From positions 1-64,000 of the forward strand of contig JAHHGY010000003.1 of the NCBI GenBank assembly GCA_019359635.1: a stretch of DNA of 64,000 bases. The letters run 5' to 3'. A model generated the notes under the pieces. The model was not told where the DNA came from and did no database searches. It saw nothing but the letters and a program-made list of their open reading frames with translations. Source of the stretch: Chroococcus sp. CMT-3BRIN-NPC107 (GTDB lineage: Bacteria; Cyanobacteriota; Cyanobacteriia; Cyanobacteriales; Chroococcidiopsidaceae). This document shows, piece after piece, positions 1 to 64,000 of this stretch (within the stretch, counting starts at the first letter, position 1; each line of letters begins with the position of its first letter). The position numbers and the translations under genes are program-made.

Positions 1-113
1 AGCGAAGACGGTTTTAATCATCTACTTCATCTTCGATTAGCGTGGGTAAATCAAAGGTTTGATGCTTTGTTCTCTGATGAGAATCTGTCTCTACATTTGT
101 ACTCCCCCAACCG

Positions 114-404
114 TTAGATGCGCCCGTACTGCTGAAAAAATTTAGCTCTAAACCAGTGCTTAGACTCATCGCCAAGGGTACTGCCTTGGCGATAATCGCT
201 ATGTGTTGGATCTTGAGGAATAACCTCGAATGCTAGCTTTGCTATAGCAGCTAAACGCTTTGTAGCGTTTTTCTTTTGATAGTCTTTAGAATACTTCTGT
301 CGCAAACATTTTACTTGCATCAAAAGTTCTTTAAACTGGTTGAGGAATAGAGAATGAGTAAATATGTTCCAGCCATTAACTACTAGCGACTGATTTACAG
401 ACAA
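114..404 (-). pseudogene. yhaV: Truncated YhaV-family toxin (RNase) of a PrlF-YhaV toxin-antitoxin pair
   Basis: The 96-residue product matches the first two thirds of YhaV, a ribosome-associated mRNA interferase that is neutralised by PrlF. Visible conserved stretches are VVNGWNIF near the N terminus, KKNATKRLAAIAKLAFEVIP in the middle and HWFRAKFFQQY at the end. In the family FFQQY continues into LFFRY and a further 50 or so residues; here the frame reads GRI and stops. The bases beyond (about 14-130, minus strand) are open in another frame and end in DLPTLIEDEVDD, which does not look like YhaV, so the 3' part appears deleted or replaced rather than simply frameshifted. The start lies 2 bases after the antitoxin stop, the usual coupled order. 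Probably inactive as a toxin. Confidence 0.75.
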
Positions 405-406
405 AT

Positions 407-742
407 TTATTCATCCTCGTCCAAGAGTGGCGCGTCAAGATCCACCTCAACATCAGCAATTAAGAACTGAACGGAGCTTACTAAATCAGAACTAATTGCG
501 TGTAGGTGATGTGGATTTTTTTGCATGTCTTGTGCAAGAAAATTTAAAAACTGCCCGATTATCGGATCGCTCTGTGTTTGGTCAGCGCGCGAGATTACTA
601 CTTTACCGTCAGGCTCGATAGTGTAGCAAATTTTATCGCGCTTATTCAACCCAAGGATTTTACGAATGGGTTCGGGAATTGTCGTCTGATAGCGATCTGT
701 AAGAGTAGATTCCGAGCATGGGGCTAGTGTTCTAGCAGCCAT
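407..742 (-). CDS. prlF: PrlF (SohA)-type antitoxin
   Basis: This is a 111-residue protein, the same length as E. coli PrlF. It has a swapped-hairpin AbrB/SpoVT-like N-terminal half (ESTLTDRYQTTIPEPIRKIL, then LNKRDKICYTIEPDGKVVIS) and an acidic tail ending PLLDEDE, typical of antitoxins. The start at 742 is preferred over the in-frame start at 775 because GGAGG lies 5-9 bases upstream and the product then has family length. In the family PrlF binds YhaV and autorepresses the operon. Its toxin partner, starting 2 bases downstream, is truncated, so this copy may now be an orphan antitoxin able to act against related toxins elsewhere. Confidence 0.85.
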   Translation of the reverse strand: MAARTLAPCSESTLTDRYQTTIPEPIRKILGLNKRDKICYTIEPDGKVVISRADQTQSDPIIGQFLNFLAQDMQKNPHHLHAISSDLVSSVQFLIADVEVDLDAPLLDEDE

Positions 743-937
743 AGCGACCTCCAAGTTGGTCGTTAAATATCTCAAACGTAATGCAATTGCATTGTCTTGT
801 CAAGAATAATATTCCTACCCTTAAGAGTTTGAAGTTCCCATTCCCAGGGCGGCGTTGAGTTCTGGTGCGATCGCAAGTGTTTATGTAGCGCTCCTATTGG
901 ATTTATACATGGTTAAGGTTGCTATGTACAGTTATTT

Positions 938-1672
938 TTAGAAAAATGCTGCTTGATGGCGAATTAAATTAAAAAATTCTTCGCGGGTTTTTTGCTCGTC
1001 TTGAAACACTCCCACCATTGCACTTGTTACCGTCCAAGAACCAGGCTTTTGTACGCCGCGCATAACCATACACATATGGCTAGCTTCAATTACTACCGCA
1101 ACGCCTTGGGGTTCTAAGATAGTTTGCACTGCTTCGGCAATTTGACGAGTTAATCTTTCTTGTACTTGCAAGCGCCGCGAATACATTTCTACAATTCGCG
1201 CTAATTTGCTTAAACCTACTACTTTTTGATTGGGAATATAAGCAACGTGAGCTTTACCCATAAATGGCAACATATGATGTTCGCAAAGGCTAAAGGTGCT
1301 GATATCTCTTACCAGTACCATCTCGTTATGCCCTTCATCAAAAATCGCGTCGTTAACCAATTCTTCCAAAGACTGGTTGTATCCGCTAGTCAAAAATCGC
1401 ATGGCTTCCGCAACCCGCTTAGGAGTTTTCAATAATCCCTCACGCTCAGGATCTTCCCCTACACCCAATAACAAAGTCCGCACCGCTTCCATCATTGGCT
1501 CGTTGAGGTCTTCAGAAGGCGGCTGTAAATTTGGTTCTTTACCATTTTGAGTGTTGCGGTCGGGCCTAGTGGAAAGGTTTAGATTTAGGGAGTTTTGTCC
1601 GTCCATAGATTCTCTTGTATCAGAAATTAAAGAAGATTCAGCCCGATTTTGCCCGTTATTACCAGTTGTCAT
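938..1672 (-). CDS. folE: GTP cyclohydrolase I
   Basis: The enzyme converts GTP to 7,8-dihydroneopterin triphosphate, the entry step of tetrahydrofolate and pterin synthesis (EC 3.5.4.16). The product has 244 residues; about 50 low-complexity, Asn/Ser-rich residues precede the catalytic domain. Zinc ligands are visible as Cys130 and His133 in LCEHHMLPF and Cys201 in SHMCMVMRG; the [10 protein letters not shown] segment and the [12 protein letters not shown]-terminal part are also conserved. It is the last gene of a minus-strand series with the SDR gene 45 bases upstream. Cyanobacteria use this enzyme for folate and for glycosylated pterins. Identification is firm; the exact start is less so because the N-terminal tail is not conserved. 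Confidence 0.96.
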
Positions 1673-1717
1673 AATTTATATAATTAGTTAAATTTGGGCG
1701 CAGGGCGCGATCGCATT

Positions 1718-2437
1718 TTATAAACTTCCCGCGCTGGGCATTAATGTCAATTCATCAATTACAGCCTGCTTGGGCAATAGTGCGGTATGCAAAATTGATT
1801 GAGCGACAATTTGGGGCGTTAACATTGCTTTACGGTCAAAGTCGGAGTCCAAAGTGTCCCATAACTCTGTATCTACCGCTCCAGGGCATATTGCTGTAAC
1901 TCGAATGCCGCAACTTCGCTCCTCGAGCGCTACAGTTTTAGAAAGAGCAATTAATCCAGCTTTGCTAACGCTATAAGCTCCCCAACCCGGAAATGATTGT
2001 TTGCCAGCAATAGACGCAACATTGATAATTGTCCCCGCACTGCGACTTCGCATTGTTGGCAATATTCCAACTATGCACTGAAACACACTTGTAAGGTTGA
2101 TATTGATTACTGTCAGCCAGTCTGCTAAAGGTGTTTCGCTCAACGTCCCAATATAACCAATTCCGGCATTATTTACCAAAATATCAATGCCGCCAAAGTC
2201 GGACGCAATTAATTTTATTTGCTCTTGCACCTGTTCAACGGTGGCTAAATCTAGCTCGTAAGCTTTAGCGTTTACTCCAGTGGCGGCGGCAGCACTGGCA
2301 ACAGCAGTTAATTTATCAATAGAACGACTCACTAAAGCGACATCTATACCAGCTTTGGCAAATTCTAAAGCTGTTGCTTTACCAATGCCACTACTTGCCC
2401 CTGTAATTAAGGCTTTAGGCTTACTCAAATTAGTCAT
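1718..2437 (-). CDS. Short-chain dehydrogenase/reductase
   Basis: A 239-residue classical SDR. The dinucleotide-binding motif TGASSGIG is near residue 12, NNAG lies in the middle, and the catalytic Tyr-x3-Lys is in AYSVSKAG. The ATG at 2437, preceded by AAAGG, is preferred over the in-frame TTG at 2464. The substrate cannot be told from sequence; the family includes 3-oxoacyl-ACP reductases and many other NAD(P)H-linked ketoreductases. It sits between accA and folE, downstream of aar and ado, a neighbourhood repeatedly seen in cyanobacterial genomes. That makes a lipid-related substrate plausible but is only inference from context. Confidence 0.88.
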   Translation of the reverse strand: MTNLSKPKALITGASSGIGKATALEFAKAGIDVALVSRSIDKLTAVASAAAATGVNAKAYELDLATVEQVQEQIKLIASDFGGIDILVNNAGIGYIGTLSETPLADWLTVININLTSVFQCIVGILPTMRSRSAGTIINVASIAGKQSFPGWGAYSVSKAGLIALSKTVALEERSCGIRVTAICPGAVDTELWDTLDSDFDRKAMLTPQIVAQSILHTALLPKQAVIDELTLMPSAGSL

Positions 2438-2567
2438 AAAACCTTTGTGTTTTCCTTGCGCCAAGGCTGACCGGATTTTGCAATCTCAAAGTGATAATAA
2501 AAGCAATAAAACTTTACATCTCTTTACTAACTATACCACTTAGGGTGGATTCAGCAAAAGAATGTTA

Positions 2568-3548
2568 TTAATGTTGCAATTCTGTAAACTTTCCTAGTTG
2601 GCGAAATTTTTGGTAACGCCTTTCTCTAAGCTCAGAACTTGATAACTTAGACAACTCTTCTAAGTTGTCCACCAATGCTTGCTTGAGAGTGGCGGCGGCG
2701 GTTACGGGGTCAGAATGAGCGCCGCCAACGGGTTCGGGGATGATAAAGTCGATTATGCCCAGATTTTTTAAATCCCAAGAAGTAATTTTTAAAGCTATTG
2801 CTGCTTGAGGAGCTTTAGCCGCATCTTTCCACAAAATTGCCGCGCAAGCTTCAGGAGTAGCAACAGTATAAACCGAGTGTTCAAACATTAATAAGCGATC
2901 GCCGACTCCAATACCCAAAGCACCACCCGAACCACCTTCGCCAATTACCGTGCAAATAATTGGTACATCTAGCCGGAACATTTCCCGCAAATTATAAGCG
3001 ATCGCTTCTCCTTGTCCTTGATGTTCCGCTTCTATGCCCGACCAGGCTCCGGGAGTATCAATAAAGGTAATTATGGGCATTCCAAAGCGGTTGGCGTGAT
3101 CCATTAGGCGCATCGCTTTACGATAGCCTCCAGGGGATGCCATGCCAAAATTACGGGCAATATTATCTTTAGTATCTCGCCCTTTTTGCTGACCCAGCAT
3201 AACTACTGGTCGCCCCGCCAACCTGCCTACGCCGCCCACCAAAGCCGGATCGTCACCACCTCGGCGATCGCCATGAAGTTCTAGCCACTCATCGCTAATA
3301 GCTTGAATATAATCAAAGGTACTAGGGCGGCGGGGATGACGGGCTAGTTGCAATCTTTGGGCGGGGGAAAGACTGCTAAAAATCTCTTGACGCAAGGATT
3401 TCGCCCGTGTTTCTAGCCTTCTAATTTCCTCGGACACATCAACGCCGTTTTCTGTGGCTAGTTCGCGGATTTGGTCAATTCGCAACTCTAGATCCATTAA
3501 CGGTTTTTCAAAGTCCAACAGTAGGGGTTTGCGCTCAATCGTTGCCAT
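2568..3548 (-). CDS. accA: Acetyl-CoA carboxylase carboxyltransferase subunit alpha
   Basis: AccA forms, with AccD, the carboxyltransferase that moves the carboxyl group from carboxybiotin on AccB to acetyl-CoA, giving malonyl-CoA for fatty acid synthesis. The 326-residue product has the expected length. The N-terminal region is helical ([19 protein letters not shown]), followed by the crotonase-like core with [40 protein letters not shown] and the glycine-rich [17 protein letters not shown]. The start ATG is 40 bases downstream of the aar stop, so the two are probably cotranscribed. That places malonyl-CoA supply beside acyl-ACP reduction. The biotin protein ligase birA for the same complex is elsewhere in the window (22.3-23.1 kb). 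Confidence 0.97.
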
Positions 3549-3588
3549 AATGTGCGATCGCTCTGTCTTTTTTTATCTGGTATTTTGA

Positions 3589-4614
3589 CTAACTGCTTAA
3601 AAGTGGTCGAAATCCGTGCTTAATAGAAGCTGCGCCAATTTGTTCCATTTTTGCGACGGTAATTTGGTTGCGCCCCCAAGAAAAGTTAGTATGTATTTTT
3701 TCAAATTCCAACAACATAGATTCTGCAAAACAGGCGAATAGCTGACGTGCTGGCGCATCCAGTATATTCACAATGTGCATAATTCGCCAGTCAATATCTA
3801 AGGAATGCTCGACAATACCACCGTTTAAAACGTGAATGCCGGGATGTTGTAACTTTGTTGCTAAGTTTTTGGGATAGCCACCATCAATTAGCAAACAAGG
3901 CTGTTTTAAAACTGTTGGGTCAATTTCTACACCTTTAGGCATACTAGCAACCCAAACAATAATATCTGCTTGAGGCAAGGCTTCCTCTAAACCCATAATC
4001 TTACCCCGTCCTAGTTCTGCCTGTAGTTCTTGCAAGCGTTCTTGATTTCGGGCAATTAGTAGCAATTCACCGACATCGGTGCGGCTTTCTAGCCAGCGAC
4101 AAACAGCGCTCCCAATATCGCCCGTTGCACCACAGATAGCAACCGTTGCTTGTGACAATTCAATGCCCAACTGCTTAGAAGCTTGTTCTACCTGACGGCA
4201 GATGATATAAGCTGTGTGAGTGTTTCCGGTAGTAAAGCGTTCAAATTCCAGCTTAATATTGCGGACTTGTTTATTGTCTTGTAAATTAAAGTTTTCAAAA
4301 ATAATTGAAGAAAAACCGCCTAAGGCTGTAATATCAATCCCGTGCTTTTGGGCATGAGCCATTGCATTTAAAATTTTCCGAGTAGCAGCTTTAATTCGCC
4401 GATTTGCCAGCATTTCCGGCAAAAAGCAAGATTCTACATAGCGCCCTTCGATTTGTTGCCCAGTGATGCTAGTAACTGTAATATTATCGACAATTTGGGG
4501 CGGGGCGCTGCACCAAAAATCTAGCCCTTGATCGGCGTATTCAGGGTAGCCTAATTCTTTAGCTACCGATTGGGCGTGTTGCAAACTGGTAAGGTGACCG
4601 ATTAGACCAAACAT
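3589..4614 (-). CDS. aar: Long-chain fatty acyl-[acyl-carrier-protein] reductase (AAR)
   Basis: AAR reduces fatty acyl-ACP to the free fatty aldehyde using NADPH (EC 1.2.1.80), the first step of cyanobacterial alkane synthesis. The product is 341 residues, the normal length. Seen are the N-terminal block [14 protein letters not shown], the Rossmann motif [10 protein letters not shown] at about 172-181, the segment [10 protein letters not shown], and the catalytic cysteine at position 295 in [10 protein letters not shown], followed by the family signature [11 protein letters not shown]. Upstream, after 173 bases, is ado, the second enzyme; downstream is accA. The 173-base spacer leaves room for a separate promoter, as reported for aar in Synechocystis. 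Confidence 0.97.
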
Positions 4615-4787
4615 GAATTGCTTTATTAAGACCTATAAATCCGGTCAAACTGGAGTAAGTGGATAAAAACTAGAGTAAAAGTCGCGCTTATAAATATTTC
4701 ACCTCTTTGCCTAAGCAGTCAAGTTAAGCGCGATAAGTCAATTACTAAATAAATTTGGGGCAATTGTCTATTGCCCCCAATCGTTAC

Positions 4788-5495
4788 TTAAGCCGCACTT
4801 AAGCCGTAGGCTGACAGGCGCATGATGTCGCGGGTAGTGAAGCCAATATTACTTAAAGCTTCGCCGTACTGGATCATGAAGTCCTCAACTAAAGCTTCTT
4901 TTTCCATAGCGAGAACTTGAGCATCATCAGCTACTTCATTCAACATCCGCCAAACAATGGGTAGATTTTGACGGTTAGCTGCTTCTAGTTCAGCTTTTGA
5001 GGTTTCAAAGTTGTTTTTTAGCCAAACTTCGCCAAAGTTGAGGTGGCTATATTCATCTTTGACAACGCCTTCGGTAATTTTGCGGGCAAAATCATCAGCA
5101 ACGGGGATGTAGATATTGTAAGCTGCGATCGCAAAACATTCGATAATTAACGATTGAATCAGCAAGCAGGTAACTACTCGTCCCTCTTTGGCTGCATCTT
5201 GGAAGTTTTGATGCAGGGAAGCAAAAAACGATTTAGCAAAGGGCAAATCTGGCGTTACATTTAGATTGCGACCGCAGGCTTCAAAACCTTTTTTGTGGCG
5301 GCTTTCCATTTTGGATAACCGAATTAAATCATCCTGATGTTCGGGCAGCATTCGCGTAAGCGTGATGTAATTTTCGTGGGCTTCTTGTTCCCCTTCAATT
5401 ACAATGGCGTTGACGCGGCTATAAGCATCCTTATAGGCTTCGCTGTGAAAATCGAGTTCGGAGTTGGCAGCAAGTTGCTGCATAGGTCTATTCAC
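4788..5495 (-). CDS. ado: Aldehyde deformylating oxygenase (ADO)
   Basis: ADO is a ferritin-like di-iron enzyme that turns a Cn fatty aldehyde into a Cn-1 alkane plus formate (EC 4.1.99.5). The 235-residue product shows all six expected iron ligands: Glu36, Glu64, His67, Glu119, Glu148 and His151. Their spacing is identical to the structurally characterised Prochlorococcus enzyme (45, 73, 76, 128, 157, 160). The segment [20 protein letters not shown] is the strongly conserved core. The start ATG is followed by [12 protein letters not shown], a variable tail. Its product feeds heptadecane/pentadecane, which sit in cyanobacterial membranes. It is transcribed divergently from the ABC permease at 5659 with 163 bases between. 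Confidence 0.97.
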
Positions 5496-5658
5496 TCCTA
5501 TTTAACGTGAATTGGTGGACAGCACTAATTTCTAGAACACTTGCTTAATTATTAAGTAAGTGTCACTGTGGTTAATTTAACTTAAACAAGGCACTATTTT
5601 AAATAGTAACGTTCTAGGGCAAGAAGTCGCTCAATAACTAGAATAAAACCCTGAACTG

Positions 5659-6492
5659 ATGGATAATAACCAGAAAAAAACCAAATTAGCCAACTTTTTA
5701 GCATTACTAAGTTTATTTTTACCGATTCTAGGAGCGGGAATTGTCTTATTGCCTCTAGGGGTGGTTTTCCTTACATCTTTTGCGCCCCCAAATAGTTTAG
5801 GTGAATCAGCCCAAAAAGGTTGGACTCTAGTAAATTATCAAGACGCTTGGCAACGGGGGGAGTTCCTGTTAGCTTTTGCTAATTCAACTTTGGTAGCATT
5901 AGCAGTTACAGGCTTGCAAATAATTACTTCAGCACTAGCAGGCTATGCTTTAGCAAGGTTAAAGTTTAGGGGCAGGCAAGCTTTACTTCTAGTGGTGCTA
6001 GCAACGCTAGTAATTCCGTTTCAGTTATTAGTAATTCCGATATTTTTAGTTTTAAAGTGGGGACACTTAATTAACACTTATGGGGCGTTAATTTTGCCTA
6101 CGGCGGTAAGTGGTTTTGGAATATTTTTACTGCGGCAATATTTTTTAACTATACCTGTGGAATTAGAAGAAGCGGCGGCGATTGATGGTGCTAATCGCAC
6201 TCAAATATTATGGCGAGTTATGTTACCGCTATCACGTCCAGCTTTAGTAACACTGTTTTTATTTACATTTATTGGCGAATGGAACGATTTATTTAAGCCT
6301 TTGGTTTTTACTACCAAACCGCAATTAAGAACGGTACAACTAGCTTTAGCTGAGTTTCAAGAGCAATATACTAATAATTGGCCCTTACTAATGGCAGCAG
6401 TAGCGATCGCCACCATACCCGTAATTTTATTATTTCTCGTCGGGCAACGTCAGTTTATTCGCGGTATTGCGGCTACGGGCATTAAAAACTAA
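5659..6492 (+). CDS. Carbohydrate ABC transporter permease, MalG/UgpE type
   Basis: A 277-residue inner-membrane protein with about six hydrophobic segments. The binding-protein-dependent permease (EAA) loop is visible at ELEEAAAIDGANRTQILWRV, which docks the ATPase. The C-terminal region MLPLSRPALVTLFLFTFIGEWNDLFKP is typical of MalG-like subunits, which pair with a MalF-like subunit. No ATPase, binding protein or second permease is adjacent. A MalF-like gene lies 44 kb away (50019-50900, minus) and could be its partner, as sugar transporter genes are often dispersed in cyanobacteria. The substrate is unknown. Confidence 0.9.
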   Translation: MDNNQKKTKLANFLALLSLFLPILGAGIVLLPLGVVFLTSFAPPNSLGESAQKGWTLVNYQDAWQRGEFLLAFANSTLVALAVTGLQIITSALAGYALARLKFRGRQALLLVVLATLVIPFQLLVIPIFLVLKWGHLINTYGALILPTAVSGFGIFLLRQYFLTIPVELEEAAAIDGANRTQILWRVMLPLSRPALVTLFLFTFIGEWNDLFKPLVFTTKPQLRTVQLALAEFQEQYTNNWPLLMAAVAIATIPVILLFLVGQRQFIRGIAATGIKN

Positions 6493-6595
6493 GGCTTTGG
6501 GTAATGGGTAGTAATTTCAATGAGCAGTTTCTAATACGTATGAAAGAGCCTGAGATAGGAGAATTGCAGACTCAAGAAAATTATCACACTTTGTT

Positions 6596-6837
6596 ATGCA
6601 GAAGCTGGGCTTGGGTTTAATTATTGTCTCCTTTGTGCCTTGGTTAGCATATTTTTCGTCCCCGCTTTGGCGCTAACTTTGGCTCAAAAAGCTGCTTTAG
6701 TGCCAATTTTGGTTGTTATTGCCGAAGTTATTTTTTGGTTGGGTGTTTTGATAGTAGGTAAAGAAGCTGCCACAAAATATCGGAAACATTTAAGCCTTAA
6801 GGCGCTACGGCGACAGGTTAAAAAGTGGCGTAGATAG
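6596..6837 (+). pseudogene. Small membrane protein (transporter suffix domain-like), frameshifted
   Basis: Reading from the ATG at 6596 gives MQKLGLGLIIVSFVPWLAYF, the usual N terminus of this family of about 80-residue two-TM proteins, and then stops shortly after. The rest, FVPALALTLAQKAALVPILV and a basic C-terminal tail KYRKHLSLKALRRQVKKWRR, is in the +1 frame and is otherwise open only from a TTG at 6640. One additional T in the run of five T at 6652-6656 would join both halves as LAYFFVPALAL. So this is a one-base frameshift in a homopolymer: a recent pseudogene, a sequencing error, or slippage. The family is named after resemblance to a C-terminal segment of transporters; no function is known. 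Confidence 0.7.
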
Positions 6838-7884
6838 TTAAGATTCGGCGCTAGTAGTTTCCTGAATTTGCAGGCGAATATTGCGATCGCCATTTTCCCC
6901 TAATTGAATCTCCATCACTTCCCCTGTTAGCTGCTCCAAACAAGTTAAGAGACTGCGTAAATTGGGCGTACTTGCACCCGTATCTACATACAATCTATCA
7001 GACAAGCTACCAATACGCTTCCAAGTAGTGTAGAGTTTGGCGATCGTTTGTTCTAGCTGCGATGCTTGATTAACTAAATCTGCCGCCGTGTTAATACAGC
7101 CTAGTCTTAAAGCTTCTTCTAAAGCCTTCTCCAAGTCCACTGCACCCTCATCAAATACTTGAACGCTCGTTGCGGCTTCCAGGTATTTTGCTAAGTATCT
7201 AGCTTCAGAGGTGACTTGCTTAAGGGTATCTACATCGGGGTTACGGGCGACTTCTTGACGCAAAATTGTTTGATGGGATTCTGGCAATTTTTCAATTTCT
7301 CTCACCAGAGGCGGCAAATAACGGCTAGGTAAAGTGCGATCGTTTACTTTGGCTTTCACGCTATCGGGGACTATGTCGGAAGTCATCGCCGTCCATTCAT
7401 CAGCAATTTGACGCACTTCTCGACGAGTAATGCGATCGCCATTTTTAGCTGCATCGGTAACTAACTGCTGCACCTCTGGGTCGGCTTTGGCTGTCTCCAT
7501 AAAGGCGCGTTTGCTAAAACACCTCACTGCTGCCGGATCTAGCTGTCCTTCTGCCATTAAAGTATCGGCACTGTTGGCTAAAGCAATGATTGCGTAAGCT
7601 TGACTTTTACTAATTTCTCTTGCTTTGAGCCACTCAAGAAAGCCACTACCACGAGCATCGCCATGTTTTTTTTCGCGATCGCGCACTGCTCGTAAAATTC
7701 GCCCCCGCCAAATCTCCGTTTGCAAATCGAAGCGATCGCACACTTGCCACGCGGAATCAATTTGCTGTTGAAAGTCTAATTCGGGAATTTCCTCATCTTC
7801 TGGATCGGGCAATTGAAAACTTAGAGGAGCTGGTTCAGATAGTACCGTAGCAAGTTCGGTGGGAGTTTGGGGTGATGAAACCAT
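6838..7884 (-). CDS. Conserved hypothetical protein, cyanobacterial
   Basis: I do not recognise a named family. The 348-residue product (ATG at 7884; an in-frame TTG at 7953 would add 23 residues) is soluble, acidic at the N terminus and largely helical. The segment GSGFLEWLKAREISKSQAYA at about 95-115 resembles a helix-turn-helix/KorB-like element of ParB-type DNA-binding proteins, followed by charged helices (RITRREVRQIADEW) and a Leu-rich C-terminal half. A role in DNA binding is therefore possible but unproven. The gene abuts, tail to tail, the frameshifted membrane gene and is 76 bases downstream of the DUF1400 gene on the same strand. Confidence 0.7.
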   Translation of the reverse strand: MVSSPQTPTELATVLSEPAPLSFQLPDPEDEEIPELDFQQQIDSAWQVCDRFDLQTEIWRGRILRAVRDREKKHGDARGSGFLEWLKAREISKSQAYAIIALANSADTLMAEGQLDPAAVRCFSKRAFMETAKADPEVQQLVTDAAKNGDRITRREVRQIADEWTAMTSDIVPDSVKAKVNDRTLPSRYLPPLVREIEKLPESHQTILRQEVARNPDVDTLKQVTSEARYLAKYLEAATSVQVFDEGAVDLEKALEEALRLGCINTAADLVNQASQLEQTIAKLYTTWKRIGSLSDRLYVDTGASTPNLRSLLTCLEQLTGEVMEIQLGENGDRNIRLQIQETTSAES

Positions 7885-7962
7885 AGAGAGGGCGAAGTTA
7901 CTTATTACAGACCGATTATTATTGCACGATTCTCGTCTGGTTAAAACTTGCAATTGCTTATC

Positions 7963-8520
7963 TTAGAAGGGAATTTTTAGTAATAAGTCTTGCAAATTTC
8001 CTTCTAATTGGCGCAATTGACGATAAGCACGCTCTAAAACTTCCCCTTCAACTTCAACTTCGGCGGTGGGATAGTTTTGAATGATCTCGATCAAGCTAAT
8101 ATTGCTGCTGTTGGCGGTATTGCCATTGCGATCGCTACTTGCTGATAAAATTAACGCCGCTCTTAAGGCTTGGCGATCGGCTTTACGTGAAGGTGTATGT
8201 ATTGCTTCGCTAATTCGATCGAGTACAACATTTCCGATGGGGCTATTTAAAACTCGATCTAATAATATTGGATTGACGGCTACAGATTCGGTTAAGTATT
8301 GGCGAATTGGTTTTGGATCTTGCTTTGCCAAAGCTAAATTCACTCGCAACGATGTTGACAATTCACCCGTTTGGGCAAATTTTGTTAGTTCGTTAACAGA
8401 AATTGATTCCCGAAAAATCCGGTATTTTAGCAGCACATTTTCGGCGGCAAAAGCACTCCCATTAGATAGAGAAAGCGCAATAATTACTAATAGCAGTAAG
8501 CCTCGACGAAATAATGACAT
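7963..8520 (-). CDS. DUF1400-type exported protein
   Basis: A 185-residue protein starting MSLFRRGLLLLVIIALSLSN with a clear Sec signal peptide and likely cleavage after AFA near residue 25. The mature part is the DUF1400 type: an N-terminal domain that in many cyanobacteria is fused in front of a secreted alpha/beta hydrolase. Typical segments are SVNELTKFAQTGELS and the repeated helical LLDRVLNSPIGNVVLDRIS. Here no hydrolase domain follows, so it is either a stand-alone copy or the hydrolase has been lost. Function unknown; location is probably periplasmic. Confidence 0.75.
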   Translation of the reverse strand: MSLFRRGLLLLVIIALSLSNGSAFAAENVLLKYRIFRESISVNELTKFAQTGELSTSLRVNLALAKQDPKPIRQYLTESVAVNPILLDRVLNSPIGNVVLDRISEAIHTPSRKADRQALRAALILSASSDRNGNTANSSNISLIEIIQNYPTAEVEVEGEVLERAYRQLRQLEGNLQDLLLKIPF

Positions 8521-8803
8521 TTATTTAGATAAACTCAATACAGTGTTAATTGACGGTATCTGTTGTCTATTAGTTGCGCCATCAGACTTAGGCAATAAAA
8601 AAGTAGCTTATGTTTAATTTAATACGCTTAATTACTGAGGATAAGCGATCGCGCTTTGGGAACTCTACCACAAATGCTTTGGTCATTGACTTTTAATACT
8701 TGAACTTCGTCGAGTGGTTTTAATTTTAAAGAAAAGTAAAAACTTTTTGCCTTTTTCCCGAATCAACGTAACGTAATTCAAGAGATTAACATTAGTAAAC
8801 AAA

Positions 8804-10747
8804 ATGCTTAAGCAGGGTTTCGACATCTATCAATCAAAAAAATCTAATGCCAGTAATTTACCTTTACGGGCAATACTAACAGCAACTTTACTTGTGGGCA
8901 GTGGAGCAATCTTACTTAAGACTAATGCGATCGCATCTCCCATTGCTCAAATTGTAGTCCCCACTGTACCGAACTCTACACCGTCGCCGACACCAACGCC
9001 GACAATTACGCCAACTCCAGTAGTTGTTCCTACAGCTACACCAACACCAATCCCTACACCAGTAGTTGTTCCTACGCCTACACCAAGCCCTACACCCACA
9101 CCAACACCGACAATTACGCCAACTCCAGTAGTTGTTCCTACGCCTACACCAAGCCCTACACCCACACCAACACCGACAATTACGCCAACTCCAGTAGTTG
9201 TTCCTACGCCTACACCTACACCAACTCCTACAGTCGTACCATCGCCTAACACCAACCAAGTCCCCACAAGTGGTTCGGTTATTTATGTAGATCCGGTAAA
9301 TGGTGCAGAGAACGGAACGGGTAACGCCCAAGCGCCTTACAAAACGATTTCCTCGGCTCTCAACTTGGCACAATCAGGAACAGTAGTTCAACTAGCGCCA
9401 GGAATTTATAGTGCAACTACAGGTGAAGTTTTCCCCCTGACTATCAAATCTGGCGTAACTTTGAGGGGCGATGAGTCTACCAAAGGTCAAACTAGAGTAA
9501 TTCTTGGTAGCGGTAATTACGTTAGCCAAACTTTTGCTCGTCAAAACGTGACAATTCGTGCTGAATCTGGTAGTACAGTTTTAGGAGTTACCATTGCTAA
9601 TCCTAGCAGTCGGGGTACGGGTTTATGGATTGAATCAACTAATCCTACTGTTAGAAATAACACTTTTACTATTAACAACCGCGATGGCATTTTTCTGAGT
9701 GGAAATGCTAACCCCACTATTGAAAATAATGTTTTTACCCAAAATAGCGGTAATGGTATTTCTGTAGCTAAAACTGCAAGCGGTCAAATTCGCAATAATC
9801 TATTTTTAGATACTGGTTTTGGTTTAGCTATTGGCGGTAGTTCTACGCCTACAGTCACCGGAAATCAACTTTACCAAAATCGAGCCGGGCTATTTATTTC
9901 TGATTCCGCTCGTCCTACATTACGTGGTAATTTCATTGAAAATAGCAAACAAGATGGTGTGGTAATTACCGCCAGCGCTCAACCGGATTTAGGTACAGCC
10001 GAAAATCCGGGGAATAATCTTATTCGCAATAATACTCGGTACGATGTCTACAATTCAACGCGCAGTAATACAGTTACGGCGGCGGGTAATGATATCGAGC
10101 TAGAAAAAATTTCTGGTGATGTAACTTTTGTTGCTGCTACAGTCAATCGTCCGGCAATTAGGCAAGGTACGTTCCGCGATATTCAGGGTTATTGGGCGCA
10201 ACCTTATATTGAAGCTTTAATTGCTAAAAATGTAATTGCTGGTTTTCCTGATGGCTCCTTTAAGCCTACAGACCCCGTGACTCGCGCTCAATTTGCAACT
10301 ATTTTGAGTAAAGCTTTTGCGCCCCCATCGCAGCGAGAAGCCCAAGAATTTAAAGATGTCAAGCAAGATTTTTGGGCATACGGGGCGATTCAAACAGCTT
10401 ACCGAGGCGGTTTTGTGGCGGGGTATCCGGGTGGATTATTTCAACCCCAGCAGGCAATTCCTAGAGTACAGTCGCTCGTTTCTTTGGCTAATGGTTTGGG
10501 TTTGAAGTCAGATAATCCTAATGTTTTAACAACTTACGCTGATGCTGCTCAAATTCCTAACTATGCAACAGATCCAGTATCAGCAGCAACACTAAGGCAA
10601 TTAGTTGTCAACTATCCTATCCCTGGGCAGTTGAATCCTAACCGCGATGCTACGAGGGCAGAGGTTGCAGCCTTTGTTTATCAAGCTTTGGTAAATACTG
10701 GACGCGCTCAGGCGATCGCATCTCCTTACGTTGTCAGAATTCCTTAA
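8804..10747 (+). CDS. Exported surface protein: Pro/Thr repeats, DUF1565 parallel beta-helix, SLH domains
   Basis: The 647-residue product has an N-terminal membrane/signal segment ([20 protein letters not shown], residues 20-39). A Pro/Thr-rich linker of repeated VVVPTPTP units covers about 50-150. A DUF1565/NosD-like right-handed beta-helix starts with [14 protein letters not shown] and has many short N-x-FTxN type rungs (about 160-440). The C-terminal part has S-layer-homology repeats ([36 protein letters not shown]). SLH domains bind secondary cell-wall polymer or, in cyanobacteria, anchor proteins between peptidoglycan and outer membrane. A cell-envelope, possibly carbohydrate-related role follows; no enzyme activity can be assigned. 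Its end is followed by a good terminator. Confidence 0.88.
9062..9193 (+). repeat. Two exact 66-bp tandem repeats encoding a 22-residue Pro/Thr unit
   Basis: Positions 9062-9127 and 9128-9193 are identical over 66 bases and encode [20 protein letters not shown] plus TP. Diverged partial copies flank them (upstream from about 8974, downstream to about 9249). The perfect identity of the copies, including third positions, points to recent slippage or unequal exchange. Confidence 0.95.
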
Positions 10748-10760
10748 TCTATAAAAAACA

Positions 10761-10800
10761 CGCCAGAGACTCCAATTAGATACTCTGGCGTTTTAAATTT
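10761..10800 (+). terminator. Rho-independent terminator after the SLH protein gene
   Basis: CGCCAGAG (10761-10768) pairs with CTCTGGCG (10783-10790); the right arm is followed by TTTTAAATTTTTTT, and the left arm is preceded by AAAAAACA, so it could act in both directions. It begins 13 bases after the stop codon of the gene ending at 10747. Confidence 0.8.
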
Positions 10801-11005
10801 TTTATCGACTGGGTCTTTTATATAGTTGACCCGATTTTGATAAGTTGCTTTTATTTTCAGGGTTTTTAATTTGCTCACCCCGGTTCAATTAATATGGATT
10901 ATTACAGCATCTACCAAGATAGGTAAATTCCGTAATAATTTCTTTAGTTTCTTGAGCCATTTATTAATGAGCGCCAGTAAAATTACGCAATCAAGGTAAT
11001 GTTTA

Positions 11006-11281
11006 CTACTTAGAACGTTTTGACGATTCTTTATCCCAGCGAAATAGCAGAATCATTAAAGCAACAACGCCTATTTGTAAAGCGAGGTTAGAAAACGGTG
11101 CATCAGCATCAATTCCTGCGGCTATTTGCGCTAAAAATATTAGTGCGCCCACAAAGCCGGAAGCACCAAAAGCAATATAAATAAACCTTCTTAGTCCCCG
11201 ATAAGGTGCGGCAGCTTCAGCTTTTAGGCGATCGTATTGTTCGGATGTAAAACGTTTATCTTGAGGTGGTTTGACCATCAT
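11006..11281 (-). CDS. DUF3493 family membrane protein
   Basis: A 91-residue protein with a conserved N-terminal FTSEQYDRLKAEAAAPYRGL, which is the hallmark of DUF3493. Two hydrophobic segments follow (FIYIAFGASGFVGALIFLAQ and LALQIGVVALMILLF) and a charged tail RWDKESSKRSK. The same domain occurs in the plant/algal LPA1/REP27 proteins that help photosystem II assembly, so a thylakoid assembly role is conceivable, but for the short cyanobacterial form this is inference. Divergently oriented relative to tRNA-Thr immediately upstream. Confidence 0.8.
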   Translation of the reverse strand: MMVKPPQDKRFTSEQYDRLKAEAAAPYRGLRRFIYIAFGASGFVGALIFLAQIAAGIDADAPFSNLALQIGVVALMILLFRWDKESSKRSK

Positions 11282-11312
11282 GCTTTAAAAATGATATCCT
11301 AGCAAATTGTGT

Positions 11313-11384
11313 GCCGATGTGGCTCAGTGGTAGAGTAGTTGATTCGTAATCAATTGGTCGCGGGTTCAAATCCCGCCATCGGCT
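11313..11384 (+). tRNA. trnT-CGU: tRNA-Thr (anticodon CGT)
   Basis: A complete cloverleaf can be drawn. Acceptor arm GCCGATG pairs with CATCGGC, the D arm contains AGTGGTAGAG, and anticodon stem GTTGA/TCAAT holds loop TTCGTAA with anticodon CGT at 11345-11347. The T arm is GCGGG-TTCAAAT-CCCGC and the discriminator base is T. It reads codon ACG. CCA is not encoded. Confidence 0.93.
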
Positions 11385-11475
11385 TAAAACAACACCATTT
11401 TTAGAAACCGTAAACACTGGCGATCGCCAGGTCGTAATTTCATTCATATTTTTATCAGCAACGCCAAAGATTTTT

Positions 11476-11673
11476 ATGGCAAGTCAAACTTTATTTATTG
11501 TTAAATTACTAACCCTCTCGACAGTGCTATCAGTGGCGATCAAATACATTGCTCCTAGTTTCGCTATTTTACCAACCCCTACTAATGCACTAATAGCAGT
11601 GTTGTTGCCCACAATTGTCATGGCGCTCGCCTTTTTAGGTCGTTATGCAATGATGAACCAGCAAAAAAACTAA
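11476..11673 (+). CDS. Small hydrophobic conserved protein
   Basis: A 65-residue protein with two predicted membrane helices (TLFIVKLLTLSTVLSVAIKY and ALIAVLLPTIVMALAFLGRY) separated by a Pro-rich turn ILPTPTN, and a short polar C terminus. I recognise the pattern from cyanobacterial genomes but cannot attach a function. There is no strong Shine-Dalgarno sequence, which is common in cyanobacteria. Same strand as the tRNA-Thr upstream and the AI-2E permease downstream. Confidence 0.65.
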   Translation: MASQTLFIVKLLTLSTVLSVAIKYIAPSFAILPTPTNALIAVLLPTIVMALAFLGRYAMMNQQKN

Positions 11674-11769
11674 TTAACATCCTTGCGAATCTAGGCGAAA
11701 TCACCATAATCCGCTAATCTAGCTGCATTGAGATAATAAATACAATTTTTTGCCAGGAGTTATAGCAGA

Positions 11770-12924
11770 GTGAATATCGGTCAATGGATCGGTTTAATTG
11801 CCCTAGTTATTTCGTTGTATATACTGTGGCAGATTCGTCAACTGCTTTTATTAGTATTTACCGCGATCGTGATAGCTACAGCTTTAAACAGACTAGCTCG
11901 GCGATTGCAAAAATCGGGTATATCGCGCGGTTTTGCAATTTTGTTATCTGTAGGAATTTTGCTGACTATATTAACAGGCTTCTTTTGGCTAATTGTGCCA
12001 GCTTTTACTGGGCAATTTCAACAATTAGCAGAGTTGTTTCCTAAAGGTTTAGCTAGGTCAGAATTTTGGGTGGCTCAACTTGAAAGGTTTGTACCTCCGC
12101 AACTTACTCCTTATTTGCCGGATGTTGATGGATTGATTAACCAAGTTCAACCGTTAGCAAATCAGCTTTTTCAAAGATTTTTTACTTTCTTTTCTAGCTC
12201 TTTTGGGTTTGTGATCGACTTTCTGCTAGTTTTAATTTTGACTTTGATGTTCATTAGCGATCCGCAACCATACCGTAAAGCGTTTATTTGCTTGTTTCCA
12301 TCTTTTTATCGGCGACGGGTAAATGTAATTCTAGACCGTTGTGAAAAAGCCCTGCGCGGCTGGCTAATTGGGATTTTGTTTAATATGTTTGTCATCGCTT
12401 CTTTAAGCGGCATTGGTTTGTTACTTTTGGGCATTCCCTTACCTTTAGCTCAAGCAGCGTTAGCAGGAATTTTGACCTTTATCCCGAATGTGGGGCCAGT
12501 TTTGAGCGTGATTCCACCTATGGCGATCGCTCTATTAGATGCACCTTGGAAATCCTTGGCAGTATTAGGGCTGTACGTAGGCATTCAGCAGCTAGAAACT
12601 AATGTTCTAACTCCCTATGTCATGGCGCAACAAGTATCTCTCTTGCCTGCCATAACGTTACTCTCTCAAGTATTTTTTGCAACTTTTTTTGGGTTTTTGG
12701 GTTTACTATTAGCGCTGCCCTTAACGGTAGTTGCTCAAGTATGGATTCAAGAAGTATTAATTACCGACATACTAGACAAATGGGGTGACGATAAAGAAGA
12801 CATGGAAACTCAAGCAAGTTTTAGCAATGTAGAACCACCCAACACCCAAGAAACGCAGGTACAACAAACAATCGTTGTTCAAAAAACTACACCCCTGGAA
12901 AAAGGCAACGAAGATAAAACCTGA
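11770..12924 (+). CDS. AI-2E family transporter (PerM/YdiK-like permease)
   Basis: A 384-residue membrane protein starting with GTG (AGGAG about ten bases upstream). It has the family layout: paired helices at the N terminus, a soluble loop with GQFQQLAELFPKGL, then a C-terminal helix cluster with the conserved GILTFIPNVGPVLSVIPPM and the last long hydrophobic stretch FATFFGFLGLLLALPLTVVA. Family members export autoinducer-2 or act as sodium/proton antiporters; which applies here is unknown. The last 50 residues are a polar Gln/Thr-rich tail. The next gene starts 4 bases after its stop, suggesting translational coupling. Confidence 0.87.
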   Translation: MNIGQWIGLIALVISLYILWQIRQLLLLVFTAIVIATALNRLARRLQKSGISRGFAILLSVGILLTILTGFFWLIVPAFTGQFQQLAELFPKGLARSEFWVAQLERFVPPQLTPYLPDVDGLINQVQPLANQLFQRFFTFFSSSFGFVIDFLLVLILTLMFISDPQPYRKAFICLFPSFYRRRVNVILDRCEKALRGWLIGILFNMFVIASLSGIGLLLLGIPLPLAQAALAGILTFIPNVGPVLSVIPPMAIALLDAPWKSLAVLGLYVGIQQLETNVLTPYVMAQQVSLLPAITLLSQVFFATFFGFLGLLLALPLTVVAQVWIQEVLITDILDKWGDDKEDMETQASFSNVEPPNTQETQVQQTIVVQKTTPLEKGNEDKT

Positions 12925-12928
12925 ATCT

Positions 12929-14098
12929 ATGAGAACGATCGCCGAAATAAACGATAAAATTAGCCATTGCAGTGCAGTGGTATGGACAGTAGAAGAATTA
13001 AAAGCAAAAGTAGCCGAGTCTAGTGTTGCTCAAGTAGCAAAAGTTGTAGATGTTATTACTACAGGCACTTTTGAGCCGATGGAATCTTCCGGCGCAATTA
13101 TTAATTTGGGACATACCGACCCACCAATTAAAATTCGGCGCTGTTGGATAGACAACGTACCAGTTTACTCAGGCTTTGGAGCCGTAGACTTGTATTTGGG
13201 CGCTACTCAAGCAATGGAAGCAGTAGATGGCGAGGAATTGCGCGATCGCGGCGGCGGTCATGTAATTGCTGACTTGATTGCTGGCTTACCCGTACAAGTA
13301 AGAGCTTTAGGACAGGTGACAGATTGCTATCCCCGTGCATCCTTTGAAACTACGATTACCCGTGAAACTATTAACCAGTTTTACTTATTTAATCCGCGCA
13401 ATCTATACCAAAATTTTATCGTCGGCGTAAATGGTGGCGATCGCCCTCTATTTACTTATTTGGGCCCGTTGCAACCGCGTTTGAGTAATGCCGTTTACTC
13501 CAATCCGGGGGCAATTTCGCCTTTGCTTAACGATCCAGATTTGCAATTAATCGGCATTGGCACAAAAATCTTTTTAGGTGGCGGTGTTGGTTACGTTGCT
13601 TGGGAAGGTACGCAGCATTTTCCTTTACAAAAACGCCTCCCTAATCGCACGCCTGTTGGCCCTGCCGCTACCTTAGCTTTGATTGGCGATGCCAAACAGA
13701 TGAGCAACCGTTGGGTACGCGGCTGTTATTTCAAAAGTTACGGGCCTTCATTAATGCTAGGGGTAGGCATTCCGTTACCTGTATTAAATGAAGAAGTAGT
13801 TGCTCATTGCGCCGTACAAGACAAAGATTTGGTAGCGCCGATTGTAGACTTTTCTATTCCCCGGCGCGTCCGTCCTACTTTTGGGCTAATCAGCTATGCC
13901 CAGCTAAAATCTGGGCGAATTACACTCGACGGCAAAGTTGTACGTACGGCTCCGCTTGCTAGTATCTTTCTTTCGCGCCAAGTAGCTCAAGAATTAAAGC
14001 GATGGATTGAAGCGGGGCAATTTACCCTCACCGAAGCCGTAGCGCCCATCACGAACGATCGCACTTTTTTACCCCAAGATCGCTGGACGGAGTTTTAG
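12929..14098 (+). CDS. Homocysteine biosynthesis protein (HcyBio/DUF39 domain)
   Basis: A 389-residue single-domain protein of the HcyBio family, with conserved segments VVDVITTGTFEPMESSGAII, the Gly-rich IGTKIFLGGGVGYVAWEGTQ, and RWVRGCYFKSYGPSLMLGVG containing a conserved Cys. In methanogens and Desulfovibrio, DUF39 proteins make homocysteine from aspartate semialdehyde using a reduced sulfur donor, usually with a ferredoxin-domain or CBS-domain partner. No such partner domain is fused or adjacent here. The ATG at 12929 is chosen because it follows the previous stop by 4 bases and fits the family; the longer in-frame start at 12875 would lie inside the permease gene. The cyanobacterial role is inferred from family only. 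Confidence 0.82.
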   Translation: MRTIAEINDKISHCSAVVWTVEELKAKVAESSVAQVAKVVDVITTGTFEPMESSGAIINLGHTDPPIKIRRCWIDNVPVYSGFGAVDLYLGATQAMEAVDGEELRDRGGGHVIADLIAGLPVQVRALGQVTDCYPRASFETTITRETINQFYLFNPRNLYQNFIVGVNGGDRPLFTYLGPLQPRLSNAVYSNPGAISPLLNDPDLQLIGIGTKIFLGGGVGYVAWEGTQHFPLQKRLPNRTPVGPAATLALIGDAKQMSNRWVRGCYFKSYGPSLMLGVGIPLPVLNEEVVAHCAVQDKDLVAPIVDFSIPRRVRPTFGLISYAQLKSGRITLDGKVVRTAPLASIFLSRQVAQELKRWIEAGQFTLTEAVAPITNDRTFLPQDRWTEF

Positions 14099-14106
14099 GA
14101 GTGTCT

Positions 14107-14994
14107 TTACTGCGGTGGATTCTGGCGCTTAATGGGCTTGGGTGTAGGCGACCTGGCAGGTTGTTTAATCGGGGGCGCAACGTTTGATTTACGTACAGGT
14201 TGCGGGGGCGCAAAAGTGCGTCCTGTGCCGCCACTCGGAGCATTGTAAGGCTTCTTTTTCAGTTTTGGTTTCGATGGCAAAGCCGCGATCGCTTCTCCTT
14301 TACCTAATACTAAAGTTTCAGCTTGCCTTTGAACTTGCAAATCCCAAAACTGTCCTACAGCTTTAGTTGCCAAATCTCCAAAAATTTTGAGCTTAAAATA
14401 TTTAGGTTTATCTGTTTCGGTGCGGGCAACTTGCCTAATTTTGACAATAAAATGTCCTTCCGCCGTAGATTGGTAAACGATTTCTCCGCGCACCGAAAAA
14501 TAGTTATCAACTACTTCTGGCATTAAAGAGTTATCTTGGGAAGTTTTTTCTGGCGTAGGGCGATCGCTTTGGGGTTGTGGAGTTAGTTTTTCTGGCTCCC
14601 ATACTCCTACAATTTGCAGATGGAGGTTATCTTCTTTTTGTCCAGTACGAGGATAAACTACCCATAAATGTTCTTGGGCTAAATCTATATGATTTTTGAG
14701 CAAACTAATAATTCGCCCTAATAAAACTGCACTAACAGTTGTTTCATCTTCAGTTAAGAGCGTACCTTGAGTAAATTGGTCATCACTTGCAATGTAACGA
14801 CCGCGTACTAAGCCAATAGCTCGGTACTGCATCGGTTCGCTAGGGGGCGGAATTGGTTGCAGCCGTTGCCAATCTAACTCTTTGGCATCAATAGAAGCAC
14901 CAGAAGATGTATTTTGAGCCTCTATTGCCTGCATATTTGTTTGCTGTTGGTTTGAAACAGAATTTGATTCGGACGAATTGATAGAGGAATTCAT
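14107..14994 (-). CDS. Conserved hypothetical cyanobacterial protein
   Basis: I do not recognise a functional family. The 295-residue product has a polar Asn/Gln/Ser-rich N terminus, a central globular region (MQYRAIGLVRGRYIASDDQF, LLGRIISLLKNHIDL, LWVVYPRT, YFSVRGEIVYQSTAEGHFIV) and a basic Pro-rich disordered C-terminal tail rich in Lys and Arg (about 245-295). The tail suggests nucleic-acid or polyanion binding. AAGGAG is 6 bases upstream of the start. It ends 8 bases from the convergent HcyBio gene. Confidence 0.75.
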   Translation of the reverse strand: MNSSINSSESNSVSNQQQTNMQAIEAQNTSSGASIDAKELDWQRLQPIPPPSEPMQYRAIGLVRGRYIASDDQFTQGTLLTEDETTVSAVLLGRIISLLKNHIDLAQEHLWVVYPRTGQKEDNLHLQIVGVWEPEKLTPQPQSDRPTPEKTSQDNSLMPEVVDNYFSVRGEIVYQSTAEGHFIVKIRQVARTETDKPKYFKLKIFGDLATKAVGQFWDLQVQRQAETLVLGKGEAIAALPSKPKLKKKPYNAPSGGTGRTFAPPQPVRKSNVAPPIKQPARSPTPKPIKRQNPPQ

Positions 14995-15388
14995 AAAACT
15001 CCTTGCGGCGGAGACTTATCCTTTTTTAGGATTTGCGGGTGGGGTATTACACTTTAACTAGAAATTGGGATAAGTTAAAGGAATAAGCTAATCCTTTGCC
15101 CTTTTTCGGTTAACTCTTACTCAGCCTATAACATAAAGGCAATTTTGCTATAGTTATACTCATTTCCAGCAATCGAGCGCTAGTACCAAGCATAGCTTAA
15201 GCTTTCAATTGCAAAACATAGTGTGGGCAGCATAGCACAGCTACAGGGTTCGATGGTTGTATTTATCTAACAAAATCTCATTAGCACTAAATGCTAAGTT
15301 TTATGGAGAAAAGCTTTGCTCCTTTGCTTGTTGTGGGCAAATCATTCTATTTTGATCGAGGATAATACTATTCATTCAAGGCAGTTTT
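14995..15388. other. 394-bp intergenic region with divergent promoters
   Basis: No open reading frame or tRNA is visible. It must hold the promoters of the two divergent genes at its ends. A small palindrome (TCCTTTTTTAGGA, 15019-15031) is near the left gene, and an AT-rich stretch with TTGCTATAGTTATACT near 15145-15160 could be a promoter for the right gene. Nothing else is recognised. Confidence 0.4.
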
Positions 15389-16378
15389 GTGTCTCAAAAG
15401 AGCAATCGCTGGTTAATTAATATTGTGTTGGTGGTGGCAGCTATTGCTTTGGTTGGAGCTTCGATGCTGCCGCTATTGACAAGTACCATTGAGCAAAGCC
15501 AGCCACCTATAGCAACACCTCTACCCTCTGGGCAAAATGCGATCGCCGCTCAAAAATCGCAACTAGAAAACCAAGTGCGGGGTTTTGAGTTGGTTTTGCA
15601 GCGCGAACCAGAAAACCAAACGGCTTTACAAGGCTTAGTTGATGCCAAAATAAAATTAGGAGATATTCAAGGGGCAATTCCATTTATTGAAAAATTGGCA
15701 GCTTTAAACTCTACCCAACCCCAATATACGCTGCTCCTTGCCCAAGCAAAGATCAGAACAGGCGATATTGAAGGCGGTCAAAATGCCTATCGTTCAATTT
15801 TGAAAACTAAACCCGGCGATAATCTAGCCTTGCAAGGGTTAGTGCTAACTTTATTGCAGCAACAACGCCCCGATGAAGCTATTAGCTTGTTGCAAGACAC
15901 GTTGAAAGATGCAAAAGCTGGAAGTGTAGATGTAACTGCCGTACAGTTGCTTTTAGGGGAAGTTTACGCCAACCAAAAACGCTACGATGAGGCGATCGCT
16001 ACCTACGATCGGGCGATCACGGCAAATCAACAAGATGTCCGCCCTTTTTTAGCTAAAGGTAGCGTCTTAGCCGTGCAAAAACGTTACGATGAAGCGATTT
16101 CTCTTTACGATCGCGCTATTGGTGTCGATAGCAAAGATTTTCGTCCGGTACTAGCCAAAGCCAGCGTATTAAAAGAGCAAGGCAAAAACGATCTTGCAAA
16201 ACCATTATTTGAAACTGCAACTTCTTTAGCACCGCCGGAATACAAGCCGCAAATTCAACAACTCGCTCAAGCAAGTCCTTCCCCTGCACCAACTAACACG
16301 CCTACACCTACTGCATCCCCTTCACCAAATAACACATCTACAACTACACCCTCAACGTCGCCGACTAAAACACCGTAA
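15389..16378 (+). CDS. Membrane-anchored tetratricopeptide repeat protein
   Basis: A 329-residue protein with a GTG start, a short polar N terminus and one membrane/signal segment (WLINIVLVVAAIALVGASML). Several TPR units follow between about 60 and 275, for example ANQKRYDEAIATYDRAITAN and VQKRYDEAISLYDRAIGVDS. The C-terminal 40 residues are a disordered Pro/Thr/Ser tail. TPR proteins are protein-interaction scaffolds, and cyanobacterial ones often serve photosystem assembly, but no partner is indicated by the neighbours. It is convergent with the manganese exporter gene. Confidence 0.85.
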   Translation: MSQKSNRWLINIVLVVAAIALVGASMLPLLTSTIEQSQPPIATPLPSGQNAIAAQKSQLENQVRGFELVLQREPENQTALQGLVDAKIKLGDIQGAIPFIEKLAALNSTQPQYTLLLAQAKIRTGDIEGGQNAYRSILKTKPGDNLALQGLVLTLLQQQRPDEAISLLQDTLKDAKAGSVDVTAVQLLLGEVYANQKRYDEAIATYDRAITANQQDVRPFLAKGSVLAVQKRYDEAISLYDRAIGVDSKDFRPVLAKASVLKEQGKNDLAKPLFETATSLAPPEYKPQIQQLAQASPSPAPTNTPTPTASPSPNNTSTTTPSTSPTKTP

Positions 16379-16407
16379 TTACCTAGGGGCATACTTTTAG
16401 CTATGTC

Positions 16408-17028
16408 CTACATTTTTTCCCATAAACTCAAAACACCAAAGACTAAAAATAAACCGCCACCAGCAAAAGTAAGATTGCGTTCGCTAATTTGCCCAGCCAG
16501 CATTCGTCCGCCAATTACCGCGATTGTAGTACAAATAGCATGACCGATAATTGCGCCAACAGTTACGCCTACAGGGTTATTTGCCGCCGATAGAGCCACT
16601 GTAGCAATTTGAGTGCGATCGCCCCATTCGGCGATAAAAGTTAGGACAAAAGCTTCTAAATAAATTGCTGTAGCTATTTGCTTTTTAGACAATTCTAGTT
16701 CGGCTTTGTCTACGGCGATCGTTGCTTCTTGGACTATTTCTACGTCGCAAGCATTTTTCGGCATTCGACTTGCTGAGTACAATAGCTTAATTCCGAAACC
16801 AATAAATAAAATAATTTCGCCATAATGAACGTATTTAGGAGGTAGCAAGGAAGCAACTTGTCCTACCAAGACAGAAATTATCGTCATTGCGGCTAAAGCA
16901 GCTAATACCCCAGCAAATACTATTCTTCTGGAGTGACGCATAGCTAAAATTACGGCGATAAAAAAGGTTTTATCTCCTAGTTCCGAAACTGTAATTAAAG
17001 ATAAACCTTTGGTAAAAGCAGTTAGCAC
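16408..17028 (-). CDS. mnx: Manganese exporter of the UPF0016 (GDT1/TMEM165/Mnx) family
   Basis: A 206-residue, six-helix membrane protein with the two family motifs E-x-G-D-(K/R)-T: ELGDKTFFIAVILAM near residue 16 and EWGDRTQIATVALS near residue 133. In Synechocystis the Mnx protein of this family moves manganese from cytoplasm to the thylakoid lumen or out of the cytoplasm, preventing Mn toxicity; plant PAM71 is related. The GTG start at 17028 has GGAG about 11 bases upstream. A Mn-sensing yybP-ykoY riboswitch lies in the 5' leader, which strongly supports Mn as the substrate and suggests the gene is switched on when cytoplasmic Mn is high. Confidence 0.92.
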   Translation of the reverse strand: MLTAFTKGLSLITVSELGDKTFFIAVILAMRHSRRIVFAGVLAALAAMTIISVLVGQVASLLPPKYVHYGEIILFIGFGIKLLYSASRMPKNACDVEIVQEATIAVDKAELELSKKQIATAIYLEAFVLTFIAEWGDRTQIATVALSAANNPVGVTVGAIIGHAICTTIAVIGGRMLAGQISERNLTFAGGGLFLVFGVLSLWEKM

Positions 17029-17104
17029 CTTGTGTTAAGCTCCTCAATAGTTACATTGCCTATTTTTTGAGCTTGATAAAAATGCCCGTAGCACTCCACC
17101 AAGC

Positions 17105-17262
17105 CCACACTTTACTGTGAACTAGGTGAAAGTCTCGCTGCCAAATTGCTGAAATTAGTTACTAATTCCTAACTTGTCGTCAGAACCAGGCGGGATTATT
17201 GCCAGTATGTTGATTCCGACGGACTGGCAAAATAATTACCAGTAGCTACTCCCCTTCATTAG
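17105..17262 (-). promoter_or_regulatory. yybP-ykoY manganese riboswitch in the leader of the Mn exporter gene
   Basis: Read on the minus strand, the region begins AAGGGGAGTAGCTACTGG (from about 17256), continues with a long hairpin containing TTTTGCCAGTC...ACTGGCAA, then CTGACGACA, and ends GGCAGCGAGACTTTCACC (to about 17124). GGGGAGTAG and the GAGAC..TTTCACC segment correspond to the two conserved internal loops that build the Mn2+ site in this riboswitch class. About 95 bases separate it from the GTG start, enough for an expression platform. The class activates expression when Mn is abundant. Identification is by motif only; boundaries are approximate. Confidence 0.82.
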
Positions 17263-17402
17263 TTGTCCAAATTATACATTCCTCTCTGCTCAGATTACAA
17301 GCAAGAAGTTGTAATAGAAATTGCTTCCTCCCGAACAAAGAGAGAAATACTGGCTTTTTCAGAGCTTTAGTGAAGCTGTAGGGTGTAAATCAAATAAAAC
17401 GA

Positions 17403-19130
17403 TTAATACTTACGTTCTTTTGGCTCAAACATAGTAATAGTTACCGGGCGGTATTGAATGTCGATGCCTGCGGGAGAATAATAAGCCATAGTATGTTTGA
17501 GAAAATTCTCATCGTCTCGCTCGGTATAATCTTCACGACAATGAGCACCTCGGCTTTCGTTGCGACTCAAAGCCGAAGTTAAGATTATCTCTCCTACTAC
17601 TAACAAACTCCTCAATTCCAGTGCTTCTACAAGTTCAGAGTTCCAACAATTGCCCTTGTCGTCTAAATATATTTCTTGGTATTGCTGTTGAATTTGCTGC
17701 AACTGCTGCAAACCTGCTCGCATGACTTCCTCTGTGCGAAAAACTCCGCAACACTCCGTCATACAGTCTTGAAAAGCTTGGCGAATTTGAGCAATACGAT
17801 ATTTTCCTGATTGAGCGATTAATTGCTGCATTTGTTGCGTCGCGGCTTGAATATAAGGTTGCTCGTCTACAACGGGTAACTTGCGGTTTTGGACAAATTC
17901 GGCGATCGCTTTACCTGTTCTGCGCCCGTAAACTACGCACTCTAATAATGAATTGCTCCCCAATCGATTCGCGCCGTGAACCGATACACAAGCCGATTCT
18001 CCCGCCGCAAAAAAGCGATCGATAAATCCATCTCCACCACTGCGGACTTTACCATCGGTGTTTACAGGAATACCACCCATAGAATAATGAATTGTCGGAC
18101 GTACGGGCATTGGTTCGCGCACCGCATCAATACCCACTAATCTATGGGCTTCTTCCCAACAAAAAGGAATCCGACTCATAATTTTTTCTGCTCCCATGTG
18201 CCGCAAATCGAGGTACACAAACTTACCTCCGGCACTACCATCAGCATGAATACCTCGATGAGCGGCTATTTCACGCGCGATCGCGCGCGACGTAATATCG
18301 CGGGGGGCTAGTTCCATGCGACTAGGGGCATAATTAGCCATAAAGCGCTCGCCATGAGCATTTATTAAATACGCACCTTCACCCCGCACGGCTTCAGAAA
18401 TTAGTACACCCACCGGATACAGCCCTGTAGGGTGAAATTGGACAAATTCCATGTCTTCTAAAGGTAAACCCGCTTGCGCCGTCATTGCCAGCCCGTCACC
18501 TGTCGAAGCGTAGTCGTTTGAGGTGGTATTGTAAGCCCGTCCATAACCTCCAGTGGCAAACATTATCGCTTTGGCTCGCACAACTTCAATATGACCGTCT
18601 AAAATGCGGTACATCACAACGCCTTTTGCTTCCTCGTCTTCCACAATTAGCTTCATTACGTACCACTCATCATAAATATGCACCCCGTAGCGTCTCAGGT
18701 TGCTAACTAATTCGTGTAAGATAGAGTGACCTGTTTTATCGGCGGCATAGCAAGTACGGTTGTGGGAATGTCCGCCAAAAGCCCTTTGAGCAATGCGTCC
18801 ATCTTCTAAGCGAGAAAACATTACCCCCATGTGTTCTAAATCGATTACTACTTCTGCTGCTTCGCGGGTGAGAATTTCTACCGCATCTTGATCGGCTAAA
18901 TAGTCTGAGCCTTTGACTGTATCAAAAGCGTGAGCTTCCCAACTATCGGCGGCATCTACGTTTTTTAAGGTTGCCGCAATTCCCCCTTGAGCGGCTACAG
19001 AGTGGGAGCGAATGGGATGAGTTTTGGCAACGACCGCAATATTTAATTTAGAATCGGTACGGGCAATCTCAACGGCGGCACGGCATCCAGCCAATCCACC
19101 ACCAATAATAATTACATCGTGTTCTAGCAT
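17403..19130 (-). CDS. sdhA: Succinate dehydrogenase/fumarate reductase flavoprotein subunit
   Basis: A 575-residue FAD protein oxidising succinate to fumarate and feeding electrons to the quinone pool. Seen are the FAD-binding IIIGGGLAGCRAAVE (7-21), the covalent-flavin site His43 in RSHSVAAQGG, the substrate-site segments EFVQFHPTGLYPVG and MELAPRDITSRAI, and SVHGANRLGSNSLLECVVYG near the FAD. The C-terminal domain ends YSPAGIDIQYRPVTITMF. The iron-sulfur subunit sdhB is not adjacent, as is usual in cyanobacteria. Downstream on the same strand is the Mn riboswitch, so the two units are probably separate transcripts. Confidence 0.95.
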   Translation of the reverse strand: MLEHDVIIIGGGLAGCRAAVEIARTDSKLNIAVVAKTHPIRSHSVAAQGGIAATLKNVDAADSWEAHAFDTVKGSDYLADQDAVEILTREAAEVVIDLEHMGVMFSRLEDGRIAQRAFGGHSHNRTCYAADKTGHSILHELVSNLRRYGVHIYDEWYVMKLIVEDEEAKGVVMYRILDGHIEVVRAKAIMFATGGYGRAYNTTSNDYASTGDGLAMTAQAGLPLEDMEFVQFHPTGLYPVGVLISEAVRGEGAYLINAHGERFMANYAPSRMELAPRDITSRAIAREIAAHRGIHADGSAGGKFVYLDLRHMGAEKIMSRIPFCWEEAHRLVGIDAVREPMPVRPTIHYSMGGIPVNTDGKVRSGGDGFIDRFFAAGESACVSVHGANRLGSNSLLECVVYGRRTGKAIAEFVQNRKLPVVDEQPYIQAATQQMQQLIAQSGKYRIAQIRQAFQDCMTECCGVFRTEEVMRAGLQQLQQIQQQYQEIYLDDKGNCWNSELVEALELRSLLVVGEIILTSALSRNESRGAHCREDYTERDDENFLKHTMAYYSPAGIDIQYRPVTITMFEPKERKY

Positions 19131-19235
19131 GAATAAGGTGGTTATTTAAAATATTTGTTTTTTTTATTTTGACTCAATAAAAAAATCCTCACCATAAGGC
19201 AAGGAAATTTTTAAGCTTTCACTATTTTTCGTAGA

Positions 19236-19547
19236 TTAGCTGGTTGCTTCAACAGGGCGCTGATTAGATACATTTCCAGGCATCGGTTCGTATTGAGTTT
19301 GTGCATCTACGGCGATTAATTCAATATGATTGAACAACGTCGTTACAAAGGCAAATAGCAAAAATGGCAGAGATAGCAATACAATTAGTCCAACAGTAGC
19401 TAAGGCGTAGTAAGGTCTTCTTGCTCCCATCATCGCCATTGCTGAAGCTAAACTAAGGGTAATGGTAATCAACCAAACAATAATTTGACCGTAGATATCA
19501 CCAAAGGTTAGAGTGCAGGCTAGACGATATTTGCGTAATTTATCCAT
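19236..19547 (-). CDS. Small conserved membrane protein
   Basis: A 103-residue protein with a short basic N terminus, two hydrophobic helices (IIVWLITITLSLASAMAMMG and ALATVGLIVLLSLPFLLFAF) and a polar C-terminal tail. I do not recognise a family. It precedes sdhA on the same strand with about 105 bases between, so cotranscription is possible; the cytoplasmic succinate dehydrogenase would need a membrane anchor, but I see no heme ligands or other SdhC/D features that would support this role. Confidence 0.65.
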   Translation of the reverse strand: MDKLRKYRLACTLTFGDIYGQIIVWLITITLSLASAMAMMGARRPYYALATVGLIVLLSLPFLLFAFVTTLFNHIELIAVDAQTQYEPMPGNVSNQRPVEATS

Positions 19548-19822
19548 AATATTTTCTCCAGAACTATCTTAAACTTTTAAATCAAGGGTGTACTTGTGTT
19601 TTAGCCAATTTTTGAGGGTTTTTGATAATTTCGCAACAGTAATTTACAGTTCTTACTATATTCTCTCAGAAGTGGCGATCGCGATTTCTCTTTTGCAAAA
19701 AGCAAAAGACTATATTTATCTACTATCTTGTTCTAAGAAACCAATCGCTCAATAAATAATGCTGATAATTACTGCATAAAATGTAACTATCTAATTGCTA
19801 ATTTTGTGTTGAAGTCATATCT

Positions 19823-20677
19823 GTGGAAAAAAACCTAATGGAGAAACAACTTGAATTAGAAATATATAAGCAAGAAATAGCAGACTTATATACTGGTAGG
19901 AGTCAAACTTATGATAATAGCAATTGGCATTTGCAGATTGCTCATCGTCTTGTTGAGCATGGACAAGTAAGTTCCGGTCAATATATTTTAGATATTGCAA
20001 CAGGAACAGGTCATGTAGCGATTTTTGCTGCTCAATTAGTTGGTGCTGAAGGTAAAATAATTGGGATAGATATTTCGTCTGGAATGCTTGAACAAGCAAG
20101 ATATAAGGCTGAAAAATTAAATCTCAAAAATATTGAATTTCAGCTATCTGATGCTGAAATACTCAATTTTGCAGATAATAGTTTTGACCGAATTTTCTGT
20201 TCATCTGCGTTCATCTGGATGTCCAATTTAATTGCGGCGTTACGTCTTTGGCATAACTGTCTTAAACCTGGCGGTATAATCGGAATCCATGCTTTTGCTG
20301 ATACCGCCTTTGTAGGTGGAGTTATTACCCAAAAAGTTGCTCAAAAGTATGGTATTTCATTTTTAATGAGTAAGCCAACAGGTACATTTGAAAAATGTCA
20401 AAACTTGCTTCAGCAAGCAGGATTTGAGGCAATTGATATTAAAGTTGAGCAAGAAGGTAGTTAGATCAGTTTAGACAAAGCTAAAGGAATGTGGGTGGGA
20501 AGTTCTCATCCTGCACCCGGACAATATCCGCCTCCTTTATCGCAACTTTCATCAGAGCAGTTAATCCAAGCTAAGGCTGAATTTGAGGCTGAATTAGCAG
20601 CACTTCAAACGGAGCAAGGAATTTGGAATGATATTACTACCTTTTATATATATGGTCGCAAACCAAAGAGCCAATAG
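19823..20677 (+). pseudogene. Class I SAM methyltransferase interrupted by one in-frame amber codon
   Basis: The first open part (213 residues from GTG 19823, or 208 from ATG 19838) is a class I methyltransferase: LDIATGTGHVAIFAAQLVG is the SAM-binding motif I, GIDISSGMLEQAR motif post-I, LSDAEILNFADNSFDRIFCS motif II, and LKPGGIIGIHAF motif III. At 20462-20464 a TAG stops it, but the same frame continues for 71 codons (ISLDKAKGMWVG, then SSEQLIQAKAEFEAELAAL and GIWNDITTFYIYGRKP). That continuation looks like the normal C terminus of this family. A Tyr-to-stop change is the simplest explanation. The gene is a recent pseudogene, is read through, or holds a sequence error. The substrate is unknown. 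Confidence 0.8.
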
Positions 20678-20937
20678 CGCAATTTTTCATTGAAAGAAGG
20701 CAAAAAATCTATTATCCAAGATTTTGTCTTAAAAACTAGCTTCCTTCACACAGACAACACTAATTTTATGCTTAAAATGTAACTATTTTCGTGGCGGATA
20801 CTCCCGGTCTTCTTCTAGCAAGTGGGGAAATATAACGTTGAATTTGAGTGCTTTTTAGAGCATAGGTGCAATTGGCTAGAAGACTATTTAAAGAATAATC
20901 CTAATGCGGAATGCCGAAGTATTGGCTTGTAAACAGT

Positions 20938-20959
20938 CGCCTAGAACAATCTCTAGGCG
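20938..20959. repeat. Perfect 8-bp inverted repeat
   Basis: CGCCTAGA (20938-20945) and TCTAGGCG (20952-20959) form a compact stem with a six-base loop in the spacer after the broken methyltransferase. No T-run follows, so it is a weak terminator candidate at best. Confidence 0.5.
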
Positions 20960-21008
20960 CGCGCATATAGATCACTTTTGGCGTTATTAATTAACGAAAT
21001 TTTAGCGT

Positions 21009-21033
21009 AGAGACGCTGCAATGCAACGTCTCT
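21009..21033. repeat. Short intergenic hairpin repeat, cyanobacterial type
   Basis: AGAGACG (21009-21015) pairs with CGTCTCT (21027-21033) around a TGCA-containing loop. Sequences of the form GTAGAGACG...CGTCTCT are frequent dispersed hairpins in cyanobacterial spacers. With the 20938 hairpin it is one of the recognisable items in the 426-bp spacer 20678-21103. Confidence 0.6.
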
Positions 21034-21103
21034 TGCATCGGTTTTGAAATCATACAAAATCATTTTCGCGCCCTGAATTTAGCAACGCCTGATTTTTTAA
21101 TCC

Positions 21104-22276
21104 TTAGTTTGGAATCTTAGCACTGGCAACACGCAGAGATTCTACCAATTGAGCTAAAGCACCCTGTAACTGCACTCCGGGGTCTGTCGCCACCCATCCT
21201 TGGTTTGTTAGCTGCCTAACTTCAAAATGCAGGTGAGCGCCTGTAGAATTGCCCGTACTACCTACACGCCCGATTACTGTACCTTGTTCTACCACTTGAC
21301 CAGGTTCGACAAATATTTCTGATAAGTGGGCGTAGAGCGTTTGTTGACCAAATTTTTGATGATCTAAAACCACCGTTAAACCATAACCACCCATTGAGTC
21401 GGCGATCGCTACATTACCACTATAAGCCGCTACTACAGGCGTACCCATAGCTGCGCCGAAGTCTGTACCCGCGTGAAAGCGCCGATCTCCGGTAATGGGA
21501 TGAATCCGCCAGCCAAATAAAGAGGTAACTGTTGCAGGCATTGAAAGCGGAAAAATTATCCTGGTATTATTGTTACTCAATACCCCAATGGGTTTAATGG
21601 TGCGATTGTAGTAGCTGCTAACAAGGATTTTGGGCAAACTTACCTTACCCACAGCTTTTTGTCTATTTATCGGCGATCGCCCAGAGTTTGAATAACTAAT
21701 TCTACTTGTATTAGCACGAACGGGGAGCATTGCCGTTGAAACTACAGTGCGGCTATTTCTTACCCAACTTGCGTTTGGTTGAACTTTTTGGCGACTAGAT
21801 ATCCCCAGAGAATTAGTTTTAGTTGCTATTGTTGTTTGACGCTGAGATTTGCCCTTGGGGGAACGCTGCGAGAATATAACTTGACTAGGTGGTTCGTAAG
21901 CGCTGGTAGCCCCCGTACTATAATCGGTAGGATCTATAAATGCACCGTTGTAATCTTGAGTTTTTTGAGTAGCAGTTTTTCTTACGGATGCAGCACTTGG
22001 TGGCATGTAAGTAGATACTCTTGGCTGTGGTGCGGCTTCTTGGCGAACAACTTTAGGTTTAGATAAAGCCCGTTGCAACCTTTGCACTCTATCTGTTGAT
22101 GGTTGAATTGGTGCAGCTTCAGAAGTTGGTAAGGGAACGAGATTATCTGAGGCGCTTTCGGTTTGAGCAAATACTTGATTGCTGCTAAGAATACCAAAAA
22201 CGCCTATTAAACTAAGGCTCTTGATTATTAGCGATTTTTGGCGTGTAAGCTTGCGGCGATCGTTGTGCTGAGTCAT
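21104..22276 (-). CDS. Exported M23-family metallopeptidase (murein endopeptidase-like)
   Basis: The 390-residue product has a basic N terminus and a signal peptide (SLIIKSLSLIGVFGILSSNQVFA). About 200 residues of Ser/Thr/Pro/Gln-rich linker follow, then a C-terminal LytM/M23 domain. Zinc-site residues are seen in RFHAGTDFGA (HxxxD) and AHLHFEVRQ (HxH), with TLYAHLSEI between. These enzymes cut peptidoglycan cross-bridges or, when degenerate, activate amidases; the intact metal ligands suggest an active enzyme. It acts in the periplasm. It heads a minus-strand pair with birA 71 bases upstream. Confidence 0.9.
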   Translation of the reverse strand: MTQHNDRRKLTRQKSLIIKSLSLIGVFGILSSNQVFAQTESASDNLVPLPTSEAAPIQPSTDRVQRLQRALSKPKVVRQEAAPQPRVSTYMPPSAASVRKTATQKTQDYNGAFIDPTDYSTGATSAYEPPSQVIFSQRSPKGKSQRQTTIATKTNSLGISSRQKVQPNASWVRNSRTVVSTAMLPVRANTSRISYSNSGRSPINRQKAVGKVSLPKILVSSYYNRTIKPIGVLSNNNTRIIFPLSMPATVTSLFGWRIHPITGDRRFHAGTDFGAAMGTPVVAAYSGNVAIADSMGGYGLTVVLDHQKFGQQTLYAHLSEIFVEPGQVVEQGTVIGRVGSTGNSTGAHLHFEVRQLTNQGWVATDPGVQLQGALAQLVESLRVASAKIPN

Positions 22277-22347
22277 TTTTCCCCTGAAGTATTGCCTAAT
22301 TACTAAGCCCTCGTAATTTTAATATTTTCTTTTGTAAAGTTCAACAC

Positions 22348-23088
22348 TTAGCTATAACCGAGACTAATGCTACCTGGATTGAGGGAGATTTCCGAGCTAT
22401 CTTCAAGGCGTACGCGCAAGCAACAATTGTTAGTAATGCCAATAATAATTCCCGTGCGATCGCCGACAGTTATTGTTTGTCCGATATTTATTAATAATTG
22501 TGCGTAGGATGGTAGTAGTTTGGCGATCGGCTCGTTTCTTCCTGTTTCTATACCTTGAATAGTAATAGCAGCAAGCATTTCTAAGGAAGTAATTGTTTTT
22601 GTAAAAGATTGAAGATTAATGCCTGTTTCTGGTACGGGGTTAGTCCAATTCATACCTACACCAACAACAGCTTGAGTAATAATTCCTTGCTTAATCTTCG
22701 TTTCCGTCAAAATACCGCCTAGTTTGCGCTGATTTATGACTAAATCGTTGAGCCATTTTAATTGTACGGGAATGCCGCAATTTCGCAGAGCGATTGCAAT
22801 ACCCCAAGCAGTGCGTAAAGTTAGTTGGAAACTTTCAGCTACTGGAATATTGGGCGCAAGGGCATAAGACAAATACAATCCCCCAGTGGGAGAATACCAT
22901 TGATGTCCCCATTGTCCGCGCCCGGCTGTTTGTTGGGCTGCAATTACAACGCTTCCCGGCTTTGCACCTTTATTGATTAACTCCCATAAAGTTTGATTTG
23001 TAGAAGGGAGAGTTTCATAAATATGCAAACTGTTAGATTCAAAATTTTGGGCAACTAACGCCTCTAATTTTTGTCTTTCTAAGCTCAA
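22348..23088 (-). CDS. birA: Biotin--[acetyl-CoA-carboxylase] ligase
   Basis: BirA activates biotin with ATP and attaches it to the AccB subunit of acetyl-CoA carboxylase. The 246-residue product lacks the N-terminal DNA-binding domain, so it is a class I ligase and not a repressor. Visible are AGRGQWGHQWYSPTGGLYLS (55-74; the GRGxxG adenylate loop), QLKWLNDLVINQRKLGGILT with the catalytic lysine of KWxND, VVGVGMNW, and the small C-terminal SH3-like domain. Divergent from pgeF with only 53 bases between, so the promoters must overlap. Confidence 0.93.
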   Translation of the reverse strand: MSLERQKLEALVAQNFESNSLHIYETLPSTNQTLWELINKGAKPGSVVIAAQQTAGRGQWGHQWYSPTGGLYLSYALAPNIPVAESFQLTLRTAWGIAIALRNCGIPVQLKWLNDLVINQRKLGGILTETKIKQGIITQAVVGVGMNWTNPVPETGINLQSFTKTITSLEMLAAITIQGIETGRNEPIAKLLPSYAQLLINIGQTITVGDRTGIIIGITNNCCLRVRLEDSSEISLNPGSISLGYS

Positions 23089-23141
23089 AATTTGCTACTC
23101 AAGTTAATATAAATCAAAACTTATTATAATTACTCCCTGCA

Positions 23142-23900
23142 ATGCACACTTGGAACTGGCGCACCTGCGAAGAACTACCATATTTGACTTGCAGCCTTTT
23201 AGAACCTTGGCAACACGGCTTTTTTACTCAACAATTTTTCCCTCGCACTCCCGCCGAAATCACCTCAATGCTGCAACCCCAAGCAGAGGCTTATCGAGTC
23301 AAACAAGTACACGGTAATGTCGTGCTTCGTCCTAGCGAACTCGAAAAAGGAGATACCTTAGCCCAAGCAGATGGTTTAATTACAGAACGTCCAAAACAAG
23401 GGGTGTGGGTAGCAAGTGCCGATTGTACGCCCGTACTTATTGCTGATTCTATTACAGGACAAGTGGCGGCAGTTCATGCAGGCTGGCGGGGAACGGCAGC
23501 GAAAATTGTGCCGAGCGCGATCGCACTGTTACAATCTCAAGGTAGCAAACTAGCAGATTTAAAATTTGCTTTGGGACCGGCGATCGCTGGATCTGTTTAT
23601 CAAGTATCTCATCAAGTAGCTTTAGAAGTAGGGTCTAGTATTATTCCCAACGATTCTAAGTTATTGCAGATATTACAAGAATTACCAAATCCACCTATAT
23701 TACCCGATCCTCATCCTGGCAGAGTAAAACTAGATGTGCGACGAGTAATTGCTTTGCAGTTAGAAAACTTAGGTGTAAGTCCCGAACAAGTAGCAGTTTC
23801 TCCTCATTGTACTTACTCGCAACCAGAGCATTTTTTTTCCTATCGTCGCGCCAAGCTAAAATTAGTTCAGTGGTCGGGTATTTTTAGCAAACATTCTTAA
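23142..23900 (+). CDS. pgeF: PgeF/YfiH-type multicopper-oxidase-fold protein (LACC1 family)
   Basis: A 252-residue protein of the DUF152 family. The metal-binding residues are His57 (KQVHGNV), Cys95 (SADCTPVLI) and His112 (VHAGWRGT); the Cys-to-His spacing of 17 is the same as in E. coli YfiH. The final motif SPHCTYSQPEHFFSYRR is also typical. Family members have purine nucleoside phosphorylase/adenosine deaminase activity, and E. coli PgeF corrects mis-incorporated L-Ser in peptidoglycan. Older annotations call it polyphenol oxidase or laccase. The role here is not settled by context. Confidence 0.9.
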   Translation: MHTWNWRTCEELPYLTCSLLEPWQHGFFTQQFFPRTPAEITSMLQPQAEAYRVKQVHGNVVLRPSELEKGDTLAQADGLITERPKQGVWVASADCTPVLIADSITGQVAAVHAGWRGTAAKIVPSAIALLQSQGSKLADLKFALGPAIAGSVYQVSHQVALEVGSSIIPNDSKLLQILQELPNPPILPDPHPGRVKLDVRRVIALQLENLGVSPEQVAVSPHCTYSQPEHFFSYRRAKLKLVQWSGIFSKHS

Positions 23901-24034
23901 AGCTTTGTCTAGCACAGCTTTATAATTTGTGTAAAATAAAATTAATATTTTTAATGTTGAAAAGATAATAAAATATTATTTTCTTGACGCAAGTTTTAAT
24001 AATTAATCGACAAAAATATTGCTATTAAAGCACT

Positions 24035-25261
24035 TCATGTTAAACGCTCGAATAAAGCCGCCAGCACTACATTAGAAAACAAAAAGCCTTCTGGGTCTGT
24101 AAGTTGAGCATATTTAAAGCTTTCTTTATCTACAAATTCTATCCAACCTTGCTTTTTGTAAGGTTGCAAACACTGCTCAACTTTTTCTCCTGTATCTGCA
24201 CCAAATAACTGACTTAAACTCGATAAATTTACCCCTTCTTTAAGCCGCAACCCTAACATCAGCGTCTCTAACAAACTCTCATCTAAAGGCGTTATTGGGC
24301 AATCTATGACTCCACAAGCAATAATATATTCACGCACCCAGTTGTAGTATTCGGTAGTCGTGCGGGGTCTTGTATAGCGCTGTCCAAGAACAGCGCTAGT
24401 TGCACCCATTCCAAAGCCATAATAGGGGCGATTTTGCCAATAAACTCGATTGTGACGGCATTGATAACCCGGACGAGCATAATTAGATATCTCATAATGC
24501 TCGTAACCTGCGGCGGTGAGAATTTGCTGGCTTTGACGATACATTTGGGCAGTAAGATCGTCTGTGGGTAGCGGCGAAACTCCGGGTTTATAATACTTAC
24601 CAAAAGCTGTAAGTGGCTCAATGGTTAGATCGTAGATAGAAATGTGGTTAGGCGCAATTTTTTTTACCGCCGTTGCTAAAGATTCTTGCCATTGCGCTAA
24701 AGTTTGATGAGGTAAGCCAGAAATTAAGTCTAAGCTAAAACTTGGCAAGTTTACTTGGCGAATTATCTCTATAGATTTCCATATATCATCAACAGAATGC
24801 GATCGCCCGCATAATTGCAATAACTCTTGCTGAAATGCTTGCACTCCCATACTTACCCGGTTTATACCCGCGTCTATATAGCCTTGCAACTGGTCTAAAT
24901 CAAAGGTTCCTGGATCTATTTCTATAGAAATTTCGGCTTGAGATGATAACCCAAATTGCTGTTTTAGACTTTTTATAATCTCAGTAAGTTGATTTGCTGA
25001 CAGCAATGACGGCGTACCACCGCCAAAAAACACCGTTTCTAAAGGGTTTCCAATGTTTGGAGTAGCAGCAATTTCACTCTTTATTGCTTCCACATAGTGA
25101 GAGATACTGCGAGAATTTTCTCCGTAAGTGCGATCGCCTACCACTTTTATCGGAAAATCACAGTAAAAACATCGCCTCCTACAAAAAGGAATATGCACGT
25201 AAGCAGAACTTGTTATCTCTACTTTTTGAGGCTCAAAAACTGGCAATAAATCTTTTAACAC
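24035..25261 (-). CDS. hemW: HemW, radical SAM heme chaperone
   Basis: A 408-residue radical SAM protein with the cluster motif CxxxCxxC at Cys27, Cys31 and Cys34 (FCRRRCFYCDF), then ETVFFGGGTPSLL, SIEIDPGTFD, GVQAFQQELL and LDLISGLPHQT, all matching HemW rather than the true HemN (which needs extra N- and C-terminal residues). HemW proteins bind heme and pass it to respiratory proteins; they are often misannotated as oxygen-independent coproporphyrinogen oxidase. The start is a GTG at 25261 with no clear Shine-Dalgarno sequence, so the N terminus is uncertain by a few residues. Confidence 0.9.
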   Translation of the reverse strand: MLKDLLPVFEPQKVEITSSAYVHIPFCRRRCFYCDFPIKVVGDRTYGENSRSISHYVEAIKSEIAATPNIGNPLETVFFGGGTPSLLSANQLTEIIKSLKQQFGLSSQAEISIEIDPGTFDLDQLQGYIDAGINRVSMGVQAFQQELLQLCGRSHSVDDIWKSIEIIRQVNLPSFSLDLISGLPHQTLAQWQESLATAVKKIAPNHISIYDLTIEPLTAFGKYYKPGVSPLPTDDLTAQMYRQSQQILTAAGYEHYEISNYARPGYQCRHNRVYWQNRPYYGFGMGATSAVLGQRYTRPRTTTEYYNWVREYIIACGVIDCPITPLDESLLETLMLGLRLKEGVNLSSLSQLFGADTGEKVEQCLQPYKKQGWIEFVDKESFKYAQLTDPEGFLFSNVVLAALFERLT

Positions 25262-25491
25262 TTCGATTCAAAAACTTAAACTTACTTTAAAAATTAATTA
25301 ATAGTTTGATTTATTACTTTTTAATCCTAAGATTTGATTATTTTTCTAATAAACTCTAACTTATCAGCACTTTAGTATTAATTTTAACTAGCGCTCAAAA
25401 AGAGTAAAAATACTATCATAGAACAATATCAAATTGGTCAAGTAATTTTCTCACCAAAAATTGCTACCAAATTATTCAAGTGGATAAAACC

Positions 25492-26571
25492 ATGCTTGAT
25501 GCAATTATAATCCTTTCCTTCATCATAGCGGGAGCCGGAATTGGCTTCTACAGCCTCGAATTGCTACCTATATCAGTGCAGCAGCAAGTTACAAACCAAG
25601 ACGCGCTGCGGACGATTGTGGGTGTTTTTGGCTCGGTTATTGGCGGCGCAGTAGGCTTAAGTTTTCAAATTACCTATCGTCGTTTGGAAACTCAAGTTAG
25701 AGAAATGCCTGTAGATGTTCTCTTAACTCGCTCTATTGGCTTAGTAGCAGGCTTATTGGTAGCTAACCTAATGTTAGCACCGTTATTTTTGCTACCAATT
25801 CCTGCAGACTTTGCTTTTATTAAGCCTTTAGTGGCTATTCTTGGTAGCTTCATCTCTGCTTTTTCTGGTATTAGTTTAGCCGATACTCACGGACGAAGCT
25901 TTTTGCGGATAATTAACCCCAACACCGTTGAATCAATGCTAGTAGCTGAAGGTACTCTCAAGCCTTCGGCTACCAAAGTTTTAGACACTAGCTGTATTAT
26001 TGATGGGCGCATCGAAACCTTGCTAGAAACGGGTTTTTTGGAGGGGCAAATTTTAGTACCTCAGTTTGTATTACAAGAATTGCAACAACTAGCCGATGGC
26101 GCGAAAGATTTAAAAAGAGTCCGAGGAAGACGCGGCTTAGAAATTCTCAACCGAGTTAAAGAATCTTACCCAGAGCGAATCGTGATCAATTCTACCGACT
26201 ACGAAGATATTTCTACCGTAGACGCAAAATTAGTAAAATTTGCTCAAGAAATCAACGGTACACTGCTAACTAACGATTACAACTTGTCTAAAGTTGCCAG
26301 CGTCCAGAAAGTTCCGGTTTTGAATATTAACGATCTAGTTAATGCCGTTCGTCCTAGCTATCTTCCTGGTGACAACATTGATATCAAAATTCTCAAAGAA
26401 GGTAAAGAACCAAGTCAAGGCATCGGCTACTTAGAAGATGGCACAATGGTTGTAGTAGAAGAAGGTAGTCCTTTTGTAGGTGCAGAGGTGCGAGTAGTAG
26501 TAACTAGCGCCTTACAAACTTCTGCTGGCAGAATGATTTTTGCCAAAACTCAAGCTTCAGCTTTGGCTTAA
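25492..26571 (+). CDS. Membrane PIN/TRAM-domain protein
   Basis: Counted from the ATG at 25492 (a GTG at 25480 would add four residues), the 359-residue protein begins with four hydrophobic helices (about 1-120). A PIN nuclease-fold domain follows (VLDTSCIIDGRIETLLETGF, FVLQELQQLADGAKDLKRVR, TLLTNDYNLSK, with the acidic residues of the PIN active site) and a C-terminal TRAM-like domain (GQGIGYLEDGTMVVVEEGSP). This is the YacL/YcfX-type arrangement found across cyanobacteria and Firmicutes. A membrane-tethered RNase is the likely activity; the target is unknown. The next small gene starts 1 base after its stop. Confidence 0.88.
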   Translation: MLDAIIILSFIIAGAGIGFYSLELLPISVQQQVTNQDALRTIVGVFGSVIGGAVGLSFQITYRRLETQVREMPVDVLLTRSIGLVAGLLVANLMLAPLFLLPIPADFAFIKPLVAILGSFISAFSGISLADTHGRSFLRIINPNTVESMLVAEGTLKPSATKVLDTSCIIDGRIETLLETGFLEGQILVPQFVLQELQQLADGAKDLKRVRGRRGLEILNRVKESYPERIVINSTDYEDISTVDAKLVKFAQEINGTLLTNDYNLSKVASVQKVPVLNINDLVNAVRPSYLPGDNIDIKILKEGKEPSQGIGYLEDGTMVVVEEGSPFVGAEVRVVVTSALQTSAGRMIFAKTQASALA

Positions 26572-26572
26572 A

Positions 26573-26761
26573 ATGGCACGTCCGCTCAAAATCAAATCTT
26601 GCGGTCGGTGCAGTCTAACTGTACCGATTTTATATAGGGTTAAAGATCGGGAAAATGGCAAATGGTGGTTTGGTTGCGACAATTGTTTACCTGCGGTTAA
26701 GGAAAATAACCCATTTTATGTTTATGGCGGTACTTGGAAAGCCCAAAAAAAGGGATCGTAA
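26573..26761 (+). CDS. Small protein with two CxxC zinc-ribbon knuckles
   Basis: A 62-residue protein beginning MARPLKIKSCGRC, with a second knuckle at FGCDNC. The four cysteines strongly suggest a single zinc ribbon. Between them is a basic stretch (RVKDRENGKWW), and the C terminus is FYVYGGTWKAQKKGS. The ATG at 26573 overlaps nothing and follows the PIN/TRAM gene by 1 base, so the two are almost certainly coupled and may work together on RNA. Function unknown. Confidence 0.75.
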   Translation: MARPLKIKSCGRCSLTVPILYRVKDRENGKWWFGCDNCLPAVKENNPFYVYGGTWKAQKKGS

Positions 26762-26766
26762 AAACG

Positions 26767-28008
26767 TTATTGCAATACAGTTTTAGATACAATCCGGGTC
26801 TTTTTGCGATCGCTTTCTGACAATTCTTCCCCCGCCTGCAACCTTGTCGCGCTAGTCTGCAATACGGTTGCAGCATTTTTATCTCCCATTTGCAGCGCCG
26901 TTTTCGCCGCCGTTTGCAACAAAGTTGCCGCTCCCGAACGATCGCCTTGTTGCAATTTTGCTTCTGCCATTTGTGTTTGTCGATACTTTGCCAAAGCTAA
27001 AATATTTGTCTGTACTTGAGGATTAATCTGGGGTTGATAGTTGCTGGCGATGTTAGCCTCTACAGAAACGATTTCTGAAAGTAACCCCGATTGATTTTGA
27101 GATGGATCGTCGTAGCGTACCTGCAATTGAGCGATTTCTTGCTTGCCTTGGGGTAGCCTGCCTACATATACATTTGCCAAAACTACGCGGCTGACATCCT
27201 TTGATAAGTCTCCAAGCCTTACCGCCAATCGTCCGTCAGATTCTTCCACACCAGATAATTCAATAGTATCGGGCGCAACTTGAGCAATGGGTTTTAATTC
27301 AGCTAGGCGCACGTTTGCACCTAAAGAAAATAATAAATGAGCATTAGTTAAACCAATTGATTGAATGCTGGTAAATAATTGCCCAAATTCCTCCTCTACG
27401 CGATTGACTTCTTGAATGTAAGACAACTTCCCACCAGCGACATCGGCAATTTTTTCTAAAATGTCTTGATTCCAACGATCGCCAAAGCCTAAAGTATTTA
27501 AAGTTAAATTGTATTCGGCGGCTAGTTGAGCAAAGTTGAGACAACGCCTATCGTCTCCATGTTCGTTCTCGCCGTCAGTTAACAAAAATGCTTGAGAAAT
27601 TGCTTCTTTTTTGCCTTTTCCTAATTCCTCAATCCCCAGCTTCATCCCTTCATCAATTGCCGTACCGCCCTCTGCCTTGAGTTTATTAATTTGAGCCTTG
27701 ATTGCCTCTGGATCGTCTACTATTTGATTAGGTATTAATACTTTGGCACGATGATCGAATACTACTACCGATAAGCGATCGCCATAAGTTAATCTATCCA
27801 CTAACCGATTTGCAGCTTGTTTCACCGTTTCTATTGGTCGCCCCTTCATAGAGCCGCTACGGTCGAGAATTAGGCACAAGTTTAGGGGTACAGTGCGATT
27901 GGTACTAGGAGAAACAGCACTAATTGAAATTGCTAACTGACGCTGGCTATTTAGTTGACTTGCATCTAAGTTGACATCATTTAAAGCTGGCTGTAACAAA
28001 ACCTTCAT
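26767..28008 (-). CDS. von Willebrand factor type A domain protein
   Basis: A 413-residue soluble protein. The VWA domain occupies about 40-220 with a complete MIDAS: ILDRSGSMKGRP (DxSxS), the Thr in GGTAIDEGMK, and the Asp in LTDGENEHGDD. The C-terminal half is a beta-rich domain followed by helices with many Gln and Ala (ILALAKYRQTQMAEAKLQQG). Such proteins bind partners in a metal-dependent manner; cyanobacterial genomes hold several. It is convergent with the zinc-ribbon gene, with 5 bases between stops. No partner ATPase (MoxR type) is nearby. Confidence 0.87.
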   Translation of the reverse strand: MKVLLQPALNDVNLDASQLNSQRQLAISISAVSPSTNRTVPLNLCLILDRSGSMKGRPIETVKQAANRLVDRLTYGDRLSVVVFDHRAKVLIPNQIVDDPEAIKAQINKLKAEGGTAIDEGMKLGIEELGKGKKEAISQAFLLTDGENEHGDDRRCLNFAQLAAEYNLTLNTLGFGDRWNQDILEKIADVAGGKLSYIQEVNRVEEEFGQLFTSIQSIGLTNAHLLFSLGANVRLAELKPIAQVAPDTIELSGVEESDGRLAVRLGDLSKDVSRVVLANVYVGRLPQGKQEIAQLQVRYDDPSQNQSGLLSEIVSVEANIASNYQPQINPQVQTNILALAKYRQTQMAEAKLQQGDRSGAATLLQTAAKTALQMGDKNAATVLQTSATRLQAGEELSESDRKKTRIVSKTVLQ

Positions 28009-28484
28009 AACTGAATCCTAAATATAGCGTGACGAGCTAAGAGATTATCCATGAACATTTTTTCAAGCAACATCAAACCAAATGATTAATTACTATACAT
28101 TTTGCAGTTAGTTATAGTTATTTTTCTGACAAGCTCTCAACTTTTCGATATCTTTAATTAATCTAGTTCAATTCTTTACTAAAGGTTAGCAATTTTACCT
28201 ATACAACTGCGCTAAAAGTTGTTCAACTTATTACTTTAGGTATAACTTTTATTTTTCAAATGACTTTAATCAACGGCGCTATAGAGATTGTATTTGATTT
28301 ATAAATATCTTTTGTAAGGGTGTAAGACTTTGCGCCCTCACCACCCTCACAACTAACCTAAGATGGTTACAGCAAACCCTAAATATTTTACCAGTACAAA
28401 TAGCTACACATTTTTTAGCTTGCGTAAGTTTTTTACTTAAAATTGAGGTATTACCTAAATCGTAGTCATTTAACATCTGACTAT
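28009..28484. other. Intergenic region without recognised genes
   Basis: This AT-rich 476-bp stretch between the VWA gene and the MITE-like element has no convincing gene. A 70-codon open frame on the minus strand (28279-28491) has no start signal or family pattern and runs into the element's target site. The upstream part must hold the promoter of the VWA gene. Confidence 0.4.
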
Positions 28485-28597
28485 CGTTCAAGGCGTTGCT
28501 GAAAGTGGGATGATTTTCAATGGTTGGTTGACGAAAAAGACAGACTTTCTAGTTTCACCTTCTTTATCCTATTACCAATTGGGCAACGCCTCGTTCA
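28485..28597. mobile_element. MITE-like element with 9-bp terminal inverted repeats and 6-bp target duplication
   Basis: AGGCGTTGC (28491-28499) and its exact reverse complement GCAACGCCT (28583-28591) bound a 101-bp segment without coding capacity. Directly outside both ends is CGTTCA (28485-28490 and 28592-28597), a perfect direct repeat as expected from target-site duplication. The size, ends and duplication fit a miniature inverted-repeat element moved by a transposase encoded elsewhere. It lies 271 bases ahead of clpR. Confidence 0.78.
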
Positions 28598-28861
28598 AAA
28601 AATAACAAGCATACTCAAAAGCCTTGCTCTAACTCTAATAGGATGAAACATTATTCTGAAATCTGTTTAAATGATCGCTGACCGCTCATTGCTAGAAGCA
28701 AAACTAAAGGTGAAAATGTTGGTAGCAAAACTCGATCGCCGATTAGATAATTTCTCTACAAAAATAGCGATCGTGTAGTTTAGCTAGGAATCCGTACCTC
28801 TAATAACCCTAGCCTCGCGCTAGTATTACAAATATTGGTATTATTTCAGGCATTAGTTGCT

Positions 28862-29548
28862 ATGACACAAGTAAAGGCTGTCCAAGCCCCTTATTCGGGC
28901 GATTCTTCCTACCGAACACCGCCACCGGATCTACCCTCGTTACTTTTAAAAGAACGAATTGTTTATTTGGGATTACCTTTAGTGTCACCGGATGAATATA
29001 AACAGCAACTCGGCGTAGATGTAACCGAGCTAATTATTGCTCAACTACTTTACTTGCAGTACGACGACCCAGAAAAACCTATTTATATTTACATCAACTC
29101 TACCGGAACTTCTTGGTACGGTGGCGATGCCATTGGTGCAGAAACCGAAGCTTTCGCTATTTGCGACACCCTCAACTATATCAAACCCCCTGTTCATACT
29201 ATCTGTATTGGACAGGCAATGGGTACAGCAGCCATGATTCTCTCGGCAGGAACTAAAGGCTTTAGAGCAAGTTTACCCAACGCTACTATTGTCCTCCACC
29301 AAGCCCGCCGTCGCGCTCCTTACAGCCAAGCTACCGATATCCAAATCCAAGCAAAAGAAGTTTTGGTCAACAAAGAGATTATCTTAGATATTCTTGCGGC
29401 TAATACCAGTCAGCAAAAACAAAAAATTGCTAAAGACATGGATCGGATGTATTACATGACCCCTCACCAAGCCAAAGAATACGGCTTGATTGACAAAGTT
29501 TTGGAAAGTGCTAAAGACCTGCCTCAACCCTTAGCTGTTGCTCGATAA
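28862..29548 (+). CDS. clpR: ClpR, catalytically inactive Clp protease subunit
   Basis: A 228-residue ClpP-fold protein. The position of the nucleophilic serine is occupied by Gly121 ([12 protein letters not shown], against [11 protein letters not shown] in ClpP3 next door), and the following histidine remains in IVLHQARRR. Loss of the Ser with retained fold is the definition of cyanobacterial and plastid ClpR, which forms mixed rings with ClpP3 that work with the ClpC chaperone and are essential in Synechococcus. The ATG at 28862 is preferred over the TTG at 28835. The clpP3 gene follows after 32 bases, the usual operon. Confidence 0.94.
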
Positions 29549-29580
29549 TCTTTAATCATCCCCTTCTTGGAGAATTTATT

Positions 29581-30174
29581 ATGCCTATTGGAATTCCTAG
29601 AGTACCCCATCGTTTTCCAGGTGAGCCTTACACTCAATGGATTAACATTTACGAACGCCTTTCTTTAGAAAGAATTATCTTTTTAAGTGGAGAAGTTACT
29701 GATGGAATGGCAAACTCTATTATTGCCAGACTGCTGTATCTAGATTCTGAAGATCAAAGCAAAGATATTTATATCTACATCAACTCTCCTGGTGGTTCCG
29801 TTACCGCAGGCTTGGCAATTTATGACACCATGCAGCACATCAAATCAAATATTGTCACGATTTGTGTAGGTATGGCGGCATCTATGGGTTCATTTCTGCT
29901 GGCGGCGGGTACTAAGGGCAAGCGTTTGGCATTGCCTCACGCTCGGATTATGATCCACCAACCCGCCGGGGGCGCTCAAGGTCAAGCTACAGATATCGAA
30001 ATTGAAGCGCGAGAAATTCTTAGGTTGCGCCATCAACTCAATCAAATGTTGGCAGATAGAACCAGCCAGCCTTTAGAAAAAATTGAGAAAGATACAGACC
30101 GCGACTACTTTATGTCGTCGGCGGAAGCTAAAGAATACGGTTTAATTGACCGAGTAATTGAAGAACGCTCGTAA
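29581..30174 (+). CDS. clpP3: ATP-dependent Clp protease proteolytic subunit ClpP3
   Basis: A 197-residue serine protease subunit with Ser101 ([14 protein letters not shown]), His126 ([10 protein letters not shown]) and the acidic [14 protein letters not shown] segment that supplies the third catalytic residue. GGAG precedes the ATG by 8 bases. Paired with clpR immediately upstream it should form the ClpP3/R core that degrades proteins unfolded by ClpC/ClpS. A strong hairpin follows the stop. Confidence 0.95.
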
Positions 30175-30180
30175 TTTTAT

Positions 30181-30208
30181 TAGCCTTTAGAGTTAAATCT
30201 AAAGGCTA
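30181..30208 (+). terminator. 11-bp perfect hairpin after clpP3
   Basis: TAGCCTTTAGA (30181-30191) pairs perfectly with TCTAAAGGCTA (30198-30208) around a six-base loop. Only a short T-run follows (ATTCAAC), so it may be a weak terminator or a 3'-end stabiliser between clpP3 and the J-domain gene. Confidence 0.6.
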
Positions 30209-30226
30209 TTCAACATTTAACCACCT

Positions 30227-30787
30227 ATGGATATTGCCGCTTGTTATCGCTTGTTAGAATTACCACCTTTAGCGACGCTAGCAGAAATTAAAGCGTCCTA
30301 CCGACGACTGGCACGGCAATATCATCCTGATATCAATCCGGGCGATCGCACGGCTGAGGAAAAATTTATCGCTCTAACGGCGGCTTATGAAGTTTTAATC
30401 GAGTCGGTACAACTTTTGCCACCCGTAGAAATAACTCCACTAAAGCCAAAAATCAAAGTAACGCGCCCCACATCGCCGCCCCTATCTGCCGCCGAACAAA
30501 AGCTAAAAAATGATTATTATCAACAATTACAGGAGTTGTGGAAGTACCAAAAATTTCCCAGCGCGATCGCCTTATCAGAAGCTTTAGCGCGACGTTTGCC
30601 CTACGACAAAGAAATCAAATCTTGGCAAGCAATTTGTTACCAGCGTTGGGGAAGCAATCTAATTATCCAAAAGCAGCCAGACAAAGCGAGAATCTTTCTA
30701 AAAGAAGCCTTAAAAACCGATCCCCATAATCGTCAGTTGTGGTTAGAGGTAGAGCAAGAATTTCGACGACTAGAAAAAATTTGGTAA
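30227..30787 (+). CDS. J-domain (DnaJ-like) protein with TPR-like C terminus
   Basis: A 186-residue protein whose first 65 residues are a J domain, with the essential HPD motif in QYHPDINPGDRTAEEKF. It has no zinc-finger or substrate-binding DnaJ domains. The C-terminal half (LWKYQKFPSAIALSEALARR, KPDKARIFLKEALKTDP) looks like two or three TPR helices. It would recruit an Hsp70 (DnaK) to a specific client. It follows clpR-clpP3 on the same strand, so proteostasis genes are grouped. Confidence 0.85.
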   Translation: MDIAACYRLLELPPLATLAEIKASYRRLARQYHPDINPGDRTAEEKFIALTAAYEVLIESVQLLPPVEITPLKPKIKVTRPTSPPLSAAEQKLKNDYYQQLQELWKYQKFPSAIALSEALARRLPYDKEIKSWQAICYQRWGSNLIIQKQPDKARIFLKEALKTDPHNRQLWLEVEQEFRRLEKIW

Positions 30788-30814
30788 ATTCCCCACTACC
30801 CATTATTCATTCTG

Positions 30815-31075
30815 ATGCCTCAGCCCGCAATTACTGTTACTGTCAAACTCTTTGCCGCCTATCAAGAGGCTTATCAACAATCGGAATTAGTATTACAATT
30901 TCCTCCCCAAACTCCGGCGATCGCAGTTTTAAAATACCTAATTTCTCAGCATCCCGAACTTGAAAAATGGCAAGAAATTACTCGCTTTGGTGTTAACTTG
31001 CAGTTTGTCTCACCCGATACTTTTTTAGTTGATGGAGATGAAATAGTTTTAATTCCACCAGTTAGCGGCGGGTAA
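30815..31075 (+). CDS. moaD: MoaD/ThiS family sulfur-carrier protein
   Basis: An 86-residue beta-grasp protein with the C-terminal Gly-Gly (IPPVSGG) that is adenylated and thiocarboxylated in this family, and the LFAAYQEA start typical of MoaD, the small subunit of molybdopterin synthase. The neighbours do not include moaE or moeB, so the cofactor pathway assignment rests on similarity to MoaD; another sulfur-carrier role cannot be excluded. It lies 27 bases after the J-domain gene on the same strand. Confidence 0.8.
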   Translation: MPQPAITVTVKLFAAYQEAYQQSELVLQFPPQTPAIAVLKYLISQHPELEKWQEITRFGVNLQFVSPDTFLVDGDEIVLIPPVSGG

Positions 31076-31148
31076 GGGAAAATTAGTCGCTAATGTTGAA
31101 TAATTGTGAAGAAAAAGTTACAGTAAATAACGGTTTACACAAAAAACT

Positions 31149-31610
31149 ATGGATTGCAGCAATATACAATTTTGCGATCGCAAATCTATTATCGATCTTA
31201 GCCAGTTGCAAGCGCTATTTAGATTAGGAGCGTTTTGGGCAACAGAGCGAAAAATTGAAGACTTAAATATTGCTATTGAAAACAGCGAACCAGTAATTAG
31301 TGTTTGGGATAATCAAAAGTTAATTGGTTTCGCCCGTGCCACTTCTGACGGCATTTACCGCGCTACAATCTGGGACGTGGTGATCGATCCACAATATCGG
31401 GGTGCAGGGTTGGGACGCAAGTTAGTAGAAACAGTTTTGAGTCATCCCCGCATGAACCGAGTAGAGCGAGTATACCTAACTACAACTCATCAACAAAGCT
31501 TTTATGAAAGAATCGGCTTTGAAGCTAATTCCAGCACTACAATGGTACTCTACAATCAGCCTATAGCTAAAGTTCAGGCTCTAGAAGCGCAGTATCAGGA
31601 GTTAACTTAG
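31149..31610 (+). CDS. GNAT family N-acetyltransferase, Ycf52-like
   Basis: A 153-residue GNAT protein. The acetyl-CoA binding motif is PQYRGAGLGRKLVE (Q/RxxGxG/A), and the final strand region reads YERIGFEANSSTTMVLY. The block [20 protein letters not shown] is the same signature as in the second GNAT at 35354-35887 and in plastid Ycf52/plant serotonin-N-acetyltransferase-like (NSI) proteins. Its last 44 bases overlap, tail to tail, the histidine kinase gene. The substrate is not known; plant relatives acetylate chloroplast proteins. Confidence 0.85.
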   Translation: MDCSNIQFCDRKSIIDLSQLQALFRLGAFWATERKIEDLNIAIENSEPVISVWDNQKLIGFARATSDGIYRATIWDVVIDPQYRGAGLGRKLVETVLSHPRMNRVERVYLTTTHQQSFYERIGFEANSSTTMVLYNQPIAKVQALEAQYQELT

Positions 31611-32508
31611 GGATAGAAATAAGCATTCGTGTTGTTGGCGACTTCGGGCTATTTGTAGGCGCTGGCAAAATTTCTAATTTGCCCTGCATAACTTCCAACA
31701 AAGTTTGCGCCAGCAATAATACCAATCCTGGCGAAGTTGTATTGAGAGCAGCCTTTGTTGAGCCGTTAGTGTCTTTAGAAGTTGATATTAGTAAAGAGCG
31801 ATCGCTTCTTCGCAGCAAATCGACAGGATCGTTCCAGGTACTAGCGGCTAGAGGTACATCTAGGCAAATATAAATAAACTTACTTTCCGGTATCAACTGC
31901 ACCGATAAAGCAAAAATTTCGCCATCTTCTACATAAAACATGGCTGCATCAATCAGATTAAGTATAATTTGCCGCAGCCACTGAGGATCGGCTAAAACGT
32001 AAATTTCGGGAGGAGGGGGAGTTAGTTTTAGCTGATGGCGACGATTTGCCACCACCATTCGCGTAATATTGCAAACTTCTTCTAGAACAAAACTTAATTG
32101 TAGAGGCTGAATTTCTAACTTATTTGTACCATGCTCGATTCTGGCAACATTAAGAACTTCATCGAGCAATTTAACTAATTGTAAAGCTGCTTCATGGGCT
32201 TGGGCAACAAAGTTGCGCTCTTCGGTCAGATCGTCGCACAAATCGGACAAAATCAACTGATGCAAACCAATAATATTACTTAAAGGCGATCGCAGTTCGT
32301 GGGAAGTACGCGCCAAAAAGCCCCCCTTAAATTGGCTCATTTGGTGTGCCATCAAGTAAGCGAGTTGGGATTGCTGCAAAACTCCATCCGACGACGGTGG
32401 TAGCGGCGTAGCTTGTGCCGCCGTAGAGAGTTTTGGCAGTTTTAACCAATGACTTGCTAACCCAACTCCCAACCCCGTCGCCAAATATACCCAGTTAGTC
32501 CAATCCAT
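31567..32508 (-). CDS. Sensor histidine kinase-like protein with degenerate ATP-binding domain
   Basis: A 313-residue protein with one N-terminal membrane helix, no periplasmic sensor domain, and a dimerisation/phospho-acceptor helix pair containing the H-box RTSHELRSPLSNIIGLHQLI. The catalytic domain starts normally (PQWLRQIILNL), but the N-box Asn is replaced (LIDAAMFYVEDG), no DxGxG motif is visible where expected (CLDVPLAASTW), and the second glycine box is only SPGLVLLLAQ. ATP binding is therefore doubtful, though the phospho-acceptor His is intact. It is the last gene of the tic22-prmC-tsaC unit (15-base gap to tsaC). Confidence 0.78.
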   Translation of the reverse strand: MDWTNWVYLATGLGVGLASHWLKLPKLSTAAQATPLPPSSDGVLQQSQLAYLMAHQMSQFKGGFLARTSHELRSPLSNIIGLHQLILSDLCDDLTEERNFVAQAHEAALQLVKLLDEVLNVARIEHGTNKLEIQPLQLSFVLEEVCNITRMVVANRRHQLKLTPPPPEIYVLADPQWLRQIILNLIDAAMFYVEDGEIFALSVQLIPESKFIYICLDVPLAASTWNDPVDLLRRSDRSLLISTSKDTNGSTKAALNTTSPGLVLLLAQTLLEVMQGKLEILPAPTNSPKSPTTRMLISIPKLTPDTALLEPEL

Positions 32509-32523
32509 AATTAATTGCGTAAA

Positions 32524-33111
32524 TCAAGACTCTAACTTAACCGCTCCCAAGCGTAAAATCTGCCAATTGTTATCAATCCACTTAATAACTGTCGATGGTA
32601 TAGCACTGGCTAAATCTTCTGTACCTGCTGTAGGTACTAAAGTTAAAACATCAGGGAACTCTGCATCAATTTCTCTCATAGTTTGCAATGGTGGTTTACC
32701 CGACTTATTGGCGCTAGTAGTAGCCAGCGCGCCAGTACGAGACAAAATAGCGCGAGCAGTAGCATGATTTGGCACTCGTAACCCTACGGTAGTAGAACTT
32801 GCTAAGTTGATTTCTCTAGGTACGCGATCGCTTGCAGGCAGCACCATAGTTATAGCACCAGGCCAATAAGTTGCAGCCATTTGTTGCCAAATTAACAATT
32901 CTTCAGCACTACCAGCCACAAAAGCCCATAAATCGGTAGCACAGGCAGCCATCAAAATTAGTGGTTTATCTTGACTGCGCTGTTTGGCTGTAAAAATTAG
33001 CGGTGCTTTTTGCGGTAAAGCTGCCAAAGCCGGAACCGTATCGGTGGGAAAACTAATTAACTTACCAGAGAGAACTCCCTCTACCAATTCTGGCAACGTT
33101 CCTTGAGTCAT
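32524..33111 (-). CDS. tsaC: L-threonylcarbamoyladenylate synthase (TsaC/Sua5/YwlC type)
   Basis: The enzyme makes threonylcarbamoyl-AMP from Thr, bicarbonate and ATP, the first step of the t6A37 modification of ANN-decoding tRNAs. The 195-residue product has the YrdC core: LISFPTDTVPALAAL, the KQRSQDKPLILMAA motif that binds substrate, and LATTSANKSGKPPL. It lacks the extra Sua5 C-terminal domain. prmC is 19 bases upstream on the same strand, a common pairing of translation-related genes. The next pathway enzyme, tsaD, is 4 kb away in this window. Confidence 0.92.
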   Translation of the reverse strand: MTQGTLPELVEGVLSGKLISFPTDTVPALAALPQKAPLIFTAKQRSQDKPLILMAACATDLWAFVAGSAEELLIWQQMAATYWPGAITMVLPASDRVPREINLASSTTVGLRVPNHATARAILSRTGALATTSANKSGKPPLQTMREIDAEFPDVLTLVPTAGTEDLASAIPSTVIKWIDNNWQILRLGAVKLES

Positions 33112-33130
33112 TATTGGTTTGAGTAACGAT

Positions 33131-34045
33131 TTAACTATTTTTTAGCAGGGCGAGAACAAAACGTTCAATGCCAGCCAAATCAGGATAAATTGAAATATTA
33201 GTATAACTAGGGTGACTTTGCAGCAATGAAGCGACAACTTCTGCTTGTCCCGCCATCATTTCTACCAACCAAATCCCCCCAGGTTGCAAATAATCGGGCC
33301 CTGTTTCGACCAAATAACGCAAGCAATCTAAACCATCATCGCCGCCATCTAGAGCAAGCTTTGGCTCGTGGTGGGCAACTTCTGGCTGTAGCTGCGCTAC
33401 GGAGGCGCTAGGAATATAAGGAGGATTGGACACCATAGCGCTTAATTTACCTTTGTAGCGCTCTAGGGGCTGCCACCAAGAACCTTGATAAAACTCAATG
33501 CGATCGCCAAAACCTAAGCTTTGAGCATTAGCAACAGCGATCGCCATAGCCTGAGCGCTACAATCGACGGCGTGGATTTTTGCTAGGGGAAATACTTGTG
33601 CAAGGGCGATCGCAATTGCGCCACTCCCGGTTCCTAAGTCTACCCAATGTCCTCTGTCTATGAACACCGACGGGTTATTTTTCGCTGCCATTACCGCCAA
33701 ATCGATTATTTGTTCTGTTTCTGGGCGGGGAATTAATACTGCTGGAGAAACTGCCAACTTAAAGTTTCGCCAAAACACAACTCCAGCAATATACTGAACT
33801 GGCAAACGTTCTTCTAGCCGTCTTTGCCACAATCGGTCTAAGTCTTTAATATCTAGCCGTAGGGGAATTTGGGGCAAGTTGCGAAAAGACTCTAAATGTA
33901 GAGTTAAGCGTTCTAGTCCCGCTACTTCTTGCAACAACCAGTCTAATTCCCTGGGGGAAACTTTAGCTGCAATTGCAGCTTTTTGGGCTGCGTTGCGCCA
34001 GTGCCAAAGTTCTTCCCCCGAAACTACCCACCGCAATAGATTCAT
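33131..34045 (-). CDS. prmC: Peptide chain release factor N5-glutamine methyltransferase
   Basis: PrmC methylates the Gln of the GGQ motif in release factors RF1/RF2. The 304-residue product has a helical N-terminal domain (1-90), then the SAM-binding WVDLGTGSGAIAIALAQVFP and the catalytic NPPY in MVSNPPYIPSASVAQL. The ATG at 34045 is used; a TTG one codon earlier is also in frame. It begins 9 bases after the Tic22 gene stop. Confidence 0.93.
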   Translation of the reverse strand: MNLLRWVVSGEELWHWRNAAQKAAIAAKVSPRELDWLLQEVAGLERLTLHLESFRNLPQIPLRLDIKDLDRLWQRRLEERLPVQYIAGVVFWRNFKLAVSPAVLIPRPETEQIIDLAVMAAKNNPSVFIDRGHWVDLGTGSGAIAIALAQVFPLAKIHAVDCSAQAMAIAVANAQSLGFGDRIEFYQGSWWQPLERYKGKLSAMVSNPPYIPSASVAQLQPEVAHHEPKLALDGGDDGLDCLRYLVETGPDYLQPGGIWLVEMMAGQAEVVASLLQSHPSYTNISIYPDLAGIERFVLALLKNS

Positions 34046-34053
34046 CAATCAGC

Positions 34054-34815
34054 TTATTTTTTGCGTGGTTGCGCTGCAGGTTGGAGGCTGCGAACAAAGT
34101 CTATTGATTCTTTTGGTGGCACTAACATAATTTGATTTAGCTGGTTATCGTTGCGACTTTGCATAGTCTCAATTACGCCTTCTAAATTCACTACTTGAAT
34201 CTCAACTGTTGAAGCTAAGTCTGGTTGTTGTTTTTTAAAGCGCTCTAACATTGATTGCAATTCTTCTTTATTGAAAAAGAAAGGAATTACTTGTTGGTCG
34301 GCTTGTTTAACTGTTAAGTAGCCTTTCTCTTTGCCAGCTTTAGCTACGAATAGCGGCGTTCCCTGAAACTTTTTCTCATCTTGACCTGATTGCTTAAGCA
34401 ATGCCATTGCCGCATCTACTTGCTGCTTTGCGGGTACGTAAGCAAAGTCTAAGGCGTTGGGCTTGTTTCCACTAGCTTGGTCTAACTTGTATACTTCTCC
34501 TAAAGATACAGGAACTACCCGCACGGTCTTAGCGAGTTCTGGGTTTTTGGTTTTGAGTTGATTTACAAACGCTACCGCATCGCGTTGATTGATAAATACC
34601 CCCGCAACTCCTCCTTGTTTTTGGTTGTCGCTATTAGACGCAACTAGCGGCGCTCCTTTAGCATCGGTGATCGTAAATACAGGTACAGACCCTAGCTTTT
34701 GAACTATTTGCTCTTGAGGTATAGCGATCGCGCTTAGGGTTGTAAAAATTGCCGATCCAACAATGGCACTGCTAACTATTCCTAATTTTGCGCCTAAGCT
34801 AAACATTGATTTCAT
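34054..34815 (-). CDS. tic22: Tic22 family protein
   Basis: A 253-residue exported protein with signal-like N terminus (FSLGAKLGIVSSAIVGSAIF) and the Tic22 fold: two similar halves, each starting with a conserved strand (SVPVFTITDAKGAPLV; TPLFVAKAGKEKGYL) followed by VFINQRDAVAFVNQLKTKNP and its counterpart FFFNKEELQSMLERFKKQQP. In plants Tic22 shuttles preproteins between the chloroplast envelopes; the cyanobacterial homologue is periplasmic and is needed for outer-membrane integrity. The ATG at 34815 has GGAG six bases upstream, which decides against the longer frame at 34854. First gene of the tic22-prmC-tsaC-kinase unit. Confidence 0.9.
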   Translation of the reverse strand: MKSMFSLGAKLGIVSSAIVGSAIFTTLSAIAIPQEQIVQKLGSVPVFTITDAKGAPLVASNSDNQKQGGVAGVFINQRDAVAFVNQLKTKNPELAKTVRVVPVSLGEVYKLDQASGNKPNALDFAYVPAKQQVDAAMALLKQSGQDEKKFQGTPLFVAKAGKEKGYLTVKQADQQVIPFFFNKEELQSMLERFKKQQPDLASTVEIQVVNLEGVIETMQSRNDNQLNQIMLVPPKESIDFVRSLQPAAQPRKK

Positions 34816-35186
34816 GAATACTCCTGGCATGATTAGCCAATTATTTTGAGTCAAACGGTTATATCTTACTTATTATTCGTTCGATGTGATGGGGAGGAAC
34901 AATTTATGTGAGTTATTTTATCGTTCATTTTTCTTTTTGCCTGCTCAATATAATTTTATTTATATTGAGCCATTGATAAATTGCGACAATTTTTTGGCAA
35001 AATTACTAATCACCGATAATCAACTCTTATTTTTATCGACTATAAGCGATAAAGATCGTTCCCGCTTAATACTATTTGAATAAGTGGATAAAGCTTCGGC
35101 AATTTTTTATTGCCAATCTTCAGATTCTAGCTACTTTAGTTAGCACTAAAAATGTTGCTCAACTGTGAGTATTTGTTACATTGATA

Positions 35187-35260
35187 TCGGGATGACAGGA
35201 TTTGAACCTGCGACATCCTGCTCCCAAAGCAGGCGCGCTACCAAGCTGCGCTACATCCCG
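35187..35260 (-). tRNA. trnP-UGG: tRNA-Pro (anticodon TGG)
   Basis: The minus strand folds into a cloverleaf. Acceptor arm CGGGATG pairs with CATCCCG, the D arm is GCGC...GCGC, and anticodon stem CCTGC/GCAGG carries loop TTTGGGA with anticodon TGG. The T arm is GCAGG-TTCAAAT-CCTGT and the discriminator is A. CCA is not encoded. Confidence 0.95.
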
Positions 35261-35353
35261 GATGTGATTGTTTATCGTACATTAACCTAACACAGAATTA
35301 CAATTTATAACAAATAATTGGTTTCTTGTACCAAGCAATACATAAAATTTGCT

Positions 35354-36310
<957 letters not shown>

Positions 36311-37276
36311 ATGGCAACTATTGAAATTTTGGGAATTGAACATAGCTACGAACTGACGGGCTTTGCCTCAAGTTCTCCTACTTTAGTGTTTGTTCACGGT
36401 TGGCTGTTAAGCCGTGAATACTGGCAACCTTTAATTGAGCGTCTAGCACCAGACTACCAGTGCCTAGCCTACGATTTGCGTGGATTTGGGCAGTCAATTA
36501 GCGGTTCAGCGCCAGAAACAGACGCAGCAAAGTCATTTAACAATTCGCTTATCATTGGCTCAGAACTCCAGCCGAGTTCCGCAGCGACGGCGGAAAATCT
36601 TGACTCAACGTTCTCAAATAAAGCGCAGAATTTTACTAATAGTTACACGGCGGTGGCTTACGCGAAGGATTTAATAATTCTGCTAGAAAGATTGAATGTT
36701 AGCAGTGCATGGCTAATTGGTCACTCTCTGGGTGCTACGGTGGCGCTGTGGGCAGCCGATGAGTGTAAAAAACGCATTAAAGGCGTAGTTTGTATTAATG
36801 CTGGTGGGGGTATTTATCTCAAAGAAGCCTTTGAGCAATTTCGGGCTGCGGGTCAGCAATTAGTAAAAATTCGTCCCCGTTGGCTTTGCTATATGCCTTT
36901 AATTGATTTAATTTTCACCCGCGCCAACGTAGTTAACCCCATCCCTCGCCAGTGGGGTAGGCAAAGAGTGATTGATTTTGTGACCGCTCACCCCGCCGCC
37001 GCTTTGGGAACGCTTTTAGACTCGACTACCGAGGAAGAAGTCAACCGCTTACCCCCGTTAGTTTCTCAGTTAACCCAGCCTGTTTACTTTTTTGCAGGAC
37101 AGCAAGACCAGATTATGGAACCAAAATATGTTCGTCATTTGGCAAGCTTTCACCCTTTGTTTCAAACTGACGAAGGCAATGTATTAGAAATTCCCAATTG
37201 CGGTCACTTAGCAATGTTAGAACAAACGGATATCGTTGCTAGAGAAATTCGTTCTATTTTGGGGCGACACGGGTAA
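36311..37276 (+). CDS. Alpha/beta hydrolase
   Basis: A 321-residue alpha/beta hydrolase. The oxyanion region is FVHGWLLSREYW, the nucleophile elbow is LIGHSLGATVA (Ser in GHSLG), the acid lies in FAGQQDQIMEP, and the catalytic His is in NCGHLAMLEQ. An unusual Ser/Ala/Asn-rich insertion of about 45 residues (roughly 75-118) sits between strand 4 and the nucleophile segment. The substrate is unknown. It is convergent with tsaD (21 bases between stops). Confidence 0.88.
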   Translation: MATIEILGIEHSYELTGFASSSPTLVFVHGWLLSREYWQPLIERLAPDYQCLAYDLRGFGQSISGSAPETDAAKSFNNSLIIGSELQPSSAATAENLDSTFSNKAQNFTNSYTAVAYAKDLIILLERLNVSSAWLIGHSLGATVALWAADECKKRIKGVVCINAGGGIYLKEAFEQFRAAGQQLVKIRPRWLCYMPLIDLIFTRANVVNPIPRQWGRQRVIDFVTAHPAAALGTLLDSTTEEEVNRLPPLVSQLTQPVYFFAGQQDQIMEPKYVRHLASFHPLFQTDEGNVLEIPNCGHLAMLEQTDIVAREIRSILGRHG

Positions 37277-37297
37277 AAGAGTGCGATCGCCAATTTT

Positions 37298-38341
37298 TTA
37301 ATGCTGATACAATTGCATAATTTCTGCTAGTGGTAAACGCGATCGCACTCCCAAGGTTAAAGGCGATGTATGTCCGCGCCTAAAGTGTTCTGCCGCCGCG
37401 CAACCAATCATTGCCGCATTGTCGGTACAAAGCTTCATCGGTGGAAATAATACTCGCAAGTTATGCTCGGTGGCGGCGGTTTGCAGGTGTTGTCTCAGTC
37501 CGCTATTTGCCGCTACTCCTCCACCTACGGCGATAGTATCTAAGCCAAAATCTATAGCACAAGTAACGGCTCTTTTGGTCAGACTCCGCGCTACCGTTTC
37601 TTGAAAACTAGCGGCTATATCTTCTACAGGAAAAACTAACCTTTCTTGCTTTAGTTGTTGTACTAGCCTTAATACTGCTGTTTTTAAGCCGCTAAAGCTG
37701 GAATCGTAGGGATGATAGCCACCACTTGCTAAAGAAAGTTTGCCTTCAGGAAGCGTAAAAGCTTGGGAATTGCCGATTTGAGCTAATTTGTCAATGGCTG
37801 GCCCCCCTGGATATCCTAATTCTAACAATCGAGCCACTTTGTCAAAAGCTTCACCCGCCGCATCGTCGCGGGTTTGTCCCAAGGTTTCGTATACGCCACA
37901 GTCTTTGACGTAAATTAAGCTAGTATGACCGCCCGAAACTAACAAACTTAAAAAAGGCGGCTCTAAACTCGGTTCGCTCAAACAATTGGCGTAAATATGC
38001 CCTTCAAGGTGATGCACTCCAATTAAGGGCAAATTATGCAAAATTGCTAAAGTTTTGGCCGCACTAATGCCTACCATTAGCGCCCCTACAAGCCCTGGCG
38101 CGCAAGTTACGGCGATCGCCTCAATTTTTGCGATCGGCAGTTGGGCCTGTTCTAGAGCCAATGACACGGCGCTATTAATTGTTTCTAGGTGCTGGCGCGA
38201 TGCTACTTCTGGAACTACCCCACCGTACTGTTTATGAATAGGAATTTGAGACGTAACAACACTACTGCAAACTGTACGATTATTAACCACCGCGACGGCT
38301 GTCTCATCGCAGCTTGTTTCTATTGCTAAAATAATTGCCAT
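37298..38341 (-). CDS. tsaD: tRNA N6-adenosine threonylcarbamoyltransferase
   Basis: TsaD (formerly Gcp) transfers the threonylcarbamoyl group to A37 of tRNAs reading ANN codons, together with TsaB and TsaE. The 347-residue product has the metal-binding HxxxH at His111 and His115 ([10 protein letters not shown]), the N-terminal [15 protein letters not shown], and [14 protein letters not shown] plus [12 protein letters not shown] in the ASKHA fold. It lies head to head with psaF, the first part of the gcp-psaF-psaJ-psaL arrangement. Confidence 0.96.
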
Positions 38342-38459
38342 TTTTAAATAAAGGGATTAATTTACAACTTTTCTGGCTGCTGCCTGCTTTTATTCATCCA
38401 TTGCTGGCGAAACTTAAACTTTTATTTACTTAAATCAAACTCGCGTCGCCTGCAAGAGT

Positions 38460-38696
38460 ATGATAACTTCCAAGTTCTATTGCGAGTTCGATCGTCAAGC
38501 TTTGCTCGATCGTCACGCTTGCGTCCTCAAAAAAACTTGTACAAGTCGTTTCTGTCCTAGAAAGTCGGTGGTAAAACTATTGATTTACCACAGATTTTCC
38601 GCTCTCTTGGAAAACTCCGTGCAGGGAAACCCTGCCCACGGATTTTCCGCTCGTACAACTAACTTTATTTGTTTTGTAACAAAGGGAAACAATTTC
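38460..38696 (+). promoter_or_regulatory. Structured leader region upstream of psaF
   Basis: The 355 bases between tsaD and psaF contain a near-perfect direct repeat of 14 bases (38488-38501 and 38506-38519, core TCGATCGTCA), an exact 12-base direct repeat GATTTTCCGCTC (38593-38604 and 38641-38652), and between the latter a GC-rich hairpin CCGTGCAGGG-AAA-CCCTG-cc-CACGG (38617-38641). The frame upstream of psaF is open back to an ATG at 38460, but the 79 extra residues do not resemble PsaF. The structure could be a 5' UTR control element; PSI genes are light-regulated in cyanobacteria. Confidence 0.5.
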
Positions 38697-39197
38697 ATGC
38701 AACGATTGTTTGCTTTGGTTCTAGTCATTGGTTTCTGGTTTAACTTTGCCCCTCCAGCCTCAGCTTCGCCGGGAGCTAACCTAGTACCTTGTAGTGAATC
38801 ACCAGCCTTTCTTCAACGGGCAAAAGATGCCCGCAACACAACTTCCGATCCTCAGTCTGGCGCAAAACGATTTGAGCGTTATGCTCAAGCCCAGTGCGGC
38901 CCTGAAGGTTTACCTCATTTAATTGTTGATGGTCGCCTCGACCGTGCTGGAGACTTTATTATTCCTAGCATTCTCTTTCTATATATTGCTGGGTGGATTG
39001 GCTGGGCAGGTCGCTCTTATATCCGAGCCGTCAAGAAACTAGAAGGCTCTCCCGAAAGTAAGGAAATTAGCATTGACGTGCCTTTGGCGCTGCAATGTAC
39101 CGCCGGAGGTGCTACTTGGCCGTTGGCAGCTACTTCGGAATTTTTGTCTGGCGAATTATACGCCAAAGACGAAGAAATACCTGTTTCGCCCCGCTAA
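38697..39197 (+). CDS. psaF: Photosystem I reaction centre subunit III
   Basis: PsaF is a one-TM subunit on the lumenal side of PSI near the docking site of plastocyanin/cytochrome c6. The 166-residue precursor starts with a Sec signal peptide ([20 protein letters not shown], cleavage likely after residue 23). The mature part begins [20 protein letters not shown] and has the second cysteine in [20 protein letters not shown], the membrane helix [20 protein letters not shown], and a conserved C terminus. The ATG at 38697 is set by the signal peptide. psaJ follows after 38 bases. Confidence 0.97.
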
Positions 39198-39235
39198 TTT
39201 AGCTTAACTTATCCGTTTATTTTGGATGTCAATTG

Positions 39236-39385
39236 ATGAAAACTAAAGAAGACCAAAAAACTTACTTTCTTCAGTATCTTTCTCTAGCTCCAGTGTTGGC
39301 AGTGCTTTCGGTTTCTGTTGCTTTCACTACCTGGGCTGTATTCAATTACATTTTTCCTGACTTGCTTTTTCATCCTCTGCCATAG
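39236..39385 (+). CDS. psaJ: Photosystem I reaction centre subunit IX
   Basis: This 49-residue hydrophobic protein reads MKTKEDQKTYFLQYLSLAPV, then one membrane helix (LAVLSVSVAFTTWAVFNYIF) and the short end PDLLFHPLP, all typical of PsaJ. It binds chlorophyll at the PSI periphery next to PsaF and is cotranscribed with psaF. It ends about 105 bases before a strong terminator. Confidence 0.95.
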   Translation: MKTKEDQKTYFLQYLSLAPVLAVLSVSVAFTTWAVFNYIFPDLLFHPLP

Positions 39386-39490
39386 AAATAAATTAGCTAT
39401 TGGCGCAAATACTATAAATTAATTGTCCTGCAAGTAATTTATTTAGCCGCTAGCTAATAACATTGAATAAGTCATACTTCTAAGGGTAGA

Positions 39491-39530
39491 AACTCGCAAT
39501 TTTCTAAATAGTTAGATTGCGAGTTTTCTT
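39491..39530 (+). terminator. Rho-independent terminator of psaF-psaJ
   Basis: AACTCGCAAT (39491-39500) pairs perfectly with ATTGCGAGTT (39516-39525), followed by TTCTT. It isolates psaFJ from psaL, which must then have its own promoter in 39531-39650. Confidence 0.82.
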
Positions 39531-39650
39531 ATTGCTTACGCTCAAGTTGGCTTAATTAACTTTTCTAAAGTTAGCGAGGAAAACTGCTATTTGATTGCAG
39601 TTAATAACCTAAAATGATGCCACTATCTTGTTTAAATACTAAGAGCAAAT

Positions 39651-40172
39651 ATGGCGCAAGCAATAGATGCATCAAAAGATCGCCCCAGCGATCCTAGAAA
39701 TAGAGAAGTTGTGTTTCCTCCTAACCGCGATCCGCAGTGGGGTGACATGGAGACACCAATCAATAATTCTAGCCTTACTAAATGGTTCATTAATAACTTG
39801 CCAGCTTACCGCCAAGGGATAACAACCCAAAGGAGAGGAATAGAAGCTGGTATGGCTCATGGTTATTGGCTGCTTGGTCCTTTTGCAAAACTAGGCCCGT
39901 TGCGGGATACCGATATTGCTAATTTAGCTGGATTATTATCAACCTTGGGAATGGTCGCAATTTCTGCCTTTGCGATCGCCCTTTATGCTAATAGCAATCC
40001 TGCCCAACCTGTTACAAATGTAACCACTGCCAATAGAGTACCCGATGCCTTCAAGTCTCCCGAAGGCTGGAATACTTATGCTACTAGCTTTCTGATTGGT
40101 GGCGTTGGTGGAGCGGTAGTTGCCTACTTCCTGCTAGACAATATAGAAGTAATCCAACGGTTATTTAGCTAG
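39651..40172 (+). CDS. psaL: Photosystem I reaction centre subunit XI
   Basis: PsaL holds the contact between PSI monomers in trimers and tetramers. The 173-residue product has the conserved N-terminal NREVVFPPNRDPQWGDMETP, the region LPAYRQGITTQRRGIEAGMA, and chlorophyll-binding helices (HGYWLLGPFAKLGPLRDTD; LAGLLSTLGMVAISAFAIAL; SFLIGGVGGAVVAYFLLDNI). No psaI is adjacent, in contrast to Synechocystis where psaL is with psaI. The position next to psaFJ is the arrangement linked to tetrameric PSI in heterocystous cyanobacteria and Chroococcidiopsis. Confidence 0.96.
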   Translation: MAQAIDASKDRPSDPRNREVVFPPNRDPQWGDMETPINNSSLTKWFINNLPAYRQGITTQRRGIEAGMAHGYWLLGPFAKLGPLRDTDIANLAGLLSTLGMVAISAFAIALYANSNPAQPVTNVTTANRVPDAFKSPEGWNTYATSFLIGGVGGAVVAYFLLDNIEVIQRLFS

Positions 40173-40247
40173 TTGGAAAAATTACGCCTAGTTCTAATAG
40201 GCGAGATTAAAGAGTAGATAAGAAAAGTGAAATGTCTTTGCTTTAGC

Positions 40248-40267
40248 GCAAAAACTTTTGCTTTTTT
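40248..40267 (+). terminator. Probable terminator after psaL
   Basis: GCAAAA and TTTTGC form a short stem at 40248-40261, directly followed by six T. A second weak stem CGCCTA/TAGGCG is at 40185-40203. Both lie between psaL and the convergent gmk gene. Confidence 0.55.
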
Positions 40268-40301
40268 GCTCTACTCTTAAGCTTTTTAAAAGGAATTATT
40301 A

Positions 40302-40889
40302 CTAATTGAATAAGGCTGCTTCAAGTAAATGCAAAGCGGTTTCTAAGTCATCGTTAGTAATTTGGATATCAAATTCTTTGGCAGCATCAATTTCGATTTG
40401 CGCGCGTTGAAGACGGCGATGGATAGCTGAAGGAGAGTCTTGAGCGCGATCGCGCAGACGTTTTTCTAAGACACTAAAAGATGGTGGCAAAATAAAAATC
40501 CGTAACGCATCGGGCAATGAAGTACGAATTTGATTCGCACCTTCTAGCTCGATTTCTAATAAAACGATTTTGCCCTCAGCAATTTTTTGTTCGATCGGTA
40601 AACGGGGAGTACCGTAGTAGTTGCCTGCAAATTCCGTCCATTCTAAAAGATGGTTGCTGACAATCATTGCTTCAAAATCGCTGCGACTAACAAAATAGTA
40701 ATGCTTGCCATCAATTTCTCCCGGACGCGGCGAACGAGTTGTAGCAGAAACCGATAAATAAAGTTCGCGGTGACGTTGCAAGAGAATTTGCACCAAAGTA
40801 CCTTTACCAACGCCGCTAGGACCGGTCAAAACAATTACTTTTCCTTGAGAGCGACGATCGTTTGCTGGAGTAGAATTAGAAGTTTGCAT
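40302..40889 (-). CDS. gmk: Guanylate kinase
   Basis: Gmk phosphorylates GMP to GDP with ATP. The 195-residue product has the P-loop VLTGPSGVGKGTLVQIL, the GMP-binding segments VSATTRSPRPGEIDGKHYYF and LLEWTEFAGNYYGTP, and LEIELEGANQIRTSLPDALR. The remA gene is 51 bases upstream on the same strand, a pairing conserved from Firmicutes to cyanobacteria. Confidence 0.96.
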   Translation of the reverse strand: MQTSNSTPANDRRSQGKVIVLTGPSGVGKGTLVQILLQRHRELYLSVSATTRSPRPGEIDGKHYYFVSRSDFEAMIVSNHLLEWTEFAGNYYGTPRLPIEQKIAEGKIVLLEIELEGANQIRTSLPDALRIFILPPSFSVLEKRLRDRAQDSPSAIHRRLQRAQIEIDAAKEFDIQITNDDLETALHLLEAALFN

Positions 40890-40940
40890 TCACTGGCACA
40901 AAACCAACCTATTCAATTTTTATAATTTACATTACCTTAG

Positions 40941-41201
40941 CTAATTATCTGGTTGCTCGCGGCTAAGAACAAATCGATTTGCCACCGTTTCAGGCTGAAT
41001 TGCTGACAAAATTACATGACTTGAATCGGTGATAATTACGGCTCTAGTACGACGACCATAGGTAGCATCAATCAACTGACCGCGATCACGCGCATCTGTA
41101 ATAATACGCTTAATGGGGGCAGATTCAGGACTAACAATGGCAACTACTCGGTTAGCAGAGACGATATTACCAAAACCAATATTTATAAGCTGAATATCCA
41201 T
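40941..41201 (-). CDS. remA: RemA/DUF370 family regulator
   Basis: An 86-residue protein that starts [20 protein letters not shown], followed by [20 protein letters not shown] and [20 protein letters not shown], the whole-length signature of DUF370. In Bacillus subtilis RemA is a ring-forming DNA-binding activator of biofilm matrix and osmoprotection genes. In cyanobacteria the target genes are not established. Adjacent to gmk, as in many genomes. Confidence 0.92.
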
Positions 41202-41409
41202 GAAAAACTGACGCGACGCGCCCTATAACAAGCTGGAAAACCTAACTTCAATGGTATATACAAAAATTTGGACTTACAAGGCTAAAAACAGCTAAAAAAC
41301 TGACTTTTGGGGCTTTTAGTCCTGTTTTTTAAGTTTTTCTACCTTTAGATATCGCTCAAAAGGTAGAACAAGTATTAAATGTTATTCCCTTAGTTAAAGA
41401 AGATTTGCT

Positions 41410-43155
41410 TTGCAACCTGTTGACTTTACAACTTTAATTGCTGCGGTTTGCGAATTGCGATCGCTCTGGCTGCCCGCGCGTACCGAACAAGTACATCAAC
41501 GCAACCGCTTTACAATTGCGATCGCTCTACGTACTTTAGACAAGCGAGGATGGCTAGAAATATGTTGGCATCCCCAAGCAGCGCACATCTGTATGAGTTC
41601 TCCGCCGCCGCGAATTCCCGATACTTTTACGTTTAGCCAACAGTTGATTCATCAGTTGAATGGTTTGGCGCTAGTAGCAATTGAAGAAGTTGCACCTTGG
41701 GAGCGGGTTGTCGATTTGCAATTTGCCCGCCGTCCGGGAGAGAGCGCTTTGTGGCATTTGTATGTAGAAATTATGGGCAAATACAGCAATGTCATTCTCA
41801 CCGACGCAAATAAAGTAATTGTTACGGCAGCACACCAAGTTAGCCAACAGCAGTCAAGCGTCCGCCCGATTCAAACCGGGCAAACTTATGAGTTGCCACC
41901 ATCATTAAGCGGTGCTGTACCAGCAATAAGCGAGGAGACTTGCCGTTGGATTGAACGGGTAAGCTTAGTTCCAGGAGCGGTAGGGCGTTGTTTGCTCAAA
42001 AATTACCGGGGCTTAAGTCCAGCTTTGGTACAGTCGATGGTACGAGTAGCAGAACTAGATCCAGAACAATCGACTGCCAGCCTAGAACCCGCCGATTGGC
42101 AAAGATTGTTTAGCTATTGGCTTGAATGGTTGCAAAACTTAGATAAATTGCAATTTTTTCCTGGCTGGACAGCTAAAGGTTATACGGTCATGGGTTGGGA
42201 AGTAACGGAACCCGTAGCCAATACTCAAGGGTTGCTAAATCATTACTATACTCATGAACTAAATCAGCAAGAATTTACTAACTTGCGTAATCAGTTAATG
42301 CAAAAGCTAAGTAATATTTTAGAAAAGTTACGCCTCAAAGCTCGAACTTTTAGCGATCGGTTGCAGCAGTCTCAAGGGGCGGATGTGTATCGTCAACAAG
42401 CCGACTTGTTGATGGCTAATTTGCAAGCATGGCAACCAGGAAGGAAAGAAATTGTTTTGCGTGATTTCGATACTAGCGAACCTGTAGCAATTAGATTAGA
42501 ACCAGAAAAAAATGCCGTCCAAAACGCTCAGAAGCTGTACAAACAAGCAGGAAAGCTAAAACGCGCTCGTGGGGCAGTAGAGCCATTACTAAACGATGTA
42601 CAGGCAGAAATCGACTACTTGGAGCAAGTAGAAGATGCGATTTATCAAATAGATAAGTACCGATCGACGGATGATTTGGAGGCGCTTTACGAAATCCGCG
42701 AAGAATTAATTGGGCAGAAGATTTTAGAAGATACGCAGTACCTCCGCCCTACCGCTGGCCCTGACTCTACGCCAAATTTTCACAAGTTTCGCGCTCCTAG
42801 TGGGTTTGAAGTCTTAATTGGGCGGAATAATCGCCAAAACGATCGCTTAACTTTTCGACTTGCCAACGATTACGATTTGTGGTTTCACGCTCAAGAGATT
42901 CCTGGCGCTCATGTATTACTACGCTTAGAACCCGGCGCTGTAGCAGAAGACCGCGATTTACAATTTTCCGCAGATTTGGCTGCCTATTATAGCCGATCGC
43001 GTCAAAGCGATCGCGTTCCAGTGGTTTATACTCAACCCAAGCACGTCTACAAACCAAAAGGTGCTAAACCTGGTATTGCTATTTATAAGCAAGAGCGGAT
43101 TTTGTGGGGACAGCCCAGCCAAGGGGAGAGGTATTTAGGGATGAGCAATAGATGA
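41410..43155 (+). CDS. rqcH: RqcH/Rqc2-like NFACT protein (ribosome-associated quality control)
   Basis: A 581-residue protein with TTG start giving MQPVDFTTLIAAVCELRSLW. NFACT-N domain (about 1-200), helical coiled-coil middle region (about 280-430, rich in Gln and Lys), and an NFACT-R domain near the C terminus (GFEVLIGRNNRQNDRLTFRL, then DYDLWFHAQEIPGAHVLLRL). Bacterial RqcH binds obstructed 50S subunits and adds C-terminal alanine tails to stalled nascent chains, marking them for proteases such as Clp. Older names are fibronectin-binding protein or DUF814. Confidence 0.9.
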   Translation: MQPVDFTTLIAAVCELRSLWLPARTEQVHQRNRFTIAIALRTLDKRGWLEICWHPQAAHICMSSPPPRIPDTFTFSQQLIHQLNGLALVAIEEVAPWERVVDLQFARRPGESALWHLYVEIMGKYSNVILTDANKVIVTAAHQVSQQQSSVRPIQTGQTYELPPSLSGAVPAISEETCRWIERVSLVPGAVGRCLLKNYRGLSPALVQSMVRVAELDPEQSTASLEPADWQRLFSYWLEWLQNLDKLQFFPGWTAKGYTVMGWEVTEPVANTQGLLNHYYTHELNQQEFTNLRNQLMQKLSNILEKLRLKARTFSDRLQQSQGADVYRQQADLLMANLQAWQPGRKEIVLRDFDTSEPVAIRLEPEKNAVQNAQKLYKQAGKLKRARGAVEPLLNDVQAEIDYLEQVEDAIYQIDKYRSTDDLEALYEIREELIGQKILEDTQYLRPTAGPDSTPNFHKFRAPSGFEVLIGRNNRQNDRLTFRLANDYDLWFHAQEIPGAHVLLRLEPGAVAEDRDLQFSADLAAYYSRSRQSDRVPVVYTQPKHVYKPKGAKPGIAIYKQERILWGQPSQGERYLGMSNR

Positions 43156-43283
43156 CTAAGATTGAGGATTTTTCCTCTCAATTTGGGGGTAATTTTAGTT
43201 TTTACATCTCTCTCTTGAGATAGTTATGTCAAGATACTATGAACTTTTATAAAAAAGTCTGTGCTTCCTGTTACAATATAGGA

Positions 43284-43353
43284 ACAGATTTATACTAGCT
43301 GAAGCTTTGGGACGCAGTACAGATTTATACTAGCTGAAGCTTCGGGACGCAGT
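43284..43353 (+). repeat. Two tandem 35-bp direct repeats
   Basis: Units 43284-43318 and 43319-43353 are identical except for one base (CTTTGGG versus CTTCGGG). Each contains the small palindrome AGCTGAAGCT and ends in GGGACGCAGT. The duplication lies exactly at the predicted 5' end of the small RNA. Confidence 0.95.
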
Positions 43354-43393
43354 TGGGTTTCCTGGAATCAAACGACAATCTAAAAAAATCTAT

Positions 43394-43424
43394 AGACTAG
43401 CTGTGGTAGGCTGGTCTTTTTTTT
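43394..43424 (+). terminator. Rho-independent terminator of the candidate small RNA
   Basis: AGACTAGC (43394-43401) pairs with GCTGGTCT (43410-43417), with one T-G wobble, and eight T follow (43417-43424). No coding gene ends upstream within 230 bases, which is the main argument for a separate small transcript. Confidence 0.8.
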
Positions 43425-43554
43425 ATCGTTTCAATCTCGTTTAGGGTTAGACATATTGCTTTGCATTTACCTTGCAAGCGATCGCTATTTTAGTATTTGC
43501 AGGGCGAGAATTTTAACAATCTATTTAGGCTTGCACCTCAATTAATAATCTGTT

Positions 43555-43579
43555 AATTTATAACTAATGTTCGATATAA
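43555..43579. promoter_or_regulatory. Operator-like 25-bp motif upstream of tetR (copy 1)
   Basis: The sequence at 43555-43579 (core ATAACTAATGTTCGATATAA) is 23/25 identical to 46240-46264, upstream of the DUF2834 gene in the same cluster. It contains the partial palindrome AAC-N4-GTT, the type of half-site pair bound by TetR dimers, and lies 65 bases before the tetR start, where autorepression would act. Confidence 0.65.
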
Positions 43580-43643
43580 AAAGTCCGGGAGTAACAAGAG
43601 ACAATTTAGCTATTGCCTAAAAGCGCTAATTTTATCGCACCGT

Positions 43644-44216
43644 ATGCCGAAGATTGTTGACCGCGACCAGTACCGCCAAGAACTGCTGATGAAAAGCTTT
43701 GACCTATTTGCTCAAAAAAGTTATAGCTCGATTACTATGAGGCAGTTGGCACAAGGAATAGGGGTGTCTACAGGAACTTTGTATCACTATTTTCCTAGCA
43801 AAGAAGCTTTATTTTTACAGTTGACTGAAGAATTAGATCGCCAAAACGTGATGCACTTTTTAGCAGAAGCGGGAAATCCACCAACTTTAAAAGAAAGGAT
43901 TGAGAAACTGTTTCAATTTGTTGCCAAACATGAAGACCATATAGGCAAGCAAACTTTGCTGTGGATTGATTTTTGCCAACACAATGAATGGTCTGATAGT
44001 TCTATCAAAGAAAGGCTCAAAGAAGTAGACGAACAAACAATTTTAGAACTAGCTGATTATATGCAAATTAGAGATCGCGCCATTGTCGATTTTATTTTTA
44101 ACTTGCTTTACGGCTTGATGTTGCGGCGGTTATTTGGCGAAGAAACTATTTCTTATACAGAACAAGGAGCTTTGGTAGGTGAAATGTTAGCTAGTTATAC
44201 GGGAGAGAAAAAATGA
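43644..44216 (+). CDS. TetR/AcrR family transcriptional regulator
   Basis: A 190-residue regulator. The N-terminal helix-turn-helix is typical (KSYSSITMRQLAQGIGVSTG, then TLYHYFPSKEALF at about 30-60). The ligand domain is helical with HNEWSDSSIKERLKEVDEQT near the middle. Its stop codon overlaps the ATG of the devB-like gene by 4 bases (ATGA), so the two are translationally coupled. Regulators of this sort usually repress the exporter genes that follow. The operator-like motif repeated at 43555 and 46240 is the likely binding site. Confidence 0.92.
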   Translation: MPKIVDRDQYRQELLMKSFDLFAQKSYSSITMRQLAQGIGVSTGTLYHYFPSKEALFLQLTEELDRQNVMHFLAEAGNPPTLKERIEKLFQFVAKHEDHIGKQTLLWIDFCQHNEWSDSSIKERLKEVDEQTILELADYMQIRDRAIVDFIFNLLYGLMLRRLFGEETISYTEQGALVGEMLASYTGEKK

Positions 44217-45397
44217 GAGATGCGCGACTTTTTCCCATACCTGTAGATAAAAAGTTAATTGGTTCAGTTATAGCAGCGATCGCACTTGTCGCCGCGATCG
44301 CTTATTATGGCATTTCTCAATCAGGATTACTAACGCAATCATCCCAAGAGCCAGTAGTAGCAACACCTCCAGCAAAGAAAGTCACGGCTTTAGGAAGATT
44401 AGAGCCAGAAGCGGAGACAATTAGCTTGGCGGCTCCCGTAGCCTTGGATGGCGATCGCCTAGCTCAACTATTAGTTACCGAAGGCGATCGCGTTAAAACT
44501 GGGCAAGTAGTAGCAATTTTGGATTCGCGCGAAGTCTTAGAGAACCAATTGCAGCAAGCTAAAGAGCAAGTAAACAACGCTCAAGCAAAGCTTAATCAAG
44601 TCAAGGCTGGGGCAAAAACTGGGGAAATTCAGGCGCAACAAGCAACAATTACGCAGTTAGAGGCAGAATTAAATGGTGGTAATGAAACTCAAAACGCGGC
44701 GATCGCAAGGTGGGAATCGGAAGTACGCAACGCTAATGCTGAGTATAAACGTTTTGTGCAGTTGTACGAACAAGGCGCGATCGCGTCTTCTAACTTAGAT
44801 AGCAAGCGTTTGGTAGCAGAAACAGCATCGGCGCAATTAAAGGAAGCGGTTTCTAGTAAAAACCGCAATTTTAGAAGTCTACAATCTCAAATTAATCAAG
44901 CTAAAGCTACTTTAGATCGGATTTCTGAAGTGCGTCCGGTAGATGTACAAGTAGCAATGGCAGAGTTAGAAACTACACTTTCTGCCGTTAAGAGCGCTCA
45001 AACGGCTTTGGATCGAGCTTATATTCGCGCACCAATTGCTGGACAAATTCTCAAGCTTCATACTCGTCCTGGAGAAAAAGTTAGCGATGAGGGGATTGTT
45101 GAGATGGGAAAAACTGACAAAATGCTGGCAGTAGCAGAAGTTTACCAAACTGATATTGGGAAAATTAAAGTTGGACAGCAAGCAACAATTACAAGTCAAG
45201 CCTTTGATGGTGAAATTAAAGGCACAGTAGCACAAATTGGCATGCAAGTAGAGCGTCAAAAAGTATTTAGCGATCGCCCAGGAGAAAACCTCGATCGCCG
45301 CATAGTTGAAGTAAAAATTCGTCTCAACAACCTTGAAGATAGCAAGCGAGTTGCAGGTTTGACTAGTTTGCAAGTGCAAACGGCAATTAATCTGTAG
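44213..45397 (+). CDS. devB: DevB/HgdB-like ABC exporter membrane fusion protein
   Basis: A 394-residue HlyD-type adaptor with one N-terminal membrane helix (LIGSVIAAIALVAAIAYYG), the DevB hallmark VTALGRLEPEAETISLAAPV, a lipoyl-like domain (LLVTEGDRVKTGQVVAILDS), a long alpha-hairpin coiled coil (about 105-260) and beta-barrel parts (AYIRAPIAGQILKLHTRPGE). In Anabaena DevBCA with TolC exports heterocyst glycolipids; HgdB-type homologues in other cyanobacteria export diverse lipids or drugs. Its permease partner DevC is 2 kb downstream, separated by four other genes, and no DevA ATPase is present in the cluster. Confidence 0.9.
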   Translation: MRDARLFPIPVDKKLIGSVIAAIALVAAIAYYGISQSGLLTQSSQEPVVATPPAKKVTALGRLEPEAETISLAAPVALDGDRLAQLLVTEGDRVKTGQVVAILDSREVLENQLQQAKEQVNNAQAKLNQVKAGAKTGEIQAQQATITQLEAELNGGNETQNAAIARWESEVRNANAEYKRFVQLYEQGAIASSNLDSKRLVAETASAQLKEAVSSKNRNFRSLQSQINQAKATLDRISEVRPVDVQVAMAELETTLSAVKSAQTALDRAYIRAPIAGQILKLHTRPGEKVSDEGIVEMGKTDKMLAVAEVYQTDIGKIKVGQQATITSQAFDGEIKGTVAQIGMQVERQKVFSDRPGENLDRRIVEVKIRLNNLEDSKRVAGLTSLQVQTAINL

Positions 45398-45481
45398 TTG
45401 CTTTTGAGCATATATTCTACTGGTTTAGGAGGTAAGGCGAAATGTCAATAAATTTGTTTACATCTATGGAGGTTTAGCAAG

Positions 45482-46174
45482 ATGACGAAGCAAACAATCC
45501 AAGAACAAATTGCTTACTACAAAGCTAGAGCTAAAGAATATGATGAATGGTTTTATCGAATTGGGCGTTACGATCGCGGATCGGAAATAAACCAGCGTTG
45601 GTTTGATGAAGTTGCGGCGCTCAAAAATATTGTCCAGCAAGGGGGAACTGTTGATTCGATATTAGAGTTAGCTTGCGGTACGGGAATTTGGACGCAAGAA
45701 CTTTTGAAGCTTGGTAAGCAAATTACAGCGATAGATGCTTCCCAAGAAATGATTAAAATTAATCGCCAAAAACTAAACAATGCTCCTAACGTAGAATATC
45801 GGCAGCTAGATTTATTTTCATGGCAACCAGATAAGCAATACGATCTAGTTTTCTTCTCTTTTTGGTTATCTCACATTCCTCCCGCAGAAGTTGATGAGTT
45901 TTTGAGCAAGGTTTACAACTCAGTTTTACCAGGTGGGAAAGTTTTGATTATTGACTCTTATTTTGAAATAACATCTTCAGCTAAAGATCATCCGATTCAA
46001 GACAAAAACGAAATTTATCAAAAGCGCAAGCTAAATGACGAGCGAGAGTTTCAGATATTCAAAATTTATTATCAACCTGATGTTTTGCGCAACAAACTAA
46101 CTAAAGCTGGCTTCCAAGCAGAGACAAGACTTACAGATACATATTTTATCTACGGTCAAGGCGTAAAACTTTAA
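45482..46174 (+). CDS. Class I SAM-dependent methyltransferase
   Basis: A 230-residue methyltransferase with GGAGG ahead of the ATG. Motif I is ILELACGTGIWTQELLKLG, the acidic ribose-binding Asp is in ITAIDASQEMIKI, and motifs II/III are YDLVFFSFWLSHIPPAEVDE and VLPGGKVLIIDSYF. The N-terminal QIAYYKARAKEYDEWFYRIG is a conserved family block. The substrate is not known. Its place between devB and devC suggests it modifies, or detoxifies, the compound exported by that system, which is inference from position only. Confidence 0.88.
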   Translation: MTKQTIQEQIAYYKARAKEYDEWFYRIGRYDRGSEINQRWFDEVAALKNIVQQGGTVDSILELACGTGIWTQELLKLGKQITAIDASQEMIKINRQKLNNAPNVEYRQLDLFSWQPDKQYDLVFFSFWLSHIPPAEVDEFLSKVYNSVLPGGKVLIIDSYFEITSSAKDHPIQDKNEIYQKRKLNDEREFQIFKIYYQPDVLRNKLTKAGFQAETRLTDTYFIYGQGVKL

Positions 46175-46239
46175 TAGTTTGGAGACAGTTCAAATGCGCT
46201 CGCAAAAACTACAGACTTCCGGTATAACTCATATAACTC

Positions 46240-46264
46240 AATTTATAACGAATGTTTGATATAA
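46240..46264. promoter_or_regulatory. Operator-like 25-bp motif upstream of the DUF2834 gene (copy 2)
   Basis: Positions 46240-46264 match 43555-43579 at 23 of 25 bases, including the AAC-N4-GTT core and ATATAA flank. The motif ends 10 bases before the ATG of the DUF2834 gene and overlaps the AAGGAG ribosome site region, so a bound regulator would block initiation. Confidence 0.65.
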
Positions 46265-46274
46265 GGAGTATTTC

Positions 46275-46613
46275 ATGATTCAAACTACATACTTAATTCT
46301 CTGCATCGCGGGAACCATTTTACCTTATTCTCAATTTGTGCCTTTTTTGGTAAAACATGGCTTGAACCTACAGCTTTTCTTTGAACAACTATTTGTTAAT
46401 CGCATCTCTAACTTTTTTGCTATGGATTTGATTGTGTCATCGTTAGTGCTTTGGGCTTTTGTGTTCTGGGAAGGTTCGCGGCTGGGAATGAAAAGTCTAT
46501 GGATTTATGTTGCTAGTAATTTGCTTGTTGGGGTTTCGTTGGGATTACCGTTATTTTTGCTGATGAGACAGCGCAAGTTAGAAACAAGCGATCGCGCATC
46601 TGTAAATCTTTAA
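46275..46613 (+). CDS. DUF2834 membrane protein
   Basis: A 112-residue protein with three hydrophobic helices and the family pattern: YLILCIAGTILPYSQFVPFL, FFEQLFVNRISNFFAMDLIV with its conserved Asp, and SLVLWAFVFWEGSRLGMKSL. AAGGAG lies 8 bases upstream of the ATG. DUF2834 proteins are small membrane proteins of unknown function found in many bacteria, often near transporters or light-related genes. The operator-like motif directly ahead suggests control by the TetR protein of this cluster. Confidence 0.82.
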   Translation: MIQTTYLILCIAGTILPYSQFVPFLVKHGLNLQLFFEQLFVNRISNFFAMDLIVSSLVLWAFVFWEGSRLGMKSLWIYVASNLLVGVSLGLPLFLLMRQRKLETSDRASVNL

Positions 46614-46628
46614 CTAAACCAGAAAGTC

Positions 46629-46829
46629 ATGCTATACAAAACATCTTTTGTTTGGTTTCGCTTTTTTCGCCGCAAAACTTACTCTTGGATGATTTTAGCG
46701 ATCGCAGCTTGTAAAGTCGTTTACCTATGTGGAACTGCACAAGATAAAGAAAAAGTTCGCTTAATAATAGCGCTTGCCAAAATTGATTTTGTTAAATTTT
46801 ACGCTTTTATGAATGATTTACTGTGGTAA
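46629..46829 (+). CDS. Possible small hypothetical protein
   Basis: A 66-codon frame with an ATG, ending 6 bases before the next gene start, no recognisable family, and a mixed hydrophobic/basic composition (FVWFRFFRRKTYSWMILAIA). It fills the gap between two genes of the same strand. No good ribosome binding site is visible, so it may be a chance frame. Confidence 0.3.
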   Translation: MLYKTSFVWFRFFRRKTYSWMILAIAACKVVYLCGTAQDKEKVRLIIALAKIDFVKFYAFMNDLLW

Positions 46830-46834
46830 TAAAA

Positions 46835-47467
46835 ATGAGTACAGAAGTTGTTTGTCTAGAAAAATCTCAGATTGACGCAGCAAGCGTTACACTCGCTTAT
46901 GCCTTTAATAACGACCCAACTTTTCGTTATTTTACCCCTGAACAAGAACAAGCAAGAATCAATGCAATTGAGTTACTCGCTAAAACTGAATTACGCTACA
47001 GTCAGCCATACAACCATGTTTATACAACAACAAATGAGTTAAAAGGTGTCGCAGTCTGGATACCTCCAAGTGAATATCCATTAAACGATTTTCGCTTATT
47101 GCAATTAGGTCTATATGCTTTATCTTTCAAACTGCGTTTGAGCAGACTAGGGCAATTAATATCGCTATTTTTGACAATTGAAAAACATCATAAGCAAGAT
47201 TTACCTCAGCCTTATTGGTATTTATTTATGCTAGGTGTTTCTCCCATCTACCAAAGCCAAGGGATAGGAAGTTTATTGCTGCAACCAGTTCTTGACCAGG
47301 CAGATAAAGAAAAATTGCCTTGCTATTTAGAAACTTCTACTGAAGGAGGCGTTCGTTTTTACAAAAGACTTGGTTTTGAGGTAGTGCGGACGGGTGGTTT
47401 ACCAGAAGCTGACCTTAAATTTTGGACGATGAAGCGATCGCCGAATAATAAAAATAATTATGTTTAA
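46835..47467 (+). CDS. GNAT family N-acetyltransferase
   Basis: A 210-residue GNAT protein from the ATG at 46835 (a GTG at 46823 would add four residues). The N-terminal part carries VTLAYAFNNDPTFRYFTPEQ, common in small-molecule acetyltransferases. The acetyl-CoA motif is SPIYQSQGIGSLLLQPVLDQ and the C-terminal part has YLETSTEGGVRFYKRLGFEV. It overlaps the devC start by 8 bases, indicating translational coupling with the exporter permease; acetylation of the exported compound, or resistance to it, would fit. Confidence 0.87.
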   Translation: MSTEVVCLEKSQIDAASVTLAYAFNNDPTFRYFTPEQEQARINAIELLAKTELRYSQPYNHVYTTTNELKGVAVWIPPSEYPLNDFRLLQLGLYALSFKLRLSRLGQLISLFLTIEKHHKQDLPQPYWYLFMLGVSPIYQSQGIGSLLLQPVLDQADKEKLPCYLETSTEGGVRFYKRLGFEVVRTGGLPEADLKFWTMKRSPNNKNNYV

Positions 47468-48614
47468 CAAAATCCCTTTAGCATGGCTGCAAGTAACTAG
47501 AGAAAAAACCCGTCTAGCTGTTGCTATAGCTGGAATCGCCTTTGCTGACTTACTAATATTTATTCAAATGGGTTTTGAAGGCGCGTTGTACGATTCCGCC
47601 GTCAAACCCCATCGCACCTTACAAGCCGATTTGGTATTAATTAATCCTCAATTTCAAACGTTGTTTTCCGTCAAAAGCTTTTCTAGAGAGCGATTGTACC
47701 AAGCTTTGAGTTATGAAGGAGTTAATAAAGTTAGTCCGCTATACATTTCTACTGGACAATGGCAAAATCCTGAAACTCGTGTCAGTCGGGCAATTTTGGT
47801 TTGGGGAGTCGATCCCGCAAGTCCTGTTTTTAAGTTTCCTGAAGTAACCCAAAATTTAGATCAGTTAAAGCTATTAAATCAGGTTTTGTTTGACCAAGCG
47901 GGTCGTCCCGAATACGGAAAAGTTGCAGATATTTTCAATCAAACAGGTACGCTGGAAACAGAGTTAAATAGCAAAATTATTAGCGTCAAAGGCTTATTTA
48001 CCAACGGATCGTCTTTCGCGGCGGATGGTAATGTTATTACTAGCGATTCAACATTTTTACAATTATTTCCCAATCGCAAACCAGAACAAATCGAAGTCGG
48101 TTTAGTTAATTTGACTCCTGGTGCGGATCTTGAACAAGTACGAAGTCAATTAATCGCTGGTTTACCCGATGATGTCAAAGTGCTGACTACTGAAGAATTT
48201 GCTCAAATTGAAAAAGATTACTGGGCAAGCGGTACGGGAATCGGTTTTATATTTGGATTAGGTGTAGGAGTGGGGTTTATTGTCGGGATAGTGATTGTGT
48301 ATCAAATTTTGTATGCAGATGTTTCCGACCATTTGCCAGAATATGCCACGTTGAAAGCAATGGGTTATACAAACTTATATTTACTGGGAGTTTTGACTCA
48401 AGAAGCTTTATTACTTGCCATTTTAGGTTTTCTTCCAGGTTTTGCCCTCTCCTTTGGGCTGTACCAAGTCACTTATGCAGCGACACTTTTACCAATTTCT
48501 ATGACGGTAGATCGAGCAGTAACAGTATTAGTGCTAACAATTATTATGTGCAGCGTTTCCGGTGCGATCGCGATGCGAAAATTGCGTTCTGCCGATCCGG
48601 CGGATGTTTTTTAG
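47460..48614 (+). CDS. devC: DevC-like ABC exporter permease
   Basis: A 384-residue permease of the MacB/FtsX type. One N-terminal helix (TRLAVAIAGIAFADLLIFIQ) precedes a large extracytoplasmic domain (about 40-260), and three C-terminal helices follow. The DevC signature MGFEGALYDSAVKPHRTLQA is present, and the end SGAIAMRKLRSADPADVF is the normal C terminus, so the gene is complete. It needs an ATPase of the DevA type, usually encoded directly after devC; here the next gene is an unrelated EVE-domain gene on the other strand, overlapping by 4 bases. Confidence 0.9.
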   Translation: MFNKIPLAWLQVTREKTRLAVAIAGIAFADLLIFIQMGFEGALYDSAVKPHRTLQADLVLINPQFQTLFSVKSFSRERLYQALSYEGVNKVSPLYISTGQWQNPETRVSRAILVWGVDPASPVFKFPEVTQNLDQLKLLNQVLFDQAGRPEYGKVADIFNQTGTLETELNSKIISVKGLFTNGSSFAADGNVITSDSTFLQLFPNRKPEQIEVGLVNLTPGADLEQVRSQLIAGLPDDVKVLTTEEFAQIEKDYWASGTGIGFIFGLGVGVGFIVGIVIVYQILYADVSDHLPEYATLKAMGYTNLYLLGVLTQEALLLAILGFLPGFALSFGLYQVTYAATLLPISMTVDRAVTVLVLTIIMCSVSGAIAMRKLRSADPADVF

Positions 48615-49060
48615 TTAGTCAAATGCAAAATCTTTTTAGCTACTATTTCATCTACAGGCATTACTGACAATCGATTACCGCGTCTTGTTACCCAAACATC
48701 ACTACCAAATTCTTGCTTTAGTGTTTCTAAAGGTATCAAAGTAGGGAAAGCCTCAATAAATTCTATAACTACTGTTTGCCAACGCGGGGCTTCGAGAGTG
48801 GATTTAGAATCGTAGTATTTGCTTTCTGGGTCAAACTGCGTAGGATCGACAACTTGGGGTGTGGTTACGCTGACTAGGCCGACAATACCGGGAATTTTAG
48901 TATTAGAGTGGTAAAAAAATGCTTTATCTCCTTGCTGCATTTGCCGCAGAAAGTTCCTCGCTTGGTAATTGCGTACTCCATCCCAAATAGTCTGGCGGTC
49001 TTTTTTTAGGTGTAAAATGCTGTAGGTTTCAAAGTCGGATTTAATTAGCCAATAATTCAT
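48611..49060 (-). CDS. EVE domain-containing protein
   Basis: A 149-residue single EVE domain, with start MNYWLIKSDFETYSILHLKK and the core VRNYQARNFLRQMQQGDKAF followed by FYHSNTKIPGIVGLVSVTTP. EVE is a PUA-like fold that reads modified bases in DNA or RNA and is widespread in stand-alone form. The ligand is unknown here. Its 3' end overlaps devC by 4 bases. Confidence 0.9.
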   Translation of the reverse strand: MNYWLIKSDFETYSILHLKKDRQTIWDGVRNYQARNFLRQMQQGDKAFFYHSNTKIPGIVGLVSVTTPQVVDPTQFDPESKYYDSKSTLEAPRWQTVVIEFIEAFPTLIPLETLKQEFGSDVWVTRRGNRLSVMPVDEIVAKKILHLTN

Positions 49061-49134
49061 CGATATTTAAAATAGTGAAAGTCTAGCCTAGCTTATACCA
49101 GTACCGTAACATAGCTTTTTCCACCCTAAAATTC

Positions 49135-49935
49135 ATGTCTGAAACTATTACTTCTCACTACGCACCTGTAAAAAACTTTCAAGTGGACGACTTGACAGTA
49201 CGACTTTGCGATCACATAACTACTCTAACGGACGATGCGGCAAAGATAGCCCAAAATTATCTATCTACTCTGCTAACAAAACAAAGTCAGGCGATAGTGA
49301 TTTTAGCAACAGGTAATTCGCAACTAAAGTTTCTAGAGGCGCTGATTGCTTTAGGTAGTGTAGATTGGTCGCGGATTGTTTTTTTTCATCTCGATGAATA
49401 TTTGGGAATTAGCCCCCAGCATCCGGCAAGTTTTCGCTACTATTTGCACAAACAAGTAGAAAAACGAGTAAATGCGGCTGCTTTTCACTACATCATAGGC
49501 GATGTAGTGGAACCATTAGCAGAATGCGATCGCTATACTCAATTATTACAGGCGCAACCCATCGATTTATGTTTTCTTGGAGTTGGCGAAAACGGTCACT
49601 TGGCTTTTAACGAACCATCGGTAGCATCCTTCGACGAAACCAGGCACATAAAATTAGTAAAACTAGAAACAGCAACCCGCCAGCAACAAGTAGGGGAAGG
49701 ACATTTTGCCACTACTGAAGACGTACCGCAATATGCTTTTACGCTCACAATTTCCCAAATTTGTAGTAGTAAAAAAATTCTTTGTCTTGCGCCAGAAAAG
49801 CGGAAAGCTAAGGCAGTACAAAATATGTTGCAACTTCCTATTTCTACAACTTGCCCTGCTTCCATTTTACGCCAGCAATCTCAAGCAACATTGTTTTTGG
49901 ATACAGATTCAGCAAGTTTACTTAGCGACCTCTAG
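49135..49935 (+). CDS. nagB: Glucosamine-6-phosphate deaminase/6-phosphogluconolactonase-fold protein (NagB-like)
   Basis: A 266-residue protein of the NagB superfamily with ATGNSQLKFLEALIALGSVD, FFHLDEYLGISPQHPASFRY, and FLGVGENGHLAFNEPSV, in which the catalytic DEYLG and GENGH motifs are intact. These match NagB, which interconverts glucosamine-6-phosphate and fructose-6-phosphate plus ammonia. The short length and C terminus agree with cyanobacterial members. The neighbour on the other strand is a sugar ABC permease, so amino-sugar use is possible but unproven. Confidence 0.87.
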   Translation: MSETITSHYAPVKNFQVDDLTVRLCDHITTLTDDAAKIAQNYLSTLLTKQSQAIVILATGNSQLKFLEALIALGSVDWSRIVFFHLDEYLGISPQHPASFRYYLHKQVEKRVNAAAFHYIIGDVVEPLAECDRYTQLLQAQPIDLCFLGVGENGHLAFNEPSVASFDETRHIKLVKLETATRQQQVGEGHFATTEDVPQYAFTLTISQICSSKKILCLAPEKRKAKAVQNMLQLPISTTCPASILRQQSQATLFLDTDSASLLSDL

Positions 49936-50018
49936 CAGTTCATTTTCTTAAGTTGGGTTTGGGTTTCTATCTTTGAACTCTATGCAACCTTTAGAAAAAA
50001 CTACGAACCATCAGCTAT

Positions 50019-50900
50019 TTAATTATCTTCCCAAGTCTGCAATTGCAAATATACCAAAATAAGTGCGAGCGCAAGTAACACTGTAGCCGCCGCCGCCGCA
50101 TAACCAAAGTCAAATTGTCCAAAAGCTTCTTGGTAAATATAGTACACCAGCAAATTAGTAGAATTTAATGGACCACCACCAGTTATTACATACACTTGCT
50201 CAAAACTTCGTAGTGTAAAAATTGCTGTAGTAATTGCCGCAAATACAATTGTCGGGCGCAATCCAGGTAAAGTAATATGCCGAAATTGCTGCCAATCATT
50301 TGCGCCATCTAACTCCGCCGCCTCGTAACGACTTGGCGGAATTGCTTGCAATCCCGCCAAAAACACCACCATGTTAAAACCTAGCTGTTTCCAAATACTC
50401 AATAAAATCAATACAGGCATTGCCCAAACCGTACTACCTAGCCAGGGAATCGGTGCAAGTCCAAATATATTTAATAGTCCATTAACCGCGCCTTCAGTTT
50501 GAAATAGCCAGCGAAAACCCAAGCCAGCAGCGACAAGAGACGTTATTGAAGGCAAAAAATAAGCGCTGCGTAATAGTCCTCGGAGACTGATAGAACGATT
50601 TAGTAGTACAGCTAATCCTAAAGGTATTACTAAGCTAGGAATTACTGTTGCAATGGTGAAATAAGTAGTATTGACTAAAACTTGCCAAAAATCTGGGGTA
50701 AGGAGCAAACGCCAGTAGTTTCTTAAACCAATCCATTGGATGCCAGAGGAGGTAAAACTACCAGTAGTAAAGCTGAGGTAAAACAAATAAGCAATGGGAT
50801 AAAGAAGAAATACACCCAAAAATATCAATGCTGGAGTCAGAAATATCCAAGCCGCGACTTCCTCATTATCCGATCGCACCCTACTATAGAGTTTTGCCAT
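50019..50900 (-). CDS. Sugar ABC transporter permease, MalF/UgpA type
   Basis: A 293-residue six-helix membrane protein with EAA loop RYEAAELDGANDWQQFRHIT and the segment LPGLRPTIVFAAITTAIFTL. The N terminus begins with a helix at WIFLTPALIFLGVFLLYPIA. It would form the channel with a MalG-type subunit; one is encoded at 5659-6492, 44 kb away, with no ATPase or binding protein nearby. It is divergent from purN with only 18 bases between the start codons, so the promoters must lie inside the opposite genes or overlap. Confidence 0.9.
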   Translation of the reverse strand: MAKLYSRVRSDNEEVAAWIFLTPALIFLGVFLLYPIAYLFYLSFTTGSFTSSGIQWIGLRNYWRLLLTPDFWQVLVNTTYFTIATVIPSLVIPLGLAVLLNRSISLRGLLRSAYFLPSITSLVAAGLGFRWLFQTEGAVNGLLNIFGLAPIPWLGSTVWAMPVLILLSIWKQLGFNMVVFLAGLQAIPPSRYEAAELDGANDWQQFRHITLPGLRPTIVFAAITTAIFTLRSFEQVYVITGGGPLNSTNLLVYYIYQEAFGQFDFGYAAAAATVLLALALILVYLQLQTWEDN

Positions 50901-50918
50901 TTATAAAATTTTTCCTGT

Positions 50919-51575
50919 ATGACGCTGCCTTCAGTTTGTAATGAATCTAGTGCTAGTCTAGTTTCTCCAAGTATTTCCTGTATTCCAACTCAAAATACGC
51001 CTTTAAAACTAGGAGTTTTAGCTTCTGGTAGTGGAAGTAACTTTGAAGCTGTAGCAGAAGCTATCAAAAATGGGCTATTAAACGCTCAAATTAAAGTATT
51101 AATCTACAACAATCCTCAAGCAAAAGTTGTAGAACGGGCAGCTTCGTGGAATATACCAGCCGTTTTACTCAATCACCGCGACTTTAGTAGTCGGGAAGAA
51201 TTAGACTTGCAAATCATTGAGTGTTTGCAGCAGCACGATGTCAACTGGGTAATTATGGCTGGCTGGATGCGAGTAGTCACGCCAGTTTTAATTAATGCTT
51301 TTCCAAACCAAATTATCAATATTCATCCTAGTTTATTGCCCAGTTTTAAAGGCGTAAAAGCCGTAGAACAGGCGCTGGAAGCGGGGGTAAAGATAACTGG
51401 CTGTACGGTGCATTTAGTATGCCCACAAGTAGATAGCGGCACTATTTTGTGCCAAGCTGCCGTACCTATATTACCCAACGATACCGCCGAAACTTTGCAT
51501 GATCGCATTCAAATTCAAGAACACCGAATACTACCACAGGCGATCGCTCTTGCAGCTAATTTAAACTTAAAATAA
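50919..51575 (+). CDS. purN: Phosphoribosylglycinamide formyltransferase
   Basis: PurN adds a formyl group from 10-formyl-THF to GAR in purine synthesis. The 218-residue product has about 28 extra N-terminal residues, then LGVLASGSGSNFEAVAEAI, the catalytic NIHPSLLPSFKG (Asn, His), and VHLVCPQVDSGTILCQAAVP with the catalytic Asp. A later in-frame ATG is absent before the core, so the long N terminus is retained. Confidence 0.94.
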   Translation: MTLPSVCNESSASLVSPSISCIPTQNTPLKLGVLASGSGSNFEAVAEAIKNGLLNAQIKVLIYNNPQAKVVERAASWNIPAVLLNHRDFSSREELDLQIIECLQQHDVNWVIMAGWMRVVTPVLINAFPNQIINIHPSLLPSFKGVKAVEQALEAGVKITGCTVHLVCPQVDSGTILCQAAVPILPNDTAETLHDRIQIQEHRILPQAIALAANLNLK

Positions 51576-51602
51576 AGGGTAGAAAGAACAGAGGATTATC
51601 CA

Positions 51603-52364
51603 ATGGTAATATTTGACTCCAAGCTCAACTTACCAAGTAGCGAGGAACTGCCTTGTTCGGACGATGCGCCAGTGGATAACGAAAATCAAAATTTTATCCC
51701 CAATTTTCTCTTATTTTTATTAGAGTTTATCTGGGCAGAGCGTCAAGATTGGTTTTTCGCCGTCGATATGGGTGTTTATCATACGACAGGCATTAATCCT
51801 CTTGTCCCTATAGTCCCCGATGGTTTTTTGAGTTTGGGAACGAGTCGTCGCAAGCCGGGGAATGTATCACGCAATAGCTATGTACTGTGGGAAGAAGATT
51901 ACATTCCACCAATTTTTGTTTTAGAAACTGTATCGCAAACCCCAGGGGGCGAATATAGCTCTAAAATGGCAACCTATGCCAACTTAGGGGTTTTATACTA
52001 TGTAGTTTACAACCCCCAATACTGGAAACGCTCCAAACACCAGCCTTTTGAGGTATATAAATTAATTGACGGACAATATCAGTTACAAGCTGGTGAACCT
52101 TTTTGGATGCCTGAAATTGGCTTAGGAATTGGACGCGCCACAAGTTGGAGTGGTGGTTTAGAGCGTGAGGTTTTGTATTGGTATGACGAGAAAGGAAATA
52201 GATACTTTACTCCTGAAGAATTAGCCGAACAAGAACGTCAAAAAGCTGAGCAAGAACGCCAAAGAGCCGAGCAGGAACACCACCGAGCAGAAAATGCCGA
52301 ACAACAGTTAGAAGCTCTCCTTGCTAAGTTAAAAGCAAGCGGCATAGATACAGATACGCTTTAA
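51603..52364 (+). CDS. Uma2 family (DUF820) PD-(D/E)XK nuclease-like protein
   Basis: A 253-residue protein of the family greatly expanded in cyanobacteria. The core has VPIVPDGFLSLGTSRR with the conserved Asp, PPIFVLETVSQTPGGEYSSK (E-x-K-type active site), and LYYVVYNPQY. The C-terminal 50 residues form a charged coiled coil (EELAEQERQKAEQERQRAEQ). The fold is that of restriction-type nucleases; the biological role of the family is unknown. Confidence 0.9.
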   Translation: MVIFDSKLNLPSSEELPCSDDAPVDNENQNFIPNFLLFLLEFIWAERQDWFFAVDMGVYHTTGINPLVPIVPDGFLSLGTSRRKPGNVSRNSYVLWEEDYIPPIFVLETVSQTPGGEYSSKMATYANLGVLYYVVYNPQYWKRSKHQPFEVYKLIDGQYQLQAGEPFWMPEIGLGIGRATSWSGGLEREVLYWYDEKGNRYFTPEELAEQERQKAEQERQRAEQEHHRAENAEQQLEALLAKLKASGIDTDTL

Positions 52365-52394
52365 AATATTTTAGGCAAATAATTGTTGATTAAA

Positions 52395-52430
52395 GCGATC
52401 GCCTTTTGTTACTAAAGGCGATCGCATTTT
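52395..52430 (+). terminator. Hairpin terminator built from two HIP1 octamers
   Basis: GCGATCGCCTTT (52395-52406) pairs with AAAGGCGATCGC (52414-52425), followed by ATTTT. The 12-bp perfect stem after the Uma2 gene consists largely of the HIP1 palindrome in both arms. Confidence 0.75.
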
Positions 52431-52553
52431 ATCAGCATCAGTATGTATTATTACTTAGGCTGTTACATTTTATGTAACTCTTAACTATTTCATTTACTTA
52501 GCAGTCATACTAGCAACAATTACAATTTTAAGCTGAGTTTTTGTTGTTAGATT

Positions 52554-53411
52554 ATGCTTTTTAAAGATGTCCGCGACTATCAAATATTATTTTTATCTAG
52601 TTTCCTTATTTTAGGTATTAGTACAAAAGATTGGACGTTGAAGCCGGAATTAACTATCGTCTTGTTACTAACTTGTATTATTAGCCAGTGGTTTAATGAA
52701 GAATTAAAAACCTATCTGTCAACTAAAAATATATCTTTGTGTAATCCTTTAAAATTACTTTCGCTACGTAGTGCAATAATTACAGCTTTAGGATTAAGTT
52801 TGTTGTTACGTGCTGATAGTTATTTGACAATGATACTAGCGGGATTTTTGGCAATTTCAAGTAAATTTGTTTTCAAAGTTGACGACAAACATTTTTTTAA
52901 TCCAGCTAACTTTGGCATTATTTCAGTTTTAACTATTATGCCAGATGCTTGGGTTTCTCCTGGGCAATGGGGAGATGATTGGTGGTACGCGCTTTTATTT
53001 TTTGGTACGGGAGGTATCATTTTAAAGCAAGTAGGAAGATGGGATACAAGCGTCGTTTTTTTAGTTACTTATGCTGGGTTAGAGGCAATTAGAAATATTT
53101 GGCTAGGTTGGACTATAGATGTATTTTTACATCGACTTATGAGCGGTTCTTTACTATTATTTGCTTTATTTATGCTTACCGATCCGCGTTCAATTCCTAG
53201 TGCTGAAAATGGTCGCTATATTTGGGCTGTTTGTATTGCAGGATTAACTTTTATTCTACGCAATCAGTTTTTTATTTCTACCGCTATTTTTTGGGCGTTA
53301 TTTGCGCTTGCACCGCTAACAATTATTTTAGATATTATTTGGACTGCACCAAGATTTACTTGGTTGCAAGCAAATGATAATTCATTACTTACAGCCAAAA
53401 CTAATATTTGA
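52554..53411 (+). CDS. RnfD/NqrB-like membrane protein
   Basis: A 285-residue, strongly hydrophobic protein with about nine helices. Family-like segments are KVDDKHFFNPANFGIISVL (the NPxxxG block of RnfD/NqrB) and HRLMSGSLLLFALFMLTDPR (the MTDP block). The Ser/Thr-Gly-Ala-Thr motif that binds FMN covalently in RnfD and NqrB is not visible, and no other rnf/nqr gene is nearby. So it is unlikely to be part of a classical Na+/H+-pumping complex. The DUF2330 gene follows after 15 bases, which suggests a two-gene unit with an extracytoplasmic partner. Confidence 0.78.
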   Translation: MLFKDVRDYQILFLSSFLILGISTKDWTLKPELTIVLLLTCIISQWFNEELKTYLSTKNISLCNPLKLLSLRSAIITALGLSLLLRADSYLTMILAGFLAISSKFVFKVDDKHFFNPANFGIISVLTIMPDAWVSPGQWGDDWWYALLFFGTGGIILKQVGRWDTSVVFLVTYAGLEAIRNIWLGWTIDVFLHRLMSGSLLLFALFMLTDPRSIPSAENGRYIWAVCIAGLTFILRNQFFISTAIFWALFALAPLTIILDIIWTAPRFTWLQANDNSLLTAKTNI

Positions 53412-53426
53412 TATCTGGAGGTTTTT

Positions 53427-54743
53427 GTGATTAAACAATTATCAAAGTTGTTAATAATAGCTTTTATAGCGACTATTTGCTTTGTTCCTAGTGCGTGGGC
53501 ATTTTGTGGATTTTATGTCTCCAAAGCTGATACTAAGCTTTACAATAAAGCGTCTCAAGTAGTAATTGCTCGTGATGGCAACCGCACAGTTTTAACTATG
53601 GCAAATGACTACCAAGGCGATGTCAAAGATTTTGCTTTAGTTGTACCTGTACCCGTAGTTTTAAAAGCTGAACAAGTACGTGTCAGTGAAAGTAAAATTA
53701 TCGAACGCTTAGAGGCTTTTAGCGCTCCTAGATTAGTAGAATATTTTGATGAAGATCCTTGTGCAACTGACTATTTTAATGATGGTGCGCTTAGAAGCCC
53801 AGCAGCAGCGCCAGTAGCGCAAGAGTTGGGAAATAGTAGTAGACGCGATCGCTCTTTAGGAGTTACGGTAGAAGCCAAATTTACTGTAGGCGAGTACGAT
53901 ATTGTAGTTCTAAGCGCTAAAGAATCTAATGGCTTAGAAACTTGGTTGAATATTAATGGTTACAAAATACCTAAAGGTGCAAAACAAATATTGCAGCCTT
54001 ACATTCGCCAAAAAATGAAGTTTTTTGTTGCTAAGGTAAACTTAGCAGAATTTGATAAGTCTGGTTACGAATTTCTTCGACCATTAACAATGGCTTTTGA
54101 ATCGCCAAAATTCATGTTACCTATTCGTTTAGGCATGATAAATTCAACAAATGAGCAAGATTTACTTGTTTATATTTTGTCGCCCAAAGGACAAACAGAA
54201 TTAACAAATTACCGCACTGTAAAAATTCCCTCGGATGTAAATATCCCTTTATTTGTAAAAGATGAATTTGGCGGCTTTTATAAGTCAATGTTTCAAACGG
54301 CTTACACCAAAGAAAATAAAAAAGTAGCCTTTCTCGAATATGCTTGGAATATGAATAGTTGCGATCCTTGTTCTGCCGAACCTTTAAACCCTGAAGAATT
54401 ACGAAAAGCTGGGGTTTTCTGGTTAGATTCATCAGATAACAGTAATGTGTTTCTTACTCGCTTGCACGTCCGCTACAGCCGCGATAAATTTCCTGAAGAT
54501 TTGATGTTTCAAGAAACCTCAAATAATCAGTTTTTTCAAGGTAGATATGTTTTGCATCATCCTTTTAAAGGCGAACTTAAATGCGACGCAGGAAGACAGT
54601 ATCAAAGGTCTTTATCTCGAAGATTTGAACAAGAATCGCAAACTTTAGCTAGGCTTACTGGGTGGAAAATTCAAGATATTCGCAGAAGGAATAATGTTCC
54701 TACAAATTCCTCGGTTCCTTGGTGGCGTAGGTTTTGGTTTTAA
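53427..54743 (+). CDS. DUF2330 exported protein
   Basis: A 438-residue protein with GTG start preceded by GGAGG. It has a signal peptide (LSKLLIIAFIATICFVPSAWA, cleavage near residue 25) followed by FCGFYVSKADTKLYNKASQV, the DUF2330 opening with its conserved Cys. Other cysteines are in FDEDPCATDYF, NSCDPCSAEP and LKCDAGRQY; disulfides in the periplasm are likely. It ends with a basic Trp-rich tail. Function unknown; it is coupled to the RnfD-like gene 15 bases upstream. Confidence 0.85.
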   Translation: MIKQLSKLLIIAFIATICFVPSAWAFCGFYVSKADTKLYNKASQVVIARDGNRTVLTMANDYQGDVKDFALVVPVPVVLKAEQVRVSESKIIERLEAFSAPRLVEYFDEDPCATDYFNDGALRSPAAAPVAQELGNSSRRDRSLGVTVEAKFTVGEYDIVVLSAKESNGLETWLNINGYKIPKGAKQILQPYIRQKMKFFVAKVNLAEFDKSGYEFLRPLTMAFESPKFMLPIRLGMINSTNEQDLLVYILSPKGQTELTNYRTVKIPSDVNIPLFVKDEFGGFYKSMFQTAYTKENKKVAFLEYAWNMNSCDPCSAEPLNPEELRKAGVFWLDSSDNSNVFLTRLHVRYSRDKFPEDLMFQETSNNQFFQGRYVLHHPFKGELKCDAGRQYQRSLSRRFEQESQTLARLTGWKIQDIRRRNNVPTNSSVPWWRRFWF

Positions 54744-54847
54744 TTTAATTATTTAGCTTAACGTTAGGAAGGTTAAATATTGATTTAGGGCTGGTATGTT
54801 TACCCTTCTTATCTTCTGTCAATTCTATTTTGTACTTTGATGTTCAA

Positions 54848-55983
54848 TTAGCTCATAATTATTGAATCTTTGTTAATTTTACGCAGGTAAGTTTTTGTGC
54901 CAGCATTCATAAATACAGTTAGCTTAGGCTTATCACTATAAATTGTATTTGCTAAAAAACTGTCGCAGGATAAATATTTTTCATCATACTCAATAACATT
55001 TTTGCGAAGTTGTTCAACTTGAGCTTTATCCATACTAATAATTAATTTAATTGCTTCTATTAAATCTTCTTTTGTAGTAAATTTAACGCAATTTCTCAAA
55101 TGTTCTAGTGAAGGAAAAAACCAATCGGGATAGTTAGTTATTGGGATAGCGCCTACAGACATTGATTCAATAGCATTGTGGCATAGCATAGTAACTCCTG
55201 GCGCGCAAAGAAAAAAGTCACTCTTAGCTAAAACTTCTAGCTATTTTGTTTGTGGAACCCGAAAATTCATTTTATCTTGTTCTAAAATTATACCCTTTTG
55301 TTGATAGTCTCCATTAAGTAATAGCTCTACATGCTCCCAATTTTTTACTGCAAGTATTTCATTGCCTAAATAAGAATTTACTGTATGGATTACTGTTGCT
55401 CGCGGCATAATTTTAAGCTTGCTTAAAATACTTTGAGGGTTGGTTGTTGAGTAGCAAAGAGGATCGACATTTCCAGCAAAAAGTAATCGGATTTTTCTAA
55501 TTGTAGTTTGTAAGTTTTTAATTTCTGAATATTGGTCTGTAGAGTAAATAGAAGGGTGCATCATATAGGGCATGAAAGCCCAATCATAATGGGGAGGAAT
55601 AGGTAAAGAAATATCAAATTCTATATTAATTATCTTTCCCCATGTTTTTGATGTCCAACTCTGGATTGCTCGATCGTATATAAGTATTTTGTCTTCAGTA
55701 TTTTTAGGCAGCGTTTTTGCAAAAACAAGATTGTTAAGTTTATACCATGATAATCCATCTTATAGTAATCCCAAAAACTAATTTTTTTGACAAGAGCGAC
55801 CTTTCCTTGCGTAAATGTCAAAAACCTTAGTAGTAGGTATAAATATCTTCCCTTATCTTCGTAGTAAATGTTTCTTTCTTGTATATAGACATATATTTGT
55901 ATATCTCTAGTTTCTTGACTTCTAGCTTTAATATTAATGGTGTCGCGAATATATTTAGGTAATATATTAATAATTTCTTGTAT
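54848..55983 (-). pseudogene. Decayed glycosyltransferase (exostosin/GT47-like)
   Basis: The fragments on the minus strand line up as one protein. An upstream open part (RNIYYEDKGRYLYLLLRFLT, VKKISFWDYYK) shifts frame near 55757-55765 into WYKLNNLVFAKTLPKNTEDK, IEFDISLPIPPHYDWAFMPY and LLFAGNVDPLCYS. It is then cut by an in-frame TAG at 55241-55243, after which the same frame continues EVLAKSDFFLCAPGVTMLCH and NAIESMSVGAIPITNYPDWF to a normal stop at 54848. The last block, with acidic Glu before a small Gly-Ala-Ile-Pro strand, is typical of nucleotide-sugar-binding exostosin-like enzymes. No good start codon is left. The region is clearly more AT-rich than its neighbours, suggesting acquired DNA. 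Confidence 0.75.
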
Positions 55984-56365
55984 TTATTTTATAATTGACA
56001 CTTGAGTATTTTATTAAGTAAAACAATATTATTAAATATTCTAGTGTAAGTTTAGAAAAAGAAAGCATTAATATCTATTTTTTGAAACCCTCAGCAAAAG
56101 CAAAAACTTGTATAAAAAATCGTAAGTATAATTTAATAATTGCAATATGATACTTGTAACTAGATTGAAAATGGTTGTCAGTTAAGAATTTTCAAATCGC
56201 CATAGCAATTTTGTGGGGAGTTTTATGTATACTTAATTACAAATTTCTGGTAAATTTACGACGTTTGAATAGCTATAAATCACTAAAAAATAGTCAAGTA
56301 ATAAAATTAGCTAATTGATAAGTTAATTAAAGCTAAACAAGATTTACCAATAAGAAGGAATAATT
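55984..56365. other. AT-rich intergenic region upstream of ppsA
   Basis: 382 bases of very AT-rich sequence with no gene recognised. The right part must carry the ppsA promoter; AGAAGGAA (about 56352-56359) is its ribosome binding site. The left part is probably more of the degraded glycosyltransferase locus. Confidence 0.4.
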
Positions 56366-58801
56366 ATGGCTACAGAACAGGAAAAGTCTGTTTCATCCTC
56401 TAAAAAGCGATCGCTAATTCTGTGGTTTGATGAAGTCGGAATTAGCGATATTGACCTAGTAGGAGGAAAAAATGCCTCTTTAGGAGAAATGATCCAGCAA
56501 TTAGTTCCTAACGGGGTAAAAGTTCCTAACGGATTTGCAACCACAGCTTACGCTTTTCGCTACTTTATTGAAAAAGCTGGATTAAAAGCAAAGTTAAAAA
56601 GCTTATTTGCAACCTTGGATATAAATGATGTCTATCAATTGCAACAAGCAGGGAAACAAGCGCGAAGTCTGATGATGCACACCGTTTTTCCTGTAGAACT
56701 CACACATGCGATCGCCGAGTCTTACACGCAATTATGTCAAAAATACGGCATTGATACCGATGTAGCAGTCCGTTCTAGCGCAACGGCGGAAGATTTACCC
56801 GATGCTAGTTTTGCTGGACAACAGGAAACTTATCTCAACGTCCATAGCAACCAAGGAGTTTTAGCAGCTTGTCATCGTTGCTTTGCTTCTTTATTTACCG
56901 ATCGCGCAATTTCTTACCGCCATCATAGAGGTTTTGACCACTTAGAGGTAGCGCTTTCTGTGGGTGTCCAAAAAATGGTACGTTCCGATTTAGCTTGTTC
57001 TGGGGTAATGTTTTCGATCGATACCGAAACAGGCTTTAAAAATGCCGTGCTAATTTCTGCGGCTTATGGATTGGGGGAAAATGTCGTTCAAGGCGCAGTT
57101 AATCCCGATGAATACAATGTATTTAAGCCGACTTTAAAGCAGGGATTTCGCCCAATTTTAAAGAAAAGAATCGGCAGTAAAGAACTAAAAATGGTCTACG
57201 ATGACGGTTCTAAGTTTACTAAAAATGTATTGGTAGACGCAGAAAGTCGCGCTAAATATGCTTTGGAAGATGAGGAGATTTTACAACTAGCAAAATGGGC
57301 GTGCGAAATTGAGGATCATTACACCAAAATCCACAACCAATATACGCCGATGGATATGGAATGGGCGAAAGATGGTATGACGGGGGAATTATTTATCGTT
57401 CAAGCTAGACCAGAAACCGTACAGTCGCAAAAATCCCAAAATATCTTACGTAGCTATCATTTTACAGAAAAAAATGCCCGATCGCCCTTAGTTACTGGTC
57501 GTAGTGTGGGAGAAGCCATCGGTCAAGGTTTAGTAAGAATTATTGTAGATGCTGGTAGAATCGACCAATTCCGCGCTGGAGAAGTGCTAGTAACTAATCG
57601 CACCGATCCCGATTGGGAACCAATAATGAAAAAAGCTAGTGCGATCGTGACAAATTCTGGTGGCAGAACCTGCCACGCAGCGATTATTGCTAGAGAAATG
57701 GGCATTCCGGCGATCGTTGGTACGAGTAATGCTACAGAAGTTTTAAAAACTAGTCAAGAAGTAACTATTTCTTGCGCGGAAGGGGAAGAAGGACGAGTTT
57801 ATCCTGGGTTATTACCTTTTGAAGTTAGAGAAGTACCTTTAGAAAACTTACCCCGCACTCGTACTAAAATTTTAATGAATGTGGGAAATCCCGCCGAAGC
57901 TTTTAGTTTTTCGGCGATTCCTAATGATGGTGTAGGATTGGCGCGGCTAGAATTTATTATTGCCAACTACATCCAAGTGCATCCTCTAGCTTTAATTCAC
58001 TACGACAAGTTAGACGATGAAACTGTTAAAGAAAAAATTGCCCAGCTTACGCAACTGTACGACTATAAACCCCAGTATTTTATCGATAAGTTAGCACGGG
58101 GAGTAGCGACGATCGCATCGGCATTTTATCCCAACCCTGTAATTGTGCGGATGAGCGATTTTAAAACCAACGAATACGCTAATTTATTGGGTGGAAAACA
58201 ATTTGAACCCAAAGAAGAAAACCCAATGCTTGGTTGGCGCGGTGCAAGTCGCTATTATGACGAACGTTACTGCGAAGCTTACGCGCTAGAATGTCACGCC
58301 TTAAAGCGGGTACGGGATGAAATGGGTTTAACCAACGTTATCCCAATGATTCCTTTTTGTCGTACCCCCGATGAAGGTAAGCGGGTAATTGCAGAAATGG
58401 CAAAACACGGCTTAGAAAGGGGCGTTAATGGGCTAGAAGTGTATGTAATGTGCGAATTGCCAAGTAATGTAATTATGGCGGAAGAATTTAGCCAAGTATT
58501 TGATGGCTTTTCAATTGGTTCTAATGACTTAACGCAACTAACACTAGGTTTAGATCGAGATTCGGCTTTAGTTTCGCACTTATTTGACGAACGTAGCGTT
58601 GGAGTAAAGCGAATGGTACAAATTGCGATCGCAACGGCTAAGAAAAATCATCGCAAAATTGGCATTTGCGGTCAAGCACCCAGCGATTACCCAGAGTTTG
58701 CTAAGTTTTTAGTAGAGCAAGGTATTGACTCTATTAGTCTCAATCCCGATTCGGTACTTAAGACTTTGCTGATAGTAGCGGACGCAGAAAAGGTATCTTA
58801 G
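56366..58801 (+). CDS. ppsA: Phosphoenolpyruvate synthase
   Basis: PpsA makes PEP from pyruvate and ATP, releasing AMP and Pi (EC 2.7.9.2). The 811-residue product has the ATP-binding N-terminal domain (DIDLVGGKNASLGEMIQQLV, AVRSSATAEDLPDASFAGQQ) and the phosphohistidine domain with His437 in SGGRTCHAAIIAREMGIPAI. The PEP-binding barrel carries GLARLEFIIANYIQVHP, MIPFCRTPDEG, and the catalytic Cys in GICGQAPSDYPEF. It provides PEP for gluconeogenesis and aromatic amino acids in darkness or mixotrophy. Confidence 0.96.
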   Translation: MATEQEKSVSSSKKRSLILWFDEVGISDIDLVGGKNASLGEMIQQLVPNGVKVPNGFATTAYAFRYFIEKAGLKAKLKSLFATLDINDVYQLQQAGKQARSLMMHTVFPVELTHAIAESYTQLCQKYGIDTDVAVRSSATAEDLPDASFAGQQETYLNVHSNQGVLAACHRCFASLFTDRAISYRHHRGFDHLEVALSVGVQKMVRSDLACSGVMFSIDTETGFKNAVLISAAYGLGENVVQGAVNPDEYNVFKPTLKQGFRPILKKRIGSKELKMVYDDGSKFTKNVLVDAESRAKYALEDEEILQLAKWACEIEDHYTKIHNQYTPMDMEWAKDGMTGELFIVQARPETVQSQKSQNILRSYHFTEKNARSPLVTGRSVGEAIGQGLVRIIVDAGRIDQFRAGEVLVTNRTDPDWEPIMKKASAIVTNSGGRTCHAAIIAREMGIPAIVGTSNATEVLKTSQEVTISCAEGEEGRVYPGLLPFEVREVPLENLPRTRTKILMNVGNPAEAFSFSAIPNDGVGLARLEFIIANYIQVHPLALIHYDKLDDETVKEKIAQLTQLYDYKPQYFIDKLARGVATIASAFYPNPVIVRMSDFKTNEYANLLGGKQFEPKEENPMLGWRGASRYYDERYCEAYALECHALKRVRDEMGLTNVIPMIPFCRTPDEGKRVIAEMAKHGLERGVNGLEVYVMCELPSNVIMAEEFSQVFDGFSIGSNDLTQLTLGLDRDSALVSHLFDERSVGVKRMVQIAIATAKKNHRKIGICGQAPSDYPEFAKFLVEQGIDSISLNPDSVLKTLLIVADAEKVS

Positions 58802-58835
58802 TTTGAATATACGTTGAGCTAAGAATCCTTGTAAT

Positions 58836-60341
58836 ATGTCTGCATCTCACAAGCGTCCTAACTCAATTTCCTGGTTTTGGGTTGGTTTAGCGGTGGTATT
58901 TTTACTTTCGCTGATCCTGAGATTTTGGGGATTAGGACGCTTTAATACCTTTGTCTTTGATGAAGTTTACTATGCCAAATTTGCCAACAACTACCTGACT
59001 AATACCAAGTTTTTTAACGCTCATCCGCCTTTAAGCCAGTATATTATTGCGATTGGGATTTGGATTGGTAGCCATCTTCCCATCGGTCAAGATACTGTAA
59101 ATAATCTTACGGGTTCCGTGCGTTCCACTTGGAGTTATCGCTGGCTTAATGCTTTTACAGGTTCGTTTATTCCTTTAGTTGTAGCAGCGATCGCTTATCA
59201 AATTAGTAATCGTCGTAGTTATGCTCTAGTTGCCGCCTTATTTGCCGCCACCGATGGATTATTTTTAGTAGAGTCTCGTTACGCCCTAAATAACATCTAT
59301 CTGGTGCTTTTTGGGCTGCTAGGGCAGTTGTTTGTACTATTAGGACTAAAAACTCATGGCATTAAACGCAGCCTCTATTTAGCCCTCGCTGGCGTGTGGT
59401 TTGGTGCGGCGGCAGCAGTTAAGTGGAACGGTTTATGGTTTTTATTAGGGATTTATTTAATTTGGCTGGCGGCTTGGGCGATTAAATGGATAAATCCGCT
59501 TAAAAATGCTTACACAAGTCGCCGCGACTTTACACCTTTGCAAAACCTCAGTCAGCTTAATATAGGACATATTTTAGTTTACTTAGCAATTATCCCCATT
59601 GCTGTTTATAGCCTCGCTTGGATTCCCCACTTGCAACAGAATCCCACTCCCAACTTTTGGGATATGCAGAAACAAATTTTGTCTTATCACGAAAGAATCG
59701 GTGATGGGGCGAAAGTGCATCCTTACTGTTCTGATTGGTACACCTGGCTATTGATGTTGCGTCCTGTAGCCTACTTTTATCGCACGGCGGGGAGTAGCAC
59801 CGAACCTTTAGTTTTTGATACCCCAGCGTTGCCTGCAACTACCGGAAAAGTAATTTATGATGTTCATGCAATAGGCAATCCGGTGTTGTGGTGGCTATCT
59901 ACTGCCGCGATTTTTTATATGCTGTGGCTGCTGCTGCGCAATAGCTTATCTACGCAGAAATTCAGCTTATTTTTCCAAATTAGCGATCGCCAAGTTATCG
60001 ACAATTGGATTATTTTGTATTTAGTCCTGAACTGGTTAGCTAACTTGCTGCCTTGGGTTCCCGTAACGCGCTGTACGTTTCTTTATCACTATATGGGCGC
60101 TTCGGTATTTTCAGGACTTGCGATCGCGTATTTTATAAATAATTGGCTGCAAAGTTATCGCTCATCAGTACGGATAATAGGATTAACAATTATCTTATTA
60201 ATCCTTAGTGCTTTCGTTTTTTGGATGCCCGTTTATTTGGGTTTACCCTTATCTTTAGACGAATATCGCTTGCGTTTACCTTACTTCGACTATTCGCAAT
60301 TACCATCGTGGATAAAGCCATGGCTACCTCATTGGATTTAA
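58836..60341 (+). CDS. PMT-family phospholipid-carrier-dependent mannosyltransferase
   Basis: A 501-residue protein with about ten membrane helices. The family's catalytic acidic pair sits in the first loop (TFVFDEVYYAKFANNYLTNT), followed by AHPPLSQYIIAIG, which is the PMT (GT39) signature. GVWFGAAAAVKWNGLWFLLG and the C-terminal RCTFLYHYMGASVFSGLAIA are also characteristic. It transfers mannose or a related sugar from a polyprenyl-phosphate carrier to extracytoplasmic proteins. It begins 34 bases after ppsA. The 3' end overlaps trmB by 4 bases, tail to tail. Confidence 0.9.
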   Translation: MSASHKRPNSISWFWVGLAVVFLLSLILRFWGLGRFNTFVFDEVYYAKFANNYLTNTKFFNAHPPLSQYIIAIGIWIGSHLPIGQDTVNNLTGSVRSTWSYRWLNAFTGSFIPLVVAAIAYQISNRRSYALVAALFAATDGLFLVESRYALNNIYLVLFGLLGQLFVLLGLKTHGIKRSLYLALAGVWFGAAAAVKWNGLWFLLGIYLIWLAAWAIKWINPLKNAYTSRRDFTPLQNLSQLNIGHILVYLAIIPIAVYSLAWIPHLQQNPTPNFWDMQKQILSYHERIGDGAKVHPYCSDWYTWLLMLRPVAYFYRTAGSSTEPLVFDTPALPATTGKVIYDVHAIGNPVLWWLSTAAIFYMLWLLLRNSLSTQKFSLFFQISDRQVIDNWIILYLVLNWLANLLPWVPVTRCTFLYHYMGASVFSGLAIAYFINNWLQSYRSSVRIIGLTIILLILSAFVFWMPVYLGLPLSLDEYRLRLPYFDYSQLPSWIKPWLPHWI

Positions 60342-60973
60342 CGGCGGCTAAATATTGCTCGATAGACAGGTTCGCCGCGCGATAAAGTCCTCTGTTCTCT
60401 TTCGGTCGCTACTGGTAAAGGATTGGGCGTTAGTGAGGGTTCTGGGCTTTGCAAGCTAAAATCTGGGTGACTATAAAAGCGATCGCGCATCTCTAATAAT
60501 AACCCCTCTATATCTGATTGCAGAAACACCATGCCACCACTAGCTAAATAAGTTGCTAATTCTGCTACTAATTGCGGCTGCAACATTCGCCTTTTGGCAT
60601 GACGATTTTTGAACCAAGGGTCGGGAAACTGAATAGTCACGCGCTGTAACGTTCCTGGAGAAAGAGACTGGAGTAATGGGGTAAGAGAATTATTGACGTT
60701 GCAAAATAAATAATGCAAGTTTGTTAGATTTAGTTTACGAGTAGTAGAAATCGCATCTTCTACCAAAACCTCACGAATTTCTAACCCCAAATAATTCCAA
60801 CTAGGGTCAAGCTTTGCCATATCAAGCAAAAACTGTCCTCTAGCACAACCAATATCTAAATGTATTGGTTGAGTTGAATTTGGATATATCTGCTCCCAAT
60901 CAAGAGCCAAAATTGGCGTTATGTACTTAATAGCTAACGGATTAACGTGCTGACGAACTCGAACAGGTGACAA
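60338..60973 (-). CDS. trmB: tRNA (guanine-N7-)-methyltransferase
   Basis: TrmB methylates G46 of tRNAs with SAM. The 211-residue product has PIHLDIGCARGQFLLDMAKL (motif I), NYLGLEIREVLVEDAI, and the family-defining IQFPDPWFKNRHAKRRMLQP. The TTG start at 60973 has GGGAG six bases upstream. A variable Pro/Ser/Glu-rich tail closes the protein. It lies 15 bases after the FIST gene on the same strand. Confidence 0.93.
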   Translation of the reverse strand: MSPVRVRQHVNPLAIKYITPILALDWEQIYPNSTQPIHLDIGCARGQFLLDMAKLDPSWNYLGLEIREVLVEDAISTTRKLNLTNLHYLFCNVNNSLTPLLQSLSPGTLQRVTIQFPDPWFKNRHAKRRMLQPQLVAELATYLASGGMVFLQSDIEGLLLEMRDRFYSHPDFSLQSPEPSLTPNPLPVATEREQRTLSRGEPVYRAIFSRR

Positions 60974-60988
60974 TTAAAACTCCCTAAT

Positions 60989-62197
60989 TTAAGGCTGACG
61001 ACAAATACCAAATACCGAAGTGTAGCCATGTAAAAAAGTGCTACCACTAACTGGACCAATTTCACCGCTACAAAAGAACCCACCTAAAGGAATATCGTTT
61101 AAATAGCGCCTAAATAGTCCTGAATCAAAATTTGGTTTGCCATACAAACCTTCTCCGCGTCCCAAACAAGCAAACATCAAAGCACCCGCTTCTTGAGGTT
61201 GGGATTGATTAGATTTTTGGTATTTTTGCAGCCACCATTCTAAATCTTCTGCCGAAGTTTGGGCATCGCGGAGGTGAAATTGAATCCGTTGACCCGGACG
61301 AATGCGATCGCCAATGGCGATCGCGCCTACACTAGGATCTACTCCTAATAAGTTACGAATCAAAAAATCTCCCTGTCCCAAATCTTGCTTAAATTCATCC
61401 CGCGTCACGCCAATAAATAAAGCTGTTTGCGCTAGGCGTTGGTCTTCTTCGTTCAAGCTGTCAATTAGTTGCCTAAGCTGTGCCAATGGCGGTTTTTCGT
61501 CTAACTCTAAAATAATATTGCGATCGCTCGAACTTACCTGGTAAGGCTTGCCGATAGGTCTGCATCCTTGCGCCACAATGGTTTCTAAAACAATATTGCC
61601 ACTTAAAGCAACTCCAATAGTTCCTTCCCGATAAAGGCTATGGTTGCAAAATAAGCCTGTAAGTCCTGGAGTTGAGCCACCACTGGCTAATCCGCCCACC
61701 ACTACCGAACCTGGATAAGCAAAATCTAGTCCTTGTAATAAATCGTTAATCTTACTAGAGAACGGATCGGATAATAGAATAAATTGCGGCGACTGGTCGG
61801 GTTCTACACCAATCAAATCTACCCAAGTCTGCGGCGGACTATCAAGATCGGGCAATTCTTCCGGCACAATATGAAAGGCTTGAATTTTTACATCGGGCAA
61901 GTGCGCTAGGCTCAAGCTCAAAGCTGGGGAATCTTCCAATTCTTGCATTTCTCCCCACGCAGACACCCCCACAATTCCCCCACCACCGCAGCCAATTAAA
62001 ACCTTAATATCTGTTAGTTTTTCTTGTAGCAGAGGCAGCAAACGGGGATAGTCGCTGGTAAAAGCTGCCGAAATAAATACTATGGCTAAATCGGCGGGCG
62101 ATCGCAATATAGAAGTAGCACGTTCTACAACCTCCGCCACCGCAGATTCTAAAGAAGACTGAGTTGATAGGGCATTCGCCCACTGCATTTTTGTCAT
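60989..62197 (-). CDS. FIST-domain sensory protein
   Basis: A 402-residue protein made only of FIST-N (about 1-200: LAIVFISAAFTSDYPRLLPL, LIGCGGGGIVG, PGSVVVGGLASGGSTPGL) and FIST-C (about 210-400: GCRPIGKPYQVSSSDRNIIL, GALMFACLGRGEGLYGKPNF). FIST domains are small-ligand sensors, thought to bind amino acids, and are usually fused to or located beside kinases or cyclases; neither is present here. The start at 62197 is chosen because the family begins close to MQWANALSTQSS; a longer ATG at 62263 is possible. Confidence 0.88.
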   Translation of the reverse strand: MTKMQWANALSTQSSLESAVAEVVERATSILRSPADLAIVFISAAFTSDYPRLLPLLQEKLTDIKVLIGCGGGGIVGVSAWGEMQELEDSPALSLSLAHLPDVKIQAFHIVPEELPDLDSPPQTWVDLIGVEPDQSPQFILLSDPFSSKINDLLQGLDFAYPGSVVVGGLASGGSTPGLTGLFCNHSLYREGTIGVALSGNIVLETIVAQGCRPIGKPYQVSSSDRNIILELDEKPPLAQLRQLIDSLNEEDQRLAQTALFIGVTRDEFKQDLGQGDFLIRNLLGVDPSVGAIAIGDRIRPGQRIQFHLRDAQTSAEDLEWWLQKYQKSNQSQPQEAGALMFACLGRGEGLYGKPNFDSGLFRRYLNDIPLGGFFCSGEIGPVSGSTFLHGYTSVFGICRQP

Positions 62198-62531
62198 GAG
62201 TTCTACCGTAGGGTAATACCACCAACATACCAAAGTGCGATTGGTGGTTGTCCTAACTAGCATCAGCTATTAGCTAAACTTTTAACGAGCCAAGCCGCAA
62301 TTTGATAGATTTGTTAAAACATCTATAGCAATCTAAAAACTACAGTATAGTTGCCTGTACTGCTAAAGATTAGTAATATCAAAGCTGTGATAGATAAAAA
62401 TACCTATGGGCGCGTGTTAGCCTTTAGGAGTAAGCAATGAGCAGCATTTTTGATGCGATCGCCTCCTAAGAAACTTTCAACATCAAAGGTTTCTTATAAT
62501 AGACACAAGAATACATTTGCCAAAAAAATTT

Positions 62532-62753
62532 ATGAGCGACATCAATCAACAAATCGAACAAGAAAGAGAGCAAGCCCGTAACGCTTGCGCTACTGAAGGT
62601 GAAACATCAGCAGCCTGCGCCGCAGGTTGGGACGTTGTAGAGGAATTGCAAGCAGAAGCAGCCCACAAGCGCCAAGTTAAACCCAAAAATTCCTTAGAGC
62701 AATACTGCGATGACAACCCCGATGCTGCGGAATGTCGTCTGTACGAAGAATAA
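62532..62753 (+). CDS. cp12: CP12, redox regulator of the Calvin cycle
   Basis: CP12 is an intrinsically disordered protein that, when oxidised in the dark, ties GAPDH and phosphoribulokinase into an inactive complex. The 73-residue product has both cysteine pairs, Cys19/Cys29 and Cys59/Cys68, the conserved core AAGWDVVEELQAEAAH, and the C-terminal YCDDNPDAAECRLYEE that enters the GAPDH active site. The ATG at 62532 is preferred over a TTG at 62517. A strong terminator follows. Confidence 0.96.
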   Translation: MSDINQQIEQEREQARNACATEGETSAACAAGWDVVEELQAEAAHKRQVKPKNSLEQYCDDNPDAAECRLYEE

Positions 62754-62786
62754 GCAAAAAAGTAGTAAAACTTACTTAAATTTTGA

Positions 62787-62831
62787 GCAACGTAGGACAC
62801 TAAACTTGGTGATGTGCTACGTTGCTTTTTT
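62787..62831 (+). terminator. Rho-independent terminator after cp12
   Basis: GCAACGTAG (62787-62795) pairs perfectly with CTACGTTGC (62817-62825), and six T follow (62826-62831). Confidence 0.88.
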
Positions 62832-62911
62832 ATGTCCGTTCAAGGGCGATCGCACTTCCGCTACTCTAGAAGATGCTCCTAAGCAAAAATTACGCTGATT
62901 TTATTTAATCT

Positions 62912-63505
62912 ATGCTTGCTGAAAACTGGCTTCGCTCTCTAATTTGGACAGACTACCGTTTAGCTGTTATCTTTACAGTAATTTTGCCGTTAATCCTGCT
63001 ACTTTGGGCTTTGGCACAAAAAGCCGAAGCCATCCAACGGTTATTAACTATCTACTGGCGCGTGTCTAGCTTACTAGCAATTTCTGTATACCTGTTAATA
63101 GCTGCTTTTCCTGTAGGCTTTGTTTCGGGAATTATGGCACGAATATTGATCCCTATTTCCTTGTGGTTTTGGGTCGATCTCAACGAAGAAATTGCTGATC
63201 GCTCGACAGGGGCGCTAGCTTTGAGTTTTAATGCTTGGCGGTGGGCAATATCAGTTTATTGTTTTATCGGTGCGGTTTCTACCTTGCCATTTTTACAGTG
63301 CGCGATTTCTACCGCAGCCATACAATCGCCCTTATGTCGTGCCTTTGTAGAGCCACCCCTACTATTTAAAGAGTATTTTCATCCCAATACCTCCGCCGGA
63401 TTTTTAGGCTTTTTGGGCATGGTGGGTTTAATATTCTATGTCGGTTGCTTGGTTTATTTTGTATTTTTTAAGTTAGGCAAACAAGGACGCTCGGCACTTT
63501 CTTAA
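62912..63505 (+). CDS. DUF3177 family membrane protein
   Basis: A 197-residue protein with about five hydrophobic helices (LAVIFTVILPLILLLWALAQ; VSSLLAISVYLLIAAFPVGF; IPISLWFWVDLNEEIADRS; AISVYCFIGAVSTLPFL; MVGLIFYVGCLVYFVFF) and the conserved loop DLNEEIADR. I place it in DUF3177, a family restricted to cyanobacteria and some plastid-bearing organisms, without known function. The next gene follows after 8 bases. Confidence 0.75.
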   Translation: MLAENWLRSLIWTDYRLAVIFTVILPLILLLWALAQKAEAIQRLLTIYWRVSSLLAISVYLLIAAFPVGFVSGIMARILIPISLWFWVDLNEEIADRSTGALALSFNAWRWAISVYCFIGAVSTLPFLQCAISTAAIQSPLCRAFVEPPLLFKEYFHPNTSAGFLGFLGMVGLIFYVGCLVYFVFFKLGKQGRSALS

Positions 63506-63513
63506 AATACTTT

Positions 63514-63807
63514 ATGACTTTTAGTAAGCGTTTAGAGCAGTACACCCTCAAAAAACCGCAAGAAGTTTTAATTGTCGAAGTAGAAATTGCTGGCGAAAGG
63601 GACTTACTAATTATCTTTAAAGGCTTTTCTAGCTCTTTAATGCGTCCAACGGCTTTCGACCCCGATGTGCCAATTATCCCCACTGAAGCAAAAATTATTA
63701 GTATCGATCGCCTTTCTAGTCCCTACAATCCTGACTCGCCGCGTTACCTCCAACAAGGACTAACGCGCGAGAGTATAGAATTATTACTAACCGCAGTAGG
63801 GGTGTAA
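63514..63807 (+). CDS. Small conserved protein of cyanobacteria and plastids
   Basis: A 97-residue soluble protein: RLEQYTLKKPQEVLIVEVEI, LLIIFKGFSSSLMRPTAFDP, SPRYLQQGLTRESIELLLTA. Similar short proteins occur across cyanobacteria and in chloroplast-targeted plant proteins (I believe the DUF7734 type), with no known function. It starts 8 bases after the DUF3177 gene stop and is probably cotranscribed with it. Confidence 0.72.
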   Translation: MTFSKRLEQYTLKKPQEVLIVEVEIAGERDLLIIFKGFSSSLMRPTAFDPDVPIIPTEAKIISIDRLSSPYNPDSPRYLQQGLTRESIELLLTAVGV

Positions 63808-63955
63808 ATTTACTCCCTACGTTACTTGGCAAAAACTCTAACCAGGGAGGAAAATTAGCATACTCTTGGTTGAACTAGCAAATAATTTTTTCAAAATTAA
63901 CATAAAGTGCTATCCTCTACCCGTATGAGTGTGTTGTGTGTGGAGTAGTTAAAGT

Positions 63956-64000
63956 ATGGTCGTGTCTCCGGTGGAAATCCAAAATACGGTTTCTCAATCT
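63956..64000 (+). CDS. Start of a gene cut by the window edge
   Basis: ATG at 63956 opens a frame of 15 codons (MVVSPVEIQNTVSQS) that runs out of the window. GGAG lies ten bases upstream and about 150 bases of leader separate it from the previous gene. Too short to identify. Confidence 0.45.
   Translation, partial: MVVSPVEIQNTVSQS

Follow-up and report, generated by a model that had tools for sequence, protein, structure and literature searches.

The intergenic locus at positions 43284-43424 of the window, the 64,000-nucleotide stretch of DNA analysed here, is in all likelihood the nsrR1 gene of a Chroococcidiopsis-like cyanobacterium. It would encode an NtcA-controlled small RNA (sRNA) that pairs with its targets through a middle segment and whose 5′ domain has been duplicated into two copies predicted to pair with each other. 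The sRNA is of a known kind, and what is new is an internal tandem duplication in one species.

Layout and conservation of the locus

The predicted RNA lies in a 488-bp spacer (43156-43643) bounded by an NFACT-family (Rqc2/FbpA-like) gene and a TetR-family gene. The NFACT gene (41410-43155, forward strand; Pfam NFACT_N, E 1e-118) is a conserved upstream neighbor that lies outside the sRNA, and a search of the spacer for ORFs of at least 40 aa found none. All features of the sRNA gene described below are likewise on the forward strand. A -10 box, TACAAT, was read off the window sequence at 43272-43277 and is kept in every aligned orthologue. It is overlapped by an NtcA-type site, GTGCTTCCTGTTAC (GTR-N8-TAC, 43261-43274), preceded by a T at 43260 and assigned from the sequence together with the promoters of the family. 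A TTGACA-like -35 box is absent from this promoter, to which a sigma-70 scan gave no score. Transcription is predicted to start at 43284, the seventh base after TACAAT, a numbering that fits published NsrR1, and homology, covariance models, and the terminator together predict an RNA of 141 nt (43284-43424). The intrinsic terminator (43394-43424) consists of a 9-bp stem with a 6-nt loop at 43394-43417 and eight T at 43417-43424, and its stem covaries across 48 sequences.

An earlier note, made by reading the sequence, had described a TACAAT box, two 35-nt units with one mismatch, and an eight-T terminator in a 488-bp spacer without any protein gene, and the coordinates confirm each of these elements. 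The units occupy 43284-43318 and 43319-43353, and the first base of unit 1 is the predicted transcript start; the note had placed the beginning of the duplication within a base or so of that start. The tandem arrangement is real (TRF score 133), with a best tandem identity in the spacer of 0.97, compared with a maximum of 0.80 over 300 dinucleotide shuffles. The word “exact” used in the note was slightly too strong, as the units agree at 34 of 35 positions, the sole mismatch being CTTTGG in unit 1 versus CTTCGG in unit 2. Each unit comprises a 5′ leader and the sequence of a hairpin, H1, with CUG at 43299-43301 and CAG at 43315-43317 in unit 1, and CUG at 43334-43336 and CAG at 43350-43352 in unit 2, which carries one derived base. 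Elsewhere in the window, tandem repeats with a 66-nt period (8990-9253; 2.4 exact copies, part of a larger array) lie inside a 647-aa ORF and encode a Pro/Thr-rich sequence.

A DNA search found the sRNA in all 18 same-family relatives examined, directly downstream of the NFACT-family gene in 17 of them, and the same adjacency was seen at many loci of other families. Using a covariance model built from the same-family relatives, we detected a single copy in each of 115 genomes out of a class-wide draw of 388, a lower bound because the filters of the large search are strict; weak matches in Synechocystis-like genomes appeared only under laxer search settings. A second model recovered the gene, again as a single copy, from 211 of the 217 genomes of one Nostocaceae-like family. 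A plasmid search gave no match.

The predicted secondary structure also covaries. Across 48 sequences, 8 of the 12 base pairs of H1 and the terminator showed changes on both sides, and two-sided changes were observed in 35 cells, compared with a mean of 8.3 after shuffling, a procedure that leaves relatedness in play. Slid pairings, a control that retains relatedness, abolished the covariation signal. In H1 (CUGY/RCAG), the changes were CG/UA/AU and GC/AU exchanges, and the sequence of its loop, (U)GGGAACGCG, shows strong conservation. A different consensus helix proposed by RNAalifold, GGGA/UUUC, was paired in 82% of the cells with zero two-sided changes and was dropped; we took CUGY/RCAG as the helix because its competitor was unsupported by such changes. 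With its class-wide conservation and the covarying hairpin of its predicted RNA, the locus is a genuine sRNA gene equipped with a promoter and a terminator of its own, as the earlier note had proposed, and its transcript is a predicted one.

Comparison with NsrR1 and other cyanobacterial small RNAs

NsrR1 was described in Nostoc PCC 7120 as an RNA of about 110 nt (gene at 2050703-2050814, 112 nt) with functional nucleotides U51, C63, and C66, and its promoter carries a GTRN8TAC NtcA site partly over the -10 box with a T just upstream (PMC6166021, PMC7281752). Binding of NtcA to this site was shown by EMSA (PMC6166021). The nblA footprint, accompanied by mutations, covers nt 58-67 (PMC6166021) and the all1871 footprint nt 45-62 (PMC7281752), such that footprints and compensatory mutations put target pairing at nt 45-67 (PMC6166021, PMC7281752). 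The published range of the gene comprises heterocystous strains and two related unicellular ones (PMC6166021, PMC7281752).

The window and its family resemble Nostoc in having an NtcA site over the -10 box with an upstream T: positions 43260-43274 read TGTGCTTCCTGTTAC, that is, the T followed by GTRN8TAC over the box. Among 91 distinct family promoters, GTRN8TAC stands in the same place in 88 and GTN10AC in 90; the TAC part was fixed by the search pattern, and the informative part is therefore the GTR at the right distance. Further likenesses are the intergenic position of the gene in a long spacer and a length of about 110 nt including the terminator, the single-unit RNAs of congeners being predicted at about 109-121 nt. 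In the Nostocaceae homologue G651 (L227:824-935, reverse strand), a near relative, counting from the seventh base after TACAAT gives U51, C63, C66, and a length of 112 nt, and the GACAA pairing segment is conserved. In other Nostocaceae members, indels displace these positions by one nucleotide. The window copy differs from Nostoc NsrR1 in its 141 nt, with 35 nt of the 5′ domain duplicated in tandem, which shifts the numbering, and in the equivalent of nt 66: C63 has its equivalent at 43376, whereas that of C66 is a T at 43379. The identification as NsrR1 is strong but indirect, with four published constraints coinciding in one near relative, G651. On the basis of synteny, we take alr1709 to be the NFACT gene.

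The published range of NsrR1 fits Nostocaceae plus the family of the window, and the NsrR1-like range found here goes far beyond the published heterocystous strains and their unicellular relatives. NsrR1-like genes with an NtcA-type promoter occur in Crocosphaera, Microcystis, Prochloron, Microcoleus, and Synechocystis-like genomes, and loci beyond the range given in PMC6166021 are L061, L065, L081-L085, L088-L090, L093, L097, L112, and L160. None of the known S. elongatus sRNA coordinates could be tied to the family. About 100-230 nt after the NFACT gene of S. elongatus PCC 6301 (L171), GTTACACT and a terminator mark what may be a diverged sRNA, which scores below model significance.

The author of the earlier note could not assign the RNA to a known family by eye. 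Indeed, Rfam at gathering and relaxed thresholds gave no credible match to the window RNA, but the RNA does fit NsrR1. Yfr1 and Yfr2 resemble it as widely conserved cyanobacterial sRNAs; neither the Yfr1 motif, CACUCCUCACACC, nor that of Yfr2 occurs in the window RNA. Nostoc NsiR1 offers another parallel, its locus being one in which direct repeats are arrayed in tandem. Each NsiR1 repeat has its own promoter and gives rise to a separate short RNA, whereas the TACAAT promoter of the window lies outside the repeats and one predicted RNA holds both units.

The duplicated 5′ domain and alternative explanations

Among six members of the genus, two units were found only in the window species. Counting units in relatives, as suggested in the earlier note, gave a single unit in all five congeners examined and likewise in a further 77 sequences of the family, and the single unit of the congeners indicates that the duplication is recent. 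The covariance model aligns unit 2 to the ancestral module. The H1 loop of both window units is 3 nt shorter than in the congeners, and relatives carry the T of unit 1 at the mismatch position, making the base of unit 2 the derived one. The order of events would therefore be a change in the loop, then the duplication, and then the substitution in unit 2. In the alignment, the nblA footprint maps to 43371-43380, which holds CGACAA, and the all1871 footprint to about 43361-43375, with approximate edges because the alignment is gapped there. Both footprints lie 3′ of the repeats, and the duplicated module is thus the 5′ leader with its hairpin, not the known target-pairing segment.

Thermodynamic ensemble prediction for the two-unit RNA gives about 15 expected pairs between the units and has neither copy forming H1. 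This inter-copy pairing dominates the predicted ensemble, with 12 bp formed through the near-palindrome CUGAAGCUUYGG common to both copies, and H1-type stems are predicted for a one-unit version and for the congener G004. CGACAA is predicted to be less often unpaired in the two-unit RNA, with a mean probability of 0.63, compared with 0.84 when only unit 1 is present and 0.85 for G004. The two copies are thus predicted to pair mutually in place of the ancestral H1, leaving one target-pairing segment.

The earlier note had taken the repeated unit for a target-binding module, which would provide two sites for one target or allow two mRNAs to be bound at once. The duplication does start exactly at the predicted +1 and spans the whole 5′ domain, and the strong conservation of the (U)GGGAACGCG loop would allow for an unmapped partner. 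However, the published pairing region, with both footprints, maps 3′ of the two copies, and mutual pairing is predicted for the copies, making this reading improbable. Since the known target contacts are made outside the duplicated part, the window RNA is a curious variant and not a new system. The duplication most likely has no role, or modestly changes stability or accessibility, and does not add target binding. We regard it as unlikely that the duplicated 5′ domain is functional; if it were, the long inter-copy stem might alter RNA lifetime or exposure of the pairing segment, or the second copy might offer a second site to whatever partner the conserved GGGAACGCG loop has. The duplication could also be an assembly artefact, as it occurs in one assembly only, that of a draft genome 88% complete in 100 contigs; yet the copies differ by one base and share a loop 3 nt shorter than in congeners, as expected of a true duplication, and we give an artefact only a slim chance.

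As for the locus itself, its position directly downstream of the NFACT gene, on the same strand, in most genomes could mean that it amounts to no more than the 3′ UTR and terminator of that gene, or, as the earlier note had also considered, the remnant of a lost gene. This is very improbable: in the aligned orthologues the promoter block is as well conserved as the RNA, the hairpin covaries, and both promoter and RNA persist between rps1- and dnaG-like genes in Synechocystis, with differing flanks in L006 too. As the pair is maintained without an NFACT neighbor, the sRNA is not an NFACT 3′ UTR. We see next to no prospect that the locus is PsrR1/SyR1, the high-light sRNA repressing psaL, which it resembles as a free-standing cyanobacterial sRNA of similar length with a terminator and a wide distribution, and with psaL 3 kb upstream in the window. 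PsrR1 has a published 22-nt pairing with psaL (PMC10989914). Three Synechocystis genomes in which PsaL starts with MAESNQVVQAYNGDPF carry a sequence complementary to the start region of psaL, with 2 mismatches, in an sRNA between the beta-ketoacyl synthase (fabF-like) and hoxH-like genes, the published place of PsrR1, and the published SyR1 primers match this locus. The RNA of the window family in the same genomes lacks the 22-nt stretch that would pair with the ribosome-binding site and start codon of psaL. PsrR1 thus differs in locus, sequence, regulator (RpaB), and psaL-pairing segment, and the separate loci in the same genomes ruled this identity out. The gene order at 39651-43424 of the window is psaL, gmk, remA-like, NFACT, and nsrR1, and in most of the family relatives examined the distance between psaL and the sRNA is no more than a few kb.

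Proposed regulation and meaning of the duplication

For the locus read as nsrR1, homology to NsrR1 and the experiments in Nostoc suggest that the RNA would be made when combined nitrogen is plentiful, and that under nitrogen stress NtcA would occupy the site over the -10 box and repress the gene. The unpaired middle segment (GGUUUCC..CGACAA, about 43357-43379) may pair with the 5′ UTRs of nblA and all1871-like mRNAs, and pairing near the ribosome-binding site would lower their translation. The alignment shows that the pairing segment of Nostoc NsrR1 is kept in part in the window RNA. Nucleotide 66, on which nblA pairing depends in Nostoc, has a T as its equivalent throughout the window genus, and this T could still form a G-U pair. 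Testing one species, Calothrix rhizosoleniae, we found that 250 of 500 shuffled leaders paired with its own NsrR1 as well as the nblA leader did, so that the pairing did not exceed chance. In Calothrix rhizosoleniae SC01, nsrR1 is followed at a distance of about 1.7 kb by an nblA-like gene (L161:5247 onward).

A second repeat was observed in another family of the order, at L021. There, the spacer downstream of NFACT carries the same promoter with GTATTTGCTGTTAC, followed by GATTTCCTC, and then five exact copies of the 15-nt GACTTAAACGACAGA (L021:1602-1676) and a terminator. Here it is the CGACA-bearing pairing segment that is multiplied, the very design imagined in the earlier note. Model R2 scores this locus at only 14.8 bits, and its homology therefore rests on synteny, promoter, and motif.

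The growth of an sRNA by internal tandem duplication is little documented. The window species provides a clean case with single-copy congeners, and the effect of the extra module is therefore directly measurable. Because NsrR1-like genes and the NtcA-type site extend to much of the class, NtcA-NsrR1 regulation is testable in Synechocystis-like laboratory strains. If the duplicated 5′ domain is functional, then, together with the five-fold repeat of L021, this would present an sRNA that is tunable by tandem copying of its modules.
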